Below, piece after piece: positions 1 to 64,000 of a stretch of DNA of 64,000 nucleotides (its first letter is position 1; each line of letters begins with the position of its first letter). The translations under genes were made by a program, and so were the position numbers. This stretch comes from Pirellula sp. (GTDB taxonomy: Bacteria > Planctomycetota > Planctomycetia > Pirellulales > Pirellulaceae): NCBI GenBank assembly GCA_021300015.1, contig JAJTFB010000002.1, positions 1 to 64,000 on the forward strand, read 5' to 3'. The notes under the pieces are model-generated. The model did no database searches. It saw nothing but the letters and a program-made list of their open reading frames with translations, and was not told the DNA's origin.

Positions 1-77
1 ATACTGTTCACCGATTGAGATGAACTACGGTCGGAACAAAATCCATTTCAAACTGAACCAATACGCCTGCAGGGAAG

Positions 78-725
78 CTATTCGATCCCTTGTATCGAAG
101 TGCGCAGTCGCTCCGATTCGGTCATGTTCGTAGCCCTCGTGTGCTTTGACTGCAGTACGGCGTTTAGAATGTGCCAGGCATCTTTGCTCAACCAATAGTT
201 GGTCTTGCAAAATGCTCTATTCTCTTTTTCGATGTAGAAAGGTATATCAAGCTCAACCACACTCCATGCTTGGACATCACCATGCGGCGGTACCGGAAAG
301 TACCTGTGCGATTTTAGCGAAGACGCCAAGCTAAGAATGTTCTGATCTTCCTCGGAATCTGAAAGTTGGCGTAACCGTCCGAGATTGATGTACTCTGCCC
401 TGGCACAATCGCAATCAGGGGAGAGCACCATCCAGTTAAGGTCTGCTGATCGCCCACTTGGCCCCAGAACATGCGATGACTCGATGATGCTTCCTTGAAG
501 GAACCAATAGATGTTCTTATTTGCTTCTTCGTCAGTTTCCCAGACTCCTCTAGATCTATTCAAATCCCATGAAATCGCCGCTTCGATAAACCGCGATTGC
601 AGGAATGGACGTTTGTCTTTCTTGAGACCACGCAAGAATTCAGTTAGTTCAACTAATTCCGCAGTACCGTGCGCCGATTTCTTTAGACGCTCAAGGATCT
701 CGGCAAAAGTCTCGTTTCGATCCAT
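78..725 (-). CDS. Hypothetical protein, second gene of an accessory two-gene operon
   Basis: A 215-residue protein I do not recognise. It has no signal peptide and no membrane segment, so it is probably cytoplasmic. Around residues 100-110 it carries 'LSPDCDCAR', a short hydrophobic stretch ending in a Cys-x-Cys, which is the only striking motif; further on are 'RYFPVPP' and several Trp and Tyr residues, suggesting a compact globular fold. The ATG at 725 lies 25 bases after the stop of the 184-residue gene upstream, so the two are very likely co-transcribed. A GAGGG stretch about 12 bases before the ATG is a possible ribosome site. The surroundings are more AT-rich than the rest of the window and end in a decayed transposase, consistent with acquired DNA. 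Function unknown. Confidence 0.75.
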   Translation of the reverse strand: MDRNETFAEILERLKKSAHGTAELVELTEFLRGLKKDKRPFLQSRFIEAAISWDLNRSRGVWETDEEANKNIYWFLQGSIIESSHVLGPSGRSADLNWMVLSPDCDCARAEYINLGRLRQLSDSEEDQNILSLASSLKSHRYFPVPPHGDVQAWSVVELDIPFYIEKENRAFCKTNYWLSKDAWHILNAVLQSKHTRATNMTESERLRTSIQGIE

Positions 726-750
726 AATCGCGTTACCCTCACATCATTTT

Positions 751-1305
751 TCACGAGTCTTCCTCTTTTTGTAATTCTTTGGCTAGACGTATTTCCTCCT
801 CACTGATTTTGGAATGTGGCGTTCCTATTGGATTAGGCAATACGATGGAAGCTGTCACCTTGCTAATGTAAATTTCCAGCGCATCAATATTTGCGAATGC
901 AGCCGCGAGTGCGTCTCGTGCTGGTGAGTCTTGTTCCGGACCGAGCGTGTTGCGAAGCATCTTCAAAACACTTTTTAAGGCTAAGACATTCGATGCGATC
1001 ACTTGAACATCGATTCGTAAGGCCGCACGACCTGCCGTTAGCTCTTTGAGTGGTGTTAAAAGCTTATCGAGCGTCTCTTTGCCAAGCACCGCTAGTTCGT
1101 TGCCGTCAAGCTTCGGGTCATTAAGGACGACAACCAACGATGGCTCTTCACTCCAAGACTTTGCCATTTGATCTACATTTTCGCTCCGAAGCGTGGCCCA
1201 CCTACCCGGCTTGAAGCAAAGAAGTGGCACGTTCGGGCTGAACATTTTTTCGCGTTCCCAATCTCGAGAAACGACAGTCGAGCCTTCGGCAAGCGTTTGC
1301 GACAT
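751..1305 (-). CDS. Hypothetical protein, first gene of an accessory two-gene operon
   Basis: A 184-residue protein of unknown function. No signal peptide or membrane span is visible. The middle (about residues 75-150) is rich in Leu, Ala, Lys and Glu with a spacing that suggests long amphipathic helices. The C-terminus is strongly charged and ends in a run of Glu, Lys and Asp. The ATG at 1305 is supported by a good AAGGAG ribosome site seven bases upstream (1313-1318 on the complementary strand), the best Shine-Dalgarno at this end of the window. The next gene starts 25 bases after its stop. A helix-rich small protein paired with a globular partner next to mobile-element debris could be a toxin-antitoxin, immunity or defence pair, but nothing in the sequence proves this. 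Confidence 0.75.
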   Translation of the reverse strand: MSQTLAEGSTVVSRDWEREKMFSPNVPLLCFKPGRWATLRSENVDQMAKSWSEEPSLVVVLNDPKLDGNELAVLGKETLDKLLTPLKELTAGRAALRIDVQVIASNVLALKSVLKMLRNTLGPEQDSPARDALAAAFANIDALEIYISKVTASIVLPNPIGTPHSKISEEEIRLAKELQKEEDS

Positions 1306-1949
1306 CTGTGATCTCCTTATGTAACTACGGACAACTTTCCCTGAGTACTATCTGCATGATTCCAGGAAAAACAAGAGCGGAACAAGGAAAAGAGACTCTA
1401 TTTCTGGGTTTTCCTGCGAAAAAGCTTGGTTTTTCTCTCGGTTTTCTGTTGGTAACGAACGAAATCTACGAGGACTTTTCCTGAATCGCGAATCCGAATG
1501 ACAGGTCCTTTGCGGCTCAGCGAGTCTGCATATCGGTAGCGAGCGATGTCCCGACATAGAAGGGTTGGCCGCGAAGGGTTGATTTCTGAGCCAAGGAGCA
1601 TGCGCAGGATCGGACGCATCACCTAGCCGCGACGCTCGATATCGTCGGGCTGATTCATCAACGCAAGCGGCAAGGCGGTTACCTGTGGATCTTCGATCCC
1701 CTCGCCTTTCTCGGGAGGATCTTGAGTGGTCTCATGGACCAACTCGGTCAAGCAACCGAGTGTCGAATGGCTTGGTGTCCATCCAGCAGAAGCGAGGGGG
1801 CTTGGGTTATGTTGAGGTTTGCCCGTAGGGTTCGCGGAGCGGACCGGGTAAGAGTGATTGGAACCTATGTCACATCGAACACATCCGTTACCCTACACAC
1901 CTGACCAACGAGAAGGACCGCGGAACGTACCATGTGTTGGTTGATGTGG
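1306..1949. other. Gene-poor interval between accessory operon and transposase remnant
   Basis: About 640 bases without a convincing gene. A minus-strand open frame of 74 codons (1398-1622) starts with two Met codons and is rich in Arg and Lys, but it resembles nothing I know and lacks a clear ribosome site. A plus-strand frame from about 1626 reads a protein-like stretch including 'LWIFDPLAFLGRIL' and then loses coherence, as expected of a decayed gene fragment. The 5' part probably holds the promoter of the 751-1305 operon. Confidence 0.4.
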
Positions 1950-2077
1950 TCGATTGCGCCAAGGTACGTTACGCTGTCGCTTGGGTTCTTGTACCTCTCC
2001 TGGGTGAATAGCTTGACAGCACCATCGATGAAATCTTGATCCAAGGTGCGACGGGGTTTCTTTTACTGGGTTGACAT
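1950..2077 (-). pseudogene. Degraded IS3-type transposase OrfA start
   Basis: On the minus strand the ATG at 2075-2077 reads M-S-T-Q, then a TAA stop, and in the same frame continues KKPRRTLDQDFIDGAVKLF. This resembles the opening of IS3-family OrfA proteins, in which a basic K-x-R-R stretch is followed by a helix of the type 'F-x-x-x-A-V-K-L'. Downstream the frame stays open for a while but no longer matches a helix-turn-helix, and no OrfB or terminal inverted repeat could be found. The in-frame stop four codons after the start and the loss of everything else mark it as a dead remnant. The assignment rests on a short match. Confidence 0.4.
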
Positions 2078-2098
2078 TGGACTTCCTCCGGCTTGTGT

Positions 2099-2995
2099 TT
2101 ATGGTTCGCCGCCGGTGTCCGCCCGTCCTGGGCTATCGCAGCGCTCAGAGCGGTAGTATAGGTACATCGAACCCAACGCCAACGCTGTCAGTAGGTGCCA
2201 CAGGGCGTGTCCTTGGATCGCACTCTCTGGCGTTCCAAACTGACGCGCAACATCGAGTTGCCTGAACAAGACGGCTAAAACCAATGCCACCAATCCAACG
2301 AACAGCCAAGTGGGGTTCAGTCTGCGGACACCGGTTTTAGATCGATCGGGGATCCAATCTACCAATGCAAAGACGACTACAATCAAAATGTGAATCGGGA
2401 GGACTTGGCTCGATGACATCGACCATTTGTAGTGATACAAAAGGTAAGCCCCAATGACTACCAAGCTAGCAAGTACTGGCCAAACCGATACTCGGCTACC
2501 AGAGCTCATCCGAAAATGGGAGGGGCAATAGCGTCCAACGTTGATCGCGATGCATGCCAGGAGAGGCGCATACATCGATCCAACATCCAATTGCTGACCC
2601 CATCGGGTTAGCGATGCATGAAACAGCCCGCTACCTAAACCGAGGTAGCAGCAGGCAACGCCAAACAACAGACTCATCGCAGGGGTGCAAATCAGATAAT
2701 TGCCTTCCACCGAGCTTGAATGCTGTCGATCGTGAAACGCCAATGCAAGGCTATAGAATCCGACGAGCACATACGCCAGATTGGACCAAGTGTTGGCGCG
2801 GGTTCGAAACAGATCGTTGGGATGGATTCGTTCAGAGTACCCTGGATTGCTCAATTCATGACTCTCGACCCAAGCTTGCCAAAAGCCCTGTCCGCGATAA
2901 CGATCACCGACCAACACCAATAAAAGGATGAGGATCAAGAGTCCACCCCAAGCGAAGGAGTGAACCCATAGGGGAAGTCTGTCACGCTGTTTCAT
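2099..2995 (-). CDS. Ceramidase-like (CREST superfamily) integral membrane protein
   Basis: A 298-residue protein with about seven hydrophobic segments. The conserved polar residues expected of the CREST hydrolases (alkaline ceramidase, PAQR and Per1 relatives) are visible: 'GLFHAS' with a His at the end of one span, 'QLDVGSMY' with an Asp, and 'HALWHLL' with two His in the last spans. Such proteins are zinc-dependent amidases acting in the membrane; the substrate here cannot be told, but an N-acyl lipid is likely. I chose the Met at 2995 rather than an upstream Met at 3130, because the longer form would overlap the preceding esterase and adds a hydrophilic leader. The gene follows the esterase with seven bases between, so they form an operon. 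Confidence 0.7.
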   Translation of the reverse strand: MKQRDRLPLWVHSFAWGGLLILILLLVLVGDRYRGQGFWQAWVESHELSNPGYSERIHPNDLFRTRANTWSNLAYVLVGFYSLALAFHDRQHSSSVEGNYLICTPAMSLLFGVACCYLGLGSGLFHASLTRWGQQLDVGSMYAPLLACIAINVGRYCPSHFRMSSGSRVSVWPVLASLVVIGAYLLYHYKWSMSSSQVLPIHILIVVVFALVDWIPDRSKTGVRRLNPTWLFVGLVALVLAVLFRQLDVARQFGTPESAIQGHALWHLLTALALGSMYLYYRSERCDSPGRADTGGEP

Positions 2996-3002
2996 AGGAC
3001 GA

Positions 3003-4064
3003 TTATTTGTCGCTGTAATCCTGCCACATCCAGACCAAGGTGTCGGCAAGTGTGTGCTCGAAAACCTTGCGCTCGCAGTGCTTTGAATCGAGGCTATAAA
3101 CATAGCGGTATTCATAGCCTTTGGCCGCAAGCGATTTCGCCGTCCGTTCGTTGGCCATCACCCAATTGTGGTAGGACTCCTCAGGGTCGTTGAATCGCAA
3201 ATCTTTGTCGGCCACATGGGTGAAGATTCGCAAGGGCTTTTTCTCTGAGTTTTCGATAAGCTTCATGCTTGAGTGGTACTCCCATGCCCCCAACGGAAGC
3301 TTCGCTTCTTCGGCCGCATCATCGTCCTGCTGATCGACGAAGGTTCCTGAATAAGTGATCAAGCGTCGGAACAGATCGGGCCGAAACCAACCCATCGAGA
3401 GGGCAGCCGCTCCGCCGGAACTGCAGCCCATGGCGGCGCGTGCAGAGGGATCGTCGGTCAGTGCGAGGTTTGGGTATGCGGCACGGATTTCGGTGTTCCC
3501 AAGCACGGCGGCGAAAACCTCTTGGTGGACGAAATTGGCCAACCGATCGGACATCGTATCGTACTCCAATCCCCGCTGACTTCCCTTTCCGTCGTTCCCA
3601 CCATTCTCGATGCTGATGGCGATGAACGCAGGGAGTTTGCGCTGCGGGTCCTTGGATACCGTCAGGTTGTCCAGCGCGTTGCGGACAAGATTCAGGTTGC
3701 TCGGTCCATCGTGCATGACAAGCACTGGAGCTTTGGTTCCGTCGCGATATGCGGCTGGGATGTAGACGAAGATCTTCCGTTCTTTACGGACCTCTTTCTT
3801 CGGATCCAAGGTCGAGTCTGTCCCAGCGAAGAATTTGCTCTCTGCCAGGGTCATTCGAAACTCAAACTGCTTGCCCTTGGGGTTTCCTCGATCGCTAAGG
3901 TCTGGGTCCAAGCGGTACTCGGGCCCAACGACGAAGTCCCCGTTGCCTGGTCCATACGTTTTCTTCGGTGCGATGTCCTGCGCTTTGGCTCGGTCGCTAC
4001 CTTCAAACCCTATCGTTCCGACAGCCATCGCAAGAGCGAGGAAACCTGAAACACGAATTGTCAT
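3003..4064 (-). CDS. Secreted esterase of the enterochelin-esterase-like family
   Basis: A 353-residue alpha/beta hydrolase beginning with a clear signal peptide (hydrophobic residues about 6-20, Ala-x-Ala end near residue 28), so it acts outside the cytoplasm. The nucleophile elbow is 'GCSSGGAAA', an Asp follows in 'HVADKDLRF', and a His comes in 'DSKHCE' near the C-terminus, in the order expected of a Ser-Asp-His triad. The family (putative esterase, PF00756-like) includes enterochelin esterases, feruloyl esterases and mycolyltransferases, so the substrate is open; a plant or algal polysaccharide ester would fit the neighbourhood. The start at 4064 was chosen because it places the signal peptide at the N-terminus; an open frame continues upstream to 4355 without such a feature. 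Confidence 0.75.
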   Translation of the reverse strand: MTIRVSGFLALAMAVGTIGFEGSDRAKAQDIAPKKTYGPGNGDFVVGPEYRLDPDLSDRGNPKGKQFEFRMTLAESKFFAGTDSTLDPKKEVRKERKIFVYIPAAYRDGTKAPVLVMHDGPSNLNLVRNALDNLTVSKDPQRKLPAFIAISIENGGNDGKGSQRGLEYDTMSDRLANFVHQEVFAAVLGNTEIRAAYPNLALTDDPSARAAMGCSSGGAAALSMGWFRPDLFRRLITYSGTFVDQQDDDAAEEAKLPLGAWEYHSSMKLIENSEKKPLRIFTHVADKDLRFNDPEESYHNWVMANERTAKSLAAKGYEYRYVYSLDSKHCERKVFEHTLADTLVWMWQDYSDK

Positions 4065-4509
4065 TTCTACTCCGACATTGGAAAGGATCGATGAAACGCG
4101 AAAACAACTATGATATCTTACTTGCGGACGCATTGCATTCGAGCGACAACGCGGCGAGTGCGTCCAAGATATCCTTTCGAAGATATCCTTCGAAGAACTC
4201 CTATCGAGCAGATGCAACGATCCGCCCAAACGATCAGCCATAGGTCGTGCCTCGCATCGGATTTCGTCGTACTCGTACTCAGTCCGCCGCGGCGGACGGT
4301 ACTCAGTGAAACGGTACTCGTACTCGATGGCGGTTCGCGGGAACTTGCGGACCAAAAGGTCGGATTGCTATACTGGATCGATTCGAGTACGAGAAAACGC
4401 ACGAACAAAGTGGTGCACCAAAGCCGCCGCCGGTGCGTTGTTAACTTTTAGAATCGTGGTCTCCGGCGGCATTGGTGACCACGCTCGGTATGCGGGGGAA
4501 CTCAAGAGA
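4065..4509. promoter_or_regulatory. Divergent intergenic region with repeats and a 16-base palindrome
   Basis: This 445-base region separates the minus-strand esterase from the plus-strand amidohydrolase. It holds two copies of agatatcctt (4167-4176 and 4181-4190), the second merging into the palindrome cttcgaag (4189-4196). It also has a perfect 16-base palindrome at 4282-4297, flanked by two copies of the 12-mer gtactcgtactc (4269-4280 and 4314-4325). The layout of direct repeats around a dyad suggests an operator, but this is inference. Confidence 0.45.
4345..4374 (+). promoter_or_regulatory. Candidate sigma70-type promoter for the amidohydrolase
   Basis: TTGCGG at 4345-4350 and TATACT at 4369-4374 are separated by 18 bases. 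They lie about 135 bases before the chosen start of the amidohydrolase at 4510 and just after the palindrome and repeats at 4269-4325, a sensible place for control of this gene. Prediction by eye only. Confidence 0.35.
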
Positions 4510-5520
4510 ATGAACATCGATCCAAACGAATCGGGGATAGGTTTCGAGAGCAACCGCCGCGATTTCCTTAGACTTGGCGCGAAAGCCTTGGGAGCGACCG
4601 TCGCTGGGGGTTCGCTCATCGGGTCGCGAAATGGGCCCAGGTCCTATTGGGCAACAGGTGCCGAATCGGCGTTAGAAATCATCGACTGCCACACCCATTT
4701 TTATGATCCAAGTCGTCCTCAGGGGGTCCCTTGGCCGCCGAAAGACTCCAGTTTGTACCGAACCGTGCTCCCGAAGGATCTTCGGAATTTAGAGATGCAT
4801 CGACCGATCACTGGCACGGTGATTGTCGAGGCTAGCGAATGGATCGAGGACAACCAGTGGTTGCTCGAGCTTGCCCAAGCGGATCCTTTTATCGTGGGGA
4901 TTGTAGGGCGATTGGATCCGACATCGGGAGTCTTTGCAGAGCAGCTTGAGCGTTTTGCTGCCAACGAGCTGTATCGTGGCATTCGTATTTGGGAGGATCG
5001 AGCCAAATCGCTTTTGGATCGAAACGAGCTTGAGCCTTTCGAGCGGATGGCCCGTCGGGGCATATCTGCGGATCTCAATGGTGGTCCTGAAACGGTTTGG
5101 GTGGTCGATTCGCTTGCCAAGCGAGTCCCGGACTTGACCATTGTCTTGAATCACATCGGCAACGTTGCGATCACTTCCGAATCGCCGCCTGAGGCTTGGA
5201 AGGTAGCGATTCGAGCGGCGGCGAAGCATCCGAATGTGTACTGCAAGATTTCAGCGCTGGTCGAGGGAGCCGCTCGGGATTCGAAGAAAGCGCCGGAGGA
5301 CTTGGAGTTTTATCGACCGACTTTGGATGTGGTATGGGATGCTTTTGGGGAGGACCGGGTCATCTACGGGAGCAACTGGCCGGTGTGCGAGTTGGCAGCC
5401 GATTACAAAACGGTGCAAAGATTGTCGATGGACTATGCGATGCAAAGAGGCCAAGGGGCGCTTGAGAAGTTTTGCGCCACGAATTCCTCGAAGGCTTACC
5501 GATGGATTTCGGGTCGGTAA
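4510..5520 (+). CDS. Tat-exported amidohydrolase of the fuconolactonase/PDC-hydrolase type
   Basis: A 336-residue TIM-barrel metal-dependent hydrolase of the amidohydrolase-2 group. The N-terminus has a twin-arginine signal (NRRDFLRLG followed by a hydrophobic, Gly/Ala-rich stretch), so the protein is probably exported folded. Metal and active-site motifs are 'DCHTHFYDP' near residue 60, 'NHIG' in the middle and 'YGSNWPV' near the C-terminus, as in L-fuconolactonase, L-rhamnonolactonase and 2-pyrone-4,6-dicarboxylate lactonase relatives. A sugar lactone is therefore a plausible substrate, which would fit the glucose dehydrogenase that follows. The Met at 4510 puts the twin-Arg motif about 17 residues in; the frame stays open upstream to 4306 with no supporting signal. 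Confidence 0.75.
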   Translation: MNIDPNESGIGFESNRRDFLRLGAKALGATVAGGSLIGSRNGPRSYWATGAESALEIIDCHTHFYDPSRPQGVPWPPKDSSLYRTVLPKDLRNLEMHRPITGTVIVEASEWIEDNQWLLELAQADPFIVGIVGRLDPTSGVFAEQLERFAANELYRGIRIWEDRAKSLLDRNELEPFERMARRGISADLNGGPETVWVVDSLAKRVPDLTIVLNHIGNVAITSESPPEAWKVAIRAAAKHPNVYCKISALVEGAARDSKKAPEDLEFYRPTLDVVWDAFGEDRVIYGSNWPVCELAADYKTVQRLSMDYAMQRGQGALEKFCATNSSKAYRWISGR

Positions 5521-5730
5521 ACTGTTTTGCCATTGGGATTGACCGGCCCGAGAGGCTATACTTTTGGTGGTTCGAACTGCGGCGGTGCCCATCATGGATC
5601 GAGGCCGTCGATACGCCTTCGAGAGAGTCGGCGGCTGTTTGAGCGAGGGCGACTTTGCTGGTCGTCTGGTGATGGTAGTTTTTGGTATTGATAACCTATT
5701 TCCCTAAAACTCTGCTGAGACTTTGCATTT

Positions 5731-6834
5731 ATGAAAGCGATTGCCGTACGTCCTGGAACTCCCCACAGCGTTCACCAACGAGACATCCCGGAGCCCAAAT
5801 TGGACTCGATCAAGGATGGAAAAGGTGTATTGGTCAAGGTGCTCAAGGTTGGGGTTGACGCAACGGATCGAGAGATCAATGACGCGTTGTATGGGAACGC
5901 TCCCCCGGGCGATGACTACTTGGTGCTCGGACACGAATCCTTTGGCGTAGTCGTCGAGGTCGGCGCCAATGTTCGCAACATTCGGGTTGGGGACTATGTC
6001 ACGGCCACCGTTCGTCGTCCTGGTGGATCGATCTACGATAAGATCGGGACTTACGACATGACCAGCGAGGAGACTTACTATGAACGCGGAATCAATCTGC
6101 TGCATGGTTATTTGACCGAGTACTTTGTCGACCACGAGGACTACATTGTTCGAGTCCCGAAGGGGCTTAAGAATCTGCACGTGCTCATGGAGCCGATGAG
6201 TTGTGCAGCCAAAGCGATCCAGCAGGCCTACGAGGCCCAGCGCCGCATGAAGGTATGGAGTCCTAAGCGAGCCTTCGTGATGGGTGCAGGGCAAATCGGC
6301 TTGCTCTCGACGCTCGTGTTGCGACTCAAGGGTTTGGATGTATTCACTTTGGCACGCGCCAAGGGTCCGCATCTAAAGAGTTCGATTGTCGAAGGGATGG
6401 AAGCGACCTACGTTGCGACTTCCGAGACGAGCTTGGAGGAGTTGACCAAGAAGGTTGGCAAGGCGGATATCATTGTCGATGCGACGGGATCCTCGAAGAT
6501 CGCTTTTGGTGCCATGGAGTGCCTTGCCCATAACGGTGCTTTGGTATGGACGAGCATCACGGGTGGCAAAAACACGACCGAGGTTCATTCGGACAAGATC
6601 AATATCGAATGGGTATTAGGCAACAAGCTTTTGCTCGGGAGTGTCAATGCCAACCGGGAGCATTTCGAATCGGGAATCCGCGATTTGGCGCTTGGCGAAG
6701 TCATGTTTCCAGGTGTGCTTGAGAAAATCTTGACCAACCCCGTAGCCGGCTTGGACCAGTACCAAGAGATGATGCGGTTGTTGGTCGAGGACACCAGCGC
6801 GCTGAAGGTCTATGTGAATGTCGCCGACGCTTGA
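5731..6834 (+). CDS. Glucose 1-dehydrogenase, archaeal-type medium-chain dehydrogenase
   Basis: A 367-residue zinc-dependent medium-chain dehydrogenase. It matches the archaeal glucose dehydrogenases rather than ordinary alcohol dehydrogenases: the first catalytic-zinc position is Asp in '[10 protein letters not shown]', followed by 'LGHESFGVV', and the cofactor site is '[10 protein letters not shown]' near residue 190. The middle '[12 protein letters not shown]' and the long C-terminal domain also agree. It oxidises an aldose such as glucose or galactose to the 1,5-lactone with NAD(P)+, the first step of a non-phosphorylating Entner-Doudoroff route. The amidohydrolase upstream could open the lactone and the YjhG-like dehydratase at 31 kb could act on the acid, but that link is inference. 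The 210-base gap before it leaves room for its own promoter. Confidence 0.85.
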
Positions 6835-6888
6835 TCGATGCCGGAGATCCCTGAAGAAGCCTTTCCTTGACTACCTGGAGTTGCTCTT

Positions 6889-8403
6889 ATGCAATGGCCG
6901 ATCACAATTGCAATCGTGCTTGTAGCCCTCGTCCTTGTCGTGCTGAAACTCCGCCGTTTCTGGTTCGAGTTTAGAAGACTTGGTTCCTCGGAGTTGAGCG
7001 ATCAGGAAGCTTCCGGGGGTACCAAGCCGAGTTGTTACGGTTGTTCGGGTTTGAGCGCAAGCGAGTCGGATTTAGGGATCCGGATCAAGCCGTTGGTGCA
7101 ATTGGGGGACAAGCGGAAACGGTCGGTCGTTTCAATGTGTGTTTTGCAAGCGGCAGTGGGTGGCGTTGTGTACGGGCAAGAGATTCGACCACCGAACTAC
7201 GACGAGACGATCGCTTCGAATTACAAGCTAGGCTCGGTTTTGGCAGGCCCCCTAGGGGAGCGGATCGAGTCGAAGGATCAGTGGCCTGCGCATCGGAAGT
7301 ATCTGTTGGATCTGTTTGCAGACCAGGAGTATGGATACGCACCGCAGGGTTCGGTCGAGGTGCGAACGGAGGTGATCGACGATGGGCAGGCGGTTTTAGC
7401 AGGGGAGGTTCAAGCGGGGATTCGCCGCAGGCAACTTGCGGTCTACTTGGAACGGAACGGCAAGCAGGTTCGCATCGACTTGCTCGTGTGGTCTCCGAGC
7501 GACCGTCCGAAAGCATCTTGTTTTTTGGGCTTAAATTTTCGGGGAAACCAATCCACGAGCGATGACCCCAAGGTGCGGCTAACGAGCAGTTGGTGCGACA
7601 GTCGCAATCCTGGAGTCGTTGAGAATCGGGCAACCGAGGCGAGTCGAGCGAATCAAGCCGAGCGTTGGCCCATCGCACAGATCATCGAGCGAGGCTACGC
7701 CGTCGCGACGGCCCATTACAGCGATATCGACCCGGACTATGACGATGGTTTTGAGAATGGTGTCCATGGTTTGTTCCCGGAGCACAGGAGCGATGCAGAG
7801 CATCCGAATCGGTGGGGCTCGATCGCTGCTTGGGCATGGGGTCTATCAAGGCTAGCCGATGTCTTGGAGAAGCTTGAGGGGATTGATCCCAAGGGGTTGA
7901 TGGTCGTGGGTCATTCACGGTTGGGGAAAACGGCGTTATGGGCTGGGGCAAATGACGAACGGTTCGGATTGGTCGTCTCGAACAACTCCGGTTGCGGTGG
8001 AGCGGCGCTTAGTCGGCGAGTCTATGGCGAATCGGTCGCGAGGATCAACACGTCGTTCCCGCATTGGTTCAATCGCAATTTTCGCAAGTACAACGATCGA
8101 GAGGACCAGATGCAATTCGACCAGCATCAGTTGATCGCAGCGATTGCTCCAAGGCCTGTGTACATCGCAAGTGCGAGCAATGACAAGTGGGCCGATCCGT
8201 TAGGGGAGCTCCTCTCGGGGTATCATGCATCGAGCGCCTATCGCTTGCATGGCAAGCAGGGGTTAGACACCCAAGAGTTGCCAGCGGTCAACACTCCGAT
8301 TGGCGACGGGGCGATCGGATATCATCTTCGCCAAGGGGATCATGATCTTCTGCTCTACGATTGGCAGCAGTTCATGGTTTTTGCCAAGCGGAATGGACTC
8401 TAG
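6889..8403 (+). CDS. CE15 glucuronoyl methylesterase with fused small membrane anchor
   Basis: A 504-residue protein in two parts. Residues about 80-504 are a carbohydrate esterase family 15 enzyme: the nucleophile motif is 'GHSRLGKTALW' (Ser about 343), followed by 'NNSGCGGAALSRR' and 'IAPRPVYIASASNDKWADP', with the catalytic His in 'GDHDLLLY' (about 485). CE15 enzymes cut the ester between lignin alcohols and glucuronic acid on xylan. Residues 1-80 are a separate module: a single span, a basic tail and a Cys-x-x-Cys pair ('SCYGCSG'), like the small FeoB-associated Cys-rich membrane proteins. A second signal-peptide-like stretch follows (about residues 75-95), with possible internal starts GTG 7096 and ATG 7135. 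The first ATG has a good GGAG site, so the long form looks translatable. Confidence 0.8.
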   Translation: MQWPITIAIVLVALVLVVLKLRRFWFEFRRLGSSELSDQEASGGTKPSCYGCSGLSASESDLGIRIKPLVQLGDKRKRSVVSMCVLQAAVGGVVYGQEIRPPNYDETIASNYKLGSVLAGPLGERIESKDQWPAHRKYLLDLFADQEYGYAPQGSVEVRTEVIDDGQAVLAGEVQAGIRRRQLAVYLERNGKQVRIDLLVWSPSDRPKASCFLGLNFRGNQSTSDDPKVRLTSSWCDSRNPGVVENRATEASRANQAERWPIAQIIERGYAVATAHYSDIDPDYDDGFENGVHGLFPEHRSDAEHPNRWGSIAAWAWGLSRLADVLEKLEGIDPKGLMVVGHSRLGKTALWAGANDERFGLVVSNNSGCGGAALSRRVYGESVARINTSFPHWFNRNFRKYNDREDQMQFDQHQLIAAIAPRPVYIASASNDKWADPLGELLSGYHASSAYRLHGKQGLDTQELPAVNTPIGDGAIGYHLRQGDHDLLLYDWQQFMVFAKRNGL

Positions 8404-8423
8404 TGGAAAAATCGGAGATTTGA

Positions 8424-9920
8424 TCAGCTCAGGTGCTTTGAGATCTTGTTGAACGAATCGTCCCAGGCCTCTGGTGATTTCGGTTCGTAGACATCGATCG
8501 AGCTGGTTTGGAGCATCCAAGCTCTGGCTTCTCCGACGTTTTTGAATCTGCCTAGAGCGAGCATTTGGGAGATCACATTTCCCAGCGCGGTCGCTTCGAC
8601 AGGTCCGGCAACCACGGTACGGTTGCAAGCATCGGCGGTCATTTGGCACAGGAGTTGGTTTCGAACCCCGCCGCCGACGATGTGGATCGTTTCGATCGAA
8701 TATCCTAGAAGGTCTTCGAGCATTCCCAGGCAGATACGGTATCGCATGGCCAGCGACTCGAGGATACTACGGACGATCGCACCGTCGGTATTCGGAGTGC
8801 TTTGGCCGGTTTGTCGGAAGTATGCCAGGACCGCATCGAGCATGTCTTCGGGAGCGATGAAGGCAGGGTTTTGGACATCGATCCAGTGGGCTAGCGGTTT
8901 GGCTTCGCCGGCGAGGGTAGCTAGGGTGGTCCAGTCGTAGGGTTTACCTCTTCGCTGCCAGCTTGCGCGGCATTGTTGCAAAGGCCACAAGCCGGCGATA
9001 TTTTTCAGGAGGCGGACCGTACCGTTGGCGCCACCTTCGTTGGTGAAATTCAATTGCGAGCACTTTGCGTTCAAGCGAGGCTGGCTCAGTTCGACCCCCA
9101 TGAGAGACCATGTACCGCTGCTGATGTAGCACCAATTGGGTTTCGATTCGGAGAATCCTTTGGCCGGGACGGCCAGGACGGCCGCACCGGTATCGTGCGT
9201 GGCCGGCACGATGGTTTTTGCTCGTTGCGATAGACCTGTGAGGTTGCGCAGTTGGGTTCGGACCGAGCCTAGGGAGCAGCCGGGTTGGACGGGGGTTCGG
9301 AAGAGTTTTTCTGGGATACCCAGTTTTTCGAGGATTTTCGAGGACCATCCTAGGCCGCCGGGTTGCATCATTTGGGTTGTCGATGCGTTGGTAAATTCGT
9401 TGACTTTTTCGCCCGTGAGCATCCAGTGGAAGAAATCGGGGATCATCAAGAAGCGATCCGCGATATCGAGGATCGGTGAGTTTTCGACTCGCATGCTGTA
9501 GAGCTGGTAGAGCGTATTGATCTCCATGAATTGGATACCGGTTTCCTGGAAGATCTCGTCACGGCTGATTTTTTTGAACGCATGGTCCATCATTCCTCGT
9601 GTTCGCGGATCACGGTAGCAGAAGGCTGGGCCGACCAGATCGTCGTTTCGGTCGAGCAGCACGTAGTCGACGCCCCAGGTATCGACACCGAGGCTAACGA
9701 TTCGGTCGCGGTGTTCGTCGACCGCCTTGCCGATTCCGATTTCGACTTCTTTCCAGAGTGAGAGCAGGTTCCACAGCAATCGGTTACCGACGCTTAGGGG
9801 GGCATTTTCGAAGCGGTGAACGTCTTTGAGTTGGATCATGTCGCCGCGCAACTCGGCTGCGATGACACGTCCGCCGGAGGCACCAAGATCGATGGCTAAT
9901 GCGATGTCGGGTTGATCCAT
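8424..9920 (-). CDS. rhaB: Rhamnulokinase
   Basis: A 498-residue sugar kinase of the FGGY family. The N-terminus 'LAIDLGASGGRVI' is the phosphate-binding loop typical of rhamnulokinases (Gly-Ala-Ser-Gly-Gly-Arg), with 'SLGVDTWGVDYVLLD' and 'YRDPRTRGMMD' following, and the C-terminal ATP-site motif 'IHIVGGGVRNQLLCQ'. It phosphorylates L-rhamnulose at O1 with ATP. No isomerase (RhaA) or aldolase (RhaD) lies next to it, so the rest of the route must be elsewhere. The gene begins 16 bases after the stop of the transglutaminase-like gene and may be the end of a long minus-strand transcript. Rhamnose is common in algal and plant polysaccharides, in line with the esterases nearby. Confidence 0.9.
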   Translation of the reverse strand: MDQPDIALAIDLGASGGRVIAAELRGDMIQLKDVHRFENAPLSVGNRLLWNLLSLWKEVEIGIGKAVDEHRDRIVSLGVDTWGVDYVLLDRNDDLVGPAFCYRDPRTRGMMDHAFKKISRDEIFQETGIQFMEINTLYQLYSMRVENSPILDIADRFLMIPDFFHWMLTGEKVNEFTNASTTQMMQPGGLGWSSKILEKLGIPEKLFRTPVQPGCSLGSVRTQLRNLTGLSQRAKTIVPATHDTGAAVLAVPAKGFSESKPNWCYISSGTWSLMGVELSQPRLNAKCSQLNFTNEGGANGTVRLLKNIAGLWPLQQCRASWQRRGKPYDWTTLATLAGEAKPLAHWIDVQNPAFIAPEDMLDAVLAYFRQTGQSTPNTDGAIVRSILESLAMRYRICLGMLEDLLGYSIETIHIVGGGVRNQLLCQMTADACNRTVVAGPVEATALGNVISQMLALGRFKNVGEARAWMLQTSSIDVYEPKSPEAWDDSFNKISKHLS

Positions 9921-9936
9921 AGTAGGGATAAGCGTT

Positions 9937-12417
9937 TTAGGAGGGGGTTAATGAATTGATTTTCTTTTTTAGGCCTGAGCCGATGGCTTCTTCCAAGCGT
10001 TTGAGGGTCGCTTGGATTGCACCGGCTTGGGCTTCATCGAGTTGATCGTGCTGGCCAAATCGTTTGGCATAAAACGCCAGGGACAGATCGGCTAGATCCA
10101 GATCAAGATGAGCGAGTTTGAGTCGCGATGAGGCGAGTTGTAGGAATTCCTGAGGCGTTTGGTGGGGTTGCCTGCGCATGCCCAGGGTTCGCAGGAGTTT
10201 GATGAGTTTCTCGTAGAATTCAACCCTGGAGTAGCGTTTGCGTCGCAGCAGAGTTTTTCGGTGCAAGCCTTTTGGGATGAGGTTGGGAAAGAGTCTTTGG
10301 ATCGCTTTGAAGAGCAGAAGCAGGGTTGCGGCGATTGCGATGAATCCGAGGGCGACTCTCCAGGAGAACCATCGGTCCGGGGAGAGGAAACCTCCGACGA
10401 AGCGACTCGATTGCATGCGCGAAAAGAGGGTTTGAAGTTGGATCCAGAATCGTGCGTAGGTTCCCTCGGAGGAATCGCCGAAGAGGGAGAACAAACCACC
10501 TTGGCGAGATTTGTCCATATTGATGACCATCTCGTCCCAGAAGTCTTGCATGGCATCAAAGGTCTGGGAGTTGGAGCTACGGAAACTGCCACCGGCGTTG
10601 GATCCATCGACCGGTGGGGTTGGGTCTAGGCGGAGCCAGATCCCTTTTTTGGACCATTTGGGGACGGGGATACCGATGCGCACATCGGGGGGAGCTTGTT
10701 CGATTTCATCGAGCGTGAAGTAGGCTTCGACCCAGACGTGCGCATGGCTTTGGGAGACTTGAAAGTACCCGCCGATTTCGTTGTACTCGCTGGGTCGAAA
10801 TCCGACGACCAGTCGCGTCGGGATCCCTTGGGAGCGCAGCATCAGAGCCAGGGCGCTGGCGAAGTACTGGCAGTGCCCACGTTTTTTATTGAGTAGAAAG
10901 TCTGCGATGGGGTCGATCCCGGAATCTCGGGGTCCGGTCAAGGAGAGGGTGTACTCGAACTGTTGGCTGTCGGCCAAGTGGTTTTCCAGGAAGATGGCTT
11001 TGGTGAGTTTGCCATCGAGTGGTTTATCGCTTAGAGACAAGATCCGGTTGATTTCCGGTCGGATCAGTTCCAGCGAGGCTGGAAATTCCAGGATAGAGTT
11101 TCCGTATAAGCTGAACGCATCGGCTTGGTCTTCCTCATAGACATCGGCTTGGTCTTCGAGCACTGGGGACTCTTGTCCGCTGACGAAAGCGTAGGTCAGA
11201 AACGAGTAACGTCGTTTCGGTGGGTTTGCGGCCGCGAAACTGCTACGCGGGTCGAGCAAACGCCAGTCGCGTCGGCCCGAGAGGAAGGGAGACTTTTCGA
11301 TTTGGGCGTAGGGCGGTAGCGAGCAGACGACAGGCCCGAAGGGAGATCGTTCCGCGACATTGACACGGACGCAGTCGCGGAGTGTGGTCATCTCCGTATC
11401 GCATTCCTGCTGGGTGATCAAATCTCGCAGATCGTTTTGTTTGGGGCTGTAGTTGTCACGGTCGCTCGGTTGCCAAAGTCCTCTGCCTGGTCCGTCGATG
11501 TAGCGGTGGACGACCGTCCCACGGATGTAGGGTGGTTGGTTGGGTCGGTAGGTTTTGGTGGATGATTCATTGGTCATACTCATGCGGAATGCGGGGGATT
11601 CATTCCTGAGCAACTCACCTACAAATTGCAGAGAGATCTGTTCGCTGAATCCGATCCGACTCCCGCCCCAGCCGAGTCCTTCGCCGTCAAAGGACTCCGA
11701 GTAGAGCCGAGGGAGCATGTAAAAGTAGCCCACAGAAAACAGGAGCATCGAGAGAGCAAATGGAATGATGCTCGAGGTCCAACGGCCGGGTCGAAACTCT
11801 TGGGTTCCGCCGAAATTCGATTGGGTATCGCTGGCAAAAAGTTGCAACCCTGAGACCCCGCGACTCGGGACCTTCTCGACCCCTATCCAGTGCAAGAGGC
11901 GAGAAAGGATCGAGGTGGATTCCGAATGGGTTTCGTTATGACGTTGGTACGAAGCGAATTCGGCCAGGGCGATCAGAGCCCCGCTGCCGACGGCAAGCAC
12001 CGGGAGCATCAAGACACCGTAAAGGACGTTGTCGTTGACCAGGGTTGCGACGACCAGTTCGAGCAGTAAGAAGATGCCCCATTGCTCGAAGACCCGTTTT
12101 TCTTTGCGTTGGAAATAGAGGGGTAATTGAACGTAAACCAGCAAGTTCCCGACCCACAAAAGTTGGTTTGCTCGCATCTGCGTGAGGTACTCGTAGCCTG
12201 CGAGCAAGGCACCTGCAATCATGCCGATATAGACTACGAATTTTGGCAAATAGATCAGCCCGAGGCTATCGGTGCAAAAGTAGGCGGCCAAAGCGCAGGT
12301 GCAGACGAGTATCGGCAAGTACCAGGACTCTTGGCCTAACCCCAAGAGGATCGCAGCGATCGCTGAGAACAGGGTAAAGCAAAAGGATAGCCGTCGGAAG
12401 TTCTTTTGTTGGATCAT
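9937..12417 (-). CDS. TgpA-like membrane transglutaminase
   Basis: An 826-residue membrane protein with the architecture of TgpA/DUF3488 proteins. Several spans occupy the first 180 residues, another lies near 215-235, then comes a large extracytoplasmic region, a final span near 680-700 and a cytoplasmic tail of about 110 residues resembling DUF4129. The transglutaminase core shows all three catalytic residues: Cys in 'RGHCQYFASALALMLRSQG' (about 514), His in 'QSHAHVWVEAYF' and Asp in 'WLRLDPTPP'. In bacteria this family often sits with a MoxR ATPase and a DUF58 protein; here the upstream neighbour is instead a prepilin peptidase (19 bases away). Role unknown; possibly cross-linking or hydrolysis of envelope proteins. 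Confidence 0.85.
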   Translation of the reverse strand: MIQQKNFRRLSFCFTLFSAIAAILLGLGQESWYLPILVCTCALAAYFCTDSLGLIYLPKFVVYIGMIAGALLAGYEYLTQMRANQLLWVGNLLVYVQLPLYFQRKEKRVFEQWGIFLLLELVVATLVNDNVLYGVLMLPVLAVGSGALIALAEFASYQRHNETHSESTSILSRLLHWIGVEKVPSRGVSGLQLFASDTQSNFGGTQEFRPGRWTSSIIPFALSMLLFSVGYFYMLPRLYSESFDGEGLGWGGSRIGFSEQISLQFVGELLRNESPAFRMSMTNESSTKTYRPNQPPYIRGTVVHRYIDGPGRGLWQPSDRDNYSPKQNDLRDLITQQECDTEMTTLRDCVRVNVAERSPFGPVVCSLPPYAQIEKSPFLSGRRDWRLLDPRSSFAAANPPKRRYSFLTYAFVSGQESPVLEDQADVYEEDQADAFSLYGNSILEFPASLELIRPEINRILSLSDKPLDGKLTKAIFLENHLADSQQFEYTLSLTGPRDSGIDPIADFLLNKKRGHCQYFASALALMLRSQGIPTRLVVGFRPSEYNEIGGYFQVSQSHAHVWVEAYFTLDEIEQAPPDVRIGIPVPKWSKKGIWLRLDPTPPVDGSNAGGSFRSSNSQTFDAMQDFWDEMVINMDKSRQGGLFSLFGDSSEGTYARFWIQLQTLFSRMQSSRFVGGFLSPDRWFSWRVALGFIAIAATLLLLFKAIQRLFPNLIPKGLHRKTLLRRKRYSRVEFYEKLIKLLRTLGMRRQPHQTPQEFLQLASSRLKLAHLDLDLADLSLAFYAKRFGQHDQLDEAQAGAIQATLKRLEEAIGSGLKKKINSLTPS

Positions 12418-12436
12418 ATGACAGTGCTCAGTCCCT

Positions 12437-13738
12437 TCAACGCCGACCCATTCCCAGCATCCGTTTCAACCGATGGATGGTCCATAGCAATGCTCCTAGG
12501 ATGATCAACAAGATGGCTAAGGCCAAAGGAGCGATGACTCCTGAGACCATCCATTCATGGCAGTAGTCCCAGGTTCTTTGCCAGTTGAGCATCAGGAAAG
12601 CCGTCGCGGCGCTGAGGTACGGGCCGAATGGAGTTCGGCTATTTCCGGTAGTTAGAAAGCTTGCAAGAACGATCAGAATCCCAAAGAGCGGAGCCAGGAA
12701 GAAGGCGAACCATACGATTTGCCAGCCAAAAAAAGCCCCAACCATCGACATCAATGTTACGTCGCCGAATCCTAAAGCTTCTTGGCCGAGGATCTCACCG
12801 GCGATCATGCGAAAGGCCCAGACCAATAACCCTCCGAGCCACATCCCGATCAAGGCGCTGCAGAGTCTCATCCAGGGTTGGCGTTCCAACTGGTAGTAGG
12901 CCACGACGATGCAGACCCAACCGAGGATCGTCAATCCCGTAATGAGTTTACGATTTCCACTGCGCCAATAACTTGCCCATGCAAACCAAAAGGCCTTGCG
13001 CCACCCTCTTCGCGAGATCCAGCGGAAATCGACCAAGGAGGTACACCAAACCGTCCAGGTGGCCAGAGCGATCCCAAGTCCAAGCCAGTTGCTTTGCTGC
13101 CATGACTCCGGGAACAACTCCGGGGAATTCGCATGGAGCGAGCGGAGCACCGTAAAGGGTGGTACAGCGATATGGACCTGTTCGAGCCAATTCCAGCCGA
13201 CCAAAAAGGTGGAGCCCAATAGCCCCAGTATCGTCCCCGGGATTGTGATTCCATCGGGGATGGTGTACTCATCGAAGTCGATGAATGTCGCGATGGCAAG
13301 AAGCGTCAGCAGGCTCGCATAGGCGATGAACTGATGCCGTTGGATGGGAACATCGATAAACCGCTCGGGCAAAGTGTTTCCGCGGTCGATATACACGTAG
13401 AGGGCCAGAAAGAGCCAAGGGACCAGCAATTCGATGAGCAAAGGACGGACCCAGAACCACTTGCCAAACACCGTGCGATCCTCAGCGCGGCGGGATCGAA
13501 GCAACCAACCGACGGCCGGTAGACGCTCCAAGAGGCTTAATCGCGAGGTCCCTTCAGGCCTTTTTTGCCATGAGGAAACTGGCAAGGAGGTGTACGCTAG
13601 CGCGTAGATGCAATGGTTGATTACAACGCTTGCTAAAACTCCGATTCCCAAAAGGAGCAGAGAGGTCCCAGGCTCGTCGAACATCTCTAAATTGACTTTC
13701 GTGATGGAGTAGGTCGCAAGCCCAACTGCGAGGCGCAC
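12437..13738 (-). CDS. Type IV prepilin peptidase (A24 family), cysteine-free and enlarged
   Basis: A 433-residue polytopic membrane protein. The two catalytic Asp motifs of GXGD aspartyl proteases are present: 'DFDEYTIPD' and 'GFGDVTLM'. The segment before them ('LSLLERLPAVGWLLRSRR' up to 'RPLLIELLVPWLFLALY') aligns in pattern with the PilD cytoplasmic loop, but the four Cys that bind zinc there are gone. The two Asp motifs are about 170 residues apart instead of about 65, because of an insertion with extra spans. The product would cleave leader peptides of pilin-like proteins; the N-methylation activity tied to the Cys domain is doubtful. Start is uncertain: GTG 13738 begins the frame, but the Met at 13684 gives a better N-terminus and leaves room for a leader after the TATAAT at 13756-13761. 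Confidence 0.8.
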   Translation of the reverse strand: MRLAVGLATYSITKVNLEMFDEPGTSLLLLGIGVLASVVINHCIYALAYTSLPVSSWQKRPEGTSRLSLLERLPAVGWLLRSRRAEDRTVFGKWFWVRPLLIELLVPWLFLALYVYIDRGNTLPERFIDVPIQRHQFIAYASLLTLLAIATFIDFDEYTIPDGITIPGTILGLLGSTFLVGWNWLEQVHIAVPPFTVLRSLHANSPELFPESWQQSNWLGLGIALATWTVWCTSLVDFRWISRRGWRKAFWFAWASYWRSGNRKLITGLTILGWVCIVVAYYQLERQPWMRLCSALIGMWLGGLLVWAFRMIAGEILGQEALGFGDVTLMSMVGAFFGWQIVWFAFFLAPLFGILIVLASFLTTGNSRTPFGPYLSAATAFLMLNWQRTWDYCHEWMVSGVIAPLALAILLIILGALLWTIHRLKRMLGMGRR

Positions 13739-13755
13739 ATTACCGCGGCGGACTT

Positions 13756-13761
13756 ATTATA
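13756..13761 (-). promoter_or_regulatory. Candidate -10 box for the prepilin peptidase gene
   Basis: The minus strand reads TATAAT here, between aroK and the prepilin peptidase. No good -35 is seen at the usual distance. If real, it would give a leader of only about 10 bases to the GTG at 13738, but about 65 bases to the ATG at 13684. Confidence 0.3.
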
Positions 13762-13811
13762 GGGTACATGGGATACCGAGTCGCAGGGTTTCGGATCGAA
13801 GTTGGTCGGGG

Positions 13812-14420
13812 TTATGCGTGAGAGTTATTTTCCCATGAGTTATTCCTGGGAGTCAATCCTGAGTCTTCGCGAGGATTTGGAAGCTCAGCGGTACGCAGCC
13901 ACCAACGCGCGATTTGACTTGCGAGTTCTTCGGGACTCGCGGATCCGGTCGGTAGGATCAGGTCGGCTAGGGTGCGGTAGATGGGTTCTCGAACTTGGAG
14001 CACAGAGGCGATTTCCTCGACGACGCCCAAGTCGGTCAGGGGAGGCCGTCCTGGTCCTTGGTTTTGGTCGGCGCGAAGTCGTTTTGCCAGGACCTCGACG
14101 GGGCAATCGAGCCAGACGATTTTGCCGGTGTTACGGAGGATGGCTTGGTTTGCAGGATCGAGGATCGCCCCACCGCCGAGCGAAACGACTTGCCGGGGTG
14201 TATTGGCGACCGCGCGGATGGTATCGCTTTCGATCCGGCGAAAATTCGCTTCGCCTTCGCGTGTGAAAAAAGAAGCGATCGGTTCGTTGAGGGAAGCTTC
14301 GATCTGTTGGTCGGTATCGATCCAATCGAATCCGAGTGCGAAAGCAAGGGATGGGGCAATGGAAGTCTTTCCGCTGCCGCGATATCCGATCAGGTAGAGA
14401 TTTCCGCGAGGATCCGCCAC
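13812..14420 (-). CDS. aroK: Shikimate kinase
   Basis: A 202-residue P-loop kinase. 'LIGYRGSGKTSIAPSLA' is the Walker A motif, 'DWIDTDQQIE' contains the shikimate-binding Asp, 'FTREGEANFRRIES' carries the substrate-binding Phe-Arg, and 'VVSLGGGAIL' is the Gly-rich loop. 'GPGRPPL' is the lid Arg region. It phosphorylates shikimate at the 3-hydroxyl in the chorismate pathway. The protein is about 25 residues longer than usual, the extra lying in a polar C-terminal tail. The start is GTG, ten bases after the stop of the L21 gene, with no clear ribosome site, so translation may be coupled to rplU. Pairing aroK with rplU is unusual; rpmA normally sits there. Confidence 0.92.
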   Translation of the reverse strand: MADPRGNLYLIGYRGSGKTSIAPSLAFALGFDWIDTDQQIEASLNEPIASFFTREGEANFRRIESDTIRAVANTPRQVVSLGGGAILDPANQAILRNTGKIVWLDCPVEVLAKRLRADQNQGPGRPPLTDLGVVEEIASVLQVREPIYRTLADLILPTGSASPEELASQIARWWLRTAELPNPREDSGLTPRNNSWENNSHA

Positions 14421-14430
14421 ACGTAGCCGA

Positions 14431-14745
14431 CTAGGCGTTGATCGATTTGATCATGATGCGGGTATATTTTTGGCGGTGGCCGGTCCGTGCGTCGTAGTTT
14501 TTGCGACGGCTGAACTTTTGGATGAAGACTTTCTTGCCCTGCTCCAAACCGACGACTTCCGCGGTGACTTTGGCACCCGAGACGTTGGGTTGACCGAGTT
14601 TCAACCCGGTGTCGGCTCCGATGGCCAAAACTCGATCGAACTCGATGCTATCACCGGTTTCGGCGGCTTCTCGGTAGTCGATATCTACGAGCAAGCCTTC
14701 GGTCACTTTGTACTGTCTTCCACCGTCACAGATAATTGCGTACAT
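14431..14745 (-). CDS. rplU: Large ribosomal subunit protein bL21
   Basis: A 104-residue protein, the normal length for L21. It starts MYAIICDGGRQYKVTEG, the conserved opening of the family, and has the basic 'KFSRRKNYDARTGHRQKYT' stretch that contacts 23S rRNA before a short end. I chose the Met at 14745; the frame is open to 14811, but the extra residues do not belong to the family. In most bacteria L27 (rpmA) follows; here shikimate kinase follows after ten bases. The gene faces the UvrD-like helicase across 185 bases that must contain promoters in both directions. Confidence 0.95.
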   Translation of the reverse strand: MYAIICDGGRQYKVTEGLLVDIDYREAAETGDSIEFDRVLAIGADTGLKLGQPNVSGAKVTAEVVGLEQGKKVFIQKFSRRKNYDARTGHRQKYTRIMIKSINA

Positions 14746-14930
14746 GGCAATCCAAGCCGATCCAAAAAAAGAAATTCTAGTAAGGGAGCCCGCCGAGGGC
14801 AGGAATTTCAAGGTTCAGAAGTCTAATCGAGACGGCTCAGAGCGTCGAGACCTTTTTGGGATTTCTGGGCTGGAAAGCCCATCCTTTGGTTGGGACTATT
14901 CAAAGGGCTTGAGATGGCTACATTTCCGAC

Positions 14931-16850
14931 ATGGGTCAATTAAATCCAGCACAATCCGAAGCGGTAGGGACTTTAGGGGGGCCATTGCTGGTCCTAGCCG
15001 GGGCGGGGACTGGGAAAACCCGGGTTATCACCTTTCGAGTAGCCAATCTAATAAAGCATGGTACGGCGGCGGATCGGATTTTGGCGGTCACGTTTACCAA
15101 CAAGGCCGCGATGGAGATGCAGGAGCGGATTTCTGGGCAGTTGAAGTTGCCCAAGCGAGTTCGCAGGGGGCAGCCGGCCCCGGCGCGACCGCAGATTGGG
15201 ACTTTCCATTCGCACTGCGTGCAGATTCTCAAACGCTGGACCGGGGAGTTGGGCTATCCGGATCGGTTTACGATTTACGATCGCAGCGATGCCGAGAGTG
15301 TGGCTCGGACGGTGCTACGGGAGATTCGGGTGGCCGAGAGCACCTTATCGCCGTCGGATTTTTTGAATATTGTCAGTCGGTGGAAGAATGCGGGGGTTCG
15401 GCCGGAGAATGCCGACAGTGCGGCCACGAGCGACCAGGAGCATATCGCAGCGAGTGGATTTCGGCGTTACCAGAGGGCTTTGAAATTGCAGGCGGCATTC
15501 GATTTCGATGACTTGTTGGTGTTTGCCGAGCAGTTGTTGGTGGAGAACCCCAAGGTCCGATTGGCCGAAGCGGGCCGTTATGACCATGTATTGGTCGACG
15601 AGTATCAGGACACCAATGGGTGTCAGTATCGGATCATCAAGGCATTGGCACAGGGCCATCGAAACTTGTGTGTTGTGGGGGATGACGATCAATCGATTTA
15701 TGGGTGGCGAGGTGCAGAGGTTCGGCACATTTTGAATTTTCGTCAGGATTGGCCGGAGGCCAAGGTGGTACGGTTGGAGGACAACTACCGTTCGACCGAT
15801 GCGATCCTGACGATGTCCAAGAGGCTCAGGGTTGACAAAACCGTATCGCCCGGTGACTTTGCGATCCTGTTTCGAACCAACGAGCAACCACGCCCTTTTG
15901 AGATGGAGCTTCGCAAGCGCAAGGTGCCTTATATGATCACCGGCTCGCAGTCTTTTTTTGATCGCAAGGAGGTGCGTGACCTATTGGCTTATTTGCGATG
16001 GATCGATTCGCCCGACGACGAGTTAGCGCTTCTGCGAGTGATCAATGTTCCCCCACGTGGGATGGGAGCCGGGAGCGTCGATAAACTGCTCAAGCAAGCC
16101 GTAGCGACCTCATCGAGCGTATGGAAGGTCATGCATGACGAGGTCTTTAGTGCGACGTTACCGACCGCTGCGCAGGGTGGTATCGCGAGCCTCAAGGAGT
16201 TGCAGAGTCGTTACAAAGCCCAATTCGATGGCCATTTGTCGGCTCATCAGGATCCGAGCCAAGTGCCGAGCATGGCCGAGGTATTGATCAAGTTGATCGA
16301 TGATTTGAAGTATCGCGAGGAGATCCAGCGATTGTATGCCGAGCCCGAGGAGGCTGCCATGCGGATCGGGTCACTTGAATCGGTGCTCAATTCGATTGCC
16401 CAGTATGAAGAATCGGCGGCCGAACCGACGCTCGACGATTTTCTCGCATCGATTGTCTTATCGGGGCGCGAGTATGGATCGGGCAAGGACAAGCAGCAGG
16501 GGCTCAATGCGGTGTCTTTGATGACTTACCACAGCGCCAAAGGATTGGAGTTTCCGATCGTGTACATGATTGGAATGGAGGAAGGGGTCTTGCCGCACCG
16601 CCGATCGATTTCCGGGGAGATCGATTCGGTCGATGAGGAGCGTCGGTTGTGTTATGTCGGCGTGACGCGAGCCCAAGACGAGCTTGCGTTGTCGCTTCCC
16701 CAGAGCCGTTTCAAGTGGGGCAAGCCGCGTCCGACGTATCCGAGCCGGTTCCTTTACGAGCTGACTGGCCAGGGTGACCATCCCAACCGCATCAAATCGA
16801 TTCAGGCGGCGGCCCAAGAGGCCAAGAAGTCGGGTCGAACGAAGCGATAA
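14931..16850 (+). CDS. UvrD/Rep/PcrA-type superfamily 1 helicase with a shortened 2A region
   Basis: A 639-residue ATP-dependent 3'-5' DNA helicase. Motifs are intact: Walker A 'AGAGTGKT' (24-30), Ia 'TFTNKAA', Walker B 'VDEYQDTN', III 'VVGDDDQSIYGWRGA', IV 'LEDNYRST', V 'LMTYHSAKGLEFPIVYM' and VI 'EERRLCYVGVTRA'. Between motif IV (residue about 285) and 'GDFAILFRTNEQ' (about 308) only some 23 residues remain, where PcrA and UvrD have close to 70. The stretch normally containing the 'N-x-x-R-x-x-K-x-L-W-T' signature is therefore missing without a frameshift. The C-terminus is also short and basic. It could serve replication restart or excision repair; whether a full-length UvrD exists elsewhere cannot be seen. 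Start ATG at 14931. Confidence 0.88.
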   Translation: MGQLNPAQSEAVGTLGGPLLVLAGAGTGKTRVITFRVANLIKHGTAADRILAVTFTNKAAMEMQERISGQLKLPKRVRRGQPAPARPQIGTFHSHCVQILKRWTGELGYPDRFTIYDRSDAESVARTVLREIRVAESTLSPSDFLNIVSRWKNAGVRPENADSAATSDQEHIAASGFRRYQRALKLQAAFDFDDLLVFAEQLLVENPKVRLAEAGRYDHVLVDEYQDTNGCQYRIIKALAQGHRNLCVVGDDDQSIYGWRGAEVRHILNFRQDWPEAKVVRLEDNYRSTDAILTMSKRLRVDKTVSPGDFAILFRTNEQPRPFEMELRKRKVPYMITGSQSFFDRKEVRDLLAYLRWIDSPDDELALLRVINVPPRGMGAGSVDKLLKQAVATSSSVWKVMHDEVFSATLPTAAQGGIASLKELQSRYKAQFDGHLSAHQDPSQVPSMAEVLIKLIDDLKYREEIQRLYAEPEEAAMRIGSLESVLNSIAQYEESAAEPTLDDFLASIVLSGREYGSGKDKQQGLNAVSLMTYHSAKGLEFPIVYMIGMEEGVLPHRRSISGEIDSVDEERRLCYVGVTRAQDELALSLPQSRFKWGKPRPTYPSRFLYELTGQGDHPNRIKSIQAAAQEAKKSGRTKR

Positions 16851-16876
16851 AGGCGACGATCAAGCGAAGCCAGCGT

Positions 16877-17464
16877 TCAAGCTGAGCCGACAAGTCTCAT
16901 CGCCTCGATGTACTCGGTGCGTTGGAGGTGGCCTGATAGGAACCGGTGGGACAGGATGTAGCGTTCGAGTCTGTGGGCATCTTCTAGCCGATGTTCGGAA
17001 CGGTACTTGACTCTACCGATGGCATAGTTGTCTTCAAGATCCGCGATTTTGACTTCCTTAGCGATCGGATCGTCGGCCAACGACAGGATGTAGTCCGCAT
17101 AGTCGATATGGGCAGTGCGGGTCAGACGTTTGACGCTTTGAGTGACGTTCGGGCAGATGCCTGCTTGGATCAGATCCTCTTCGGTGGCGGAGGTGTCTTC
17201 GAGGATATCGTGGAGAAGTCCCGCTTGTTTGGCCGATGCACAATGGCACTTGAGCATGACGCGCATCAGGTGCAGGATGTACGGATCGCCGTCGGCATCG
17301 CGTTGTCCTCGATGAAAATTCAGAGCCAGTTCGGTGGCCAGCTCGATAGCCTCTGCGGTGGCCTGTGCGGTGGCCTGTGCGTTCCGTTGGGTCGATTCCA
17401 TAGATTCAGTGGCGTTGGTCGATAGACGGAGAGTCAGGTCAGGATGTTTTGATTTCGCATCCAA
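16877..17464 (-). CDS. HD-domain phosphohydrolase (RelA/SpoT hydrolase-like)
   Basis: A 195-residue HD-domain protein. The metal-binding pattern is clear: His in 'LNFHRGQ', His in 'PYILHLMRVML', His-Asp in 'AGLLHDILEDT' and a later Asp in 'IADLEDN'. This is the fold of the ppGpp hydrolase half of RelA/SpoT and of small stand-alone relatives such as MESH1, so a nucleotide phosphohydrolase is the best guess. No synthetase domain is attached. The first ATG (17464) would overlap the end of the epimerase gene by 31 bases; the ATG at 17401 avoids this and loses only a polar leader. Near the start lies a short tandem repeat encoding Ala-Gln-Ala-Thr twice. Confidence 0.75.
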   Translation of the reverse strand: MDAKSKHPDLTLRLSTNATESMESTQRNAQATAQATAEAIELATELALNFHRGQRDADGDPYILHLMRVMLKCHCASAKQAGLLHDILEDTSATEEDLIQAGICPNVTQSVKRLTRTAHIDYADYILSLADDPIAKEVKIADLEDNYAIGRVKYRSEHRLEDAHRLERYILSHRFLSGHLQRTEYIEAMRLVGSA

Positions 17465-18411
17465 TCGATGGCATCGGCGATCGATTCATGGACGGGTCGG
17501 ATGCGGTAGTTCAATTGATCGATGGCTCGTTGGCTTGAGTACCAGTGGTATTGCGAGGACATCGCGATGGCTGCGGAGTTGACCAAGGGTTCCTTGCCGG
17601 TGATTTTTCCGAGGCAATCACCGGCCGTTGCGGCAAGGAATTTCCCTGGTCCTCTGAGGTAGGTCCATGGTGGGCGTTTTCCGAATTGCCTTGCGATTTC
17701 CTTCCAGAGTTGGAAGTAAGTCCAGTTTTCGCCTGCCAAGACGAAGCGGGACCCAGCGGGTGTTTGTTCGATTGCGGTGAGGATGGCGGTAGCGACATCG
17801 CGGGGGTCGCAGATGCTGCAACCGCCCGATGGTGCCAGGGGAGGGGCACCGTTGCGTAGGTCTTGGATCATTCGTCCGCTGCTGGGTTTCCAGTCCCAGG
17901 GACCGAGCATGAAACCTGGGTAGACCAGGACCGCATCGAGTCCTTTGGCGATGGCTTGATGGACGCATTGCTCAGCGGCGCGTTTGGAGACGACGTAGGT
18001 GCAGGGGACTTGTCCATCCCCGGGTGTTTGTTCATCGGCTGGATTGGTTTTTGAGCCGATAGCCAGGGTGTTGACCGTCGAGACGTGGATCAAGCGGGCT
18101 TGGTGTTTTTGAGCCAATCGAATTGCGTTGAGCGTACCGGATTGGTTGGTGTGGATTCCTTCGGCGCGTTGGGTCCATCCGATATGGATGTGAGCTGCCG
18201 AGTGGATGACCGCATCGAGGGTACCGGTGAGGGCATCGAGTGAATCCCATTGGGTGATATCGGCGTCGAGTTTTTCGACATCTAGATCCTCGAGCGCTTT
18301 TGCGTTCGATGCATTTCTTGAAATGCCAACGACTTGGTAACCTCGATCGATCGCTTGTCGAGTGATGTTGTTACCGAGCAAGCCGGTCGCACCGGTGACT
18401 GCAATTCTCAT
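17434..18411 (-). CDS. NAD-dependent epimerase/reductase (extended SDR, HpnA-like)
   Basis: A 325-residue extended short-chain dehydrogenase. The Rossmann motif 'VTGATGLLGNNI' is at the N-terminus, 'AVIHSAAHIHIG' follows, and the catalytic Tyr-x-x-x-Lys is in 'CTYVVSKRAAEQ'. 'VLVYPGFMLGPWDWKPSS' resembles the substrate loop of dihydroflavonol reductase and hopanoid-associated HpnA proteins. It probably reduces or epimerises a sugar- or terpenoid-linked carbonyl with NAD(P)H; the exact substrate is unknown. It is transcribed away from the ABC exporter at 18.6 kb and runs into the HD-domain gene, with which it may form a two-gene unit. Confidence 0.8.
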   Translation of the reverse strand: MRIAVTGATGLLGNNITRQAIDRGYQVVGISRNASNAKALEDLDVEKLDADITQWDSLDALTGTLDAVIHSAAHIHIGWTQRAEGIHTNQSGTLNAIRLAQKHQARLIHVSTVNTLAIGSKTNPADEQTPGDGQVPCTYVVSKRAAEQCVHQAIAKGLDAVLVYPGFMLGPWDWKPSSGRMIQDLRNGAPPLAPSGGCSICDPRDVATAILTAIEQTPAGSRFVLAGENWTYFQLWKEIARQFGKRPPWTYLRGPGKFLAATAGDCLGKITGKEPLVNSAAIAMSSQYHWYSSQRAIDQLNYRIRPVHESIADAIDWMRNQNILT

Positions 18412-18541
18412 CGAGTTACACGCATGGAAAAGTGGCTGAGGATCGAATTACGGGACTCAAGCCGCACCCCAAGTCCCCTGATCGTAAGATCTTACCAAAG
18501 AAACCGGAAAACCAGAGGTCTCCAAGGGATTGGAATCCTGA

Positions 18542-18547
18542 TATAAT
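18542..18547 (+). promoter_or_regulatory. Candidate -10 box of the MacB-like exporter operon
   Basis: TATAAT lies about 50 bases before the ATG of the ABC ATPase, at the right place in the divergent gap with the epimerase. No convincing -35 hexamer is seen 17 bases upstream, so the element may need an activator or be a chance match. Confidence 0.35.
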
Positions 18548-18594
18548 CCGGACTCCCGGATCCTCAACTTGACCAACGACTGAACTGTTTGCGC

Positions 18595-19338
18595 ATGCCG
18601 ATCATCGAAGTTAGAAACCTGACGAAACACTTCGGTGCTGGTGAGCTGGCAGTCGAAGTACTCAAAGGGGTGAACTTGCAGATCGAAGCTGGCGAGTTTG
18701 TCGCGTTGATGGGTCCGAGCGGTTCTGGAAAAAGTACGTTGATGAACATCATCGGCGGGATCGAACCGCCGAGTTCGGGGCAGGTACTATTGGACGGCGT
18801 GGACATCGGCAAGCTTGACGACGAGCAGCGGACGTTGTTGCGTCGACGCCGAGTCGGTTTTATTTTTCAGGCGTTCAATCTCATCCCGACCCTCAATGCG
18901 ATTGAAAATGTGTCGCTTCCGTTGCAACTCGACGGGGTACCATGGAAGCAAGCGCAGGAGCGTGCTCAGATCGCGCTTCAGCGTGTGGAGATGGGGCATC
19001 GGCTCGACCATGTTCCCTCGAAGCTCTCTGGGGGTGAGCAGCAGCGTGTTGCGATCGCTCGGGCGTTGGCGATCGAACCGGTGATTCTTTTGGCCGACGA
19101 ACCGACGGGGAATCTCGACTCGCGTCAGAGCGGTCGCGTGACCGAGTTGCTCAGGGACTTGGCGATGTACTCGCGTCAGACGATCATCATGGTCACCCAC
19201 GATGCGACGGTGGCTCGAACGGCGTTTCGCCTTTTGAAGTTCAAGGACGGCAATATCGAACGGGATATTGCCCAGGAGGACTTCGAAGCCAACGCATCGG
19301 TCTTCCATGCTTCCTCTGTCCAGAACGCAACGGGTTGA
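18595..19338 (+). CDS. ABC transporter ATP-binding subunit (MacB/LolD-like)
   Basis: A 247-residue ATPase of the MacB/LolD group. Walker A is '[16 protein letters not shown]', the Q-loop '[19 protein letters not shown]', the signature '[15 protein letters not shown]', Walker B '[14 protein letters not shown]', and the switch His is in 'MVTHDATVA'. The start ATG at 18595 was preferred to a TTG two codons earlier. The permease follows 50 bases after the stop. MacB-type systems do not carry substrates across the inner membrane but use conformational force to push lipoproteins, peptides or drugs from the periplasmic side; together with the permease this gene forms such a mechanotransmission exporter. 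Confidence 0.9.
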
Positions 19339-19388
19339 GCGCCCAAGTCGGGGCACTTGTGGCAAGAGGCTCTTGAGGCAAATAGGCA

Positions 19389-21962
19389 ATGGCTCTATCG
19401 AGACTTTCACTTCGAGAACTTCAAAGTCGCCCGGCGCGGTCGTTGTTGACTCTCCTGAGTATCATCATCGGTGCGGGTGCGATCGTTGCGACTTATATCG
19501 CCTCGGACAGCGCGAGGCTTGCTCAGCGCGCCATGGTTCAAAACGTAACGGGCAATGCGCAGCTTGAAATCCAAGCCGCCGGGGGGAGCTCGTTCGATAT
19601 TCGGGATGTGTTGTTCCTCAAGGAGATTCCTGGGATCTCGGTCATCTCGCCATCGGTGCGTCGGTACTCGACACTCGCGACGCTCGATGCTGAGGGTAAA
19701 CCGGATCGCAAGTTGCGGGTGCAGCTACTCGGGGTCGATTTCGATGAGGACCGCAAGGTTCGCAATGTGGATTTTATCGCTGGAAAGGATCCCTATGCGT
19801 CCCCTGAGGTCGACCTTCAAGACGAACCGAAAACCTCGGCCCTTGCGCCGGAGGTTTGGTGCGACGAAGGGCTGGCCAAATCCGCGAAGCTGTCGATTGG
19901 TCAAGAGATCAAGTTGTTGACCAAGACAGGAAACCAAACGGCAAGCATTGCTGGATTTGTCAAATCCAACACGGCTGCATCGGCTTTCCAATCGGCGGTT
20001 CTTTTAGCACCGACGCGAACGATTCAGAAATGGACGCGATCGACGAACAAACTCGATCTTGTGCAATTGATGATCAAGGATTCCGATCAGGTCGGTGCGA
20101 TCCGAGAACAGATTGCAGGGAAGTTGCCCGAGGGGGTTTACGTGCGCGAACCCCCGATGCGCAGTGAGCTTGCTAATGAGAGCACCGTAGCGATCCAGCG
20201 AGGGCTTTTGATCGCCACGATCTTCTCGCTGGTCATGGCTGGTTTTATCATCTTCAACACGTTTCAGATGAATGTTGGGGAGCGTCGTCGGCAGCTTGGG
20301 ATCCTCCGAGCTATAGGAACGACGCGCAAGCAGATACTGACGATGGTGCTGCGGGAGGCGGCGGTATTGGGGCTCGTCGGGAGCGTTCTAGGGTGTTTTC
20401 TAGGTTATCTTGGAGCCGATTTGCTGAACCAATCGACAGCGTCGCTTTTAGGGATTTCGATACCCAGCACCGGCGTCGGAATCGCACCGATCGCGATTGC
20501 GATCGGTTGTGGTTTTTTCGTTTCGTTGCTAGGTGCTTTGATACCGGCGTTGACCGCCGCGCGCGCTTCTCCCTCGGACGCTATGAAGAGTGTCCCTCAG
20601 AGTGATTCCAAAGCGCTCTGGACGGCATGGTTCCTTACCGGATGCGTCATGATCGCATTGGGTTTGTTGATCTTTTGGTTATCGACCTATGGATTCATTT
20701 CGGTACGGATGGGAACTGTCGGCATTGTGATGGTGATCCTGGGAGTGATTCTCCTGCTGCCGGCATCCTTGCCTTGGTTGACCAAGATCGCCGCGGCCCC
20801 ACTGATGGTTTGGATGCCCGTGGAAGCTTCCTTGGCCCGTCGGCAAGTCCTACGGCATCCGGGCCGCGCGGCGATGACCATCGGTATATTGCTTGTCGCC
20901 ATGGCGATGGGTTTAGGCATGGCCTTTACCATTATGGACAACATTCGGGACGTGCAGTTTTGGTACAAGCGCACGATCGTCGGGGACTTCTTCGTTCGAG
21001 CCGCGATGCCCGATATGAGTAGTGGCCATGCTGCGGACATGCCTGAGGGCTTTCCCGAAAAAGTAGCGGCTCTCGACGGGGTGCTGCTGAGCGATACGAT
21101 GCGATTCGTCAGCGCCAGGGCCGGTGAGTTAAGCGTGATTGTTATTGTCCGCGAGTTCAACTCCTCGACCCAGGACTACTTTGATTTGGTCCAAGGCCAG
21201 GAAGATCAGGTGCTTGAGGGGATTCGGCAAGGGCAGGTCGTTCTAGGGTCGGTACTTGCAGAGCGGTCGCAATTGAAAGTCGGCGATCAGATGGAGTTGG
21301 AGACCAATGAGGGGAAGATCAGTATCCCTATTGCTGGTGTAACGAACGAGTACCTAGCCGGTGGCCTTACGCTTTACATGCAGGCCCAGCAGGCCAAGCG
21401 GTTGCTCAGTGTCGACGGGACCGATGCGGTGATCGTCCGCGCCGATCCATCGAAGCGAAGCGAGGTCAAGCAAGCGTTGCTCAAGCTCGCAGACGCCGAG
21501 GGCCTCATGGTCCAATCGTTCCAAGAGATGGCCGACATGGTCGAGAACATGATCCGTGGTGTCGTCGGAGGGCTTTGGGTTGTCTTGGCGCTAGGGGCGG
21601 TGATCGCTGCGTTTGGATTGATCAATACTCTTGCGATGAACATCTTGGAACAGACCCGCGAGATAGGGATGCTACGGGTCGTGGCCATGACCCGTCAGCA
21701 GGTTCGAAAGATGATTTTGGCCCAAGCTTTGATTATGGCGATCATCGGGATCCTGCCCGGGATGGTTTTGGGAGTTGGGATGGCTGCGGCGATGAATTTG
21801 AGCACCTTGATCGTCACAGGGCATGCGGTCCGATTCCAGTGGTACCCGGGCTTTATGGTCGCGGCATTGATCGCCGAGATCGTGATCGTGGTCTTATCGG
21901 CGATGTTCCCAGCCGAGCGCGCCGCACGATTGAACCTTGCGAAAGCCATGCAGTACGAGTAA
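19389..21962 (+). CDS. ABC transporter permease with two FtsX domains
   Basis: An 857-residue permease. It has an N-terminal span (about 18-38), a large periplasmic domain, three spans (about 275-300, 325-345, 370-390) forming the first FtsX core with 'RRRQLGILRAIGTTRKQIL', then further spans near 415-480, a second periplasmic domain and a second FtsX core ending in 'REIGMLRVVAMTRQQVRKM'. Both cores carry the coupling loop that meets the ATPase. Two FtsX units in one chain mean that a single subunit may replace the homodimer of MacB; LolC/LolE and other duplicated FtsX permeases are comparable. The gene follows its ATPase by 50 bases. Substrate unknown. Confidence 0.88.
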   Translation: MALSRLSLRELQSRPARSLLTLLSIIIGAGAIVATYIASDSARLAQRAMVQNVTGNAQLEIQAAGGSSFDIRDVLFLKEIPGISVISPSVRRYSTLATLDAEGKPDRKLRVQLLGVDFDEDRKVRNVDFIAGKDPYASPEVDLQDEPKTSALAPEVWCDEGLAKSAKLSIGQEIKLLTKTGNQTASIAGFVKSNTAASAFQSAVLLAPTRTIQKWTRSTNKLDLVQLMIKDSDQVGAIREQIAGKLPEGVYVREPPMRSELANESTVAIQRGLLIATIFSLVMAGFIIFNTFQMNVGERRRQLGILRAIGTTRKQILTMVLREAAVLGLVGSVLGCFLGYLGADLLNQSTASLLGISIPSTGVGIAPIAIAIGCGFFVSLLGALIPALTAARASPSDAMKSVPQSDSKALWTAWFLTGCVMIALGLLIFWLSTYGFISVRMGTVGIVMVILGVILLLPASLPWLTKIAAAPLMVWMPVEASLARRQVLRHPGRAAMTIGILLVAMAMGLGMAFTIMDNIRDVQFWYKRTIVGDFFVRAAMPDMSSGHAADMPEGFPEKVAALDGVLLSDTMRFVSARAGELSVIVIVREFNSSTQDYFDLVQGQEDQVLEGIRQGQVVLGSVLAERSQLKVGDQMELETNEGKISIPIAGVTNEYLAGGLTLYMQAQQAKRLLSVDGTDAVIVRADPSKRSEVKQALLKLADAEGLMVQSFQEMADMVENMIRGVVGGLWVVLALGAVIAAFGLINTLAMNILEQTREIGMLRVVAMTRQQVRKMILAQALIMAIIGILPGMVLGVGMAAAMNLSTLIVTGHAVRFQWYPGFMVAALIAEIVIVVLSAMFPAERAARLNLAKAMQYE

Positions 21963-22040
21963 CTTGGGGGAGTTGGTGAGGCCTAGCGGATTATCGAAGC
22001 TAGGGCGTCTGCCCCTTTTGCTCCTTGAGGTAACAACGCG

Positions 22041-22406
22041 TTGGGCCCTGAAGCGTCGAAATTGATCCAAGTCGAGGATTTCGTTGAGATAACGACTACT
22101 TTCCCGGACGACCTTATCGCCGACGACATCGCCGAGGTTTTGGTGCGAGGGGGACTGGTGGCTTGTGCCCAAGTTTCAGGACCGGTGCAAAGCACTTATC
22201 TTTGGAAGGGTCACTGCGAGCGGACTTTCGAATATAAAGTTTGCATGAAAACAACGATCGATCGCATGCCAGCGGTCCTCGCGTTGCTACGCTCTCGGCA
22301 TCCTTATGAAGTTCCCGAGATCACCGCTCGACGCATCGATTGGGTCACGGAGGATTATGCGCGATGGTTGGTTCAATCCACCACCCCTGGGATCGACCCG
22401 ACTTGA
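22041..22406 (+). CDS. cutA: CutA1 divalent-ion tolerance protein
   Basis: A 121-residue protein matching CutA1: 'VEITTTFPDD' opens the first strand, 'LVRGGLVACAQVSGPVQSTYLWKG' contains the conserved Cys and Tyr-x-Trp-x-Gly, 'EYKVCMKT' follows, and 'RHPYEVPEI' is the typical helix-strand turn. CutA1 forms a very stable trimer resembling PII proteins and has been linked to copper tolerance, though its molecular role is unclear. The start is TTG at 22041 with AGG about ten bases upstream; no ATG lies close. It sits between two transport units and may share a transcript with the MFS gene 78 bases downstream. Confidence 0.85.
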   Translation: MGPEASKLIQVEDFVEITTTFPDDLIADDIAEVLVRGGLVACAQVSGPVQSTYLWKGHCERTFEYKVCMKTTIDRMPAVLALLRSRHPYEVPEITARRIDWVTEDYARWLVQSTTPGIDPT

Positions 22407-22484
22407 AGGGAATCGATCACTAAGAGCTCGGCGAGGGTTTCAAGCGACAAGGAAGCCAGACAAGGAAGTTAAGGCGATACGACG

Positions 22485-23711
22485 GTGGAACAAAAGCTAA
22501 CTTGGATTGAGCAACTTGAGTTGATGACGCTCTTGTTCCTACACGGCATGGCATTGGCCGCTTGGTTTGTCCCTATGGGGACGGTATTGCAGGCCTCGGG
22601 ACTAGGTGCCTGGACACCCTATGCGTTTGGGGCCTCGGCCATCGCGGCGCTTCTGTCCCCGTTGTTTTTTGGGGCGATGGCCGATCGTTCTGTGCCCCCT
22701 ATTCGAGTACTGCGTTGGGTTTGTTTCGGTTCCGGAGTGCTTTCGCTTCTTACGGCTTACGCGTTGGGGCAGGGCGCCAGTGGGTGGAACGTTTGGATGA
22801 TGATTCAATCGCAGGCGCTTTTGAGTGTCCCGACCAACAGTCTTTCGGGCTCGATTGTATTGGCTCGCGTCGCGAATTCGCATGGCCAATTCGGTGCGAT
22901 CCGAGCCATGGGAACGGCCGGTTGGATGGCCGGCTGCTGGATTGTCAGCGGACTGCACTTGGATGCCAGTCCCGGCACCTTTTTGCTTAGCGGTGTTTTA
23001 TGGTTCGTGGTGGCTGCCTACACGTTGCTCCTGCCTGCCGGAGTGATACCCATGGGTGGGACCAAACGTCTGACGTTGCGTCAACGCTTTGGCCTCGATG
23101 CGCTCAGCTTGCTCAAGGTGCATGATCACCGAGTGATCTTTGCGACCGCGGCGCTTGTGGCCATCCCATTTTCCGCTTTTTATCCCTACACTCCGAGCCA
23201 CATGAAGGATTTGGGGATGGAGCGGACCAGCGCCTGGATGTCCATCGGCCAGGTAATCGAGGTGGGGATCATGTTTACCATCGGCGGTTTCATGGTCGAT
23301 TGGAGGCTCAAGTTTGTCATTCTTTTTGGGCTTTTTTCAGGTTTGCTCCGTTATCTTTTTTATGCGATGGATTCCCAGGTCCCGTTGCTCCTAGGGGTAG
23401 CCCTGCATGGAATGGCTTTTACTTTCACCTACATTTCGACCCAAATCTACCTTGCTCGTCGTATTGCCCCCGAGTGGAGGACGCGCGCTCAGGCCCTTTT
23501 GAGTTTGCTCGTCGGGGGGGTTGGGAACCTTACTGGCTATCTCGTTACGGGCGCTTGGTTGCATTGGTGCACGGCGAATTCCACTGTGAATTGGCGGCCT
23601 TATTGGCTCGGGTTGGATCTTTTGGTGCTCGTCGTTTTGATTTACTTTGCGATCAGCTACCAGGGGGAACGGCAAGACAGCAAGCCGGAATCTTCCGGGA
23701 AGCTGTCTTGA
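22485..23711 (+). CDS. Nucleoside-type MFS transporter (NupG-like)
   Basis: A 408-residue transporter with about twelve spans, fitting the nucleoside:proton symporter branch of the major facilitator superfamily. Seen in the sequence are the N-terminal 'WFVPMGTVLQASGLGAW' and 'PLFFGAMADRSVPP' (loop 2-3 motif), 'IRAMGTAGWMAGCWIV' and 'PSHMKDLGM' in the middle. Proteins of this group take up nucleosides, but planctomycetes have many paralogues and the true substrate is uncertain. The start is GTG at 22485 with a purine-rich GGAAG stretch about 17 bases upstream. The Cys-rich exported protein begins 32 bases after its stop. Confidence 0.8.
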   Translation: MEQKLTWIEQLELMTLLFLHGMALAAWFVPMGTVLQASGLGAWTPYAFGASAIAALLSPLFFGAMADRSVPPIRVLRWVCFGSGVLSLLTAYALGQGASGWNVWMMIQSQALLSVPTNSLSGSIVLARVANSHGQFGAIRAMGTAGWMAGCWIVSGLHLDASPGTFLLSGVLWFVVAAYTLLLPAGVIPMGGTKRLTLRQRFGLDALSLLKVHDHRVIFATAALVAIPFSAFYPYTPSHMKDLGMERTSAWMSIGQVIEVGIMFTIGGFMVDWRLKFVILFGLFSGLLRYLFYAMDSQVPLLLGVALHGMAFTFTYISTQIYLARRIAPEWRTRAQALLSLLVGGVGNLTGYLVTGAWLHWCTANSTVNWRPYWLGLDLLVLVVLIYFAISYQGERQDSKPESSGKLS

Positions 23712-23743
23712 TCGCTTCGTCGTTTTTGAATAGCTTTAGAGGT

Positions 23744-24274
23744 ATGAACGGTTCGTTGGTACGATACGCACTGATTTTCGCAACGGTAATCCAGCAGATC
23801 GCAGGGGCTGGCTCCTGCTGTTGTTTTGCCAACGCGTTGATGGGCTGTGCGTCTGAGCATTCGGTCGTCCATTCGATAGAACCCCAGAGAGCAGGTCCCA
23901 AGTCCTTTTGCAGCAAGTGCAAGGTTAAGGCTCGAGACGCGGGGACCCACGAAAGCAAGGCCCACGAAAGCAAGGCCCGAGAAAACAAGGCTGTGGATTC
24001 AGGGGGGCATTGCGGCCAAGAGGTCCATTCGAAGGGTTGCAGTTGTCGGCTGGTCGCTCAGCAGACGTTTGTTTCGACGGAACGTTGGGAGCTTAAGTCC
24101 ACGTCTCAGGGGCTTTGTAGCGGGTTTTTGTCCCTAGGTTTTCAGATCCCATCCTCATGGGAGGATTTGGCTTACCGGCTTTCGATCTTAAGCGGTGGGC
24201 TCTTTTTTGCAGGCCAGCTTGCGCCTGCGCCGATGTTGTATCGGCTCTCTTGGCTCAGCGTTTGGATGATTTGA
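23744..24274 (+). CDS. Small Cys- and His-rich exported or membrane protein
   Basis: A 176-residue protein I cannot assign to a family. It opens with a hydrophobic stretch and a Cys cluster ('GAGSCCCFANALMGC'), then has scattered His and Cys, a Lys/His/Glu-rich linker with three 15-base repeats (23946-23990) encoding HESKA-like pentapeptides, another Cys group ('KGCSCR'), and a hydrophobic C-terminal region. Cys and His content of this kind suggests metal or redox chemistry at the envelope, and the following genes encode metal-efflux-like parts. Several later planctomycete and proteobacterial efflux loci start with small Cys-rich proteins, so a chaperone or sensor role is an inference. Start ATG 23744 has AGAGG directly upstream. 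Confidence 0.6.
   Translation: MNGSLVRYALIFATVIQQIAGAGSCCCFANALMGCASEHSVVHSIEPQRAGPKSFCSKCKVKARDAGTHESKAHESKARENKAVDSGGHCGQEVHSKGCSCRLVAQQTFVSTERWELKSTSQGLCSGFLSLGFQIPSSWEDLAYRLSILSGGLFFAGQLAPAPMLYRLSWLSVWMI
23946..23990 (+). repeat. Three 15-base tandem repeats encoding a charged linker
   Basis: The units cccacgaaagcaagg, the same again, and cccgagaaaacaagg stand head to tail inside the Cys/His-rich protein and encode HESKA, HESKA and RENKA. The number of repeats probably varies between strains by slippage. Confidence 0.85.
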
Positions 24275-24493
24275 TTCCGCTGATTTAGTTCGGGGCAATT
24301 CTCTGCTGTCCGATCTCAATCCCTAGCTCTGCTTGCGTTTGCGTTTCGCAACCGCCTGCAGACTTCTTGTTGCCCTGCGGTCTTTTCATTTTTACCGAGT
24401 GGCTCGTACGCTTCGGCAGATCCTTCGATCGGTGCTCGCGTTGTACTACGACCCAATCAATTCAGAACCAATTAAAAACCTTTGAGGTGTGTG
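24275..24493. other. Intergenic gap before the metal-binding lipoprotein
   Basis: About 220 bases without a gene. It is pyrimidine-rich on the plus strand and becomes AT-rich near the lipoprotein start, with GAGG just before the ATG at 24494. A promoter for the efflux genes could lie here, but I see no consensus boxes. Confidence 0.4.
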
Positions 24494-25351
24494 ATGGGAA
24501 ATTCAATAGTTCTAAAGCGTCGACTGAGCGTAGCGTTGGGGATCTTTTTGATCAGCTCCGGCTGTAGCCCCAAACCACAGACTGGGGAAAAAGACAATCT
24601 GTCCCTTAATAAAATGTCCGAAACCAAGGGCTCGGCCGAGCTGGATTCGCATCAGCATGTCGAGGGGCAACACGGAGGGACGATCGTTTCGCTCGGGGCC
24701 GATAGCTACCACGCCGAAGCGATTCTCGAGACGAATGGAACCTTGAGGTTATTCATGCTCGGAAGAGATGAAACGAGGGTCCAGGAGGTCGACTTGCAAA
24801 CGATCAAGGCGTATGCCAAGCAGGCCGAGGACCTCGATGTGAAGAACCTTGAGCTTATGCCCGAGCCGCAGCCGGGGGACAGTGCAGGCAAGACCTCGCA
24901 ATTCGTTACGTCCATACCAGCGGAGTTGCTCGGACGATCGATTCGCATCACGATCCCCAACTTGGTAATCTCGGGGGAGCGGTTCCGGGTCGCATTGGAT
25001 CTCAAGGGCGATGATGCGCACGAACCGATGGGAAAACCGGTCGCTTTGGGCGAGGAGGAAACCTTGTATTTGACACCGGGTGGCAAGTACACCGCTGAAG
25101 ACATTGCGGCCAACGGCAAGACGATTCCAACGGTGAAATTCAAAGGGATTCGTTCGAATCATGACGACAAGCCCGTGAAGGGCGATAGGATCTGCCCGAT
25201 CTCGAAGACCAAGGCCAATGATCAATTCCTTTGGGTGATCGATGGCAAGTCCTATACCTTTTGCTGCCCTCCATGCATCGATGAGTACGTTCGGGCGGCG
25301 AAAGAGCAACCCGATTCGCTTCTGGCACCAGAGACATTCATCAAGGAGTAG
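24494..25351 (+). CDS. Metal-binding lipoprotein with YHS/TRASH-like C-terminus
   Basis: A 285-residue lipoprotein: a basic start, a hydrophobic stretch and the lipobox 'LISSGC' with the Cys near residue 22. Next comes a His-rich segment ('HQHVEGQHGG') and a beta-rich domain of a kind often found beside heavy-metal RND pumps. The C-terminus has 'CPISKTKAND' followed by 'GKSYTFCCPPCIDEYV', a Cys pattern like that of YHS and TRASH metal-binding domains, which bind copper or other soft metals. It is thus a likely periplasmic metal buffer or sensor for the pump encoded by the next two genes, only five bases away. ATG 24494 was chosen over the TTG at 24482; GAGG precedes it. Confidence 0.72.
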   Translation: MGNSIVLKRRLSVALGIFLISSGCSPKPQTGEKDNLSLNKMSETKGSAELDSHQHVEGQHGGTIVSLGADSYHAEAILETNGTLRLFMLGRDETRVQEVDLQTIKAYAKQAEDLDVKNLELMPEPQPGDSAGKTSQFVTSIPAELLGRSIRITIPNLVISGERFRVALDLKGDDAHEPMGKPVALGEEETLYLTPGGKYTAEDIAANGKTIPTVKFKGIRSNHDDKPVKGDRICPISKTKANDQFLWVIDGKSYTFCCPPCIDEYVRAAKEQPDSLLAPETFIKE

Positions 25352-25355
25352 CGCC

Positions 25356-27620
25356 GTGTCCTTGAAGTTACCCATCGTATGGCTTGCATGGATCATGCTC
25401 GCCGGATCGATCGCAGCCCACGAGGGGCACCAACCGCTTCCGACCAAAGGGGTGGAGATCGAGCCTCAGAGCGGGACGTTGGTGCTCAGCGCCTCGGCGC
25501 GCGATGCACTTGCAGTCAAGACCGAGGAGGTCATGGAGCGGCCTGTCCGCCGTTATCTCCATGCGTTCGGGAGTCTGGTGGTGCCTTGGAACAACCATGC
25601 TTTGGTCGGATCGAGTCTCGAGGGTCGGGTCGTTTCGATTTCGGCAATTGCTGGCCAGAGGGTTCAGATCGGCCAGAGTGTTGCCGAGATTGAATCGCCG
25701 AAGATCGAATCGTTTCAAAGAGAGATTCGCGATTTGATTGCAGGATTGCGATTGGATCAGCAGTTGCTCCAGGGTGCCCAGGAGGCCAGTACCAGCGGAG
25801 CGATCCCTATGGCTCGGCTGTTGGAGCTTCAGGCGTCCCTGTTCCAACACGAGACGGCTTTGACGATCGCGAAAGCCAAATGGAGGGGGCTGGGGCTTGA
25901 GGGTTCTGATTTCGATCGCATGGTTGCCGATCCGGATGTTCCTACATCGGTCCGTTTGTCGCTTAAGAGCCCTATCTCGGGAACGATACTGCACACCGAT
26001 TTGACGGTTGGCAAGTTCGTCAATCTCAAGGAGCACGTTTTGGAGGTGATCGACCTTTCTCGGCTGTGGCTTCGCATCGACATTTTGGAGAAAGATGTTT
26101 CGCGGATACAGGTAGGGGATCCAGTTGAGTTTTTTCCTACGAGTGGTTTAGGTAAACCGATCGCGGGTTCCTTGGGCGTGATCGAAAAAAGCCTCGATCC
26201 GGTGACGCATCTTGCGACGGCTTGGGTCGATCTTCCCATGGATACATCGCAGATCGCATCGCTCCTTCCAGGGATGACAGGTCAGGTCAAGATCGGTGCG
26301 CAGAGCACCGCTGCGAGGCTTTCGATACCGAAATCGGCGTTGGTCCGCGATGGAGCTGAGCGATTCGTACTGGTCGAGCAGGAACGCAACGAGAAAGCCT
26401 CAGTGTTTCGGAAAATCCCCTTAGCGATCGGCGAGCAAAGTGGCGGTATTTGCGAGGTCACGCGAGGGGAATTGGTGCCAGGGGATCGGGTTTTGACGCA
26501 AGGCAGTCGGCAGCTTGGGCATCTTTTCACGCAAGGGGTTTTGAAACTTAGTCCAGAAGCGGCCGTGGGCATTGGGTTCAAGACGCAAAAGGTAGAGCCA
26601 TTGCGGGTTTCCAGGACGCTATCGGTCGATGGGGTCGTGAGTCTTCCGCCGTCGAAACTTGCTCGGGTCTCATCACAGCTTTCGGGCAGGGTCCATCAGA
26701 TCCTGATCGATCGTTCGGCGACGGTGCGCCAAGGTCAGGCCTTGGCGTTGCTCTCGAGCCCGGAGTTCCAGGACTTGCAACTCGATTGCATTCAAGCCAA
26801 TTTGGAGGTGCGGTTTCGCGAGTCGGTGCTTCGAAATATTCGCCAAGGGGGGACATCGATTCCTCAGCGTCAGCGGATTGAGACGGAGAATCAATTGGTC
26901 TCCGCGCGAAATCAGTTGGAGAGCCTTGCTCGCCAACTGCGGTTGCTCGGGATAGGCCAAGAGGAGCTCGAGTCGATGCTCGAATCGCAGCAGGTCTCGG
27001 AACACTATCGAGTATTGGCTCCTATCGATGGTATTGTGGTTGGATTTCATCAAGCGATTGGGCATATTGTTTCGGCTGACGAGGAGATGTTCGAGATCCA
27101 CGACAACTCCGAGCGTTTGGTCGAGGTGTTTGTCTCGGAGAAGGATGCAAGTCTGATACGGCAAGGTCAGACGCTTCGCTGCCGATCCTTGGCCGAAGAA
27201 GATCGCAGTTATCCTGGTAGGGTCATCAGCAGCGGTCAGTCGTTGAGCAATCGAGGGCAGACCCTTTCAGTATGGGCTCATGTCCAATTCGAGGACGACT
27301 CGGTGGTCTTTTACAACATGCTTTGCAGGATTTCGATCGATCTATTGGACAGTAGCGACGGTGCGGGGGGATCGGCTGCCTCGGATGGATCGATCGACAA
27401 GCCCGAATCGCTTGCGATTCCATGGACGAGCATTTTACAGGAGGGGAGTCAGACCTATGTGTTTGTCGCCTTGACCGATGGGCTCATCGAGCGTCGCCGC
27501 GTTTTGCTTGGGCGACGCGATGATCTGCATGTGGAGGTTTTATCGGGATTGCGTCCGTTTGAAGCGGTCGTGGTTCAGGGGGTTTCGGCCCTGCAGACCG
27601 GATTTGCGGCGATTCAATAA
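25356..27620 (+). CDS. Tandem double membrane-fusion protein of an RND metal efflux system
   Basis: A 754-residue periplasmic adaptor in which two membrane-fusion protein units follow each other. The first (about residues 60-390) has the half-motif 'EGRVVSISAIAGQRVQIGQ', a helical hairpin, and 'LKSPISGTILHTDLTVGKFV'. The second (about 415-740) repeats this as 'SGRVHQILIDRSATVRQGQ', a hairpin and 'VLAPIDGIVVGFHQAIGHIV'. Normal adaptors such as CusB have one unit of about 400 residues and work as hexamers; a double unit could form the ring from three chains. A signal peptide (residues 1-21) ends in a His-rich mature start, 'AHEGHQP'. The GTG at 25356 starts four bases after the lipoprotein stop, which I prefer to the far upstream open frame. 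Confidence 0.85.
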   Translation: MSLKLPIVWLAWIMLAGSIAAHEGHQPLPTKGVEIEPQSGTLVLSASARDALAVKTEEVMERPVRRYLHAFGSLVVPWNNHALVGSSLEGRVVSISAIAGQRVQIGQSVAEIESPKIESFQREIRDLIAGLRLDQQLLQGAQEASTSGAIPMARLLELQASLFQHETALTIAKAKWRGLGLEGSDFDRMVADPDVPTSVRLSLKSPISGTILHTDLTVGKFVNLKEHVLEVIDLSRLWLRIDILEKDVSRIQVGDPVEFFPTSGLGKPIAGSLGVIEKSLDPVTHLATAWVDLPMDTSQIASLLPGMTGQVKIGAQSTAARLSIPKSALVRDGAERFVLVEQERNEKASVFRKIPLAIGEQSGGICEVTRGELVPGDRVLTQGSRQLGHLFTQGVLKLSPEAAVGIGFKTQKVEPLRVSRTLSVDGVVSLPPSKLARVSSQLSGRVHQILIDRSATVRQGQALALLSSPEFQDLQLDCIQANLEVRFRESVLRNIRQGGTSIPQRQRIETENQLVSARNQLESLARQLRLLGIGQEELESMLESQQVSEHYRVLAPIDGIVVGFHQAIGHIVSADEEMFEIHDNSERLVEVFVSEKDASLIRQGQTLRCRSLAEEDRSYPGRVISSGQSLSNRGQTLSVWAHVQFEDDSVVFYNMLCRISIDLLDSSDGAGGSAASDGSIDKPESLAIPWTSILQEGSQTYVFVALTDGLIERRRVLLGRRDDLHVEVLSGLRPFEAVVVQGVSALQTGFAAIQ

Positions 27621-27628
27621 AGGGTTCG

Positions 27629-30600
27629 GTGATGTTCGATCGACTCATTCGCTTTTCACTGGATCATCGCCCCTTGGTGCTTTTTCTTGCGGTCGTGTGC
27701 GCTTGCGGAGGGCTTTGGGAACTTGCGCGAATTCCAGTCGATGTTTTTCCGGATTTGAACCGTCCGACCGTGACGATCATGACCGAAGCTCCCGGATTGG
27801 CTCCCGAGGAGGTCGAGTTGCTTGTGACTCGACCTTTGGAGTACGCGATGAATGGATTGAATGGTGTCGAGAGGATTCGATCGGCATCGGGGATTGGGCT
27901 ATCGATCGTATGGGTTGAATTCGGATGGGGGACCGACATTTATCGGGACCGTCAGATCGTCTTTGAGAGATTAGCGACGGCTCGGGAGCGGATGGCCTCT
28001 GGTACCAATCCGACGATCGCTCCGGTATCGTCGATCATGGGTGAGATCCTACTCTTGGGCATTCGCCCGTCGAAACAGGAGATAGGAAATGGGGCTCTGG
28101 ATCCGTCGAAAGACCGAGAGCTTCAGATGGCGATGCGAACCTTCGGCGAGTTTCGGCTCCGGAACCGGTTGATGTCGATCCAAGGGGTATCCCAAGTGAC
28201 GGTCATGGGAGGAGTGCTCAAGCAGTACCAGGTCATCACGTCCCCTGAACGACTCGCTTCGCAAAACATCACGCTTGCGCAGCTAAGCGCAGCGATTGAG
28301 AAGGCCAATGTGCTCTCGGGTGGTGGATTGATGGTACGCGATACCGAGGAGTCGATCTTGCGGATCAGCGGCCAGTCGCTTTCGCTCAGCGACATCGAGG
28401 AGACGCCGGTGATTTGGCGAGAGCAGCGTCCGGTATTAGTTCGCGAGGTTGCTGATGTTCGTTTTGGGGGACCGATTCAACGCGGGGACGGTGGGATTCA
28501 AGTGAGAGATTCCCAAAGCGGTCGAATCGAGGGGGGGCAAGGGGTGATATTAGCGGTCCAGAAGCAACCGGGAGTCGACACGTTGGTGTTGGATCGCAAA
28601 ATCCAGAGGGCGTTGGATTCGATTCAAAAGGAGTTGCCTGAGGGGATGGAATTGGAGCGGCGATTGTTCCAGCAATCGAGTTTCATCGCCTCGGCTGTTT
28701 CGAACGTGACCGAAGCGGTCCAGGACGGTGCGGTCTGGGTGGTCGTGATCCTGTTTGTATTTCTGTGGAACTTTCGAGTCAGCGTTTGTTCATTGATCTC
28801 CATGCCTTTGTCGATCTTGATGACATTTCTGGTGTTTCGAAGCATGGGAGCGACGATCAACACGATGACGCTAGGGGGGATCGCCGTAGCGATCGGGGAC
28901 TTGGTCGACGATTCGATTGTCGACGTGGAAAACATCTTTCGCAGGCTCAAGGAGAATCATCAGCGGGCCGAGGGGGAGCGTCAGGGACCGCTCGAGGTAG
29001 TTTATCAAGCTTCTCGGGAGGTGCGAGGATCGATCGTGTATGCGACGATGATTGTCATATTGGTGGTCATCCCGTTGTTTGGTTTGTCGGGACTCGAGGG
29101 GCGAATATTCGCTCCATTAGGTGTTTCCTATATTGTATCGTTGGTCTGTTCGCTCTTGATTTCGTTGACGGTAACGCCTGTTGTCGCATCGTATCTTTTG
29201 CCCCGTGCAAGATTCCTGTCGGACCGGCGCGAGACGATGGTGGTACGTGGGTTAAAGGCGATTGTGCGAAGGGTTTTGGAGTGGACCTTGGATCATACCG
29301 GCTGGGTGTTCGCAGCGACGGCCTTGGGCGTGCTTGTTTCGATAGGTACGGTCGGCTGGATGGGCGGCTCGTTTTTACCGGAGTTTCATGAGGGCAGCTA
29401 CACTGTCAATTTGCAATGTTCCCCGGGATCGAGTTTGCAGGAGAGTCGGCGAGTGGCCCAACGGTGCGAACAGATGCTCTTGGAGATACCCGAAGTTGTT
29501 TCGCTATCGAGGCGGACTGGGCGAGCGGAACTCGACGAACATGCCGAGGGGGTCCACTCCTCGGAGATCGACATACAGACCCAGTCGAGTCGAGTGGCAT
29601 TGCCTGGTTTTGGGCCTGCTTTGGCTCGGCGCATCCCTGGACTACAGCATTTAGGATATCGGGTCCAGGGGCGTTCATCGGAAAAGGTCATCGAGGAGAT
29701 CAGGGATAAAGTAACGAGCATTCCCGGGGTCCAAGTCAACATCGGCCAACCGATCTCCCATCGTTTGGACCATATCATGTCAGGGGTCCGGGCGCAGATT
29801 GCGGTGAAAGCTTTCGGTGAAGACCTTCGGAAACTTCGCGAGTTCAGTCACGATCTTCTCGATACCATTGGGCAGGTACCTGGCGTGGTGGATTTGCAAG
29901 CGGAGCCGCAGGTGGAGATCTCGCAGATCCGTCTTCAGATCAAGCGTCAAGAGGCTGCAAGGTATGGTTTGAGCCCGGGGGACTTAGCCGAATTGCTCCA
30001 AACAGCTTACAAGGGTCGGACGGTTTCGCAGGTTCTCGATGGGGAGCAGTTCCATGACTTGGTCGTCTGGTACGACGAGGAGTCTCGAAGTTCCCCTGAG
30101 AGGATTCAGTCGACGATTCTCGACACCCCCTCTGGGCGTCGAGTGTCGTTGGGACAAGTTGCCGAGGTGATCGATACGACGGGGCCGAACACCATCCATC
30201 GCGAAGGGGTTCAGCGTCGGATCGTGGTGCAGTGCAATGTGCAAGGACGCGATTTGTCGAGCGTTGTCCGAGACATTCAGGCTCGATTGAAACCGATCGA
30301 AGAGCGAATGGCAGGACTCGGAGGGAGTTACCGCTTGGAGATCGGTGGGCAGTTTGAAGCTCAGCAGCAGGCCACCGCGCGGTTGGCGCTTTTTGGTTCG
30401 TTGGCGATCATCGCGATCGTGCTCTTGCTTTACCAGTGTTTGCATTCGTGGTCTGCGGCGTTTCAGATCCTGGTCAATGTTCCGCTTGCAGCCATCGGTG
30501 CAGTGGCGATGCTATTGTGGTTCGAGAGGCCTGATGCATCGGTTTTCGCAGGGTTGCCTTGGTGGTCTTGGCCGGGTGCATGGGTCCAATCGATCACGCT

Positions 30601-30955
30601 CTCGGTCGCGCATTGGGTTGGCTTTATCACGCTCCTGGGGATTGTCAGTCGCAATGGGATTTTGATGATTTCGCACTATCAGTATTTGATGAAACACGAG
30701 CAAGAGGCTTTTAGTAAGGAGATGATCATCCGAGGGAGTCTAGAGCGGCTCACGCCGGTGATGATGACGGCTTTTACGAGTTTTGTGGGGCTTTTGCCAT
30801 TGCTTATGGGAGCGGATGAATCGGGCAAGGAGATTTTGCATCCATTGTCGGTGGTGGTTTTCGGGGGGATGTTATCCTCGACGATTCTCGATCAATTGGT
30901 CACTCCAGCCTTGTATTGGAGGTTTGGGGATCGGACCGGCCAGCGGCCTGATTGA
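27629..30955 (+). CDS. CusA/CzcA-type RND heavy-metal efflux pump
   Basis: An 1108-residue RND transporter, slightly longer than CusA (about 1047). The N-terminus 'RFSLDHRPLVLFLAVV' leads into the first span, 'IPVDVFPDLNRPTVTIMTEAPGLAPEEVE' is typical of the heavy-metal branch, and the proton-relay span reads 'GGIAVAIGDLVDDSIVDVEN', with acidic residues at the expected places. This motif variant differs from the classic copper and zinc-cobalt-nickel forms, so the metal is uncertain. The C-terminal half repeats the fold, with 'GIVSRNGILMISHYQYL'. It starts eight bases after the adaptor (GTG 27629, or ATG one codon later). No TolC-like outer-membrane factor is encoded nearby; the complex must borrow one. 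Confidence 0.9.
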   Translation: MMFDRLIRFSLDHRPLVLFLAVVCACGGLWELARIPVDVFPDLNRPTVTIMTEAPGLAPEEVELLVTRPLEYAMNGLNGVERIRSASGIGLSIVWVEFGWGTDIYRDRQIVFERLATARERMASGTNPTIAPVSSIMGEILLLGIRPSKQEIGNGALDPSKDRELQMAMRTFGEFRLRNRLMSIQGVSQVTVMGGVLKQYQVITSPERLASQNITLAQLSAAIEKANVLSGGGLMVRDTEESILRISGQSLSLSDIEETPVIWREQRPVLVREVADVRFGGPIQRGDGGIQVRDSQSGRIEGGQGVILAVQKQPGVDTLVLDRKIQRALDSIQKELPEGMELERRLFQQSSFIASAVSNVTEAVQDGAVWVVVILFVFLWNFRVSVCSLISMPLSILMTFLVFRSMGATINTMTLGGIAVAIGDLVDDSIVDVENIFRRLKENHQRAEGERQGPLEVVYQASREVRGSIVYATMIVILVVIPLFGLSGLEGRIFAPLGVSYIVSLVCSLLISLTVTPVVASYLLPRARFLSDRRETMVVRGLKAIVRRVLEWTLDHTGWVFAATALGVLVSIGTVGWMGGSFLPEFHEGSYTVNLQCSPGSSLQESRRVAQRCEQMLLEIPEVVSLSRRTGRAELDEHAEGVHSSEIDIQTQSSRVALPGFGPALARRIPGLQHLGYRVQGRSSEKVIEEIRDKVTSIPGVQVNIGQPISHRLDHIMSGVRAQIAVKAFGEDLRKLREFSHDLLDTIGQVPGVVDLQAEPQVEISQIRLQIKRQEAARYGLSPGDLAELLQTAYKGRTVSQVLDGEQFHDLVVWYDEESRSSPERIQSTILDTPSGRRVSLGQVAEVIDTTGPNTIHREGVQRRIVVQCNVQGRDLSSVVRDIQARLKPIEERMAGLGGSYRLEIGGQFEAQQQATARLALFGSLAIIAIVLLLYQCLHSWSAAFQILVNVPLAAIGAVAMLLWFERPDASVFAGLPWWSWPGAWVQSITLSVAHWVGFITLLGIVSRNGILMISHYQYLMKHEQEAFSKEMIIRGSLERLTPVMMTAFTSFVGLLPLLMGADESGKEILHPLSVVVFGGMLSSTILDQLVTPALYWRFGDRTGQRPD

Positions 30956-30987
30956 TCGTCTCGGTTTGGCATCGACCATTGCCAATT

Positions 30988-31000
30988 ATGGATTATCCAT
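30988..31000. repeat. Short dyad in the gap between RND pump and dehydratase
   Basis: ATGGAT and ATCCAT are arranged around one base in an AT-rich stretch between the stop of the pump and the start of the dehydratase. It could be an operator half-site pair or a weak terminator; no T-run follows. Confidence 0.3.
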
Positions 31001-31072
31001 TATCAATTACTGATGTTTTCCCCTCCCTGCTTGCCAGGAGTTGAGAGTCCCTAACCACGAGTCGATCGACCC

Positions 31073-33073
31073 ATGTCTGCCGCTTTTGATTTCGATTCCT
31101 TTTTGGCCAATACCGGCAGCGATGTCGCATTAAAAACTTCGGGAACCGGTCCTGAGGGCTCTTTGCCACTGACCGACGAAATGCTTAGGACGTGGTCTAG
31201 CGGAGATTTGTTCGGATTTACCCAGAACGCCGGCATGGGTTGGGATCCGAAGAAGATGCTTGGCCCACAGTTTTTGCTTTTGAGCACCCAAGGAGGATTG
31301 CGGGCAGAGGATGGGCAACCGATCGCGTTGGGTTATCACACGGGGCACTGGGAGGTTGGGTTGTTGGTAAGGGCTGCGGCCGAGTGGTTCTTTGAGAACG
31401 GTGGGGTACCCTTTGCCGGATATGTCAGCGATCCTTGCGATGGTCGCACCCAAGGGACTACAGGGATGTTCGATTCGCTCCCTTATCGCAACGATGCGGC
31501 CATTGTCTTTCGGCGATTGATCCGATCCTTGCCGACGCGACGCGGGGTCTTGGGGGTCGCGACCTGTGACAAAGGGCTTCCGGCCATGATGCTGGCTCTT
31601 GCTGGCGCATCGAATCTTCCGAGCATTGTCGTCCCAGGAGGGGTGACCTTGCCGGCGCGCAACGCCGATGGTCCCGAGGAGGATCTGGGTAAAGTCCAGA
31701 CCATTGGGGCGCGGTACATCAATGGGATGATCTCGCTTGAAGATGCTTCCGCGGCAGGCTGCAAAGCTTGTGGTTCAGCCGGTGGTGGTTGTCAGTTTTT
31801 AGGGACGGCCGCGACGAGTCAGGTCGTCGCAGAGGCTTTGGGCTTGACGGCCCCGCATGCGGCCTTGGCTCCGAGCGGACAACCCGTATGGTTGGACATC
31901 GCAAGGCAATCGGCCAAGATTCTTTGGGATCAGCATCAACGCAGGGCCAAGCTTGCAGATATCCTATGCGAGGATTCGTTTCACAACGCGATCGCCGTGC
32001 ATGCGGCTTGCGGTGGATCGACCAACTTGCTTTTGCATATTCCGGCCATCGCGTTTGCAGCAGGAATCCAGCGACCGAGCCTTGCGACCTGGACCGCGTT
32101 GAATCGCCAAGTCAGTCGCTTTGTCGATGTGCTTCCCAATGGACCGCAGTACCATCCGACCCTCCGGCTGTTCCTTGCCGGTGGCGTTCCTGAGATCATG
32201 TGGCATCTACGAGAGTTGGGGATCGCCAAATGCGACTGCAAAACCGTCACCGGGATGACTTGGCATGAGATCCTGGACCGATGGAAGGATTCACCGCGGC
32301 GCAAGGCGATGCGGGAGTTGCTCAAGTCTCGAGACAATGTCGATCCCGACGATGTGATCCTGCCTCCGACGAAGGCCAAGCAGATGGGGATGACCAGCAC
32401 GGTATGTTTTCCCAAGGGAAACATTGCCCCGGAGGGTTCTGTGATCAAATCGACGGCGATCGACCCGAGCGTGATCGACCCCGATGGCGTGTACCGAAAA
32501 CAGGGACCGGCTCGAGTATTTACGTCCGAAAAAGAAGCGGTTGCGGCGGCCAAGGGTCAACACCCTCATCCATTGAAAGCTGGGGATATAGTGGTCCTCA
32601 TCGGATGCGGGCCGATGGGCACTGGGATGGAGGAAACCTACCAGTTGACCAGCGTGCTTCGGTATCTAGAGTATGGCAAGCACGTAGCGGTCCTGACCGA
32701 TGCTCGATTCTCTGGAGTAAGCACCGGGGCATGCATCGGCCATATCGGACCCGAAGCGCTTGCCGGTGGTCCGATCGGTAAAATTCGCGATGGCGACCGG
32801 ATCGAGATTATCATCGACCGAACCAGCTTGGAGGCGAGCGTTGACTTTGTCGGGTGTGATGGAGCGATATTTTCAGCCCAGCGAGGTAGTCAGATACTCG
32901 CCGAGCGGGAACCCCATGCGGGGCTATCGCCCGACGCGAGACTTCCGACCGACACGCGATTGTGGGCTGCACTGCAAGGTGCCAGCGGCGGGACGTGGGG
33001 AGGCTGTGTCTACGATCCGGATCGGATCATCGAGTTGCTTGCTGCAGGGATCAAGGCGACGGAATCCCGATGA
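31073..33073 (+). CDS. Sugar-acid dehydratase of the YjhG/YagF (IlvD/Edd) family
   Basis: A 666-residue iron-sulfur dehydratase, the length of the YjhG/YagF branch (about 655) rather than IlvD or Edd (about 600). Cluster and active-site motifs are '[14 protein letters not shown]', '[13 protein letters not shown]', and '[20 protein letters not shown]' around residue 230, with the C-terminal '[19 protein letters not shown]'. The E. coli members dehydrate D-xylonate to 2-keto-3-deoxy-xylonate. Here the enzyme could take xylonate or another aldonate made by the glucose dehydrogenase at 5.7 kb. Its TGA overlaps the ATG of the next gene, so they are translated together although the pairing makes no obvious metabolic sense. 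Confidence 0.88.
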
Positions 33074-33675
33074 TCTTACTGCTGGATAACTACGATAGTT
33101 TCGTCTACAACCTAGACCGTTATCTTCAGCGTCTTGGACAAGCGACATTGGTGCTCCGAAGCGATTCGATCGGTTGCGAGGGAGTCGCTAGACTAAAGCC
33201 CTCGGCGATTGTGATTTCTCCTGGTCCTAAGGACCCAGATCATGCAGGATGCTCGATGGAGGTCATCCGTCGTTTTTGCGGATCGATCCCGATCCTAGGC
33301 GTCTGCTTGGGGCATCAGGCAATCGGTCAAGCGCTCGGTGGCCGGATCGTTCGAGCTACCCAACCCATGCATGGCAAGGCGACTCGGATTCACCATACGA
33401 GCGATCGATTGCTCAGGGGCTTGCCGCAGGAGTTTCAGGTCGGGCGCTACCATTCCTTGGCGATCGATCCGACGGGTCTACCTTCGGTCCTGAGGCCGAC
33501 GGCCTGGACGTATGACGGGACGATCATGGCGATCGAGCACACCGAGCATCCGGTCTTTGGGGTTCAGTTTCACCCCGAGTCGATTTTGACCGAGTATGGT
33601 TATTGCATCTTGAGCAATTTCTTGAGCAGTGCAGGGCTTAGCACTGCGGCGATTCCGATTTCGGATCTCGCGTAG
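33070..33675 (+). CDS. pabA: Glutamine amidotransferase subunit TrpG/PabA
   Basis: A 201-residue class I glutamine amidotransferase. '[13 protein letters not shown]' is the family opening, '[13 protein letters not shown]' the oxyanion region, '[17 protein letters not shown]' holds the nucleophile Cys, and '[14 protein letters not shown]' gives the His and Glu of the triad. It supplies ammonia from glutamine to anthranilate synthase (TrpE) or aminodeoxychorismate synthase (PabB). Neither partner is in this window, so trpG and pabA cannot be told apart; many bacteria use one subunit for both. The ATG overlaps the stop of the dehydratase (ATGA). The frame is open further upstream, but the family N-terminus fixes the start. 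Confidence 0.88.
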
Positions 33676-33683
33676 CTTGAGAG

Positions 33684-35498
33684 CTACTCCTCCTGCTGCA
33701 TCTTGCCACGACCGAATGAGAATTCGAACTCGCTCAGCGCCGGGATAAGCATCGCAGCGGTGGCAAACGCATAAGAGACGACGACCGTAGAAAACACGGT
33801 GAGCTCTTGGTCGCGAAGAATAAAACTAGTGATGGCAAAGAATGTAAGGAAAGGGAGCAGAAAAGAGGTCAGTGCGATTGCCGGTGAAGGGTTGCGATTG
33901 CCGATGGCCAAGTACAAACCGGTACCGCCACCGAGGATGATCATCAAGAAGGGGGCCAACTGCCGACCAAACGAGCCGCGGAACATCAGCATGATCAGCA
34001 TGCAAGTGGCGACGCCGAGGAACAGGAAGAAAACCGTTCCGAGGCTCGTGCCGATGGCTGTGCGACTTTGGTGGTAGATCATCCCGCAGTGGATTCCAAG
34101 CATGCAAACAAACATGTCCATGACCAGCATGGCGATGCCCGAAAAGATCAGGTTTTCGGTCGAGAGTCCACCATAAAACCAAGGGATTAAGAGCAGGAGA
34201 ATCGGTAAGAGGACCATCTCCTTCATCACATAGAGGACACCGAGGATCTTGCCGAATATGAAATCGACCGGGGTGATCTCTGTGACCAAGAGCAAATCGA
34301 GGGCTCCGCCGTCGCGCTCGTTGGTCACCGAATTGACCGCCAGAGCATTGATCAAGATCAGGGAGAAAACTAAAAGGGGTGCGAGGATCGTAACGGCCGG
34401 AGCGACCAATTGCTCTTGGTACCCACGGTCGGCCATCGAACCGGGCCCAGAGCGGGCGATTTGGAACAGGCCGAAGGCCACGCAGGCGGCAAGAATTAAA
34501 TAGGCAACTCGAATGATCAAGACTTTTTTGCCGTAGGCCCAAGTCCGCATCTCGCGCCATAGGATCGGGTTGGACCACATGGGGCGCGGGTCGCGACTCT
34601 TCCAGGACTTGATGGCCCTGGCGCCGGCTGGCAACTCAGGAGCTCCGAGGTCACTCGATTCGGTCTGTGCATCGGAGTATTCGGCCGAGACCTTGCGACG
34701 CTCGCGGTTGGGGTTCCAGACCCTGAGTCTTAGGATGGAAAGCCCCATGAGCAGTAGTGAACTTGCAAGCAAGACCGAGGAGCTCTCGATCGCTTGCTCC
34801 CAAACCCCGAGGGGCGAGGCCGTCGCGCTGCGCAGGATTGGCTGCGCGACCTGCCACACGGCCCGAATCGGGCTCAACGCAGTCGCGAACTTTGGAGCGA
34901 TTCCTGGGATGGCCCCCAGTTGGATCGCTTCGCCGACGGCAAGCCAGATCGCGACGGCCAGGAGAGTCACGGCAATGGCCTGAAACGTTTTCTCTCTCCA
35001 AAACGCGATGGTCGCTCCCAGAGAGCAAGTCAGAACGATGGTGCTGGCCGTGATCAATGCGACACTGGCGGATTGTTCGAGCGAAACCCCACCGAGCAAC
35101 GGTGGGAGAAAAAGGATCGGCGCTACGGCCAACAACGCGTTGAACGCTCCTAAAAGTCCCGAGCCGACTTTGCCCAAGACCACCTCGGAGTTGCTCAGCG
35201 AGGTCATCAAAAGCAGGGTGAGCGTCTGCTTGTCCTTCTCGTGGCTTACGGCAGTGACGCCGGCCAAAGCCCCTAGAAACATCAAAACAAACAACTGAAA
35301 CGGAGCGATGAGTTGAAAAATCAGAACTCCGAACCGGGCCAAATCCCCGGCGTTTTGGACCGGTTGAACACCGGCAAGCAGCAACCATGTCGTGCTGATG
35401 ATCGCAAAGACCATGACGAGGAAAACCACCCGCGCAGCAAAGTGTCGTGGGCGGCGCGGTAGCACAGCGGTTTCGCGTTGAAAAATCGGTCCGATCAT
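33684..35498 (-). CDS. ABC-2 type transporter permease
   Basis: A 604-residue membrane protein with two sets of about six spans. The first set begins near residue 22; the centre is a polar cytoplasmic linker ('RRKVSAEYSDAQTESSD') and the second starts around residue 325. The stretches 'AVSHEKDKQTLTLLLMTSLS' and 'NSVTNERDGGALDLLLVTEI' are duplicated versions of the 'E-R-x-x-G-T-L-E-x-L-L' loop that couples ABC-2 permeases to their ATPase, so the protein is a fused dimer of a GldF/NatB-like permease. No ATPase gene is adjacent, which is odd; it may be encoded elsewhere. I prefer the ATG at 35498 to the TTG at 35516. Function is export-like but the substrate is unknown. Confidence 0.8.
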   Translation of the reverse strand: MIGPIFQRETAVLPRRPRHFAARVVFLVMVFAIISTTWLLLAGVQPVQNAGDLARFGVLIFQLIAPFQLFVLMFLGALAGVTAVSHEKDKQTLTLLLMTSLSNSEVVLGKVGSGLLGAFNALLAVAPILFLPPLLGGVSLEQSASVALITASTIVLTCSLGATIAFWREKTFQAIAVTLLAVAIWLAVGEAIQLGAIPGIAPKFATALSPIRAVWQVAQPILRSATASPLGVWEQAIESSSVLLASSLLLMGLSILRLRVWNPNRERRKVSAEYSDAQTESSDLGAPELPAGARAIKSWKSRDPRPMWSNPILWREMRTWAYGKKVLIIRVAYLILAACVAFGLFQIARSGPGSMADRGYQEQLVAPAVTILAPLLVFSLILINALAVNSVTNERDGGALDLLLVTEITPVDFIFGKILGVLYVMKEMVLLPILLLLIPWFYGGLSTENLIFSGIAMLVMDMFVCMLGIHCGMIYHQSRTAIGTSLGTVFFLFLGVATCMLIMLMFRGSFGRQLAPFLMIILGGGTGLYLAIGNRNPSPAIALTSFLLPFLTFFAITSFILRDQELTVFSTVVVSYAFATAAMLIPALSEFEFSFGRGKMQQEE

Positions 35499-35955
35499 AG
35501 CCGTCAGTCTAACCAACGGGGGGAATCCAGGCTATATCTGGGTTCGCAAATCCAGGCCGGAGGCGACTTACAGTGTAGAGCCATTGTCCCCAATGGCTTC
35601 CCGACGACGCGCAAGCGGAGGAGTTTTACCGCTGTTCGGCTGTTTTATCTTACTGTCTGCGGTGGTTTCAGGTTCCGATCGATTGGGGACAATCGATCTA
35701 CCATTTGTAACCAGCGCACGAAAAGTCGGTGCCGGGCACTGAGCCCAGGGGCGCCGACAGGCCGGAGGCCTATCCCACGGGTAATGAAAATCGGTGAGCG
35801 GACGCTCAATTAGGCTGGCTGATTCGGCGGGAGGGCGCTGGCGTTGAGCAAATGAGCTATACGAACCTTTGTTTTCTGGTTATTGTCATTGCGGATATCG
35901 CTTTGCAATTGATGGTTTTGTTCCGAGCTTAGCGCCTTTACAGAGGTTTTGGGTC
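35499..35955. other. Intergenic interval with a hairpin-dense structured element
   Basis: A 457-base gap between the divergent ABC-2 permease and the DUF2203 gene. No open frame here is convincing. The section 35580-35808 contains five consecutive dyads and is described separately; the remaining sequence before the DUF2203 start contains an AGAGG ribosome site at 35943-35947. Confidence 0.6.
35580..35808. ncRNA. Candidate structured RNA or palindromic repeat cluster
   Basis: Five dyads are seen in order. (1) 35580-35597: 7-base arms GCCATTG/CAATGGC, loop TCCC. (2) 35677-35698: 9-base arms GATCGATTG/CAATCGATC, loop GGGA, which is complementary to the first loop. (3) 35725-35758: 9-base outer stem with one G-T pair, inner stem GGGC/GCCC with loop ACTGA, and a three-base bulge. 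(4) 35759-35771: AGGCC/GGCCT with loop GGA, stacked directly on the third. (5) 35795-35808: TGAGCG/CGCTCA. The first two share the 12-mer ATTGTCCCCAAT in opposite orientation, and the next base pair out is swapped from C-G to G-C, as expected if pairing is kept. This could be a non-coding RNA, a leader for the gene at 35956, or a mobile palindromic repeat. Confidence 0.45.
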
Positions 35956-36381
35956 GTGCCCGCCACATTTCACTTTTCGCATGAACAAGCTCGCTCGATG
36001 CTGCCGTTACTTCGGCTGATCGTCGCTGACATTTCGTTGTCGCATCGGGAGCTTACCGATCGTCGCTCGCACTTGCGCAGGATGCTCCGGAGTCACCAGG
36101 GCAAGGCGAGGTACCAAGTGTACGATCAGGAGATCGTCGAAATGCAAAAGGAGTTGGCAGACGAGGCGAGGCATTTGGACGACTACATAAGCGAGCTTGA
36201 GCGCCTCGGGGTGATTCTTCGTTCAGCCCATGAGGGGATCGTCGATTTTCCGACCTCGATCGATGATCGGCGAGCTTTTTTTACTTGGCAGATGGGCCAG
36301 GATGACGTCAGTGATTTTCATTGGCACGATGAATCGACGGCGGAGCGTCGAAGACTAGCTTCGACAAGCCCAGAGGGCTGA
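35956..36381 (+). CDS. DUF2203 family protein
   Basis: A 141-residue protein of the DUF2203 family, function unknown. It begins with the family pattern 'FHFSHEQARSMLPLLRLIV', continues through long helices rich in Arg and Glu that probably form a coiled coil (residues about 20-85), and ends with 'GVILRSAHEGIVDFPTSIDD' and 'FFTWQMGQDDVSDFHWHDE', the most conserved part, which has a Trp and two His near the end. The GTG at 35956 was chosen because AGAGG stands eight bases before it and the family starts there; the open frame reaches back to 35869. It leads a group with MazG and QueD on the same strand. Confidence 0.75.
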   Translation: MPATFHFSHEQARSMLPLLRLIVADISLSHRELTDRRSHLRRMLRSHQGKARYQVYDQEIVEMQKELADEARHLDDYISELERLGVILRSAHEGIVDFPTSIDDRRAFFTWQMGQDDVSDFHWHDESTAERRRLASTSPEG

Positions 36382-36423
36382 TAGGTCCGGCTCGAGGGCC
36401 AAGGCTTTGGATTTCGATCGATT

Positions 36424-36780
36424 ATGGAAAACCCGCAAGAGCCCCCCCTCTCGCTTGACGAGCTGCAGCAGACGGTCGATCGTTGGATCCAAACGATTGG
36501 AGTCCGATATTTCTCCGAATTGACCAATGTTGCGGTATTGATGGAGGAAGTCGGGGAGTTGGCGCGGATTTTTGCGAGAACTTATGGCGATCAGAGCTTT
36601 AAAAAAAGCGAGCCTGCCTACAATCTCTCCGACGAGATGGCTGACGTCCTGTTTGTTTTGGTCTGTTTAGCGAACCAAACCGGGGTCGACTTGGATTCGG
36701 CCATGCGGGCGAACCTATTGAAAAAGACTCAGCGGGACATCGATCGTCATCGAGAAAACCCGAAACTCCAAGGTCCCTGA
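36424..36780 (+). CDS. MazG-like nucleotide pyrophosphohydrolase
   Basis: A 118-residue all-helical MazG-family protein. The metal-binding pattern is 'LMEEVGELARIF' followed about 30 residues later by 'NLSDEMADVLFVLVCLAN', i.e. E-x-x-E and D-E-x-x-D. Single-domain members such as this hydrolyse nucleoside triphosphates, often non-canonical ones, to monophosphates and pyrophosphate, cleaning the nucleotide pool. It lies 42 bases after the DUF2203 gene and 47 before the QueD-like gene, so the three are probably one transcript. Length is normal for the short form (about 110 residues). Confidence 0.82.
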   Translation: MENPQEPPLSLDELQQTVDRWIQTIGVRYFSELTNVAVLMEEVGELARIFARTYGDQSFKKSEPAYNLSDEMADVLFVLVCLANQTGVDLDSAMRANLLKKTQRDIDRHRENPKLQGP

Positions 36781-36827
36781 GTTTCGGTCACCAACGAACT
36801 CACCAACGAGCAACAGAGACGCATTTT

Positions 36828-37307
36828 ATGAACCTAACGATCATGCGACGCATCAAGTTTTGCGCCGGTCACCGCTTGTACGGCCATGGTGGCAAGTGCG
36901 AGAATTTCCACGGGCACAATTACGTCTGTGATTTCTTTGTCACTAGCCAGACCCAGGATTCGGTTGGTCGAGTGATCGACTTTTCGGATCTCAAGTCCCG
37001 CTGCAAGGGGTGGATTGACGAGCACTGGGATCACAGTTTTTTGATCTGCAAAGACGATGACAACGCGATCGCCGCCTTGAAGGTCGTCACGCCCTGTCGT
37101 CTGTTCGTTATGCCTTACAATCCGACGGCTGAGAACATGGCCAAGTACTTGCTCGAGGAGGTTTGCCCATCGATCCTCGAGGGGAGCGGAGCGATTGCAA
37201 CTCGCGTTAGGATTTGGGAGACCGACGAATCGTATGCCGAGGCGAGTATTTCTCTGCAAGAGGACGCGATTTCGACGAACTATCAAGCAGCGATTGCAGG
37301 GGATTAG
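36828..37307 (+). CDS. queD: 6-carboxytetrahydropterin synthase / PTPS family (QueD-like)
   Basis: A 159-residue protein of the 6-pyruvoyltetrahydropterin synthase family. Zinc ligands are visible as 'CAGHRLYGH' and 'NFHGHNYVCDFF'; the catalytic Cys is in 'GGKCENFHGH'. 'MVIDFSDLK'-like residues appear as 'RVIDFSDLKSRCKGWID', with 'DHSFLICKDD' and 'NPTAENMAKYL' containing the pterin-binding Glu region, and a C-terminal 'VRIWETDESYAEA'. QueD makes 6-carboxytetrahydropterin from dihydroneopterin triphosphate in queuosine synthesis. Other queuosine genes are absent here, so a folate-related PTPS role is possible. ATG 36828 is the only start that keeps the family N-terminus. Confidence 0.82.
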   Translation: MNLTIMRRIKFCAGHRLYGHGGKCENFHGHNYVCDFFVTSQTQDSVGRVIDFSDLKSRCKGWIDEHWDHSFLICKDDDNAIAALKVVTPCRLFVMPYNPTAENMAKYLLEEVCPSILEGSGAIATRVRIWETDESYAEASISLQEDAISTNYQAAIAGD

Positions 37308-37315
37308 GACCGACG

Positions 37316-37720
37316 ATGGAACCTAGCAAACCGCAAGAGGGCGCAGGGCAAGCGGGCGTACTTTTCATCGGCAACGATTTGATGTTTCAGTCGAAGATTT
37401 CCTCGGCTTGTAGGCAATCGGGAATGTCGCTCGGGGTGATTCGAAACCCCAAGGATCTCGGTGGTGCTTCGACTAGCGGTGCTTCGATCAGCGGTGCTCC
37501 GAGATTGATCGTGGTGGACTTGGGGCTTGCGAATCTCGACTTAGCGGAGGTACTTGCCTCAGGCCGGCAGATTTGGCCGACGGCCAAGTGGCTCGGTTAT
37601 GGAGCGCACGTCCAGGCCGATCGGCTCGATGTGGCCAAAGAGTTGGGTCTCGATGTGGTGCTGACCCGAGGCCAGTTCGACCGGGATATGGTTCGGGTAC
37701 TTCAGGCCTTTGCAGAGTAG
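37316..37720 (+). CDS. Degenerate receiver-like protein
   Basis: A 134-residue protein with a response-regulator-like layout. 'VLFIGNDLMFQSKISSACRQSG' resembles the first strand and helix of a CheY fold but has lost the double acidic pair; 'RLIVVDLGLANLD' keeps an Asp at the end of strand three; 'WLGYGAHVQADRL' and 'DVVLTRGQFD' sit where the Thr and Lys would be. It is probably a pseudo-receiver that cannot be phosphorylated in the usual way. Three 15-base repeats (37463-37500) encode GAS-rich residues between strand two and three. It follows QueD by eight bases; its stop lies in a 15-base tandem duplication (see repeat). Family assignment is my reading of the pattern. Confidence 0.6.
   Translation: MEPSKPQEGAGQAGVLFIGNDLMFQSKISSACRQSGMSLGVIRNPKDLGGASTSGASISGAPRLIVVDLGLANLDLAEVLASGRQIWPTAKWLGYGAHVQADRLDVAKELGLDVVLTRGQFDRDMVRVLQAFAE
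37463..37500 (+). repeat. 15-base tandem repeats encoding a Gly-Ala-Ser linker
   Basis: ggtgcttcgactagc, ggtgcttcgatcagc and the partial ggtgctcc follow each other inside the receiver-like gene and encode GAS(T/I)S units, a flexible loop. Likely a product of slippage. Confidence 0.75.
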
Positions 37721-37740
37721 GGCTTTGCAGAGTAGGGCTT
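37708..37740 (+). repeat. 15-base tandem duplication over a stop codon
   Basis: The sequence ttgcagagtagggct occurs twice in direct succession and is followed by a short T-run. The first copy includes the TAG stop of the receiver-like gene (37718-37720). This looks like a recent duplication between the converging genes. Confidence 0.8.
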
Positions 37741-37749
37741 TTTGGGGGC

Positions 37750-39687
37750 CTAGTTCTTGAGCACACCGCGTTGGGTCAGGAGTTGGAGTACTTGCTCTAC
37801 GCAGGACTCGAGAGAATTTTTTCCTGAGTCGACCACGAGGTCTGCTTTTTCTGGGGCTTCGTACAGGGCGCTGACACCTGGGAAGTTCGGAAGCACACCG
37901 GCCTGAGCTTTGGCGTAGTGACCTTTGGAGTCGCGTGCGATTCGGACTTGTTCATCGGCCGTCAGGTGGACGACGAAGAATTTGTCTTTGCCGACGAGTT
38001 CAGCGACGCGAGCGCGGATCGATTCGCTTGGGGCGACGAAAGCAGCAAGGCAGATCAAACCAGCATCGTTCATGATACGAGCGATGTGTGCGGATCGTCG
38101 GAGGTTTTCGCTTCGATCTTCGACCGAGTATCCGAGGTCTTGGTTAACCCCGTTTCGCATTTTTTCACCGTCGAGGACCATCACCGCGCGGCCTTGGTCG
38201 AACAAGGCGCGTTCGACGGCTCGTGCGATGGTTGATTTTCCGGTTCCGGTAAGGCCGGTAAAGAGCACTGTCGCGGGAGATTGACCGAAACGAGCCGAGC
38301 GTTCTTGGAGGTTGACCTCAGTCATCGACTCGGTTTTTGCGGAGTCTTGTTCGGTGGATTCCCAAGCGGCTTTGGGTCTAGCGGTATCTCGGTCGGTGAT
38401 CATGCCCGCACCGACGGTCGCGTTGGTGAGTCGGTCGATGATGATGAAGGCCCCGGTGGATCGATTTCGTTTGTAGGCGTCGAAATAGATCGATTGGCTC
38501 AGGGTGATCGAGCAGCGTCCGATTTCGTTCAGTTGCAGCTCGGGCGCAGGGGAGCGGTGGAGCGTATTGACATCGACTCGGTATCGGAGCGAATCGATTT
38601 GGCCGGGGATGGTTTGCGAGGTGTGTTTGAACAGATAGGACTTGCCGGGCAGGAGAGCATCGGCGTTGAGCCAAACGATGGTCGCATCGAATTGATTCGA
38701 GGATTTCGGAACGTTCCCTGGTCGAACGATCATATCGCCGCGTGAGCAATCGACTTCGTCGTCGAGTACGACGGTGATCGATTGGGGGCAGAAGGCTTCT
38801 TCCAAGTCTCCATCTTGGGTGACAAGGCGTTTGACGCGACTGGTCCGCTTCGATGGCAGGACCATGATTTCGTCGCCTTTTCGAAGGATACCCGAGGCGA
38901 TGGTTCCGCAGAAGCCACGGAAGTCCAGGTTTGGGCGATTGACGTACTGGATAGGGAGGCGGAAGTCTTCGAGGTTTCGATCCGAGCCGATGTAGACCGA
39001 TTCGAGGAAATTCATCAGGGTATTGCCTCGGTACCAAGGCATATTTGGGCTTGGGTCGACGACGTTTTCGCCGTGGAGAGCAGCCAGGGGAATGAAGTGC
39101 AGATCGGGCAGGTCGAGTCTGGAGACGAACTGTTTGTAGTCCTCGCAAATCTCATCGAATCGAGCTTGGCTGTAGTTGACCAGGTCCATTTTATTGATGG
39201 TCACGACGACGTGTCGAATCCCCAGCAGCGAGACGATGAAGCTGTGTCGTTTGGTTTGGGTCAGAACGCCGTGTCTGGCGTCGATAAGAATAATCGCAAG
39301 ATCGGCCGTCGAGGCGCCGGTGGCCATATTGCGTGTGTATTGTTCATGGCCTGGGGTATCGGCGATGATGAATTTTCGTTTGGCCGTCGAGAAATACCGG
39401 TAGGCGACATCGATGGTGATGCCTTGTTCGCGTTCGGCTCTGAGTCCATCGGTCACCAGGGCCGGATCGAATTTACCTCCGGTGGTACCGTGGACTTTGC
39501 TTTCGTTTTCGAGTTGGGCTAGCTGATCCTCATAGATCATTTTACTGTCGTACAGGAGCCTTCCGATCAGGGTGCTCTTTCCGTCGTCTACGCTGCCGCA
39601 GGTGATGAATCGCAGGAGTTCTTTGCGTTCGTGTTGTTCGAGGTAGGCCAGGATATCCTTGGCGATCAGTTCACTTTGGTGGGACAT
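37750..39687 (-). CDS. cysNC: Bifunctional sulfate adenylyltransferase subunit 1 / APS kinase (CysNC)
   Basis: A 645-residue fusion. Residues about 1-440 are the CysN GTPase: '[19 protein letters not shown]' (Walker A), '[19 protein letters not shown]' (G3), 'INKMDLV' (G4), then beta-barrel domains. Residues about 470-645 are the CysC kinase: '[16 protein letters not shown]', '[18 protein letters not shown]' and '[10 protein letters not shown]'. CysN uses GTP to drive APS formation with CysD; CysC phosphorylates APS to PAPS. The product feeds sulfate assimilation or sulfotransferases. It starts one base after the stop of cysD; the order cysD-cysNC is normal. The CysC motif has Glu-Lys where Asp-Asn is usual (DGDNVR), a mild variation. 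Confidence 0.93.
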
Positions 39688-39688
39688 C

Positions 39689-40600
39689 TTAGAAGTATCC
39701 TTGCATCTTTTTCATTTCCATACCGGCACCGCCACCGTCTTTGTCGATCACGCGGCCTTGTCTTTCGGAGGTTTTCGTCAGGAGCATTTCTTGGATGATC
39801 TCTGGCAGGGTGGTTGCATTGGATTCCACAGCGCCTGTCAGTGGCCAGCATCCGAGGGTGCGGAAGCGTACCATTTTGTGTTCGATCACTTCGCCTTCGC
39901 GGAGTTTGAATCGATCGTCATTGGGACTGATCAGGACCCCGTTGCGTTCGACGACGGGTCTTGGTTTGGCCAGGTACAGATCGGGAAGGGGGATATTTTC
40001 CAGGTAGATGTATTGCCAGACGTCCAGTTCGGTCCAGTTCGACAAGGGGAACACGCGAATGCTCTCTTGCGGGTTGACACGGCAGTTGTAGAGGTTCCAC
40101 AGTTCGGGTCGTTGGTTCTTGGGGTCCCATCGATGGAATTTATCTCGGAAGGAGAACACACGTTCTTTGGCTCGGGACTTTTCCTCATCGCGTCTAGCGC
40201 CGCCGAAGGCCGCATCGAAGCCGTATTTGGACAAGGAGGCTTTGAGCGAATCGGTCTTCATGACCTCGGTGTGTTTCTCGCTGTTTTCGAAAGGATCGAT
40301 GCCGAGTTTGAGGCCTTCGTGATTGATGTTCACGATCAGTTCGATCCCGAGTTGGTTTTTTACGTAGGAGTCGCGAAACGCGATCATCTCATGGAATTTC
40401 CAGGTCGTATCGACGTGGAGGAATGGAAAGGGGGGTTTGCCTGGGTAGAAGGCTTTGAGTGCAAGGTGGGTCATGACGGCCGAATCTTTACCGATGGAGT
40501 AAAGCATGACGGGCTTTTTGAATTCGGCGGCCACTTCGCGGATGACGTGGATGCTTTCGGATTCGAGTTGTTTTAGGTGGGTCAGGTTGTAGGAATTCAT
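39689..40600 (-). CDS. cysD: Sulfate adenylyltransferase subunit 2 (CysD)
   Basis: A 303-residue ATP pyrophosphatase, the usual length of CysD. '[20 protein letters not shown]' is the PP-loop motif (S-x-G-K-D-S) near residue 38; '[17 protein letters not shown]' and '[20 protein letters not shown]' are conserved substrate sections; '[16 protein letters not shown]' completes the family signature. It catalyses sulfate + ATP to adenosine 5'-phosphosulfate and pyrophosphate, with energy from GTP hydrolysis by CysN. It is the first gene of the two-gene operon. The gap to EF-G upstream holds a transcription terminator, so cysD has its own promoter within 40601-40753. Confidence 0.95.
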
Positions 40601-40753
40601 GGGTGTTGGGTGCTCACTGATGGCGGATGTCCATGGCGAATCTTTTTTACTGAATTCTTGGTCGCTAGGTCAACGGATCTGGGGACAAAAACCTGCGTAG
40701 GACGGAGGATTGTCCAAGCTTGGCGATTTCCCTGAGTGGGGGGAGGGTCGACC
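40601..40753 (-). promoter_or_regulatory. Leader region of the cysD-cysNC operon
   Basis: The 150 bases between the EF-G terminator and the cysD start probably hold the promoter and any control site for sulfate assimilation. I see no consensus promoter or recognisable SAM-type riboswitch structure here. Confidence 0.35.
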
Positions 40754-40790
40754 TGAAAAAAAAGACGCAGGCCTGTAGGCTTGCGTCTTT
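40754..40790 (-). terminator. Intrinsic terminator of fusA
   Basis: On the minus strand AAAGACGCAAGCC is followed by loop TACAG and GGCCTGCGTCTTT, then a T-run of about eight. The stem (40761-40790) is strong with one mismatch/bulge near the loop. It lies 44 bases after the EF-G stop and is the clearest rho-independent terminator in the window. Confidence 0.88.
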
Positions 40791-40833
40791 CATGGTTTGA
40801 TGAAGCAATAGTGATTGCGGGCAAACTGGGGGT

Positions 40834-42927
40834 TTAGGCTTTCGCTCTTTGGGCCAGTTGCTTCTTGCGTTCATTGATGATGTCATCTTGAAGGCTTCGT
40901 GGAACGGCCGAGTATCGGGCCAGTTCCATGGCAAAGGTGCCTTGGCCCTTGGTCATGCTTCGGAGGTCGGTGGCATAACCGAAGGTGTTTGCCAGAGGGA
41001 CTTCGGCGGTGATGTAGGAGACTCCGTCTCGTGCGTCGGTATTATTGACCAGTCCGCGTCGTGAGATCACGTCACCTACGACCGAACCTTGGTCGTTCTC
41101 TGGGCATTCGATATCGCATTTCATGATCGGTTCGAGGAGCATGGGGCTTGAGGCCCGCAGGGTTTCTCGGAAGCAATCGCAGGCGGCGATGTAGAAGGCC
41201 CTTTCGCTCGAGTCGACGTCGTGGTAGCTACCGTCTTCGAGATCGATTTTCACACCGACGACAGGGAATTCGGCGAGCGGTCCTTTGAACATCGAATCGC
41301 GGAAGCCTTTTTCCACGGGTGGGATGAACTGTTTGGGGATTCGTCCACCGGTGACATGGTCTTCGAAGAGGAAGGTTGTTTCACCTTCGGGGTCCATGGG
41401 GGAGAGTTTGCCGACGATGTGGGCAAATTGTCCGGATCCACCGGTTTGTTTCTTGTGTTTGTAGTTGAATTCCTGGGCTTGGCCTGGGGTTTCGCGGTAG
41501 CTGACTTTGGGGGCCCCGACTTGGACTTCGACTTTGTATTCGCGGCGCATGCGTTCGACGTAGATATCCAGGTGGAGTTCCCCCATCCCGCAGATGATCG
41601 TTTCGCTGGTTTCTTCGTCGTTGAAGATTTGGAAGGTGGGATCTTCTTTGCGGAAGCGGCTGAGTGCTTTGCCCATTTTGTCGGCATCGGCGCGGCTAGC
41701 GGGAGTCACGGCGACTCGGATGACCGGTTCGGGGACGAACATGCTTTCGAGGGTGCAGAAGTCTCGTTCGTTGCTATAGGTTTCGCCGCTGGCGCAATCG
41801 ATACCCATGATCGCGACGATATCGCCGGCTTCTGCGACATCGATTTCTTCGCGTTTGTCGGCATGCATGCGAACGATTCGGCTGAAGCGTTCTTTTTTGC
41901 TGGTGCGTTGGTTGATGTACATCTCACCTTTAGCGATTTTGCCTTGGTAGATCCGCATGAAGGTCAACTGACCGAATGGGTCTTCGACGATCTTGAAGGC
42001 CATGCCGACGAATGGGAGATCGGGATCGGGTTTGAGGGTAAGCTTTTCCTCTTCATTACCGACTTTGCGAGCCGAGATTTCGCGTTCCAGGGGGCTTGGC
42101 AGGTAGCGTAGAACGGCGTCGAGAAGGAGTTGAACCCCTTTGTTTTTGTAGGCGGATCCACAGAAGACCGGAGTCATCTTCAGAGCTTGGGTTCCATCTT
42201 TGCAGGCTTTGTAGATCAGATCGACCGGGACTTCTTGTTCGTTGAAGAGCAGTTCGACGAGTTCTTCGTTGAAGTCGGACAGGCCGTCGAGCATCTTCTG
42301 ACGCATTTCCTTGGCTTTGTCGACGTAAGCGGCTGGAATTTCTTCCTCTCGGACCTCTTCCCCGTCCTTGCCATCGAAGTAGAAGGCCTTCATTGTGGGC
42401 AGATCGATGACACCTTCGAAGGTTTCACCCGCACCGATGGGGATTTGCATCATGATGGCGTTGGCGTTGAGTTTGTCGCGGACCTGTTGAGCGACACGGT
42501 AGGCATCAGCACCGGTGCGGTCCATTTTGTTGACAAACGCTAGGCGAGGGACCTTGTAGCGTCGCATTTGCCGATCGACCGTCAGGGATTGGCTCTGAAC
42601 GCCACCGACGGAGCAGAGGACCAGCACAGCGCCGTCGAGAACTCGCAGGGAGCGTTCGACTTCGATGGTAAAATCGACGTGGCCTGGGGTGTCGATCAGA
42701 TTGATGATATTGTCGTGCCAGAGCAACTGGGTGGCCGCCGAGGTGATGGTGATCCCCCGTTCCTTCTCCAGTTCCATGTAATCCATGGTCGCACCGTCGC
42801 CACCGCCTTTGACTTCTTCGATCTTATGGATACGACCTGCGTAGAACAGGATCCGTTCGCTAAGGGTGGTTTTGCCTGAGTCGATGTGAGCGCTGATACC
42901 GATGTTGCGTAATTTGGTTAGGTCCAT
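40834..42927 (-). CDS. fusA: Elongation factor G (EFG1, mitochondrial-like type)
   Basis: A 697-residue translational GTPase. G1 is 'GISAHIDSGKTTLSERI', with Ser where classical bacterial EF-G has Ala; G2/G3 are 'ERGITITSAAT' and 'LIDTPGHVDFT', and G4 'FVNKMDRTGAD'. Domains II to V follow, with 'GMGELHLDIYVERMRREY' and 'RRGLVNNTD'. The 'HIDSGKTT' and 'RIHKIEEVKGGG' features belong to the EFG1 subgroup shared by mitochondria, spirochaetes, planctomycetes and deltaproteobacteria. In that group translocation and ribosome recycling are split between two paralogues; this one is of the translocation type. It stands alone, not with rpsL/rpsG/tuf as in the usual str operon, and ends in its own terminator. 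Confidence 0.95.
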   Translation of the reverse strand: MDLTKLRNIGISAHIDSGKTTLSERILFYAGRIHKIEEVKGGGDGATMDYMELEKERGITITSAATQLLWHDNIINLIDTPGHVDFTIEVERSLRVLDGAVLVLCSVGGVQSQSLTVDRQMRRYKVPRLAFVNKMDRTGADAYRVAQQVRDKLNANAIMMQIPIGAGETFEGVIDLPTMKAFYFDGKDGEEVREEEIPAAYVDKAKEMRQKMLDGLSDFNEELVELLFNEQEVPVDLIYKACKDGTQALKMTPVFCGSAYKNKGVQLLLDAVLRYLPSPLEREISARKVGNEEEKLTLKPDPDLPFVGMAFKIVEDPFGQLTFMRIYQGKIAKGEMYINQRTSKKERFSRIVRMHADKREEIDVAEAGDIVAIMGIDCASGETYSNERDFCTLESMFVPEPVIRVAVTPASRADADKMGKALSRFRKEDPTFQIFNDEETSETIICGMGELHLDIYVERMRREYKVEVQVGAPKVSYRETPGQAQEFNYKHKKQTGGSGQFAHIVGKLSPMDPEGETTFLFEDHVTGGRIPKQFIPPVEKGFRDSMFKGPLAEFPVVGVKIDLEDGSYHDVDSSERAFYIAACDCFRETLRASSPMLLEPIMKCDIECPENDQGSVVGDVISRRGLVNNTDARDGVSYITAEVPLANTFGYATDLRSMTKGQGTFAMELARYSAVPRSLQDDIINERKKQLAQRAKA

Positions 42928-43061
42928 AGTCTTCTTAATTCACCCGCAGAAAACGAAAAAGTCCGTCATTTCCTAGTAATTGACGAGAGAAGAGTTTACA
43001 GAACTCCCGGTTTAGGAAAAGACCAAATCGAGGGTTACTCGGGTGCATCGAGCGAACTAAA

Positions 43062-43799
43062 ATGCCTCCGGTCAAGAACTTAAATCCCCCGAAGAACCTT
43101 TTTTTTGTGAGTTTGGGCATGCGGCAATGGATCGACTGGATTTTGCATGTCGACAAGCATTTGCGGGAATTGATGGATGCCGTCGGTGCCCCGTGGCTCT
43201 ACACGATCCTGTTTCTGATCGTTTTCTGTGAGACCGGGCTGGTGGTTTTGCCGTTTTTACCTGGGGATTCGTTGCTTTTCGCCGCCGGATCGCTCTGCGC
43301 GATCGAGGGCAGCCCGATGAATATCTGGGTTCTATGGCCGCTGCTGATCGTCGCTGCGATCCTGGGAGATGCGGTCAACTACTGGATTGGATACAAGGCT
43401 GGTCCGCAGGTTTTCCGGAGCCAGACGTCCAGGTGGTTTCATCGCGAGCATTTGGACCGAGCCCAGCGGTTTTATGATCGATATGGGGCAAAAACGATCA
43501 TCTTGGCGCGGTTCGTCCCGATCGTTCGGACCTTTGCCCCGTTTGTCGCGGGGATCGGCAAGATGAACTTTTTCAAGTTCTGGTTTTACAATATCACCGG
43601 CGGGATCGCTTGGGTGACGCTGTTTCTTTTCGCCGGTTATCTGCTGGCCAAGGTGGTTTGGATTCAAAAGAACTTTTTCCTTGTGACCATCGGAATCATC
43701 CTCCTGAGCGTCGTGCCGATCGTCTGGGAGCTTTGGCAGGAGAGACGTCGAAGAGCCTTGGAGTCTGACTCCCCGGCGCCTGACTCCCTGGGGCCATGA
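43062..43799 (+). CDS. DedA family membrane protein
   Basis: A 245-residue inner-membrane protein of the DedA/SNARE-associated family. The family pattern is visible as 'FCETGLVVLPFLPGDSLLFAAG' near residue 60, 'LGDAVNYWIGYKAGP', 'FYDRYGAKTIILARFVPIVRTFAPFVAGIGKMN' (the conserved E/R-x-P-x-x-R section) and 'YNITGGIAWVTLFLFAGYL'. DedA proteins move phospholipids, often undecaprenyl phosphate or phosphatidylethanolamine, across the membrane with the proton gradient. The first ATG (43062) and the ATG at 43119 are both possible; neither has a strong ribosome site. It is divergent from fusA and lies 76 bases before the beta-CASP gene. Confidence 0.87.
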   Translation: MPPVKNLNPPKNLFFVSLGMRQWIDWILHVDKHLRELMDAVGAPWLYTILFLIVFCETGLVVLPFLPGDSLLFAAGSLCAIEGSPMNIWVLWPLLIVAAILGDAVNYWIGYKAGPQVFRSQTSRWFHREHLDRAQRFYDRYGAKTIILARFVPIVRTFAPFVAGIGKMNFFKFWFYNITGGIAWVTLFLFAGYLLAKVVWIQKNFFLVTIGIILLSVVPIVWELWQERRRRALESDSPAPDSLGP

Positions 43800-43823
43800 G
43801 TTCGATTCTATCGGATCGGGTGG

Positions 43824-43829
43824 TATACT
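43824..43829 (+). promoter_or_regulatory. Candidate -10 box of the beta-CASP/uvrA/recO gene string
   Basis: TATACT lies 47 bases before the ATG at 43876, and TTCGAT (43801-43806), a weak -35, is 17 bases upstream. It overlaps the end of the DedA gene region and could start the long plus-strand transcript that follows. Confidence 0.35.
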
Positions 43830-43875
43830 GCCGACTTGTGCTTTCGCAGGATCGTTCACAGGAGAAATCTCTTCC

Positions 43876-45270
43876 ATGGAAATCGTTCATCACGGCGGGT
43901 ACTTGGGTGTTACCGGTTCGTGCCATCAGCTTCATTTGAATAACTCGCGTTCGATCCTGATCGATTGTGGTTCCTTTCAGGGAGCCGATGCGAAGCGTAG
44001 GAGTTCTCCGCAGATCGATTTTTCACTCGATGGGATCGATGCGTTGTTGCTCACGCATGTGCACATCGACCACATTGGACGGGTTCCTTATTTGATCGAA
44101 GCCGGGTTCCACCGTCCGATCTACTGCACGCCTCCGACTGCCAAATTCCTGCCGGTGATGCTCGAGGATGCGATTCGGCTCGGGATGACTCGCAACAAAA
44201 AGGTGGTGGGGAGTTTGCTCAAGTCGATCACCGATTTGATCCAACCGGTCTCCTACGGGAAATGGCAAAGCTTGCCTGGCAATGCCGAATTTCGTTTTTC
44301 GACCGCAGGCCATATTCTCGGCGCTGCGGTGATCGAGGTCCGCAACAAGGACATGTGGATCTGTTTTAGCGGAGACATCGGCTCGCGGTGCACGCCTATC
44401 CTCAAGCCTCCTGTCTCTCCGGAGCGAGCCGATATCCTCGTTCTCGAGAGCACCTACGGAGACAGGATCCATGAGGGCCGCGAGACGCGAATGGAGCGGC
44501 TCGAGGCGATCTTGCTCGAGACGCTCGAGAATCGTGGCGTGACCTTGATCCCCGCTTTTAGCCTTGGACGGACCCAGGAACTTCTTTTTGAATTGAATCA
44601 AATCATCGAAGGGATCGGCAAGAAGCACGGAAGCTCCACTCTGGATGCCTATGACATCATCGTCGACTCCCCATTGGCGATCAAGCTGACCGATATCTAT
44701 GAGCAAATGGAGCCTTATTGGAGCCAGGAGGCCCGAGAGGTGCTCACCGTCGACAGCCAACCTTTTGTTTTCAACAACCTCATCGAGATCGACCGGGCCG
44801 GAGAGTCCAGAGGGAATCTTGAGTACCTCAAGCGTTCTGGGAAACCTGCGATCGTCATCGCAGGTAGTGGAATGTGCGCCGGGGGGCGGATCATGGAGTA
44901 TCTCAAGGCCTTTCTTCATCGCCCCAATACCGACATCGTTTTTGTCGGGTACCAAGCGACTGGAACGACGGGCCGAGCGATCCAGGACTGCGAATTGGGC
45001 AAGTGCTCGGTCCGTATCGACCATAAGGAATACCCAGTTCGAGCCAAAACGCATACCCTAAGCGGATACTCCGCCCACGCCGACCAATTGGACCTGATCC
45101 AGTTCGTCCAAGGCATCGCGACTCCCCCGAAAGAGATTCGACTGGTCCATGGCGAGGAGCATGCCAAGGAGGCCTTTCAGAAGAAGCTACAAGAACTCGG
45201 CTACAACGCGACCTATTTCAAGAACGAAAATGCCGATGGCCCCATCCGCGAAACCCAAGACAGGGAATAG
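43876..45270 (+). CDS. Beta-CASP metallo-beta-lactamase ribonuclease (CPSF73-like)
   Basis: A 464-residue MBL-fold RNA-processing exonuclease homologue. The zinc motif is 'LTHVHIDHIGRVP' (H-x-H-x-D-H); 'STAGHILGAAVIEV' holds the next His, 'CFSGDIGSRCTPIL' an Asp, and 'LVLESTYGDRIHEG' leads into the beta-CASP insert, which ends with 'GSGMCAGGRIMEYLK'. 'GYSAHADQLDLIQFV' is the last conserved His region. Such proteins cut or trim RNA in the cytoplasm and are common in archaea and some bacteria. The ATG has AGGAG about nine bases upstream. UvrA begins 11 bases after its stop, so a shared transcript with DNA repair genes is likely. Confidence 0.88.
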   Translation: MEIVHHGGYLGVTGSCHQLHLNNSRSILIDCGSFQGADAKRRSSPQIDFSLDGIDALLLTHVHIDHIGRVPYLIEAGFHRPIYCTPPTAKFLPVMLEDAIRLGMTRNKKVVGSLLKSITDLIQPVSYGKWQSLPGNAEFRFSTAGHILGAAVIEVRNKDMWICFSGDIGSRCTPILKPPVSPERADILVLESTYGDRIHEGRETRMERLEAILLETLENRGVTLIPAFSLGRTQELLFELNQIIEGIGKKHGSSTLDAYDIIVDSPLAIKLTDIYEQMEPYWSQEAREVLTVDSQPFVFNNLIEIDRAGESRGNLEYLKRSGKPAIVIAGSGMCAGGRIMEYLKAFLHRPNTDIVFVGYQATGTTGRAIQDCELGKCSVRIDHKEYPVRAKTHTLSGYSAHADQLDLIQFVQGIATPPKEIRLVHGEEHAKEAFQKKLQELGYNATYFKNENADGPIRETQDRE

Positions 45271-45280
45271 CCTTCCGACG

Positions 45281-47743
45281 ATGCAGATTCGCGGTGCGGC
45301 GACCCACAACCTACGCCACATCGACATCGATCTGCCTCGCGGCCAGTTGATCGTTCTGACGGGGGTAAGCGGCAGCGGCAAAAGCTCATTGGCTTTCGAC
45401 ACCCTCTTTGCCGAGAGTCAGCGTCAGTACCTCCAGAGCCTATCGAGTTACACGCGTCAATTCCTCGACCAATTGGAGCGACCCAAACTCGACTCGGTCC
45501 GGGGTCTGCAACCGTGCTTGAGCATCGACCAATCGCAGGGTGTTCAAAGCCCTCGGAGTACCGTCGGTACGATCACCGAAATCTACGACTACTTCAGACT
45601 CCTGATGGCTCGCGTTGCGATACCCTCTTGCTACCAGTGCAACGAGCCAATTCTGCGGCAGTCCTCCGAGGCGATCGTCGGGGCGGTCATGCAATCGGTC
45701 CGGGGTACCAAGCTGACGATCATGGCCCCGATGGTCCTGGACCGAAAAGGGGCTCATGCGGAGGTCTTCAGCAAAATCGAGAAGGCTGGTCTGCTCAAGG
45801 TCCGGGTCGATGGAGAGCTTTTTGAGCTCGATGAAGTACCTAAATTGGCGATCCGCAAAGAGCACACCATCGAAGCGGTCGTCGATCGCATCGTGGTCAG
45901 GGAAGATAGCCAAGAACGGATCGAAAAGGCAATTCTGAGTGCATTGCAATTGACCTCGGGACTTGTCCGTACCTTGGCCGACGACCAAGAGCATCTCTAC
46001 TCGACCCGATTCGCTTGCGTGCGATGCTCGATCAGTTTGCCGGAGATCGAACCGAGAACTTTCAGTTTCAACAGCGCCTACGGGGCATGCCCCAAATGCG
46101 AGGGCTACGGAGCGATCGGGGAGTCCAAGGAGATTCGATGCCCGACATGCCAAGGCACCCGACTCAAGCGCGAGTCGCTGGCAATCCGCTTGGAAAATCT
46201 TTCGATCGCCGAAATCACCACCAAGACCATCGAAGAGCTCCGAGTCTGGCTAAGTGACTTGCGTTGGGATCCAGAGCGGCAAAAGATCGCCCAGCCGATC
46301 CTTCAGGAAATCCTCCCCCGCTTGGCCTATCTCGATCAGGTCGGTCTGGGATATCTCTCGCTAGATCGTCCGGGTCAGACCCTCAGCGGTGGCGAATTGC
46401 AACGAGTCCGCTTGGCAACCAGCGTGGGAACTGGACTCACGGGCGTATGCTATGTCTTGGATGAACCCTCGATCGGCCTGCACGCCCGGGATACCGAGCG
46501 ACTCCTAGGGATCCTCCGTTCCCTCCAATCCAAGGGCAACAGCATCGTCGTTGTCGAGCATGACGAATCGATGATGCGGGCCGCCGATCTGGTCGTCGAC
46601 ATGGGGCCCGGTGCTGGGACCTTGGGCGGATCGGTCGTGGCCCAAGGATCCTTGGAAGAGATTCTCGACGCCCCCGGATCGCTCACCGGCAAGTACTTAT
46701 CGCCGGGCTACAAGATGCGAGCCGCCGAGCTCAGATCGGTCGAGAAAAAGCATCCCATGCTCCGGATCGAAGGGGTCTGCAAAAACAATCTTCAGGACGT
46801 CAGTGCCGAATTTCCTATCGGTCGATTGATCGCGATCAGCGGAGTCAGCGGCAGTGGGAAAAGCACCTTGATTCACGATACGTTGGTCCCAGCGGTCATG
46901 GGCTGGTTGACCGATTCGAAGAAGTCCGGAGAGCATTGGCGAGGGCTCTACGGGGTCGATGTGATCGAACGGCTCTTGGAGATCGATCAATCCCCGATCG
47001 GACGCACGCCCCGGAGCACACCTGCGACGTATTGCGGGTTGTGGGATTCGGTGCGCAAAGTGTTTGCGGCCAGCCGCGATGCGAAAATCCGAGGCTACCA
47101 AGCCAATCGGTTCAGCTTCAATGCCGGGGACGGACGCTGCGATACCTGCGCAGGGGCTGGGCGGGTTAAGCTCGAGATGAGCTTTCTCGAGCAGGTCGAT
47201 GTGCCTTGTGCGGCCTGCAACGCCAAGCGATTCAATCGCTCCACGCTGTCGGTCCGATACAAGGACAAAAACATCGCAGAGGTCTTGGACATGCCCATCG
47301 ATCAAGCCGCAGAGTTTTTTCAGAATGTTCCGGATCTTCAAAATGTCCTCGAGTGTCTCCAATCGGTCGGACTTGGGTACCTGACCCTCGGACAACGTTC
47401 GACCACCCTCAGCGGAGGTGAAGCTCAGCGAATCAAGCTGGCGACCGAACTGCAAAAAAAGACCACCGGCAAGACGTTGTATGTGCTGGATGAACCGACG
47501 ACGGGGCTTCATCTAGCGGATATCGAACGTGTCGTTAAGCTCCTGCTTGGGCTGGTAGAAAAAGGGAACACTGTGATTGTTGTCGAACACCAACTGGATT
47601 TGATATCTTGCTGCGACTGGATCCTCGATTTAGGTCCCGAGGGTGGAGCCAAGGGTGGTAAGATCGTCGGAGTCGGTACCCCTGAGCAAATCGCCCGGCT
47701 CGCGACCCCCACGGGGGAGGCACTGCGCGGGTTCCTCGGCTAG
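45281..47743 (+). CDS. UvrA-type excision repair ATPase lacking the insertion domain
   Basis: An 820-residue tandem ABC ATPase. Both halves are complete: Walker A 'GVSGSGKSSLAFDTLF' (about 28-43) and '[17 protein letters not shown]' (about 520), signatures 'LSGGELQRVRLATSVG' and 'LSGGEAQRIKLATEL', and both Walker B 'VLDEPSIGLHARD' and 'VLDEPTTGLHLAD'. The first Cys pair 'CYQCNEPI' and the UvrB-binding region with 'VRVDGELFELDEVPKL' are kept. Between 'ACPKCEGYG' (Cys 270) and 'RCPTCQGTRL' (Cys 287) only 14 residues remain, where UvrA normally has the insertion domain of about 110. The C-terminal zinc module 'CDTCAGAGRVKLEMSFLEQV' with 'CAACNAKRFN' is present. I chose ATG 45281, which gives the family start 'MQIRGAATHNL'; Met codons at 45230 and 45236 are alternatives. 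Confidence 0.85.
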   Translation: MQIRGAATHNLRHIDIDLPRGQLIVLTGVSGSGKSSLAFDTLFAESQRQYLQSLSSYTRQFLDQLERPKLDSVRGLQPCLSIDQSQGVQSPRSTVGTITEIYDYFRLLMARVAIPSCYQCNEPILRQSSEAIVGAVMQSVRGTKLTIMAPMVLDRKGAHAEVFSKIEKAGLLKVRVDGELFELDEVPKLAIRKEHTIEAVVDRIVVREDSQERIEKAILSALQLTSGLVRTLADDQEHLYSTRFACVRCSISLPEIEPRTFSFNSAYGACPKCEGYGAIGESKEIRCPTCQGTRLKRESLAIRLENLSIAEITTKTIEELRVWLSDLRWDPERQKIAQPILQEILPRLAYLDQVGLGYLSLDRPGQTLSGGELQRVRLATSVGTGLTGVCYVLDEPSIGLHARDTERLLGILRSLQSKGNSIVVVEHDESMMRAADLVVDMGPGAGTLGGSVVAQGSLEEILDAPGSLTGKYLSPGYKMRAAELRSVEKKHPMLRIEGVCKNNLQDVSAEFPIGRLIAISGVSGSGKSTLIHDTLVPAVMGWLTDSKKSGEHWRGLYGVDVIERLLEIDQSPIGRTPRSTPATYCGLWDSVRKVFAASRDAKIRGYQANRFSFNAGDGRCDTCAGAGRVKLEMSFLEQVDVPCAACNAKRFNRSTLSVRYKDKNIAEVLDMPIDQAAEFFQNVPDLQNVLECLQSVGLGYLTLGQRSTTLSGGEAQRIKLATELQKKTTGKTLYVLDEPTTGLHLADIERVVKLLLGLVEKGNTVIVVEHQLDLISCCDWILDLGPEGGAKGGKIVGVGTPEQIARLATPTGEALRGFLG

Positions 47744-47756
47744 CTAGGAGACTTCG

Positions 47757-48542
47757 ATGTCGTTGGAAAAGACCGATGGGGTAGTTCTCAAGACCGTCGA
47801 GTGGAGCGAGACGAGCCTGATCGTGACGCTCTTTACCAAGGACTTCGGGAAGATTTCGGCGATTGCCAAGGGTGCTCGTCGGTTGAAAAGCCCCTTTGAA
47901 TCTGCTCTTGACCTTCTGTCCCTTTCCTCCGTAGTGTTCTTGAAGAAGTCGGGAGAGTCCCTGGACTTGTTGACCGAAGCGAAATTGCAGCGGCGGTTTC
48001 GTTCGGCCCAAGTGGGACTTTTACCCCTTTACTGCGGATACTATGCGGGTGAGGTGATCAATGCGCTTACCGAGAACCACGAGCCTATAGCGGGCTTGAT
48101 GGAATCGCTGTGCTTGACACTTCAGGAGCTTGATCGCCAAGCAAATCCTGCATGGACCATCCTTGATTTTGAACTCCAGACAATCCAACGTCTCGGGCAT
48201 ATGCCGAGTTGGAGATGGTGTGTGGCATGCGGAGAAGAGATCGAAACCGATCGGCAATCGATTGCCTTCAGTCCCCCCGGCGGGGGAGTGCTGTGCCCAA
48301 ATTGCACACCGACTCAGCGCGGTTATTTGCGTATAGACCCACAGACGTTGCAGATTCTCGAATCGCGAGCGGCGCAACTAAGTCGATCGGATTTAGCGAT
48401 GGTGCTTTGCGAGCCAAGTGCACCTGCGATCTTGGCTCCGAAGGTCCGAGCCGAGCTAAGGCTCGTCATGGAGCAAGTCATGATGAATCTCTCGGAACGG
48501 CGATTGCGAATGCTCGATTTCCTAGGGGACCTCAAGCGTTAA
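47757..48542 (+). CDS. recO: DNA repair protein RecO
   Basis: A 261-residue RecO. The N-terminal OB fold starts 'DGVVLKTVEWSETSLIVTLFTKDFGKISAIAKGARR', typical of the family. The helical domain follows, with a zinc finger 'CVACGEEIE' and 'VLCPNCTPTQRG' near residues 155-190. RecO anneals SSB-coated single strands and, with RecR, loads RecA in the RecF pathway. It begins 13 bases after the UvrA-like gene, so two repair genes share a transcript. The 3' end overlaps the next gene by about 40 bases if the latter begins at 48503. Confidence 0.9.
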   Translation: MSLEKTDGVVLKTVEWSETSLIVTLFTKDFGKISAIAKGARRLKSPFESALDLLSLSSVVFLKKSGESLDLLTEAKLQRRFRSAQVGLLPLYCGYYAGEVINALTENHEPIAGLMESLCLTLQELDRQANPAWTILDFELQTIQRLGHMPSWRWCVACGEEIETDRQSIAFSPPGGGVLCPNCTPTQRGYLRIDPQTLQILESRAAQLSRSDLAMVLCEPSAPAILAPKVRAELRLVMEQVMMNLSERRLRMLDFLGDLKR

Positions 48543-49861
48543 CTCACCTTGCCTTCCTGGTCCTAATCGTCCTGACCTCGCCGGGTTGCAAAATTTTCAG
48601 CCCATGGCAAGAAGACGAATATTCGCGGGCCAAGAACGCTATCGAAGGATATGAGGACAAGGAGGGGAATTGGATTCGTCCCGAGGGCTCCCGAGCCGAC
48701 AAGGCGATGAATTCCGATGTCCCCAAGATTCTGCGTAAAATCCCTGGATTGGGCGAGCGCAGAGTCGACAAAGAGCTCGCTCGCGCCAAGCTCCAGGAAG
48801 CCAACGGTTACTACCAAGCCGGTACGAATGCCCAGGGCCAGGAGCGCAAGGAGCTGTTGAGGAAAGCCGCTGCGAGCTACATCGAAGCGGGAAAAAATTG
48901 GGCCAGCAGTTCCCTGGAACAAGATGCTCACTATATGGCTGCCGAATCCTATTTCTTTGCGGAGGATTATCCCAAAGCGGAAGACTACTACGTCAAGTTG
49001 ATCAAGGAGTACCCGCGCACGCGGTACCAGGATCGCGTCGACCAGCGGCGCATGGAGATCGGGAACTATTGGCTTCAATTCCCTGACAAATTCTACAATG
49101 TCAATTGGACCGATAAGACGCGGCCTTGGAACGACACGCAAAACCACGGTAAACGGGTTCTGGAAAAAATGCTGCTCGATAGCCCCACCGGACGCTTGGC
49201 CGATGATGCGACCATGGACATCGCCAATACGGAGTTCAAGCGGGAGAACTGGACCGAAGCCCTCGATCGCTATCGCGACTTGATCTCGGTCTACACCGAT
49301 AGCCCCCACCAATTCGATGCGCACTTCCTGGGCGCAAAGTCCGCCTTGCTGGCCTATCAAGGCCCCCAATACTCCTCGGAGCCTTTGGAGCAAGCCGATA
49401 AACTGCTCAAGCAAATGGTCCGTCAGTTTCAAAAGCAATCCAGCGAGCGGAAAGAGCCCATCGCCGAAATGCTTGCCGAGGTCCAGTACCGTCAAGCCGA
49501 GCGGCTCTACGAAGAAGCCACGTATCGAAAAAATAAGCAAGAGTATGCAGCGGCGATCGTCTACTGCGATCGGATCTTGGACAATTACCCGGATACTCCC
49601 TACGCCCAAATGGCTCAGGAAATCATCGATAACGCCGAGGGCAAGCCATCGGTCCCTACCCCTTACATGCACTGGATGACTTACGTTTTCCCGACGCGGG
49701 ATAAGGTCACACCGTTGCTCAAACCCACCGAAGAGGAAGCTGCCGAGCGGCAGTCTTTGATCACACGGAACCGACCTAAGGTACCGTCGAATCCCCTTGA
49801 TCCGATGTCGGGGGATTCCCAGGTCCGAACCGCCGGCAGCGTAGAACCCGTCAAGCGGTGA
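48503..49861 (+). CDS. TPR lipoprotein, BamD-like
   Basis: About 450 residues. A hydrophobic stretch 'LAFLVLIVLTSPGC' ends in a lipobox, so the mature protein is a lipoprotein starting with Cys-Lys-Ile-Phe. Then come tetratricopeptide-like repeats: 'DAHYMAAESYFFAEDYPKAE' followed by 'YYVKLIKEYPRTRYQD', 'DATMDIANTEFKRENWTEAL' and 'YRDLISVYTDSPHQFDAHF', and 'DRILDNYPDTPYAQMAQE' near the end, as in BamD/YfiO of the outer-membrane assembly machine. The start is unresolved. No ATG, GTG or TTG lies in frame within about 95 bases before the lipobox region; the next in-frame TTG (near 48405) lies far inside recO. ATT 48503 fits best for a signal peptide. The stop overlaps the next start (TGATG). Confidence 0.75.
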   Translation: MANARFPRGPQALTHLAFLVLIVLTSPGCKIFSPWQEDEYSRAKNAIEGYEDKEGNWIRPEGSRADKAMNSDVPKILRKIPGLGERRVDKELARAKLQEANGYYQAGTNAQGQERKELLRKAAASYIEAGKNWASSSLEQDAHYMAAESYFFAEDYPKAEDYYVKLIKEYPRTRYQDRVDQRRMEIGNYWLQFPDKFYNVNWTDKTRPWNDTQNHGKRVLEKMLLDSPTGRLADDATMDIANTEFKRENWTEALDRYRDLISVYTDSPHQFDAHFLGAKSALLAYQGPQYSSEPLEQADKLLKQMVRQFQKQSSERKEPIAEMLAEVQYRQAERLYEEATYRKNKQEYAAAIVYCDRILDNYPDTPYAQMAQEIIDNAEGKPSVPTPYMHWMTYVFPTRDKVTPLLKPTEEEAAERQSLITRNRPKVPSNPLDPMSGDSQVRTAGSVEPVKR

Positions 49862-50394
49862 TGCCCATGGCTGAGAGAATCCAATCCCTGCTGATCGCTC
49901 TGACGATGGTCTTGTCCACCGGTTGTTTTGGATACCGGATCGGGACTCGCAATGTGTACCGAACCGATGTGCGGACGATCAATGTACCGATTGTAAGGAG
50001 CGATAGCTTCCGACCCGAGTTGGGGGTGCAATTGACCGAGGCGGTCCAGAAGGAAATCGAGCGCCGTACTCCTTATAAACTCGCAGACAACTCCGTGGCC
50101 GATTCGACCCTTTCGATCCGATTGACCAGCGACTCCAAGAGAGTCATCGCCGAGACCAACACCGACGATCCTAGACTCTTGGAAACTGTGGTGGCTGTGG
50201 AACTGAATTGGACCGACCGGCGGGGTATGAACCTCGTCACGACAAGGTTTCTCCCGCCGGGTGAAATCACCCATTATTTCGCGGAGCGAACTGACTTTGT
50301 TCCCGAAGCTGGCCAGTCGATCTCCACGGCTTTCCAACGCAACGCAGAGCGATTGGCCAACCACATTGTCGATCAGATGGAATCGCGTTGGTAA
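49861..50394 (+). CDS. lptE: LPS-assembly lipoprotein LptE-like
   Basis: A 177-residue lipoprotein with signal peptide and lipobox 'LSTGC' (Cys near residue 21). The mature part matches LptE: 'GYRIGTRNVYRTDVRTINVPIV' opens, 'GVQLTEAVQKEIERRTPYKL' is the conserved helix, and 'STLSIRLTS' follows. LptE plugs the LptD barrel that puts lipopolysaccharide into the outer membrane, so this bacterium probably has a true outer membrane with LPS. The ATG overlaps the stop of the TPR lipoprotein gene (TGATG), a sign of coupled translation; a second ATG lies two codons downstream. LptD is not in the window. Confidence 0.82.
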   Translation: MPMAERIQSLLIALTMVLSTGCFGYRIGTRNVYRTDVRTINVPIVRSDSFRPELGVQLTEAVQKEIERRTPYKLADNSVADSTLSIRLTSDSKRVIAETNTDDPRLLETVVAVELNWTDRRGMNLVTTRFLPPGEITHYFAERTDFVPEAGQSISTAFQRNAERLANHIVDQMESRW

Positions 50395-50415
50395 TCCAAC
50401 CTATCGAGCACTCGA

Positions 50416-50982
50416 ATGATCCTAAGCCGCATCTTGGTTTTCAGCCTTCTTGCAACCCTTGGAACAGGCCTCGATCTGGTTACCAAGGATCGGGTTTTTG
50501 CCTGGAAGGGATTGCCAGGAGAGCAACCCCCTGCCTGGTGGATTGAGAACTATTTTGGAATCGAAACGGCGGTCAATCAAGGAGCGGTCTTTGGGCTTGG
50601 CCAAGGCTACGGTTGGCTTTTTGCGATCGTCTCGGTCGCCGCGATCATTGGGCTCGTCTCGTGGCTATTTCTCTACCGCGCATGCCATTCGCTCTGGCTG
50701 ACAGTCACCCTGGGGCTCGTCACGGGTGGGATTTTGGGGAATCTCTACGACCGACTCAATCTGCATGGCTTGCCCGTGCCGTTTGCAGGTGGAGTTCGAG
50801 ACTGGATTCTCCTGCGTTACGGCCAGTACACATGGCCGAACTTCAACATCGCTGACAGTCTCTTGGTCGCCGGGGCGATCATGCTCGCTATCTATTCGTT
50901 GTTCCTGGCTGATAGCCCGGGCCAAACAGCAGGCCCTGGTGGATCGACAGGCCCTGCGTCGGGAGCCTCGGAGGGAGCCTAA
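50416..50982 (+). CDS. lspA: Lipoprotein signal peptidase (signal peptidase II)
   Basis: A 188-residue membrane protease with four spans. Conserved blocks are 'DLVTKDRVF' (first span end), 'NQGAVFGLG', 'GGILGNLYDRL' with the first catalytic Asp and 'FNIADSLLVAGAI' with the second. It cleaves prolipoproteins after diacylglyceryl transfer to the lipobox Cys. Its neighbours upstream encode two lipoproteins, which are natural substrates. The protein ends in a Gly/Pro/Ser-rich tail from short repeats. The stop TAA overlaps the stop of the convergent gene at 50979 by three bases. ATG 50416 lies 21 bases after lptE, completing a string of tightly packed genes from 43.9 kb. Confidence 0.92.
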   Translation: MILSRILVFSLLATLGTGLDLVTKDRVFAWKGLPGEQPPAWWIENYFGIETAVNQGAVFGLGQGYGWLFAIVSVAAIIGLVSWLFLYRACHSLWLTVTLGLVTGGILGNLYDRLNLHGLPVPFAGGVRDWILLRYGQYTWPNFNIADSLLVAGAIMLAIYSLFLADSPGQTAGPGGSTGPASGASEGA

Positions 50983-51428
50983 GGGGTCTCCAAGAGAATC
51001 CGCACTTGTTTGCGAAGGTCTTTGGCCATCGAGGCGAGCTGCTCGGATTGAGCTTGAGCCTGTGGATCTTGGAGTTCAAGTTCGCTTGCTTGGTCATCGA
51101 GCAACCTAGCCGATTTGAGCATCCATTCGGCGGCTCGGTTCTTTTTGGAGACTTTCGATCCTCCGTTTTTTTTGAGCGATGAGGATGCTTTCGAGGAACC
51201 TGCCGATGGACTGTCGGCGGAATCTGGGTCCAAGCGAGGTAGCTTGCCCATCCTCTCTTGGATCGATTGGAAAAGTGGGTCCTTGGGATCGATCCTGCGA
51301 ATTTCCTGACTCTCAGGAATCGGCAGGGTGGGTGGCTCTGGCGGTTGTCCGTTGACCGACCAGAGAAGATGGGAGCATACCATTATTGACGTTAAGCTTA
51401 CGGCCCAAGCGACCATGGCGCGATGCAT
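50979..51428 (-). CDS. Small exported protein with charged helical tail
   Basis: A 149-residue protein of unknown function. The N-terminus has a signal peptide or anchor ('MVAWAVSLTSIMVCSHLLW', residues 5-23), then a Pro- and Glu-rich stretch, a Ser/Lys-rich linker, and a helical C-terminus rich in Gln, Leu and Glu ('DDQASELELQDPQAQAQSEQ'). It has no Cys beyond the signal region. It lies 46 bases before the polX gene end, on the same strand, downstream of it. Composition resembles periplasmic coiled-coil proteins, but no family is apparent. Confidence 0.7.
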   Translation of the reverse strand: MHRAMVAWAVSLTSIMVCSHLLWSVNGQPPEPPTLPIPESQEIRRIDPKDPLFQSIQERMGKLPRLDPDSADSPSAGSSKASSSLKKNGGSKVSKKNRAAEWMLKSARLLDDQASELELQDPQAQAQSEQLASMAKDLRKQVRILLETP

Positions 51429-51474
51429 TTGAGAATTCCTAACTCCGGTTTTTGGGTGCTACGGATATGGGGGG

Positions 51475-53223
51475 CTATTTGTGTTTTTCGAGCCAGGCGG
51501 CAAGTTGCTTGGCTGGCTTGGTGTTCAAAACTTGGTTTTTCATGATACCGGCTCTTCGAGCGACCCCGACGCCGTATTTCATCAGGTCGAGGTTTCCGAT
51601 GGCGTGAGCGTCGGTATTGATCACGATCATGACCCCGGCTTGGGCTGCGGCTGCGGCCTGGAGATCGTTGAGATCCAGCCGGGCGGGATTGGCGTTGATT
51701 TCCAAGCATTTGCCGTGTTCTTCGGCAGCTTGGATGACGGCGGTAAGGTCGAACTCGTAGGCCGGTCTGCGGGAGATCAGCCGACCTGAGGGATGGGAGA
51801 TCGAGTGCACACTTCGATGGGCGATCGCGCCGATGATTCGGTCGGTGATCTCTTGCCTGGACTGTTTGAACCCGAAATGGACGCTTGCAGTCACCCAGTC
51901 GGCTTTCGCTAAGGATTCGTCGGAGAGGTCGAGCGAGCCGTCTTCGAGGATATCGCATTCGATTCCCTTGAGGAGCATCAATCGACCTTCGAGTTCGGGT
52001 TTGATCCGATCGATGTACGCCCATTGCTCTTGAACTTGTTGGTCATTGAGTCCCCGAGCGATACTGACCCGTTTGGAGTGGTCGGTAATGGCGATGTATT
52101 CGAGTCCCCGTTCGATAGCAGCGTTGGCCATCGCATCGAGCGTATCGCTACCGTCGGTCGCGTCGGTGTGCATATGCAAATCGCCTCGGATATCTGAGAG
52201 TTGGATCAAGTGCGAGAGTCGATGTTCAAGATCTTTGTGGAACTCATAGCGATTTTCGCGAAGCTCGGGTGGGACCCAGGGCAACCCGATGGCACGGTAG
52301 AGGCTTTCTTCGTCCTTGCCTGCGATTGCAACCGAGGGTTCGGTTTCGCGAAACACGCCGTATTCGCTAATTTTCAGGCCTAAGGATTTCGCGAGTGATC
52401 GCACATGAACATTGTGCTCTTTGCTGCCGGTGAAGTATTGCAGAGCTGCACCCCAGCAGGATTCCTCGACGACGCGCAGGTCCACCTGGAAAGCTCCGGC
52501 GATGCGAACGCTCATTTTCGTGTCGCCTCGGGCGAGGACTTCAGCGATGCCTGGGAATTCGGCGAAGCGATCCATGACTTCGGAGGGGGATTGGCTAACG
52601 ACGAGGATATCCAAATCGCCAACGGTCTCTTTGCTGCGTCGGTAGCTTCCGGCGAAATCGAGTCGCTCGACGGCCTTGCACTGGGAGAAGTGTCCTTTGA
52701 GTCTTTGGGTCAGACGATCCGCATCGTCGATTCCTAAGCGTTGGGCGGCTTGGGCGACGATATCGATGTTTTGCAAAATGCTTTGTTGGGTTTTGGGTCC
52801 GAACCCTTTAAGATCCGCGACGCTACCTTGCAAACAAGCTTGTTTCAAGGAAGCAAGGTCCATCACACCGAGTTCCTGGTGGAGTTTCATGGCTTTCTTG
52901 GCTCCGAGGCCTGGGACTTTCATCACATCGCGGAGCGTAGTTGGAACTTCTTGGCGGATTTTTTCCAAGGCTGGGATCGAACCGGTCTGGATAGCGATTT
53001 TGGATTTCTCGGCGAGCGTCGCGCCGATGCCATCGACCGAGGTGAGATCAAAGCCTTGGGCGATGAGTTCCTCGACGCGTTGAGGGAGTCCTTGGATGGC
53101 CGCAGCGCCGCTGCGATAGGCTCGGATCCGGAAGGCGTTTTCGCCTGAGAGTTCGAGCAAATCCGCCAATTCTTCGAAGAGGGCGGCTAGTTGCTCATTG
53201 GAGAGGTTGGTTTTACTGGTCAT
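51475..53223 (-). CDS. polX: DNA polymerase X with PHP domain (PolX)
   Basis: A 582-residue PolX. Residues about 1-320 are the family X polymerase: helix-hairpin-helix stretches '[19 protein letters not shown]' and '[17 protein letters not shown]', the nucleotidyltransferase motif '[20 protein letters not shown]' (GSY and D-x-D), and '[12 protein letters not shown]'. Residues about 340-582 are a PHP phosphoesterase: '[18 protein letters not shown]', '[10 protein letters not shown]', 'GIECDIL' and 'VINTDAHAI'. Together they form a gap-filling polymerase with 3'-5' exonuclease for base excision repair. I start at ATG 53223, which overlaps the TGA of the glycosyltransferase; an open frame upstream to 53475 overlaps that gene and has no family similarity. 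Confidence 0.92.
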
Positions 53224-54386
53224 GGGACTTGGCTTTGCGCTGCGCGCTGTAGGATTCCCGAGAGGGATTGGATCCAATGTTCGAGGTTGTGATGCTTTTG
53301 CACATGGTGATAAGCCAGATCGGCTCGTGCGGTCCATGGGTTTGGATTTTCGAATCGGTCGATCATCGCGGTCAGTAGCCCTGAGATACTTGCCACAGGG
53401 ACCAGTTGGCCAAGAGGCTCTGCACGCAGGTATTCCCCTGCACCCTGTTGGGTGTTGGTCGCAAGGATTGGGCAATGGCAGAGCATGGCTTCTAACATGA
53501 CATTGGGCAACCCTTCGTAGTGGGAGGGCAGGACGAATAGGTCGGCTTGTTTCAGGAGGGGGTAGGGGTTTGAGACATGGCCGTGGAGAAACGCGCAGTC
53601 GTTGAGGTTGAGTTCGCGGATTCGATTTTCCAGGGTTTGCCGCAGTGGTCCTTCCCCGGCGATGTGAAGTTGATAGTTTTTACCGCAATTGGCGATCAGC
53701 AGTGCGAAAGCTTCGAGTAGCTCTGTGTGTCCTTTTTCGGTTCCGAGCCTACCGATAGCGACGATTTTTTTTGCAGTCCCGGTCCAGCTAGGAAAAGAGA
53801 TCGGTTCTTGGGATTTCTTTTCGATGGTTTGGATATCGATCGGGCTCGGAACGATTTCGAATCGACTTCTAGGGATGCGATAAAAGTCGGCGGCTGCCTG
53901 AGCCGTTCCATGCGAGACGCTCAGGAGAGCTTGGCTGGCCCTGTAGGCTTTTGCCAAGCGGCGTCGTTTGATCCATCTCCAGCGGTTATCGCGTCGCATG
54001 ACGTCGAATTGGGGTGGCGATACGATGGTCGAGACCCGCGCGCAGTGGGCATCGAGGCACGCGGGCCCGCTGATCATCGTCATGTGGAAGAGTCGATCGT
54101 AGAGGACCTCGATACGATGGGAGCGAATGTGGTCTGCTAAGTGTTGGATTTGCTGGTGGTGGATGCGTCCTGGCCAGTTGAATTTGGGGCTGGTCCGATC
54201 GGTCCAGAACGCCGTCATCGGGCAGTCTTCTGGTATCTGGTTTAGGAGTGGGCCGGTAGCTCTTAGCAGGTAGAGCGAGGGTTCGAACCGGGATCGATCC
54301 AGGCCTTTGAGCAAATAGAGCAGTTGGCGTTCGCTGCCACCGCCATCCATGGTCGAGGAGCAAAACAGGACACGGATACGGTTCAT
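53220..54386 (-). CDS. Glycosyltransferase family 4
   Basis: A 388-residue GT-B glycosyltransferase. The N-terminal domain has 'CSSTMDGGGSERQLLYLLKGL', the family 4 start in which a Gly-rich loop meets the acceptor. The C-terminal domain has 'IVAIGRLGTEKGHTELLEAF', 'YQLHIAGEGPLRQTLENRI', 'VSNPYPLLKQADLFVLPSHYEGLPNVMLEAM' and 'EYLRAEPLGQLVPV', including the E-x7-E nucleotide-sugar motif. It probably adds a sugar to a cell-surface glycan; donor unknown. It precedes and overlaps polX (ATGA), an odd partner. A tRNA-like stretch within it (54251-54295) is a coding coincidence. Confidence 0.88.
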   Translation of the reverse strand: MNRIRVLFCSSTMDGGGSERQLLYLLKGLDRSRFEPSLYLLRATGPLLNQIPEDCPMTAFWTDRTSPKFNWPGRIHHQQIQHLADHIRSHRIEVLYDRLFHMTMISGPACLDAHCARVSTIVSPPQFDVMRRDNRWRWIKRRRLAKAYRASQALLSVSHGTAQAAADFYRIPRSRFEIVPSPIDIQTIEKKSQEPISFPSWTGTAKKIVAIGRLGTEKGHTELLEAFALLIANCGKNYQLHIAGEGPLRQTLENRIRELNLNDCAFLHGHVSNPYPLLKQADLFVLPSHYEGLPNVMLEAMLCHCPILATNTQQGAGEYLRAEPLGQLVPVASISGLLTAMIDRFENPNPWTARADLAYHHVQKHHNLEHWIQSLSGILQRAAQSQVP

Positions 54387-54536
54387 GCGGTGGGATTCAT
54401 GTCGTGTGATTCAGAGCGGATTGATTCAAGAGATGCAAGATGGTCTATTGTAGCTAATAATCCGAGTGTCTTTTAGGCTCTATGGTCCGGAACGACGGTG
54501 CGGTTTTTATTTCGGTTCGTTTGCAGGAGTTGCGCG

Positions 54537-54899
54537 GTGGATGTGATCAATCGAGAGGGGTGTGAGCCATTTGTGACCAAGGATGGATCGACGATCCGAG
54601 AGCTTCTATCGCATCGTAATTCCGGGATTCGCAAACAGAGTTTGGCTGAGGCGACCTTACCGCCAGGTGTGCTCACGGAGCGTCATCATCACCCTCAAAC
54701 CGAGGAGATATACTATATTTTGATTGGGACCGGTCGTATGGAGATCGACGGACAGATCCGTGAGGTTGGGCCGGGCGATGCGGTGGCGATTCCGCCAGGA
54801 TGCTCGCATTGCATCCAGAACACCGGTTCGGAGGACTTGGTCTTTCTTTGCTCTTGTGCACCTGGCTATGAACATACCGATACGGTTTTAGAAAATTGA
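54537..54899 (+). CDS. Cupin domain protein
   Basis: A 120-residue single cupin. The two conserved motifs are visible: 'ERHHHPQTEEIYYILIGTGRM' with two His, a Glu and Gly, and 'GDAVAIPPGCSHCIQNTGSE' with the second His. It probably binds a metal and acts as an enzyme or sugar-binding protein; small cupins of this kind include mannose-6-phosphate isomerases and dioxygenases, but the substrate cannot be told. The GTG at 54537 is chosen because AGGAG lies six bases upstream; a GTG 13 codons earlier is less likely. It starts a plus-strand group with the membrane protein and the sulfatase. Confidence 0.8.
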   Translation: MDVINREGCEPFVTKDGSTIRELLSHRNSGIRKQSLAEATLPPGVLTERHHHPQTEEIYYILIGTGRMEIDGQIREVGPGDAVAIPPGCSHCIQNTGSEDLVFLCSCAPGYEHTDTVLEN

Positions 54900-54932
54900 A
54901 GCTGAGGTGGTGAACTTCGGGATGGATGGTCC

Positions 54933-55610
54933 ATGTTTGATTATTTGAGGCTTTCGTTGGGATTGATCCCGCTGGGTGTTTATTTGATCGTGATGGGTTT
55001 TTTGGCGATGCGTCGCAGGCCAACCCTGTTGACTTCTGGTCAAGAAGCCTTGCTCCTGGGCTTTGCGTTGATGGGGTTTGCATTGATTGGCCCGATCGAG
55101 TTGTTTTTCCCTACGGGCGCTTATGCGGCCCTGGGCCAGTGGACATGGATCCTTCTTATTGCGTTGTATGGTTTGTTGGTTTTGTTGTTTGCATTGCAGC
55201 GGCAACCTGGATGGACGGTCCTTGGTTTAGACAGCCAAGGGTTCCGAAACGTGCTTAGTGAAATACTGGAGCAGGGCGATATCAAGCATGCTTGGTTAGG
55301 GAATCACTTGCAGATTTCCGAATGGGATTTGCAAGCGATGATCGAGCCGAGTCGGGGGTTCCAGAGCGTATCTCATTTGAGCGCTACGGGTAAGCAACGC
55401 AATATCTTGGGTTGGTATCAACTCGAGAGGCTTGTGGTGTCGTCCCCTTTGTTTTCTAAGGCCAGGGGTGCAGCCAAGTCTCCAAATTGGGTTCAACCAT
55501 TTTTATTGCTGGCCCTAGGATGCATGAGTTTGGCTCTTGCTACTTACTGGATCGACAAGGACATGGAACGCTTGCAGCGACTGATCTCTGAAATGCTCAT
55601 GGTTCGGTAG
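54933..55610 (+). CDS. Hypothetical membrane protein
   Basis: A 225-residue protein with three N-terminal spans (about residues 5-25, 38-58 and 68-90) and one near the C-terminus (190-207). Between lies a soluble domain of about 100 residues with 'VLGLDSQGFRNVLSEILEQG' and 'GWYQLERLVVSS'. I do not recognise the family. The start ATG is 33 bases after the cupin; the sulfatase starts 27 bases after its stop, so the three are probably co-transcribed. A role in membrane-linked regulation or transport is possible but not shown. Confidence 0.7.
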   Translation: MFDYLRLSLGLIPLGVYLIVMGFLAMRRRPTLLTSGQEALLLGFALMGFALIGPIELFFPTGAYAALGQWTWILLIALYGLLVLLFALQRQPGWTVLGLDSQGFRNVLSEILEQGDIKHAWLGNHLQISEWDLQAMIEPSRGFQSVSHLSATGKQRNILGWYQLERLVVSSPLFSKARGAAKSPNWVQPFLLLALGCMSLALATYWIDKDMERLQRLISEMLMVR

Positions 55611-55637
55611 AACGAACGCAACGACAGGAGTAGGAAC

Positions 55638-57161
55638 GTGTATCGAACCGAGAATCCGACGGTGTTTCTTTGTGCGGTGATTTGCTTTTTTTCCTGGGGG
55701 GCAGCCTTCTCGCAGGGGTACCAAGGGCGACCGAATATTGTCCTGCTCTATGCCGATGATATGGGTTACGGGGACTTAGGTGTGCAAAATAGCGAGTCGA
55801 AGATCCCAACTCCTCATTTGGATCGGCTCGCACGAGAAGGAACTCGATTTACCGATGCGCATAGCTCGTCGGGCATATGTACCCCGAGTCGCTACGCGCT
55901 CTTGCAAGGGCGATACCACTGGCGCAAGTTTCACGGGATCGTCAATTCCTTCGAAGGCAGTGTGTTGGATTCCTCTGACTGGACCTTGGCCGAGTTGGTC
56001 AAGACCAAGGGATATCGAACTGCGTGCATTGGCAAATGGCATTTGGGTTGGGACTGGAAAGCGATTCAGCGTCCTGGGGCCAAGGCGGATCCCAAGACCG
56101 GCTATGCACCGGATGCTTTTGATTGGAGTTTACCGATTCCCGACGGACCTTTAGCGCACGGGTTTGACTACTATTTTGGGGATGATGTCCCGAACTTTCC
56201 ACCTTATGCTTGGATCGAAAACGATCGGGTTCAAAGGGCTCCGGATGTTCCGTTATCGACTCCGAAACCGACGGCCGAAGGAGCATGGGAAGCCCGTCCG
56301 GGTCCGAGCGTTAAGGACTGGGACTTTTGGGCGGTCATGCCGACGCTTACTCAACGGGCCGTCGATTGGATATCGGAGCAATCACCCGAGAGGCCATTTT
56401 TTCTTTACGTCCCGTTTACCTCGCCTCATGCTCCGATTGTTCCTGACCAGGCCTTTGAGGGGCGATCTGGGGCCGGTGGATATGGGGACTTTATGGTGCA
56501 GACCGACGCGAGTGTCGGAAAGATACTTGCGGCCTTGGAGTCGAAGGGATTTTCGGACAACACGTGGGTGATTTTTTCGAGCGACAACGGTCCTGAGACT
56601 TATGCGTACGCTAGGCTAAAAAACTACGGACATCGCAGCATGGGTCCGTTAAGGGGGGTTAAACGTGATTTGTATGAGGGTGGTCACCGTGTGCCGATGC
56701 TCATGCGATGGCCCGGAAAGATTCCTTCCGATAGGGTTTGCGATGGACTTATGAGTCAAGTCGATTTGTTTGCGACGATCGCAGGACTTCTAGAAATCGA
56801 GATTCCTGAGGGGAACGCCGAGGATAGCCTCGATCAGCGACGGATGGTCTTTGGGACTGGCGAATCTACACGCGAAACCTTGGTTCATAACACCAATCCC
56901 AAGGGCTATGCGATCCGTCAGGGCGTTTGGTTGCTTATCGAGTCGGATTCGGGGTCGGTCAGCAAGGTTCCTGAGTGGTTTGATCGCGAAAACGGTTATC
57001 GACAGGACCAGATGCCCGGGGAGTTGTATCGTTTGGATGTCGATCTCGGACAAAGAGAGAATCTCTATGGATTGCACGCGGATTTGAATGGTGATTTGCC
57101 GGGGGGGAAAGTCCAATCGATGCATCAGGAGTTGGAGCGGATTCGCAACCCCAAGCGATGA
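55638..57161 (+). CDS. Arylsulfatase (formylglycine type)
   Basis: A 507-residue type I sulfatase. After a signal peptide (about residues 8-27) comes 'LYADDMGYGDLGVQ' with the two metal Asp, and 'GICTPSRYALLQGRYHWR' with the Cys-x-Pro-x-Arg motif. Cys 81 must be converted to formylglycine by a maturation enzyme not encoded here. 'GKWHLGWDWK' and 'FSSDNGPETY' follow with further catalytic and metal residues. It hydrolyses sulfate esters, probably on a marine-type polysaccharide. The GTG at 55638 has AGGAG seven bases before it. Freed sulfate could be reactivated by CysD/CysNC at 38-40 kb. Convergent to the zinc-ribbon gene, with a hairpin at the junction. Confidence 0.92.
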   Translation: MYRTENPTVFLCAVICFFSWGAAFSQGYQGRPNIVLLYADDMGYGDLGVQNSESKIPTPHLDRLAREGTRFTDAHSSSGICTPSRYALLQGRYHWRKFHGIVNSFEGSVLDSSDWTLAELVKTKGYRTACIGKWHLGWDWKAIQRPGAKADPKTGYAPDAFDWSLPIPDGPLAHGFDYYFGDDVPNFPPYAWIENDRVQRAPDVPLSTPKPTAEGAWEARPGPSVKDWDFWAVMPTLTQRAVDWISEQSPERPFFLYVPFTSPHAPIVPDQAFEGRSGAGGYGDFMVQTDASVGKILAALESKGFSDNTWVIFSSDNGPETYAYARLKNYGHRSMGPLRGVKRDLYEGGHRVPMLMRWPGKIPSDRVCDGLMSQVDLFATIAGLLEIEIPEGNAEDSLDQRRMVFGTGESTRETLVHNTNPKGYAIRQGVWLLIESDSGSVSKVPEWFDRENGYRQDQMPGELYRLDVDLGQRENLYGLHADLNGDLPGGKVQSMHQELERIRNPKR

Positions 57162-57166
57162 ACGAT

Positions 57167-57185
57167 CTGGGCTTTAATTGCCCAG
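57167..57185. terminator. Possible bidirectional terminator hairpin
   Basis: CTGGGC and GCCCAG flank a seven-base loop exactly between the convergent sulfatase and zinc-ribbon genes, overlapping the stop of the latter. No T-run follows on either strand, so it may only shape the 3' ends. Confidence 0.3.
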
Positions 57186-58877
57186 GAGTTGTTTCCATTT
57201 GGCTCGGATTGCCGGGTTGATGGTCTTTGTCGATTGGCTTATGGACAGGTCATTGAGTTTAGTGAGATAACCGATGAGATCTTGCTTGTTGCCTGCATCG
57301 ATCGCTTCCTGGATTCGACGCTGAATCAGGTAGTTGGATTGATGATTTTCCTTTTCTGCATCCAGGAGAGATTTGTCAGCATCGCTCATTCTTCCATGGA
57401 ATCGGTAGATGCGGGATTTGATTTCGAGCATCATCGGATCGGAGGTCTTCATGTAGAGTCGGTGAGCGGATTCCACGTAGACTTTTCCAACCTCATCGTA
57501 AGAGATGCTCGATCGCTTTCCTTTGTCGACTGTAAACCATAGTGAGATCAGGAGAGAATCGGCGCCGAGATCATTAGGGAACTCTTTTCTGAATCGTGCC
57601 ATCCGGGGACTTAGTTGGCTAGGGTCGATGGTTGCCGCTTCGGCAATTTCCCCGAGTCGCTTTGCTCGGGGATCGGAGATCGAGCCGATAAACCTACGAA
57701 TCTCGGCGATTGTATAAGTTTGATCTTCTCGGGTTCTGAAATAAACGGAGCCCGCCAGAGAACGACCGACGTCGGAATGGTATTGGCCGAAGACATCGAT
57801 TGAATCGACGGGCACATCGCTCGATTCCTCCCCTGGACTTTCCTTCGAGTTTGCTGCAACCGTTTGGCTCAGAGGAATATCTCCCGGAATACCGCTTAAG
57901 TCGGTGCAGACGACTTGGCCGTTTTCTTCCTGGAAGACGAGGACTAGGTAACCAAAGCGGGGTGTAAGCAGTAGGTGTTTGGGCGTGGTTTGCAGGTCGG
58001 CGGCTGGACTTTCCGTGGGGTTGGGAGTCGAAATCTCGGAGATCGGACGAGAAATTTCTTGGGTCGCTTTGGCTAGTTCCTCTTGGCTTAGGATTTGGCG
58101 GCATGCCAAGACCCATTCGCCGGCGTTGCCAGTGTCGATAGAAAGAGGCTCGTAGAAATATCGAATGAGAACTCCTAGCTTACGTTCTGATTGCTGGAAT
58201 CCGAGAATTCTCCAGTCGCTACTGGAGGTATTGGCTATTGACGAGAGTGAATCGATCGGCAGGGTTTTGAGGTATTCGACAAGTCGGTTGGCCTCTGTCG
58301 GTGGCTTGGATTTATCTGAATGATCGATCCGATCCCAAAAGGCCGATGGGTTCATCAGGGCTCCGAGGCGAGAGATCTCTTCAGAAAGGGCTTGAATATT
58401 GGAGCCTAAGAGAACTTTTGAGAAGTTGGTTTGCCAGTTTCCCGATACGGACCACAAGGGAGACGATTGGGTTATTTGAGGCTTGGGTGAGAGTGCTTCT
58501 TGGTCCTGCTGGCTCAAGAGCATTGGATTTTCTTGGTCTTGGGATACTTCCTGCCTTTGAGACCATTCGCTGAAACCAATTTGCTTCGGGGCGAAAATCG
58601 AAATCCCACAGACCGTCGCCAAAAGGACCGCAAAGAGAAGTGGCAGAAAGAACTTCTTTAGATTGACCGCATTGTAGTCGGTTTTGCGGCTAGCTTGATA
58701 ATCGAGGGGTTCTGGTAAATCTGAACCTGCTATGCCTGAGCCTGAAATCTCTGGACCCGGAGCATTTGAACTCGGACCCATGGTAAGGAGAACACCGCAC
58801 TGCGGGCAATTGATCTTCGTCCCGGACTCGACATAGGCCCGTACATAGGTTCCGCAACGGCAGACAACGTCAGGCAT
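57174..58877 (-). CDS. Zinc-ribbon single-span protein, paralogue A
   Basis: A 567-residue protein. Residues 6-28 form a Cys4 ribbon ('CRCGTYVRAYVESGTKINCP' and then Q-C), like the MJ0042-type ribbons common in planctomycetes. A span lies near residues 70-90 ('FLPLLFAVLLATVCGISI'), so the ribbon is cytoplasmic and the remaining 470 residues are outside. That part is like its neighbour at 58976: 'RILGFQQSERKLGVLIRYFY', 'TPRFGYLVLVFQEE', 'IPGDIPLSQ' and 'AHRLYMKTSDPMMLEIKSRI' each have a close match there. The C-terminal section looks helical and repeat-like. Function unknown; a sensor or scaffold linking the cytoplasm to the envelope is a possible reading. It lies 98 bases after paralogue B on the same strand. 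Confidence 0.78.
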   Translation of the reverse strand: MPDVVCRCGTYVRAYVESGTKINCPQCGVLLTMGPSSNAPGPEISGSGIAGSDLPEPLDYQASRKTDYNAVNLKKFFLPLLFAVLLATVCGISIFAPKQIGFSEWSQRQEVSQDQENPMLLSQQDQEALSPKPQITQSSPLWSVSGNWQTNFSKVLLGSNIQALSEEISRLGALMNPSAFWDRIDHSDKSKPPTEANRLVEYLKTLPIDSLSSIANTSSSDWRILGFQQSERKLGVLIRYFYEPLSIDTGNAGEWVLACRQILSQEELAKATQEISRPISEISTPNPTESPAADLQTTPKHLLLTPRFGYLVLVFQEENGQVVCTDLSGIPGDIPLSQTVAANSKESPGEESSDVPVDSIDVFGQYHSDVGRSLAGSVYFRTREDQTYTIAEIRRFIGSISDPRAKRLGEIAEAATIDPSQLSPRMARFRKEFPNDLGADSLLISLWFTVDKGKRSSISYDEVGKVYVESAHRLYMKTSDPMMLEIKSRIYRFHGRMSDADKSLLDAEKENHQSNYLIQRRIQEAIDAGNKQDLIGYLTKLNDLSISQSTKTINPAIRAKWKQLLGN

Positions 58878-58975
58878 AGGATCCGGCTACCACTACTCAG
58901 TGGGGAACGAGATTACAAGCTGTGTACTTTGCGGTCCGGGATGAGTAGAATACACCAGTGGCCATTAGCCGTCAA

Positions 58976-60769
58976 TCATTCCTTGGGTTTTCCGGATGGA
59001 TCCTGACTCCATCGACGCATCATTCGGTTGATTCTAGGGTCGACGGGTCCTCCGACCACGACACCTGGCTGACTGAGCCAAAAACTGTTGAACTGAGAAA
59101 GATACTTCAGCACGCTGGGTTTGTCGGTTTGATCGATCGATTCCTCGATTTTCCTCTGAAAGTAGAAAGCGGAAACGCTCCCAGATTTCTCAGCCAAATC
59201 GAGCAATTTCCTTGCCTCTTCCTTGCGACTGTTGGACCAGTAGATCCTTGATTGGATATCGAAAAGAGCAGGATCTTGCGTTTTGATATAGAGTCGCTCG
59301 GCCGCGTCGGCAAAAACGACTCCGAATTCGTCGAAGTTCAAGCCTGCTCGAACGGAATGGTAGTGCCTCAGCCACATCGAAAGCAAAAGAGCATCGAGCC
59401 CGGAATCATCGGGAAACGCTTCGCGAAATTGCCTTGTTTTTTCTTTAAGTTGACCGTAGTTCGAGGTGACGCATTGGGCGATCTGGATCAAGCTTTTTGA
59501 TCGTCCGGAGCGGATTTGCTCAAGCGATCGATCGATTCGGAGGGTCGTCGCAGCATCGGGTCTCCTGGGTGAAAAAACCAGCTCTTCGGCTAGCGGTTCC
59601 TCGCTCTGCGATTCGTATTCCCCAAACACATCGATGATGCCTTCAGGCCGCCATCCTTCAGGAACCTTGCGTTCCGAAACCCGAACTTTGTTCATAAAGG
59701 CCATAAAGTCTCGTTCACCGATCGAACCCGAGGCTCGACTGAGTTGAACATCGCCCGGTATCGAAACAGCATCGGACCAAATCACCCGATCTTGTTCCAC
59801 ATTGAAAAGCAGAACCATGTACCCAAACATCGGAGTAAAGATGGTCTGGCTAACCGTGCCGTCATCCGGGTTTAGTTCTGCTTTATCTGGTCTTGAAGGT
59901 CTATCCGATGGGCTCGATGCGAATAGATCTCGTGCAACATTCGCGTATTCGTCGAACGAAATCATTTGGCGCAGGCTATCGATCCACGGATCTGACTGAA
60001 CTAGATCGACAAGTTCCAACGGGTCGTGGAAGTACCGTACCAAGACACCTAGTGCATAAGGACCTTGATGGATTCCAATCACCTTCCAATTGCTTCCCGT
60101 GGTATTCAAGGGATTGGAGACCGCATCGATAGGGATGCCCTGCAATCGATCGAAGATTTGTTCGATCGACAGCTTATCCTGGTAGGCTCTCAGAGAGCCT
60201 TCGGGTGAGAAAACTCGGTTCTTAAAGGTGTCCGTATTTAGCTTCTGCCAGAATCGAAGTGGATCCATGGACTGACCGACCTGAGCGATTTGCTCCGAGT
60301 AGGACCGGATCTGCTGGCCTTTTGGATCTTTCGGGAAATCTTTGTCCCACTTGGCCACCGAGGACCATCGAAAATCCTTGGGTTCCGAGGGCTCGACTTG
60401 ACCCGTAGCGTTTTTTTGATTGGGTTGTTTTTTAATCAAACCCCAGCGTTGGCCATTTCCGCCGTTCCAAAATGCGATCGCCAGGATCATCGCAGCGGCG
60501 AGGCCCACCGTGGCAAACCCGATTGCCAGCCAGAGACGCGAACGGTTCGTTCCCTCGCGATTCTGCAAGATTTGCGCCGAAGTTACCTCTCCAAATCGAT
60601 CGGATTCGGGATTGACTGCGAGCGAATGGGGACCTCGAATTCGGTCTTGGAGATCAAAGACCTTTTCGGTTACGGAAACTGCGTTAGCACACCGGGGGCA
60701 CTGGACTTGCGTGCCTGATTTGGCCGAGGTCCGAAACTGCTGGCCACACTTGCAAATAACTCGAGCCAT
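58976..60769 (-). CDS. Zinc-ribbon single-span protein, paralogue B
   Basis: A 597-residue paralogue of the gene that follows it. The N-terminal ribbon is 'CKCGQQFRTSAKSGTQVQCP' plus R-C (residues 6-28), the span lies near 80-100 ('LWLAIGFATVGLAAAMILAIAF'), and the external part contains 'KVIGIHQGPYALGVLVRYFH', 'TPMFGYMVLLFNVE', 'SIPGDVQLSR' and 'AERLYIKTQDPALFDIQSRI', aligned in the same order as in paralogue A. The two have diverged strongly overall while keeping the ribbon, the span and these blocks, so they are an old tandem duplication rather than a recent one. ATG 60769 is the only fitting start. No known enzyme motif was found. Confidence 0.78.
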   Translation of the reverse strand: MARVICKCGQQFRTSAKSGTQVQCPRCANAVSVTEKVFDLQDRIRGPHSLAVNPESDRFGEVTSAQILQNREGTNRSRLWLAIGFATVGLAAAMILAIAFWNGGNGQRWGLIKKQPNQKNATGQVEPSEPKDFRWSSVAKWDKDFPKDPKGQQIRSYSEQIAQVGQSMDPLRFWQKLNTDTFKNRVFSPEGSLRAYQDKLSIEQIFDRLQGIPIDAVSNPLNTTGSNWKVIGIHQGPYALGVLVRYFHDPLELVDLVQSDPWIDSLRQMISFDEYANVARDLFASSPSDRPSRPDKAELNPDDGTVSQTIFTPMFGYMVLLFNVEQDRVIWSDAVSIPGDVQLSRASGSIGERDFMAFMNKVRVSERKVPEGWRPEGIIDVFGEYESQSEEPLAEELVFSPRRPDAATTLRIDRSLEQIRSGRSKSLIQIAQCVTSNYGQLKEKTRQFREAFPDDSGLDALLLSMWLRHYHSVRAGLNFDEFGVVFADAAERLYIKTQDPALFDIQSRIYWSNSRKEEARKLLDLAEKSGSVSAFYFQRKIEESIDQTDKPSVLKYLSQFNSFWLSQPGVVVGGPVDPRINRMMRRWSQDPSGKPKE

Positions 60770-60875
60770 CGAATCCCCCCCTCAGGAATCTAACTGGCGT
60801 GATCCATCCTGCCGATTATCCGGACGTCGAAGTCGAAAAGATAGAGCTCGTTTTTCGAAAACTGGTTTGCTGTTC

Positions 60876-61835
60876 CTATTGGTGCATTGCGCTTCGCACA
60901 TTCACATCGAACCCATCATCGGTAGCAAACTGGCTTCCTGGTTCCATGTGTGCCCTTCGGAGCATTGCAAGCCCGATCCAAAGTCCTCTGCCGTTTTCGA
61001 TGGTGTCCGATGGGCTAGCTGAGGTTACTGTTCCGATGGATTTCCCACTCAGCATCAATTCGGTGGGCCCTGAAAACCTCCAACCCGAGTCGGTACGCAG
61101 TTCGACCAAAGCGAGTTTTTTTTGTACTTGCCCAAGGGCATCGAGCCGAGCGACGGTTTCCTGACCTAGATAGCAACCTTTGTTGAACGAAATAGCTCTC
61201 GCATCGATACCGATTTCCTGCGGCAGATTCCGCTCATCGATATCGACGCCATACCAGGGCCAGAAGTTTTTGATTCGCAGCGTTTCCCAGGCCGAGCCAT
61301 CATGCTTTTGGAGATTAGGGGTTTGGCTGGCATGGCAAACGCTGGACAGTTGAGCGATCTGTGGAGACTGAGTTCCTAGCGTTGCCAAGACCAGGAGCGT
61401 ACCGGGGCCTAACCAAGGGACCTGAATGCTGATGGCTTGATTGTCAAATACCTCTGAGCATTCTTTGGTTTCGAGCAACTCTGCGAGATGCGTTTGCATC
61501 CAGGGGGATTCAGGCCGAAGCAGGTAGGGTAAAAACACCTCGGAGACATCGCGGACCATCGCATCCTCTCGGATGATGTATCGATCGATATGAGGGACCA
61601 GTCGATGGGCTTGCCCGGGCGAGGAGATCCAGAGCGTGCGCGCATCGAGGCAAGCGACCGAGCCATGGGAGATGGTCCGCCCCTTGACATCGAGCATGAA
61701 CGACTCTTTGCTTTGTCCGCTTTGTAACGAACGCAGGTCTTGCGTGCAGAGGTTGTTGAGGATCTTGTTGCGATCGGCCCCGGTCAACTCCAGGACGGTC
61801 AGTGGACCGATTGAAAATCCTTCGGGAAGACTCAT
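60876..61835 (-). CDS. ygfZ: YgfZ/GcvT folate-binding iron-sulfur repair protein
   Basis: A 319-residue protein of the YgfZ/IBA57 family. The diagnostic block is 'NKGCYLGQETVARLDALGQV' near residue 225, the K-G-C-Y-x-G-Q-E motif with its conserved Cys; the N-terminus 'LTGADRNKILNNLCTQDLRSL' matches the GcvT-like tetrahydrofolate-binding fold. These proteins use folate to help assemble or repair certain Fe-S enzymes, such as MiaB. A client in the window could be the YjhG-type dehydratase, but that is inference. It follows the YchF gene by six bases on the same strand, so the two are an operon. Confidence 0.88.
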   Translation of the reverse strand: MSLPEGFSIGPLTVLELTGADRNKILNNLCTQDLRSLQSGQSKESFMLDVKGRTISHGSVACLDARTLWISSPGQAHRLVPHIDRYIIREDAMVRDVSEVFLPYLLRPESPWMQTHLAELLETKECSEVFDNQAISIQVPWLGPGTLLVLATLGTQSPQIAQLSSVCHASQTPNLQKHDGSAWETLRIKNFWPWYGVDIDERNLPQEIGIDARAISFNKGCYLGQETVARLDALGQVQKKLALVELRTDSGWRFSGPTELMLSGKSIGTVTSASPSDTIENGRGLWIGLAMLRRAHMEPGSQFATDDGFDVNVRSAMHQ

Positions 61836-61841
61836 AGATTT

Positions 61842-62933
61842 TTAGACGTTGAACAGGAAGTGGCAGATATCTCCGTCTTGCATGATATAGCTCTTGCCTT
61901 CGGTCCGCATCTTGCCGTTAGCCCGGATTTCCTTTTCGTTGCTGAATTTTTCCAGGTCCTCAAGGGCATAGCATTCGCAGCGGATGAAACCTCGTTCGAA
62001 GTCGGTGTGGATAACACCGGCGGCCTGGGGTGCCGTTGCACCGATGGGAATGGTCCAGGCTCGGATTTCCTTTTCTCCAGCGGTGAAATAGCTTTGCAAT
62101 CCGAGGGTCTTGTACGTTTGCCTTGCTACCGACTGGAGAGCAGGTTCTTCGAGTCCGACGGCAGCGAGCATTTCGCTCCGATCGGGGTCTTCGAGTTCAG
62201 CGATTTCCGACTCGAGTTTGGCGCATACAGGGACGACCAACGCACCTTTTTTTGCGGCGAGTTCACGGACGCGTTGGACCATGGGGCCTTGGCCGTGCAG
62301 ATCGGTTTCGTCGACGTTGGCGATGTAGAGGATGGGCTTGGCCGTCATGAGTCCGAAGCTGCGTATGGCCTTGGACTCGGCTTCGTCGAGTTGGAGGGAG
62401 CGCAAAGGCTGTTCGGAGTTGAGGTGTTCTAGGCATTTTTGCATAACACCGACTCGAAATTTTGCTTCTTTATCGCCGGTTCTCGCGGCGCGCTCGGCTT
62501 TTGGAATCGCCGTTTCGACGCTCTGGATGTCGGAAAAAAGGAGTTCCATTTCGATCGTTTCCATATCGGAAACCGGATCGATTTTGCCTGCCACGTGAGT
62601 CACATCCGGATCTTCAAAGCAACGGACGACTTGCAAGATCGCGTCGACCTCTCGGATGTGGCTTAGGAATTTATTCCCGAGCCCTTCTCCCTCGCTTGCA
62701 CCTTTGACGATCCCGGCGATGTCGACCAATTTGAACATCGCAGGGATAATCTTTTGCGTTTTGATGAAATGCTCGATTCGTTTGAGCCTCGCGTCGGGGA
62801 TACTGACGATCCCCTCGTTGGGCTCGATCGTGCAGAACGGATAGTTCGCAGCTTGGGCTCCTTGCGATCCGGTCAACGCATTGAACAGAGTGCTTTTACC
62901 CACATTGGGCAAACCTACAATTCCAGCTTCCAT
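61842..62933 (-). CDS. ychF: Obg-family GTPase YchF
   Basis: A 363-residue GTPase. G1 is '[19 protein letters not shown]', G3 '[18 protein letters not shown]' and the usual G4 is replaced by 'ILYIANVDE', the N-x-x-E variant that makes YchF prefer ATP. The coiled coil follows, then '[29 protein letters not shown]' and the TGS domain end '[18 protein letters not shown]'. YchF binds the ribosome and affects stress response. Length equals the family norm. It starts 39 bases after the stop of lysS and is followed closely by ygfZ. Confidence 0.95.
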
Positions 62934-62972
62934 CGACTTGTCTTTCTATTGCCAATTGCTATTTCGTTCGCC

Positions 62973-64000
62973 TTAGGATTCATGCCGCAACAGCGGGAAG
63001 AGAATCACATCGCGGATGCTTCGAGAGTTCGTCAAAAGCATCACCAATCGATCGATTCCGATCCCCAATCCTCCTGCGGGGGGCATCCCGTATCTCAAGG
63101 CTCGGATGAAATCGCTATCCATCTTGGCCATCGAGTCTTCCTCGGACATTCCCTCGAGCTGGGTTTTGAAGAGCGATTCTTGAAGGATCGGATCGTTGAG
63201 TTCGGTGTAAGCGTTTGCGAGTTCCATGCCGTGGATGAAAAGTTCGAAGCGTTCGGCGATGTTGGGGTTCGTGGCGCTTCGCTTGGTCAGTGGGCATAGG
63301 CTAGCTGGGTAGTCGGTGACAAAGATAGGGCCTACCAAGGAGTCTTCGACTTTCTCTTCGAAGACCTCGCTGACGACGACGTCGGGGTGTTTGCCTTGAG
63401 GATCCAACCCGATCTTTTTGGCCAGTGTGGCGATCGCTTCGGTATCGTCGATCTTCAGTCCGGTATGCTCTTCGAAGAGCTCCGAGTAGGTTTTCCTGGC
63501 AAACGGCGGGGTGAAATCGATCGCAAGATCGCCCCACATCAATTGGTAACCTTGGCCCGTCGCCTCGATCGCTTCGACGATGATTTGCTGGGTCAGATCC
63601 ATCATGACTTTGTAGTCGGCGTAAGCCCAATACAATTCGATCATGGTGAACTCAGGATTGTGCTTTGGGCTGATTCCTTCGTTCCGGTAGACTCGGCCTA
63701 TTTCATACACTCGCTCGATGCCGCCGACCATGAGCCGCTTCAAGTGCAGTTCCAGCGCGATTCGCAGGACAAGCTTCATGTCCAGGGCGTTGTGGTGGGT
63801 TTGGAACGGTTTGGCGGCCGCGCCGCCGGCGATGGTGTGAAGGGTTGGACCCTCGACCTCCACAAACTCATGCTTGGAAAGCGTTTTGCGGATCGATTGA
63901 ATAATTTTCGTTCGTTTCAAAAACGTCTGGAGCGACTCTGGGTTGTAGGTCAGATCGACATAGCGCATTCGCTGACGCAACTCTGGGTCTTGCAAGCCAG
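62973..64000 (-). CDS. lysS: Lysyl-tRNA synthetase, class II, C-terminal part (cut by window edge)
   Basis: About 340 residues of the catalytic domain of a class II LysRS; the N-terminal anticodon-binding OB fold (about 150 residues) lies beyond position 64000. Motif 1 is 'SKHEFVEVEGPTLHTIAGGA', motif 2 'YEIGRVYRNEGISPKHNPEF' and motif 3 'GLGIGIDRLVMLLTNSRSIR' near the end. 'THHNALDMKLVLRIALELHL' is typical of LysRS. The open frame runs off the edge without a start, so the protein is complete in the genome and only truncated here. Charges tRNA-Lys with lysine and ATP. Confidence 0.95.
   Translation of the reverse strand, partial: GLQDPELRQRMRYVDLTYNPESLQTFLKRTKIIQSIRKTLSKHEFVEVEGPTLHTIAGGAAAKPFQTHHNALDMKLVLRIALELHLKRLMVGGIERVYEIGRVYRNEGISPKHNPEFTMIELYWAYADYKVMMDLTQQIIVEAIEATGQGYQLMWGDLAIDFTPPFARKTYSELFEEHTGLKIDDTEAIATLAKKIGLDPQGKHPDVVVSEVFEEKVEDSLVGPIFVTDYPASLCPLTKRSATNPNIAERFELFIHGMELANAYTELNDPILQESLFKTQLEGMSEEDSMAKMDSDFIRALRYGMPPAGGLGIGIDRLVMLLTNSRSIRDVILFPLLRHES

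Follow-up and report, generated by a model that had tools for sequence, protein, structure and literature searches.

A hairpin cluster between two divergent genes of Pirellula is chiefly one copy of a genome-wide REPIN-like repeat

Between two divergent genes of a Pirellula contig lies a cluster of hairpins (35580-35808 of the window, by which we mean the whole 64-kb stretch of DNA analysed), and the question is what such a cluster represents. The original prediction offered two readings, a structured RNA, possibly with a loop-loop contact, or a palindromic mobile repeat. Our analysis leads to the conclusion that the cluster is chiefly a single copy of a short genome-wide repeat and not a new RNA. 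We are highly confident that positions 35573-35704 form a REPIN, that is, a non-autonomous mobile repeat acting at the DNA level and composed of two inverted REP hairpins tagged with GTAG. The five dyads first described are not a single element: hairpins 1 and 2 make up one REPIN and hairpin 4 comes from a different family, and the crowding of hairpins arises because two repeat families landed in one intergenic gap (Table 1).

Table 1. Features of the hairpin cluster and its neighbours, in window coordinates.
Feature	Position	Strand	Description or basis
REPIN-type element (very probable), ~132 bp	35573..35704	.	two GTAG-tagged REP hairpins inverted around a ~70-base spacer
Left REP: GTAG tag 35575-35578 and hairpin AGCCATTG-TCCC-CAATGGCT	35575..35599	+	sequence, tag conservation, covariation
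Right REP (minus-strand reading): ATGGTAG, then hairpin GATCGATTG-TCCC-CAATCGATC	35677..35704	-	sequence, exact 26-base match elsewhere
Third hairpin, outer stem GTCGGTGCC/GGCGCCGAC	35725..35758	.	locus comparison and predicted fold
Fourth hairpin, diverged copy of the second REP-like family	35757..35778	-	reverse complement GTGGGATAGGCCTCCGGCCTGT; family consensus GTGGGATAGGCTTCCAGCCTGT
Fifth dyad GAGC-GGAC-GCTC, weak	35796..35807	.	centroid fold
Left neighbour: ABC-2 type permease gene, transcribed away from the element	33684..35498	-	Pfam PF12679
Right neighbour: DUF2203 gene, anchor for the orthologous locus	35899..36381	+	Pfam PF09969

Hairpins 1 and 2 have perfect stems of seven pairs (35580-35597) and nine pairs (35677-35698), each with a 4-base loop. 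The 12-mer ATTGTCCCCAAT lies exactly where it had been placed, at 35583-35594, as does its reverse complement at 35682-35693, and the pair just outside this shared core is indeed C-G in one hairpin and G-C in the other. Of 300 dinucleotide shuffles of these 229 bases, only 4 had at least two stems of seven pairs or more. The RNA fold of all 229 bases is more stable than that of shuffles (z = -3.3), and the DNA fold of the element at 35574-35705 gave z = -2.8. Hairpin 3 (35725-35733 with 35750-35758, including one G-T pair) and hairpin 4 (35760-35770) are both present in the predicted fold. The fifth dyad, with 4 to 5 pairs only, fails the stem test and is too short to serve as evidence. At each end of the REPIN the GTAG tag precedes a hairpin built on the shared core ATTG-TCCC-CAAT, and both tags face outward. 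Left-end stems read GAGCC/GGCTC or GAGCT/AGCTC and right-end stems GATCG/CGATC, and the left edge of the element is blurrier than the right.

A search of the window's own genome (G000, 81% complete) with positions 35560-35830 returned 52 matching places, nearly all limited to 35562-35704 and many arranged in head-to-tail arrays. When the search was extended to 59 relatives, many copies were detected in three genomes of the same genus (G010, G014 and G019) and three in G001; the rest of the genus had few copies or none, and no copy turned up in those relatives that belong to other genera. The exact 26-base pattern of the right end is found in 36 stretches of Pirellula-like genomes, the hosts being Pirellula sp. 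49624_E51.1 and other Planctomycetota metagenome-assembled genomes. The GTAG tag is present in most of 215 distinct REP contexts. Neighbouring cores are +/- oriented in 24 of 39 pairs in G000, mostly 95-99 bases apart, and in 43 of 85 pairs in related genomes, with a spacing of 95-105 bases. Furthermore, 84 of 127 REP cores in 36 relatives' loci lie outside long ORFs although ORFs make up 86% of the bases, and this count is an underestimate because arrays create spurious ORFs.

Pairing within the REP stem is maintained while the sequence changes. Across 51 distinct REP sequences 95.4% of cells were paired and six of nine pairs displayed compensatory double changes. The covariation score was 0.319, whereas shuffles averaged 0.115 and slid-partner controls did not exceed 0.133. 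Only the six outer pairs are informative here, since the search pattern fixed the inner three in nearly all sequences. Compensation on this scale is stronger evidence than the single compensated pair first noticed. Thus the idea of a palindromic mobile repeat is borne out for hairpins 1 and 2, which have abundant homologs with conserved pairing in related genomes, occur in many copies and tandem arrays, and are associated with a gene for a REP-associated tyrosine transposase (RAYT; below).

Comparison of the orthologous locus, anchored on the DUF2203 gene (ortholog in 26 of 27 genomes) and then aligned, shows a single REPIN copy each for G000 and G014, a tandem pair for G010 and a tandem of three for G019. 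At this locus in G004 and G001 there is no REPIN and the DUF2203 gene is still there; the G013 contig covers the right part of the locus only. The gap left of DUF2203 in G001 (L174) holds long GTACTC/GAGTAC repeat stretches in place of the REPIN. Other loci behave likewise, with a position common across species and a copy number that differs, which indicates that the insertions are old and inherited and that tandem number changes fast. Comparing L104 with L101 seemed to reveal an empty site, but the core there lacks a hairpin and is due to chance, and the case was rejected. We found no clean empty/filled pair that would mark a fresh single insertion, and we therefore infer movement from the distribution of copies.

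The segment with hairpins 3 to 5, searched as a repeat, is single copy in its own genome, and its copies in G010 and G019 are orthologous. G000, G010 and G019 all have the part with hairpins 3 and 4, which is missing from the REPIN-carrying ortholog in G014. The segment (window 35715-35810) is bounded by direct repeats, which in G019 (L043/L170) read CACGAAAAGTCGG on both sides, a pattern that would fit insertion with target duplication or deletion between repeats. In relatives the segment with hairpins 3 to 5 also gave short matches to a second REP-like family. Hairpin 4 matches this family, ACAGGC(T/C/A)GGA(A/G/T)GCCTATCCCAC, which occurs in 9 of 11 genomes of the genus (0 for a control pattern), and the centre of the hairpin changes as a pair, from CT/AG in most copies to CC/GG in the window. 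In G014:C28 (L140 1375-2430) the family flanks a different RAYT-like gene. Hairpin 4 is therefore what is left of a copy from a second REP-like family, which is independent of the first and has a RAYT-like gene of its own, and here too the mobile-repeat reading was right. Hairpin 3 had no repeat relatives in its own genome or in the relatives searched, and its only other copies are the orthologous ones in G010 and G019.

The element itself is tied to a transposase in G010:C89, where REPIN arrays of exactly the window type border a RAYT gene to its left and right. In G005 the gene for a homologous RAYT-like protein sits amid seven GTAG hairpins with cores TTGTCC(C/T)CAA and CTGTCCTCAG. Hairpins of the same type, tagged GTAG or GTAA, border the homologous RAYTs of G005, G017, G020, G023 and G025. 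All four RAYTs that were aligned contain the HxH motif (PNHVH) and the conserved Tyr. Matches of the RAYTs to NCBIfam REP_Tyr_transpos reach E values down to 1e-18, each of them below the curated cut-off, and the G005 protein matches Pfam Y1_Tnp as well as PDB 4er8 (TnpA-REP) at E 1.9e-5. This RAYT subfamily is present in 16 of 27 genomes of the genus.

In a tree of 19 RAYTs of the subfamily, those flanked by CTCCG-type hairpins form one branch (support 95/98) apart from those flanked by the TTGTCC type. REP-type labels require 4 changes on this tree, compared with a shuffled mean of 8.0, and none of 200 shuffles was as low. Hairpin type thus follows the RAYT tree. The TTGTCC label of G025:C12, which falls outside the main group, is based on one core only and probably reflects chance. 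A sister RAYT clade (L230, L231, L232, L236 and L237) carries flanking hairpins tagged GTAG or GTTG, typically ACGACGCTCCGCCGTCGT. Numerous copies of GTTTAACCCGCAGCCAACGGCGAGGAAGCGC, which probably represent one more REP family, flank a RAYT-like gene in G000:C26 (L032, L135).

A RAYT of the G010:C89 type was not found in G000 (81% complete), G014 (96%) or G019 (95%), and the present-day driver is thus missing or unassembled there. The locus corresponding to the flank of the G010 RAYT was recovered in all three genomes, where it holds REP or REPIN sequence only and the RAYT is absent; in G004 and G001 neither a REP core nor the RAYT was found at this locus. Several G000 contigs (C101, C66 and C62) end inside the repeat, so a RAYT gene could have been missed. 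The three Pfam Y1 transposases of G000 were considered as drivers and rejected, as they have no REP core in their flanks and are surrounded by other repeats. A Y1 protein of 324 aa in G019 was likewise set aside; it has one REP core about 430 bases off with a degenerate tag, and no second copy. Short Y1 transposase genes of G000:C13 (L030) and G000:C81 (L031) are located inside other palindromic repeats (GCCCCAACGGGGC, AGCCCTGAAAGGGC and TAGCCCAGGGC...GCCCTGGG), and the copy in G000:C81 has an internal stop. As G000, G014 and G019 keep many REPIN copies at shared positions, we raise the tentative idea, doubtful at present, that this REPIN population has outlived its own transposase, its copies being kept and tandem-amplified by an agent other than the RAYT and possibly being useful to the host.

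Based on the REP/RAYT literature (PMC3116915, PMC8266576, PMC3733652), the following biochemical steps are likely. The RAYT, a tyrosine HUH transposase of the IS200/IS605 superfamily, would bind the folded single strand of the REPIN, read the GTAG tag together with the hairpin and cleave beside the hairpins. It would then copy or move the unit into other sites, where the inserted copies may grow or shrink as tandem arrays. The features observed here are the copy number, the inverted pairing, the tag, the compensatory stem changes, the differences in tandem copy number between species at the orthologous locus and the flanking of RAYT genes in relatives by identical or matching REPs; the spread of the repeat was probably the work of this known, 'domesticated' type of transposase.

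Other origins can be envisaged for such an element. A MITE, as a small derivative of a DDE insertion sequence, would also have two inverted ends, a short non-coding spacer and many copies, and would be moved by the DDE transposase via its terminal inverted repeats with target-site duplication. There is some surplus of 6-8 base flank matches (for 8 bases, 12 observed vs 1.3), but tandem arrays would also yield it and are probably its source, as their flanks are repeated too. However, the ends here are hairpins with a GTAG tag and identical ends flank a tyrosine RAYT gene, no target duplication is visible by eye at the window copy, and no insertion sequence with these ends was present among the loci inspected, a non-systematic sample; we regard a MITE as highly improbable. 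A locally useful palindrome that terminates transcription or stabilises mRNA, multiplied by recombination alone and without a transposase, is the least probable of the alternatives. Change in tandem copy number is typical of recombination or slippage, and three element-rich genomes yielded no RAYT, yet spread to many unrelated loci requires a copying mechanism, REP type tracks RAYT clade, and the hairpins lack a terminator-like T-run.

A structured regulatory RNA, or a leader of the DUF2203 or permease gene in which two hairpins touch via their loops, would account for the low folding energy, the compensatory changes and the location between two divergent genes. Nevertheless, the unit is found at many unrelated loci, and the DUF2203 gene is kept in species that have no REPIN at the locus. 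Covariation of the REP is expected anyway from recognition of folded single-stranded DNA. The loops are complementary, as had been pointed out, but any two inverted copies of the same sequence, such as hairpins 1 and 2, have complementary loops automatically, so this offers no independent evidence for a loop-loop contact, which we reject. With Rfam giving no match across the whole window, and no promoter-like or terminator-like signal and no T-run after the hairpins in the element, the structured-RNA half of the original prediction lacks support and such an RNA is very unlikely. The REPIN thus remains our reading of hairpins 1 and 2.

REPIN/RAYT systems are mostly known from Proteobacteria, and the present case is an element of a well-understood type in a host group that has received little study, the freshwater organism being a planctomycete. 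In this one planctomycete genus several clades of RAYT occur, every clade having a hairpin type to itself, and close relatives exist with and without the transposase. The genus is therefore a natural setting for asking whether REPINs persist and change in number after RAYT loss.

In Pseudomonas fluorescens SBW25, REPINs consist of inverted REPs with a fixed-length spacer, show an excess of inverted doublets and have cores 71 or 110 bases apart (PMC3116915). The Pirellula element is similar in all but the core distance; it also shares with SBW25 the tandem clusters, in which flanking DNA is included, and a cognate RAYT flanked by REPs. In contrast to SBW25, the two REPs of one unit differ here (GAGCC or GAGCT stem vs GATCG), core spacing is 95-100 bases, the host is a planctomycete, and no RAYT was found in some element-rich genomes. 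The E. coli BIMEs served by TnpA-REP also comprise a REP and an inverted REP with a linker, often in tandem, and that transposase acts on a single strand and requires GTAG (PMC8266576); the stems here pair perfectly and lack the bulge seen in E. coli, and in this they resemble the group 3 REPs of the same study. Members of the GTAG super-family of REPs and REPtrons likewise have GTAG at one foot of the palindrome, dimers with outward tags and repeat-flanked RAYT genes (PMC3733652). Since that study had described GTAG repeats from the PVC superphylum, and more than one REP family from R. baltica, this type of element is known. What is new is the repeat family, compared with the GTAG repeats there by description and not by consensus, and its host, a Pirellula-like freshwater lineage.
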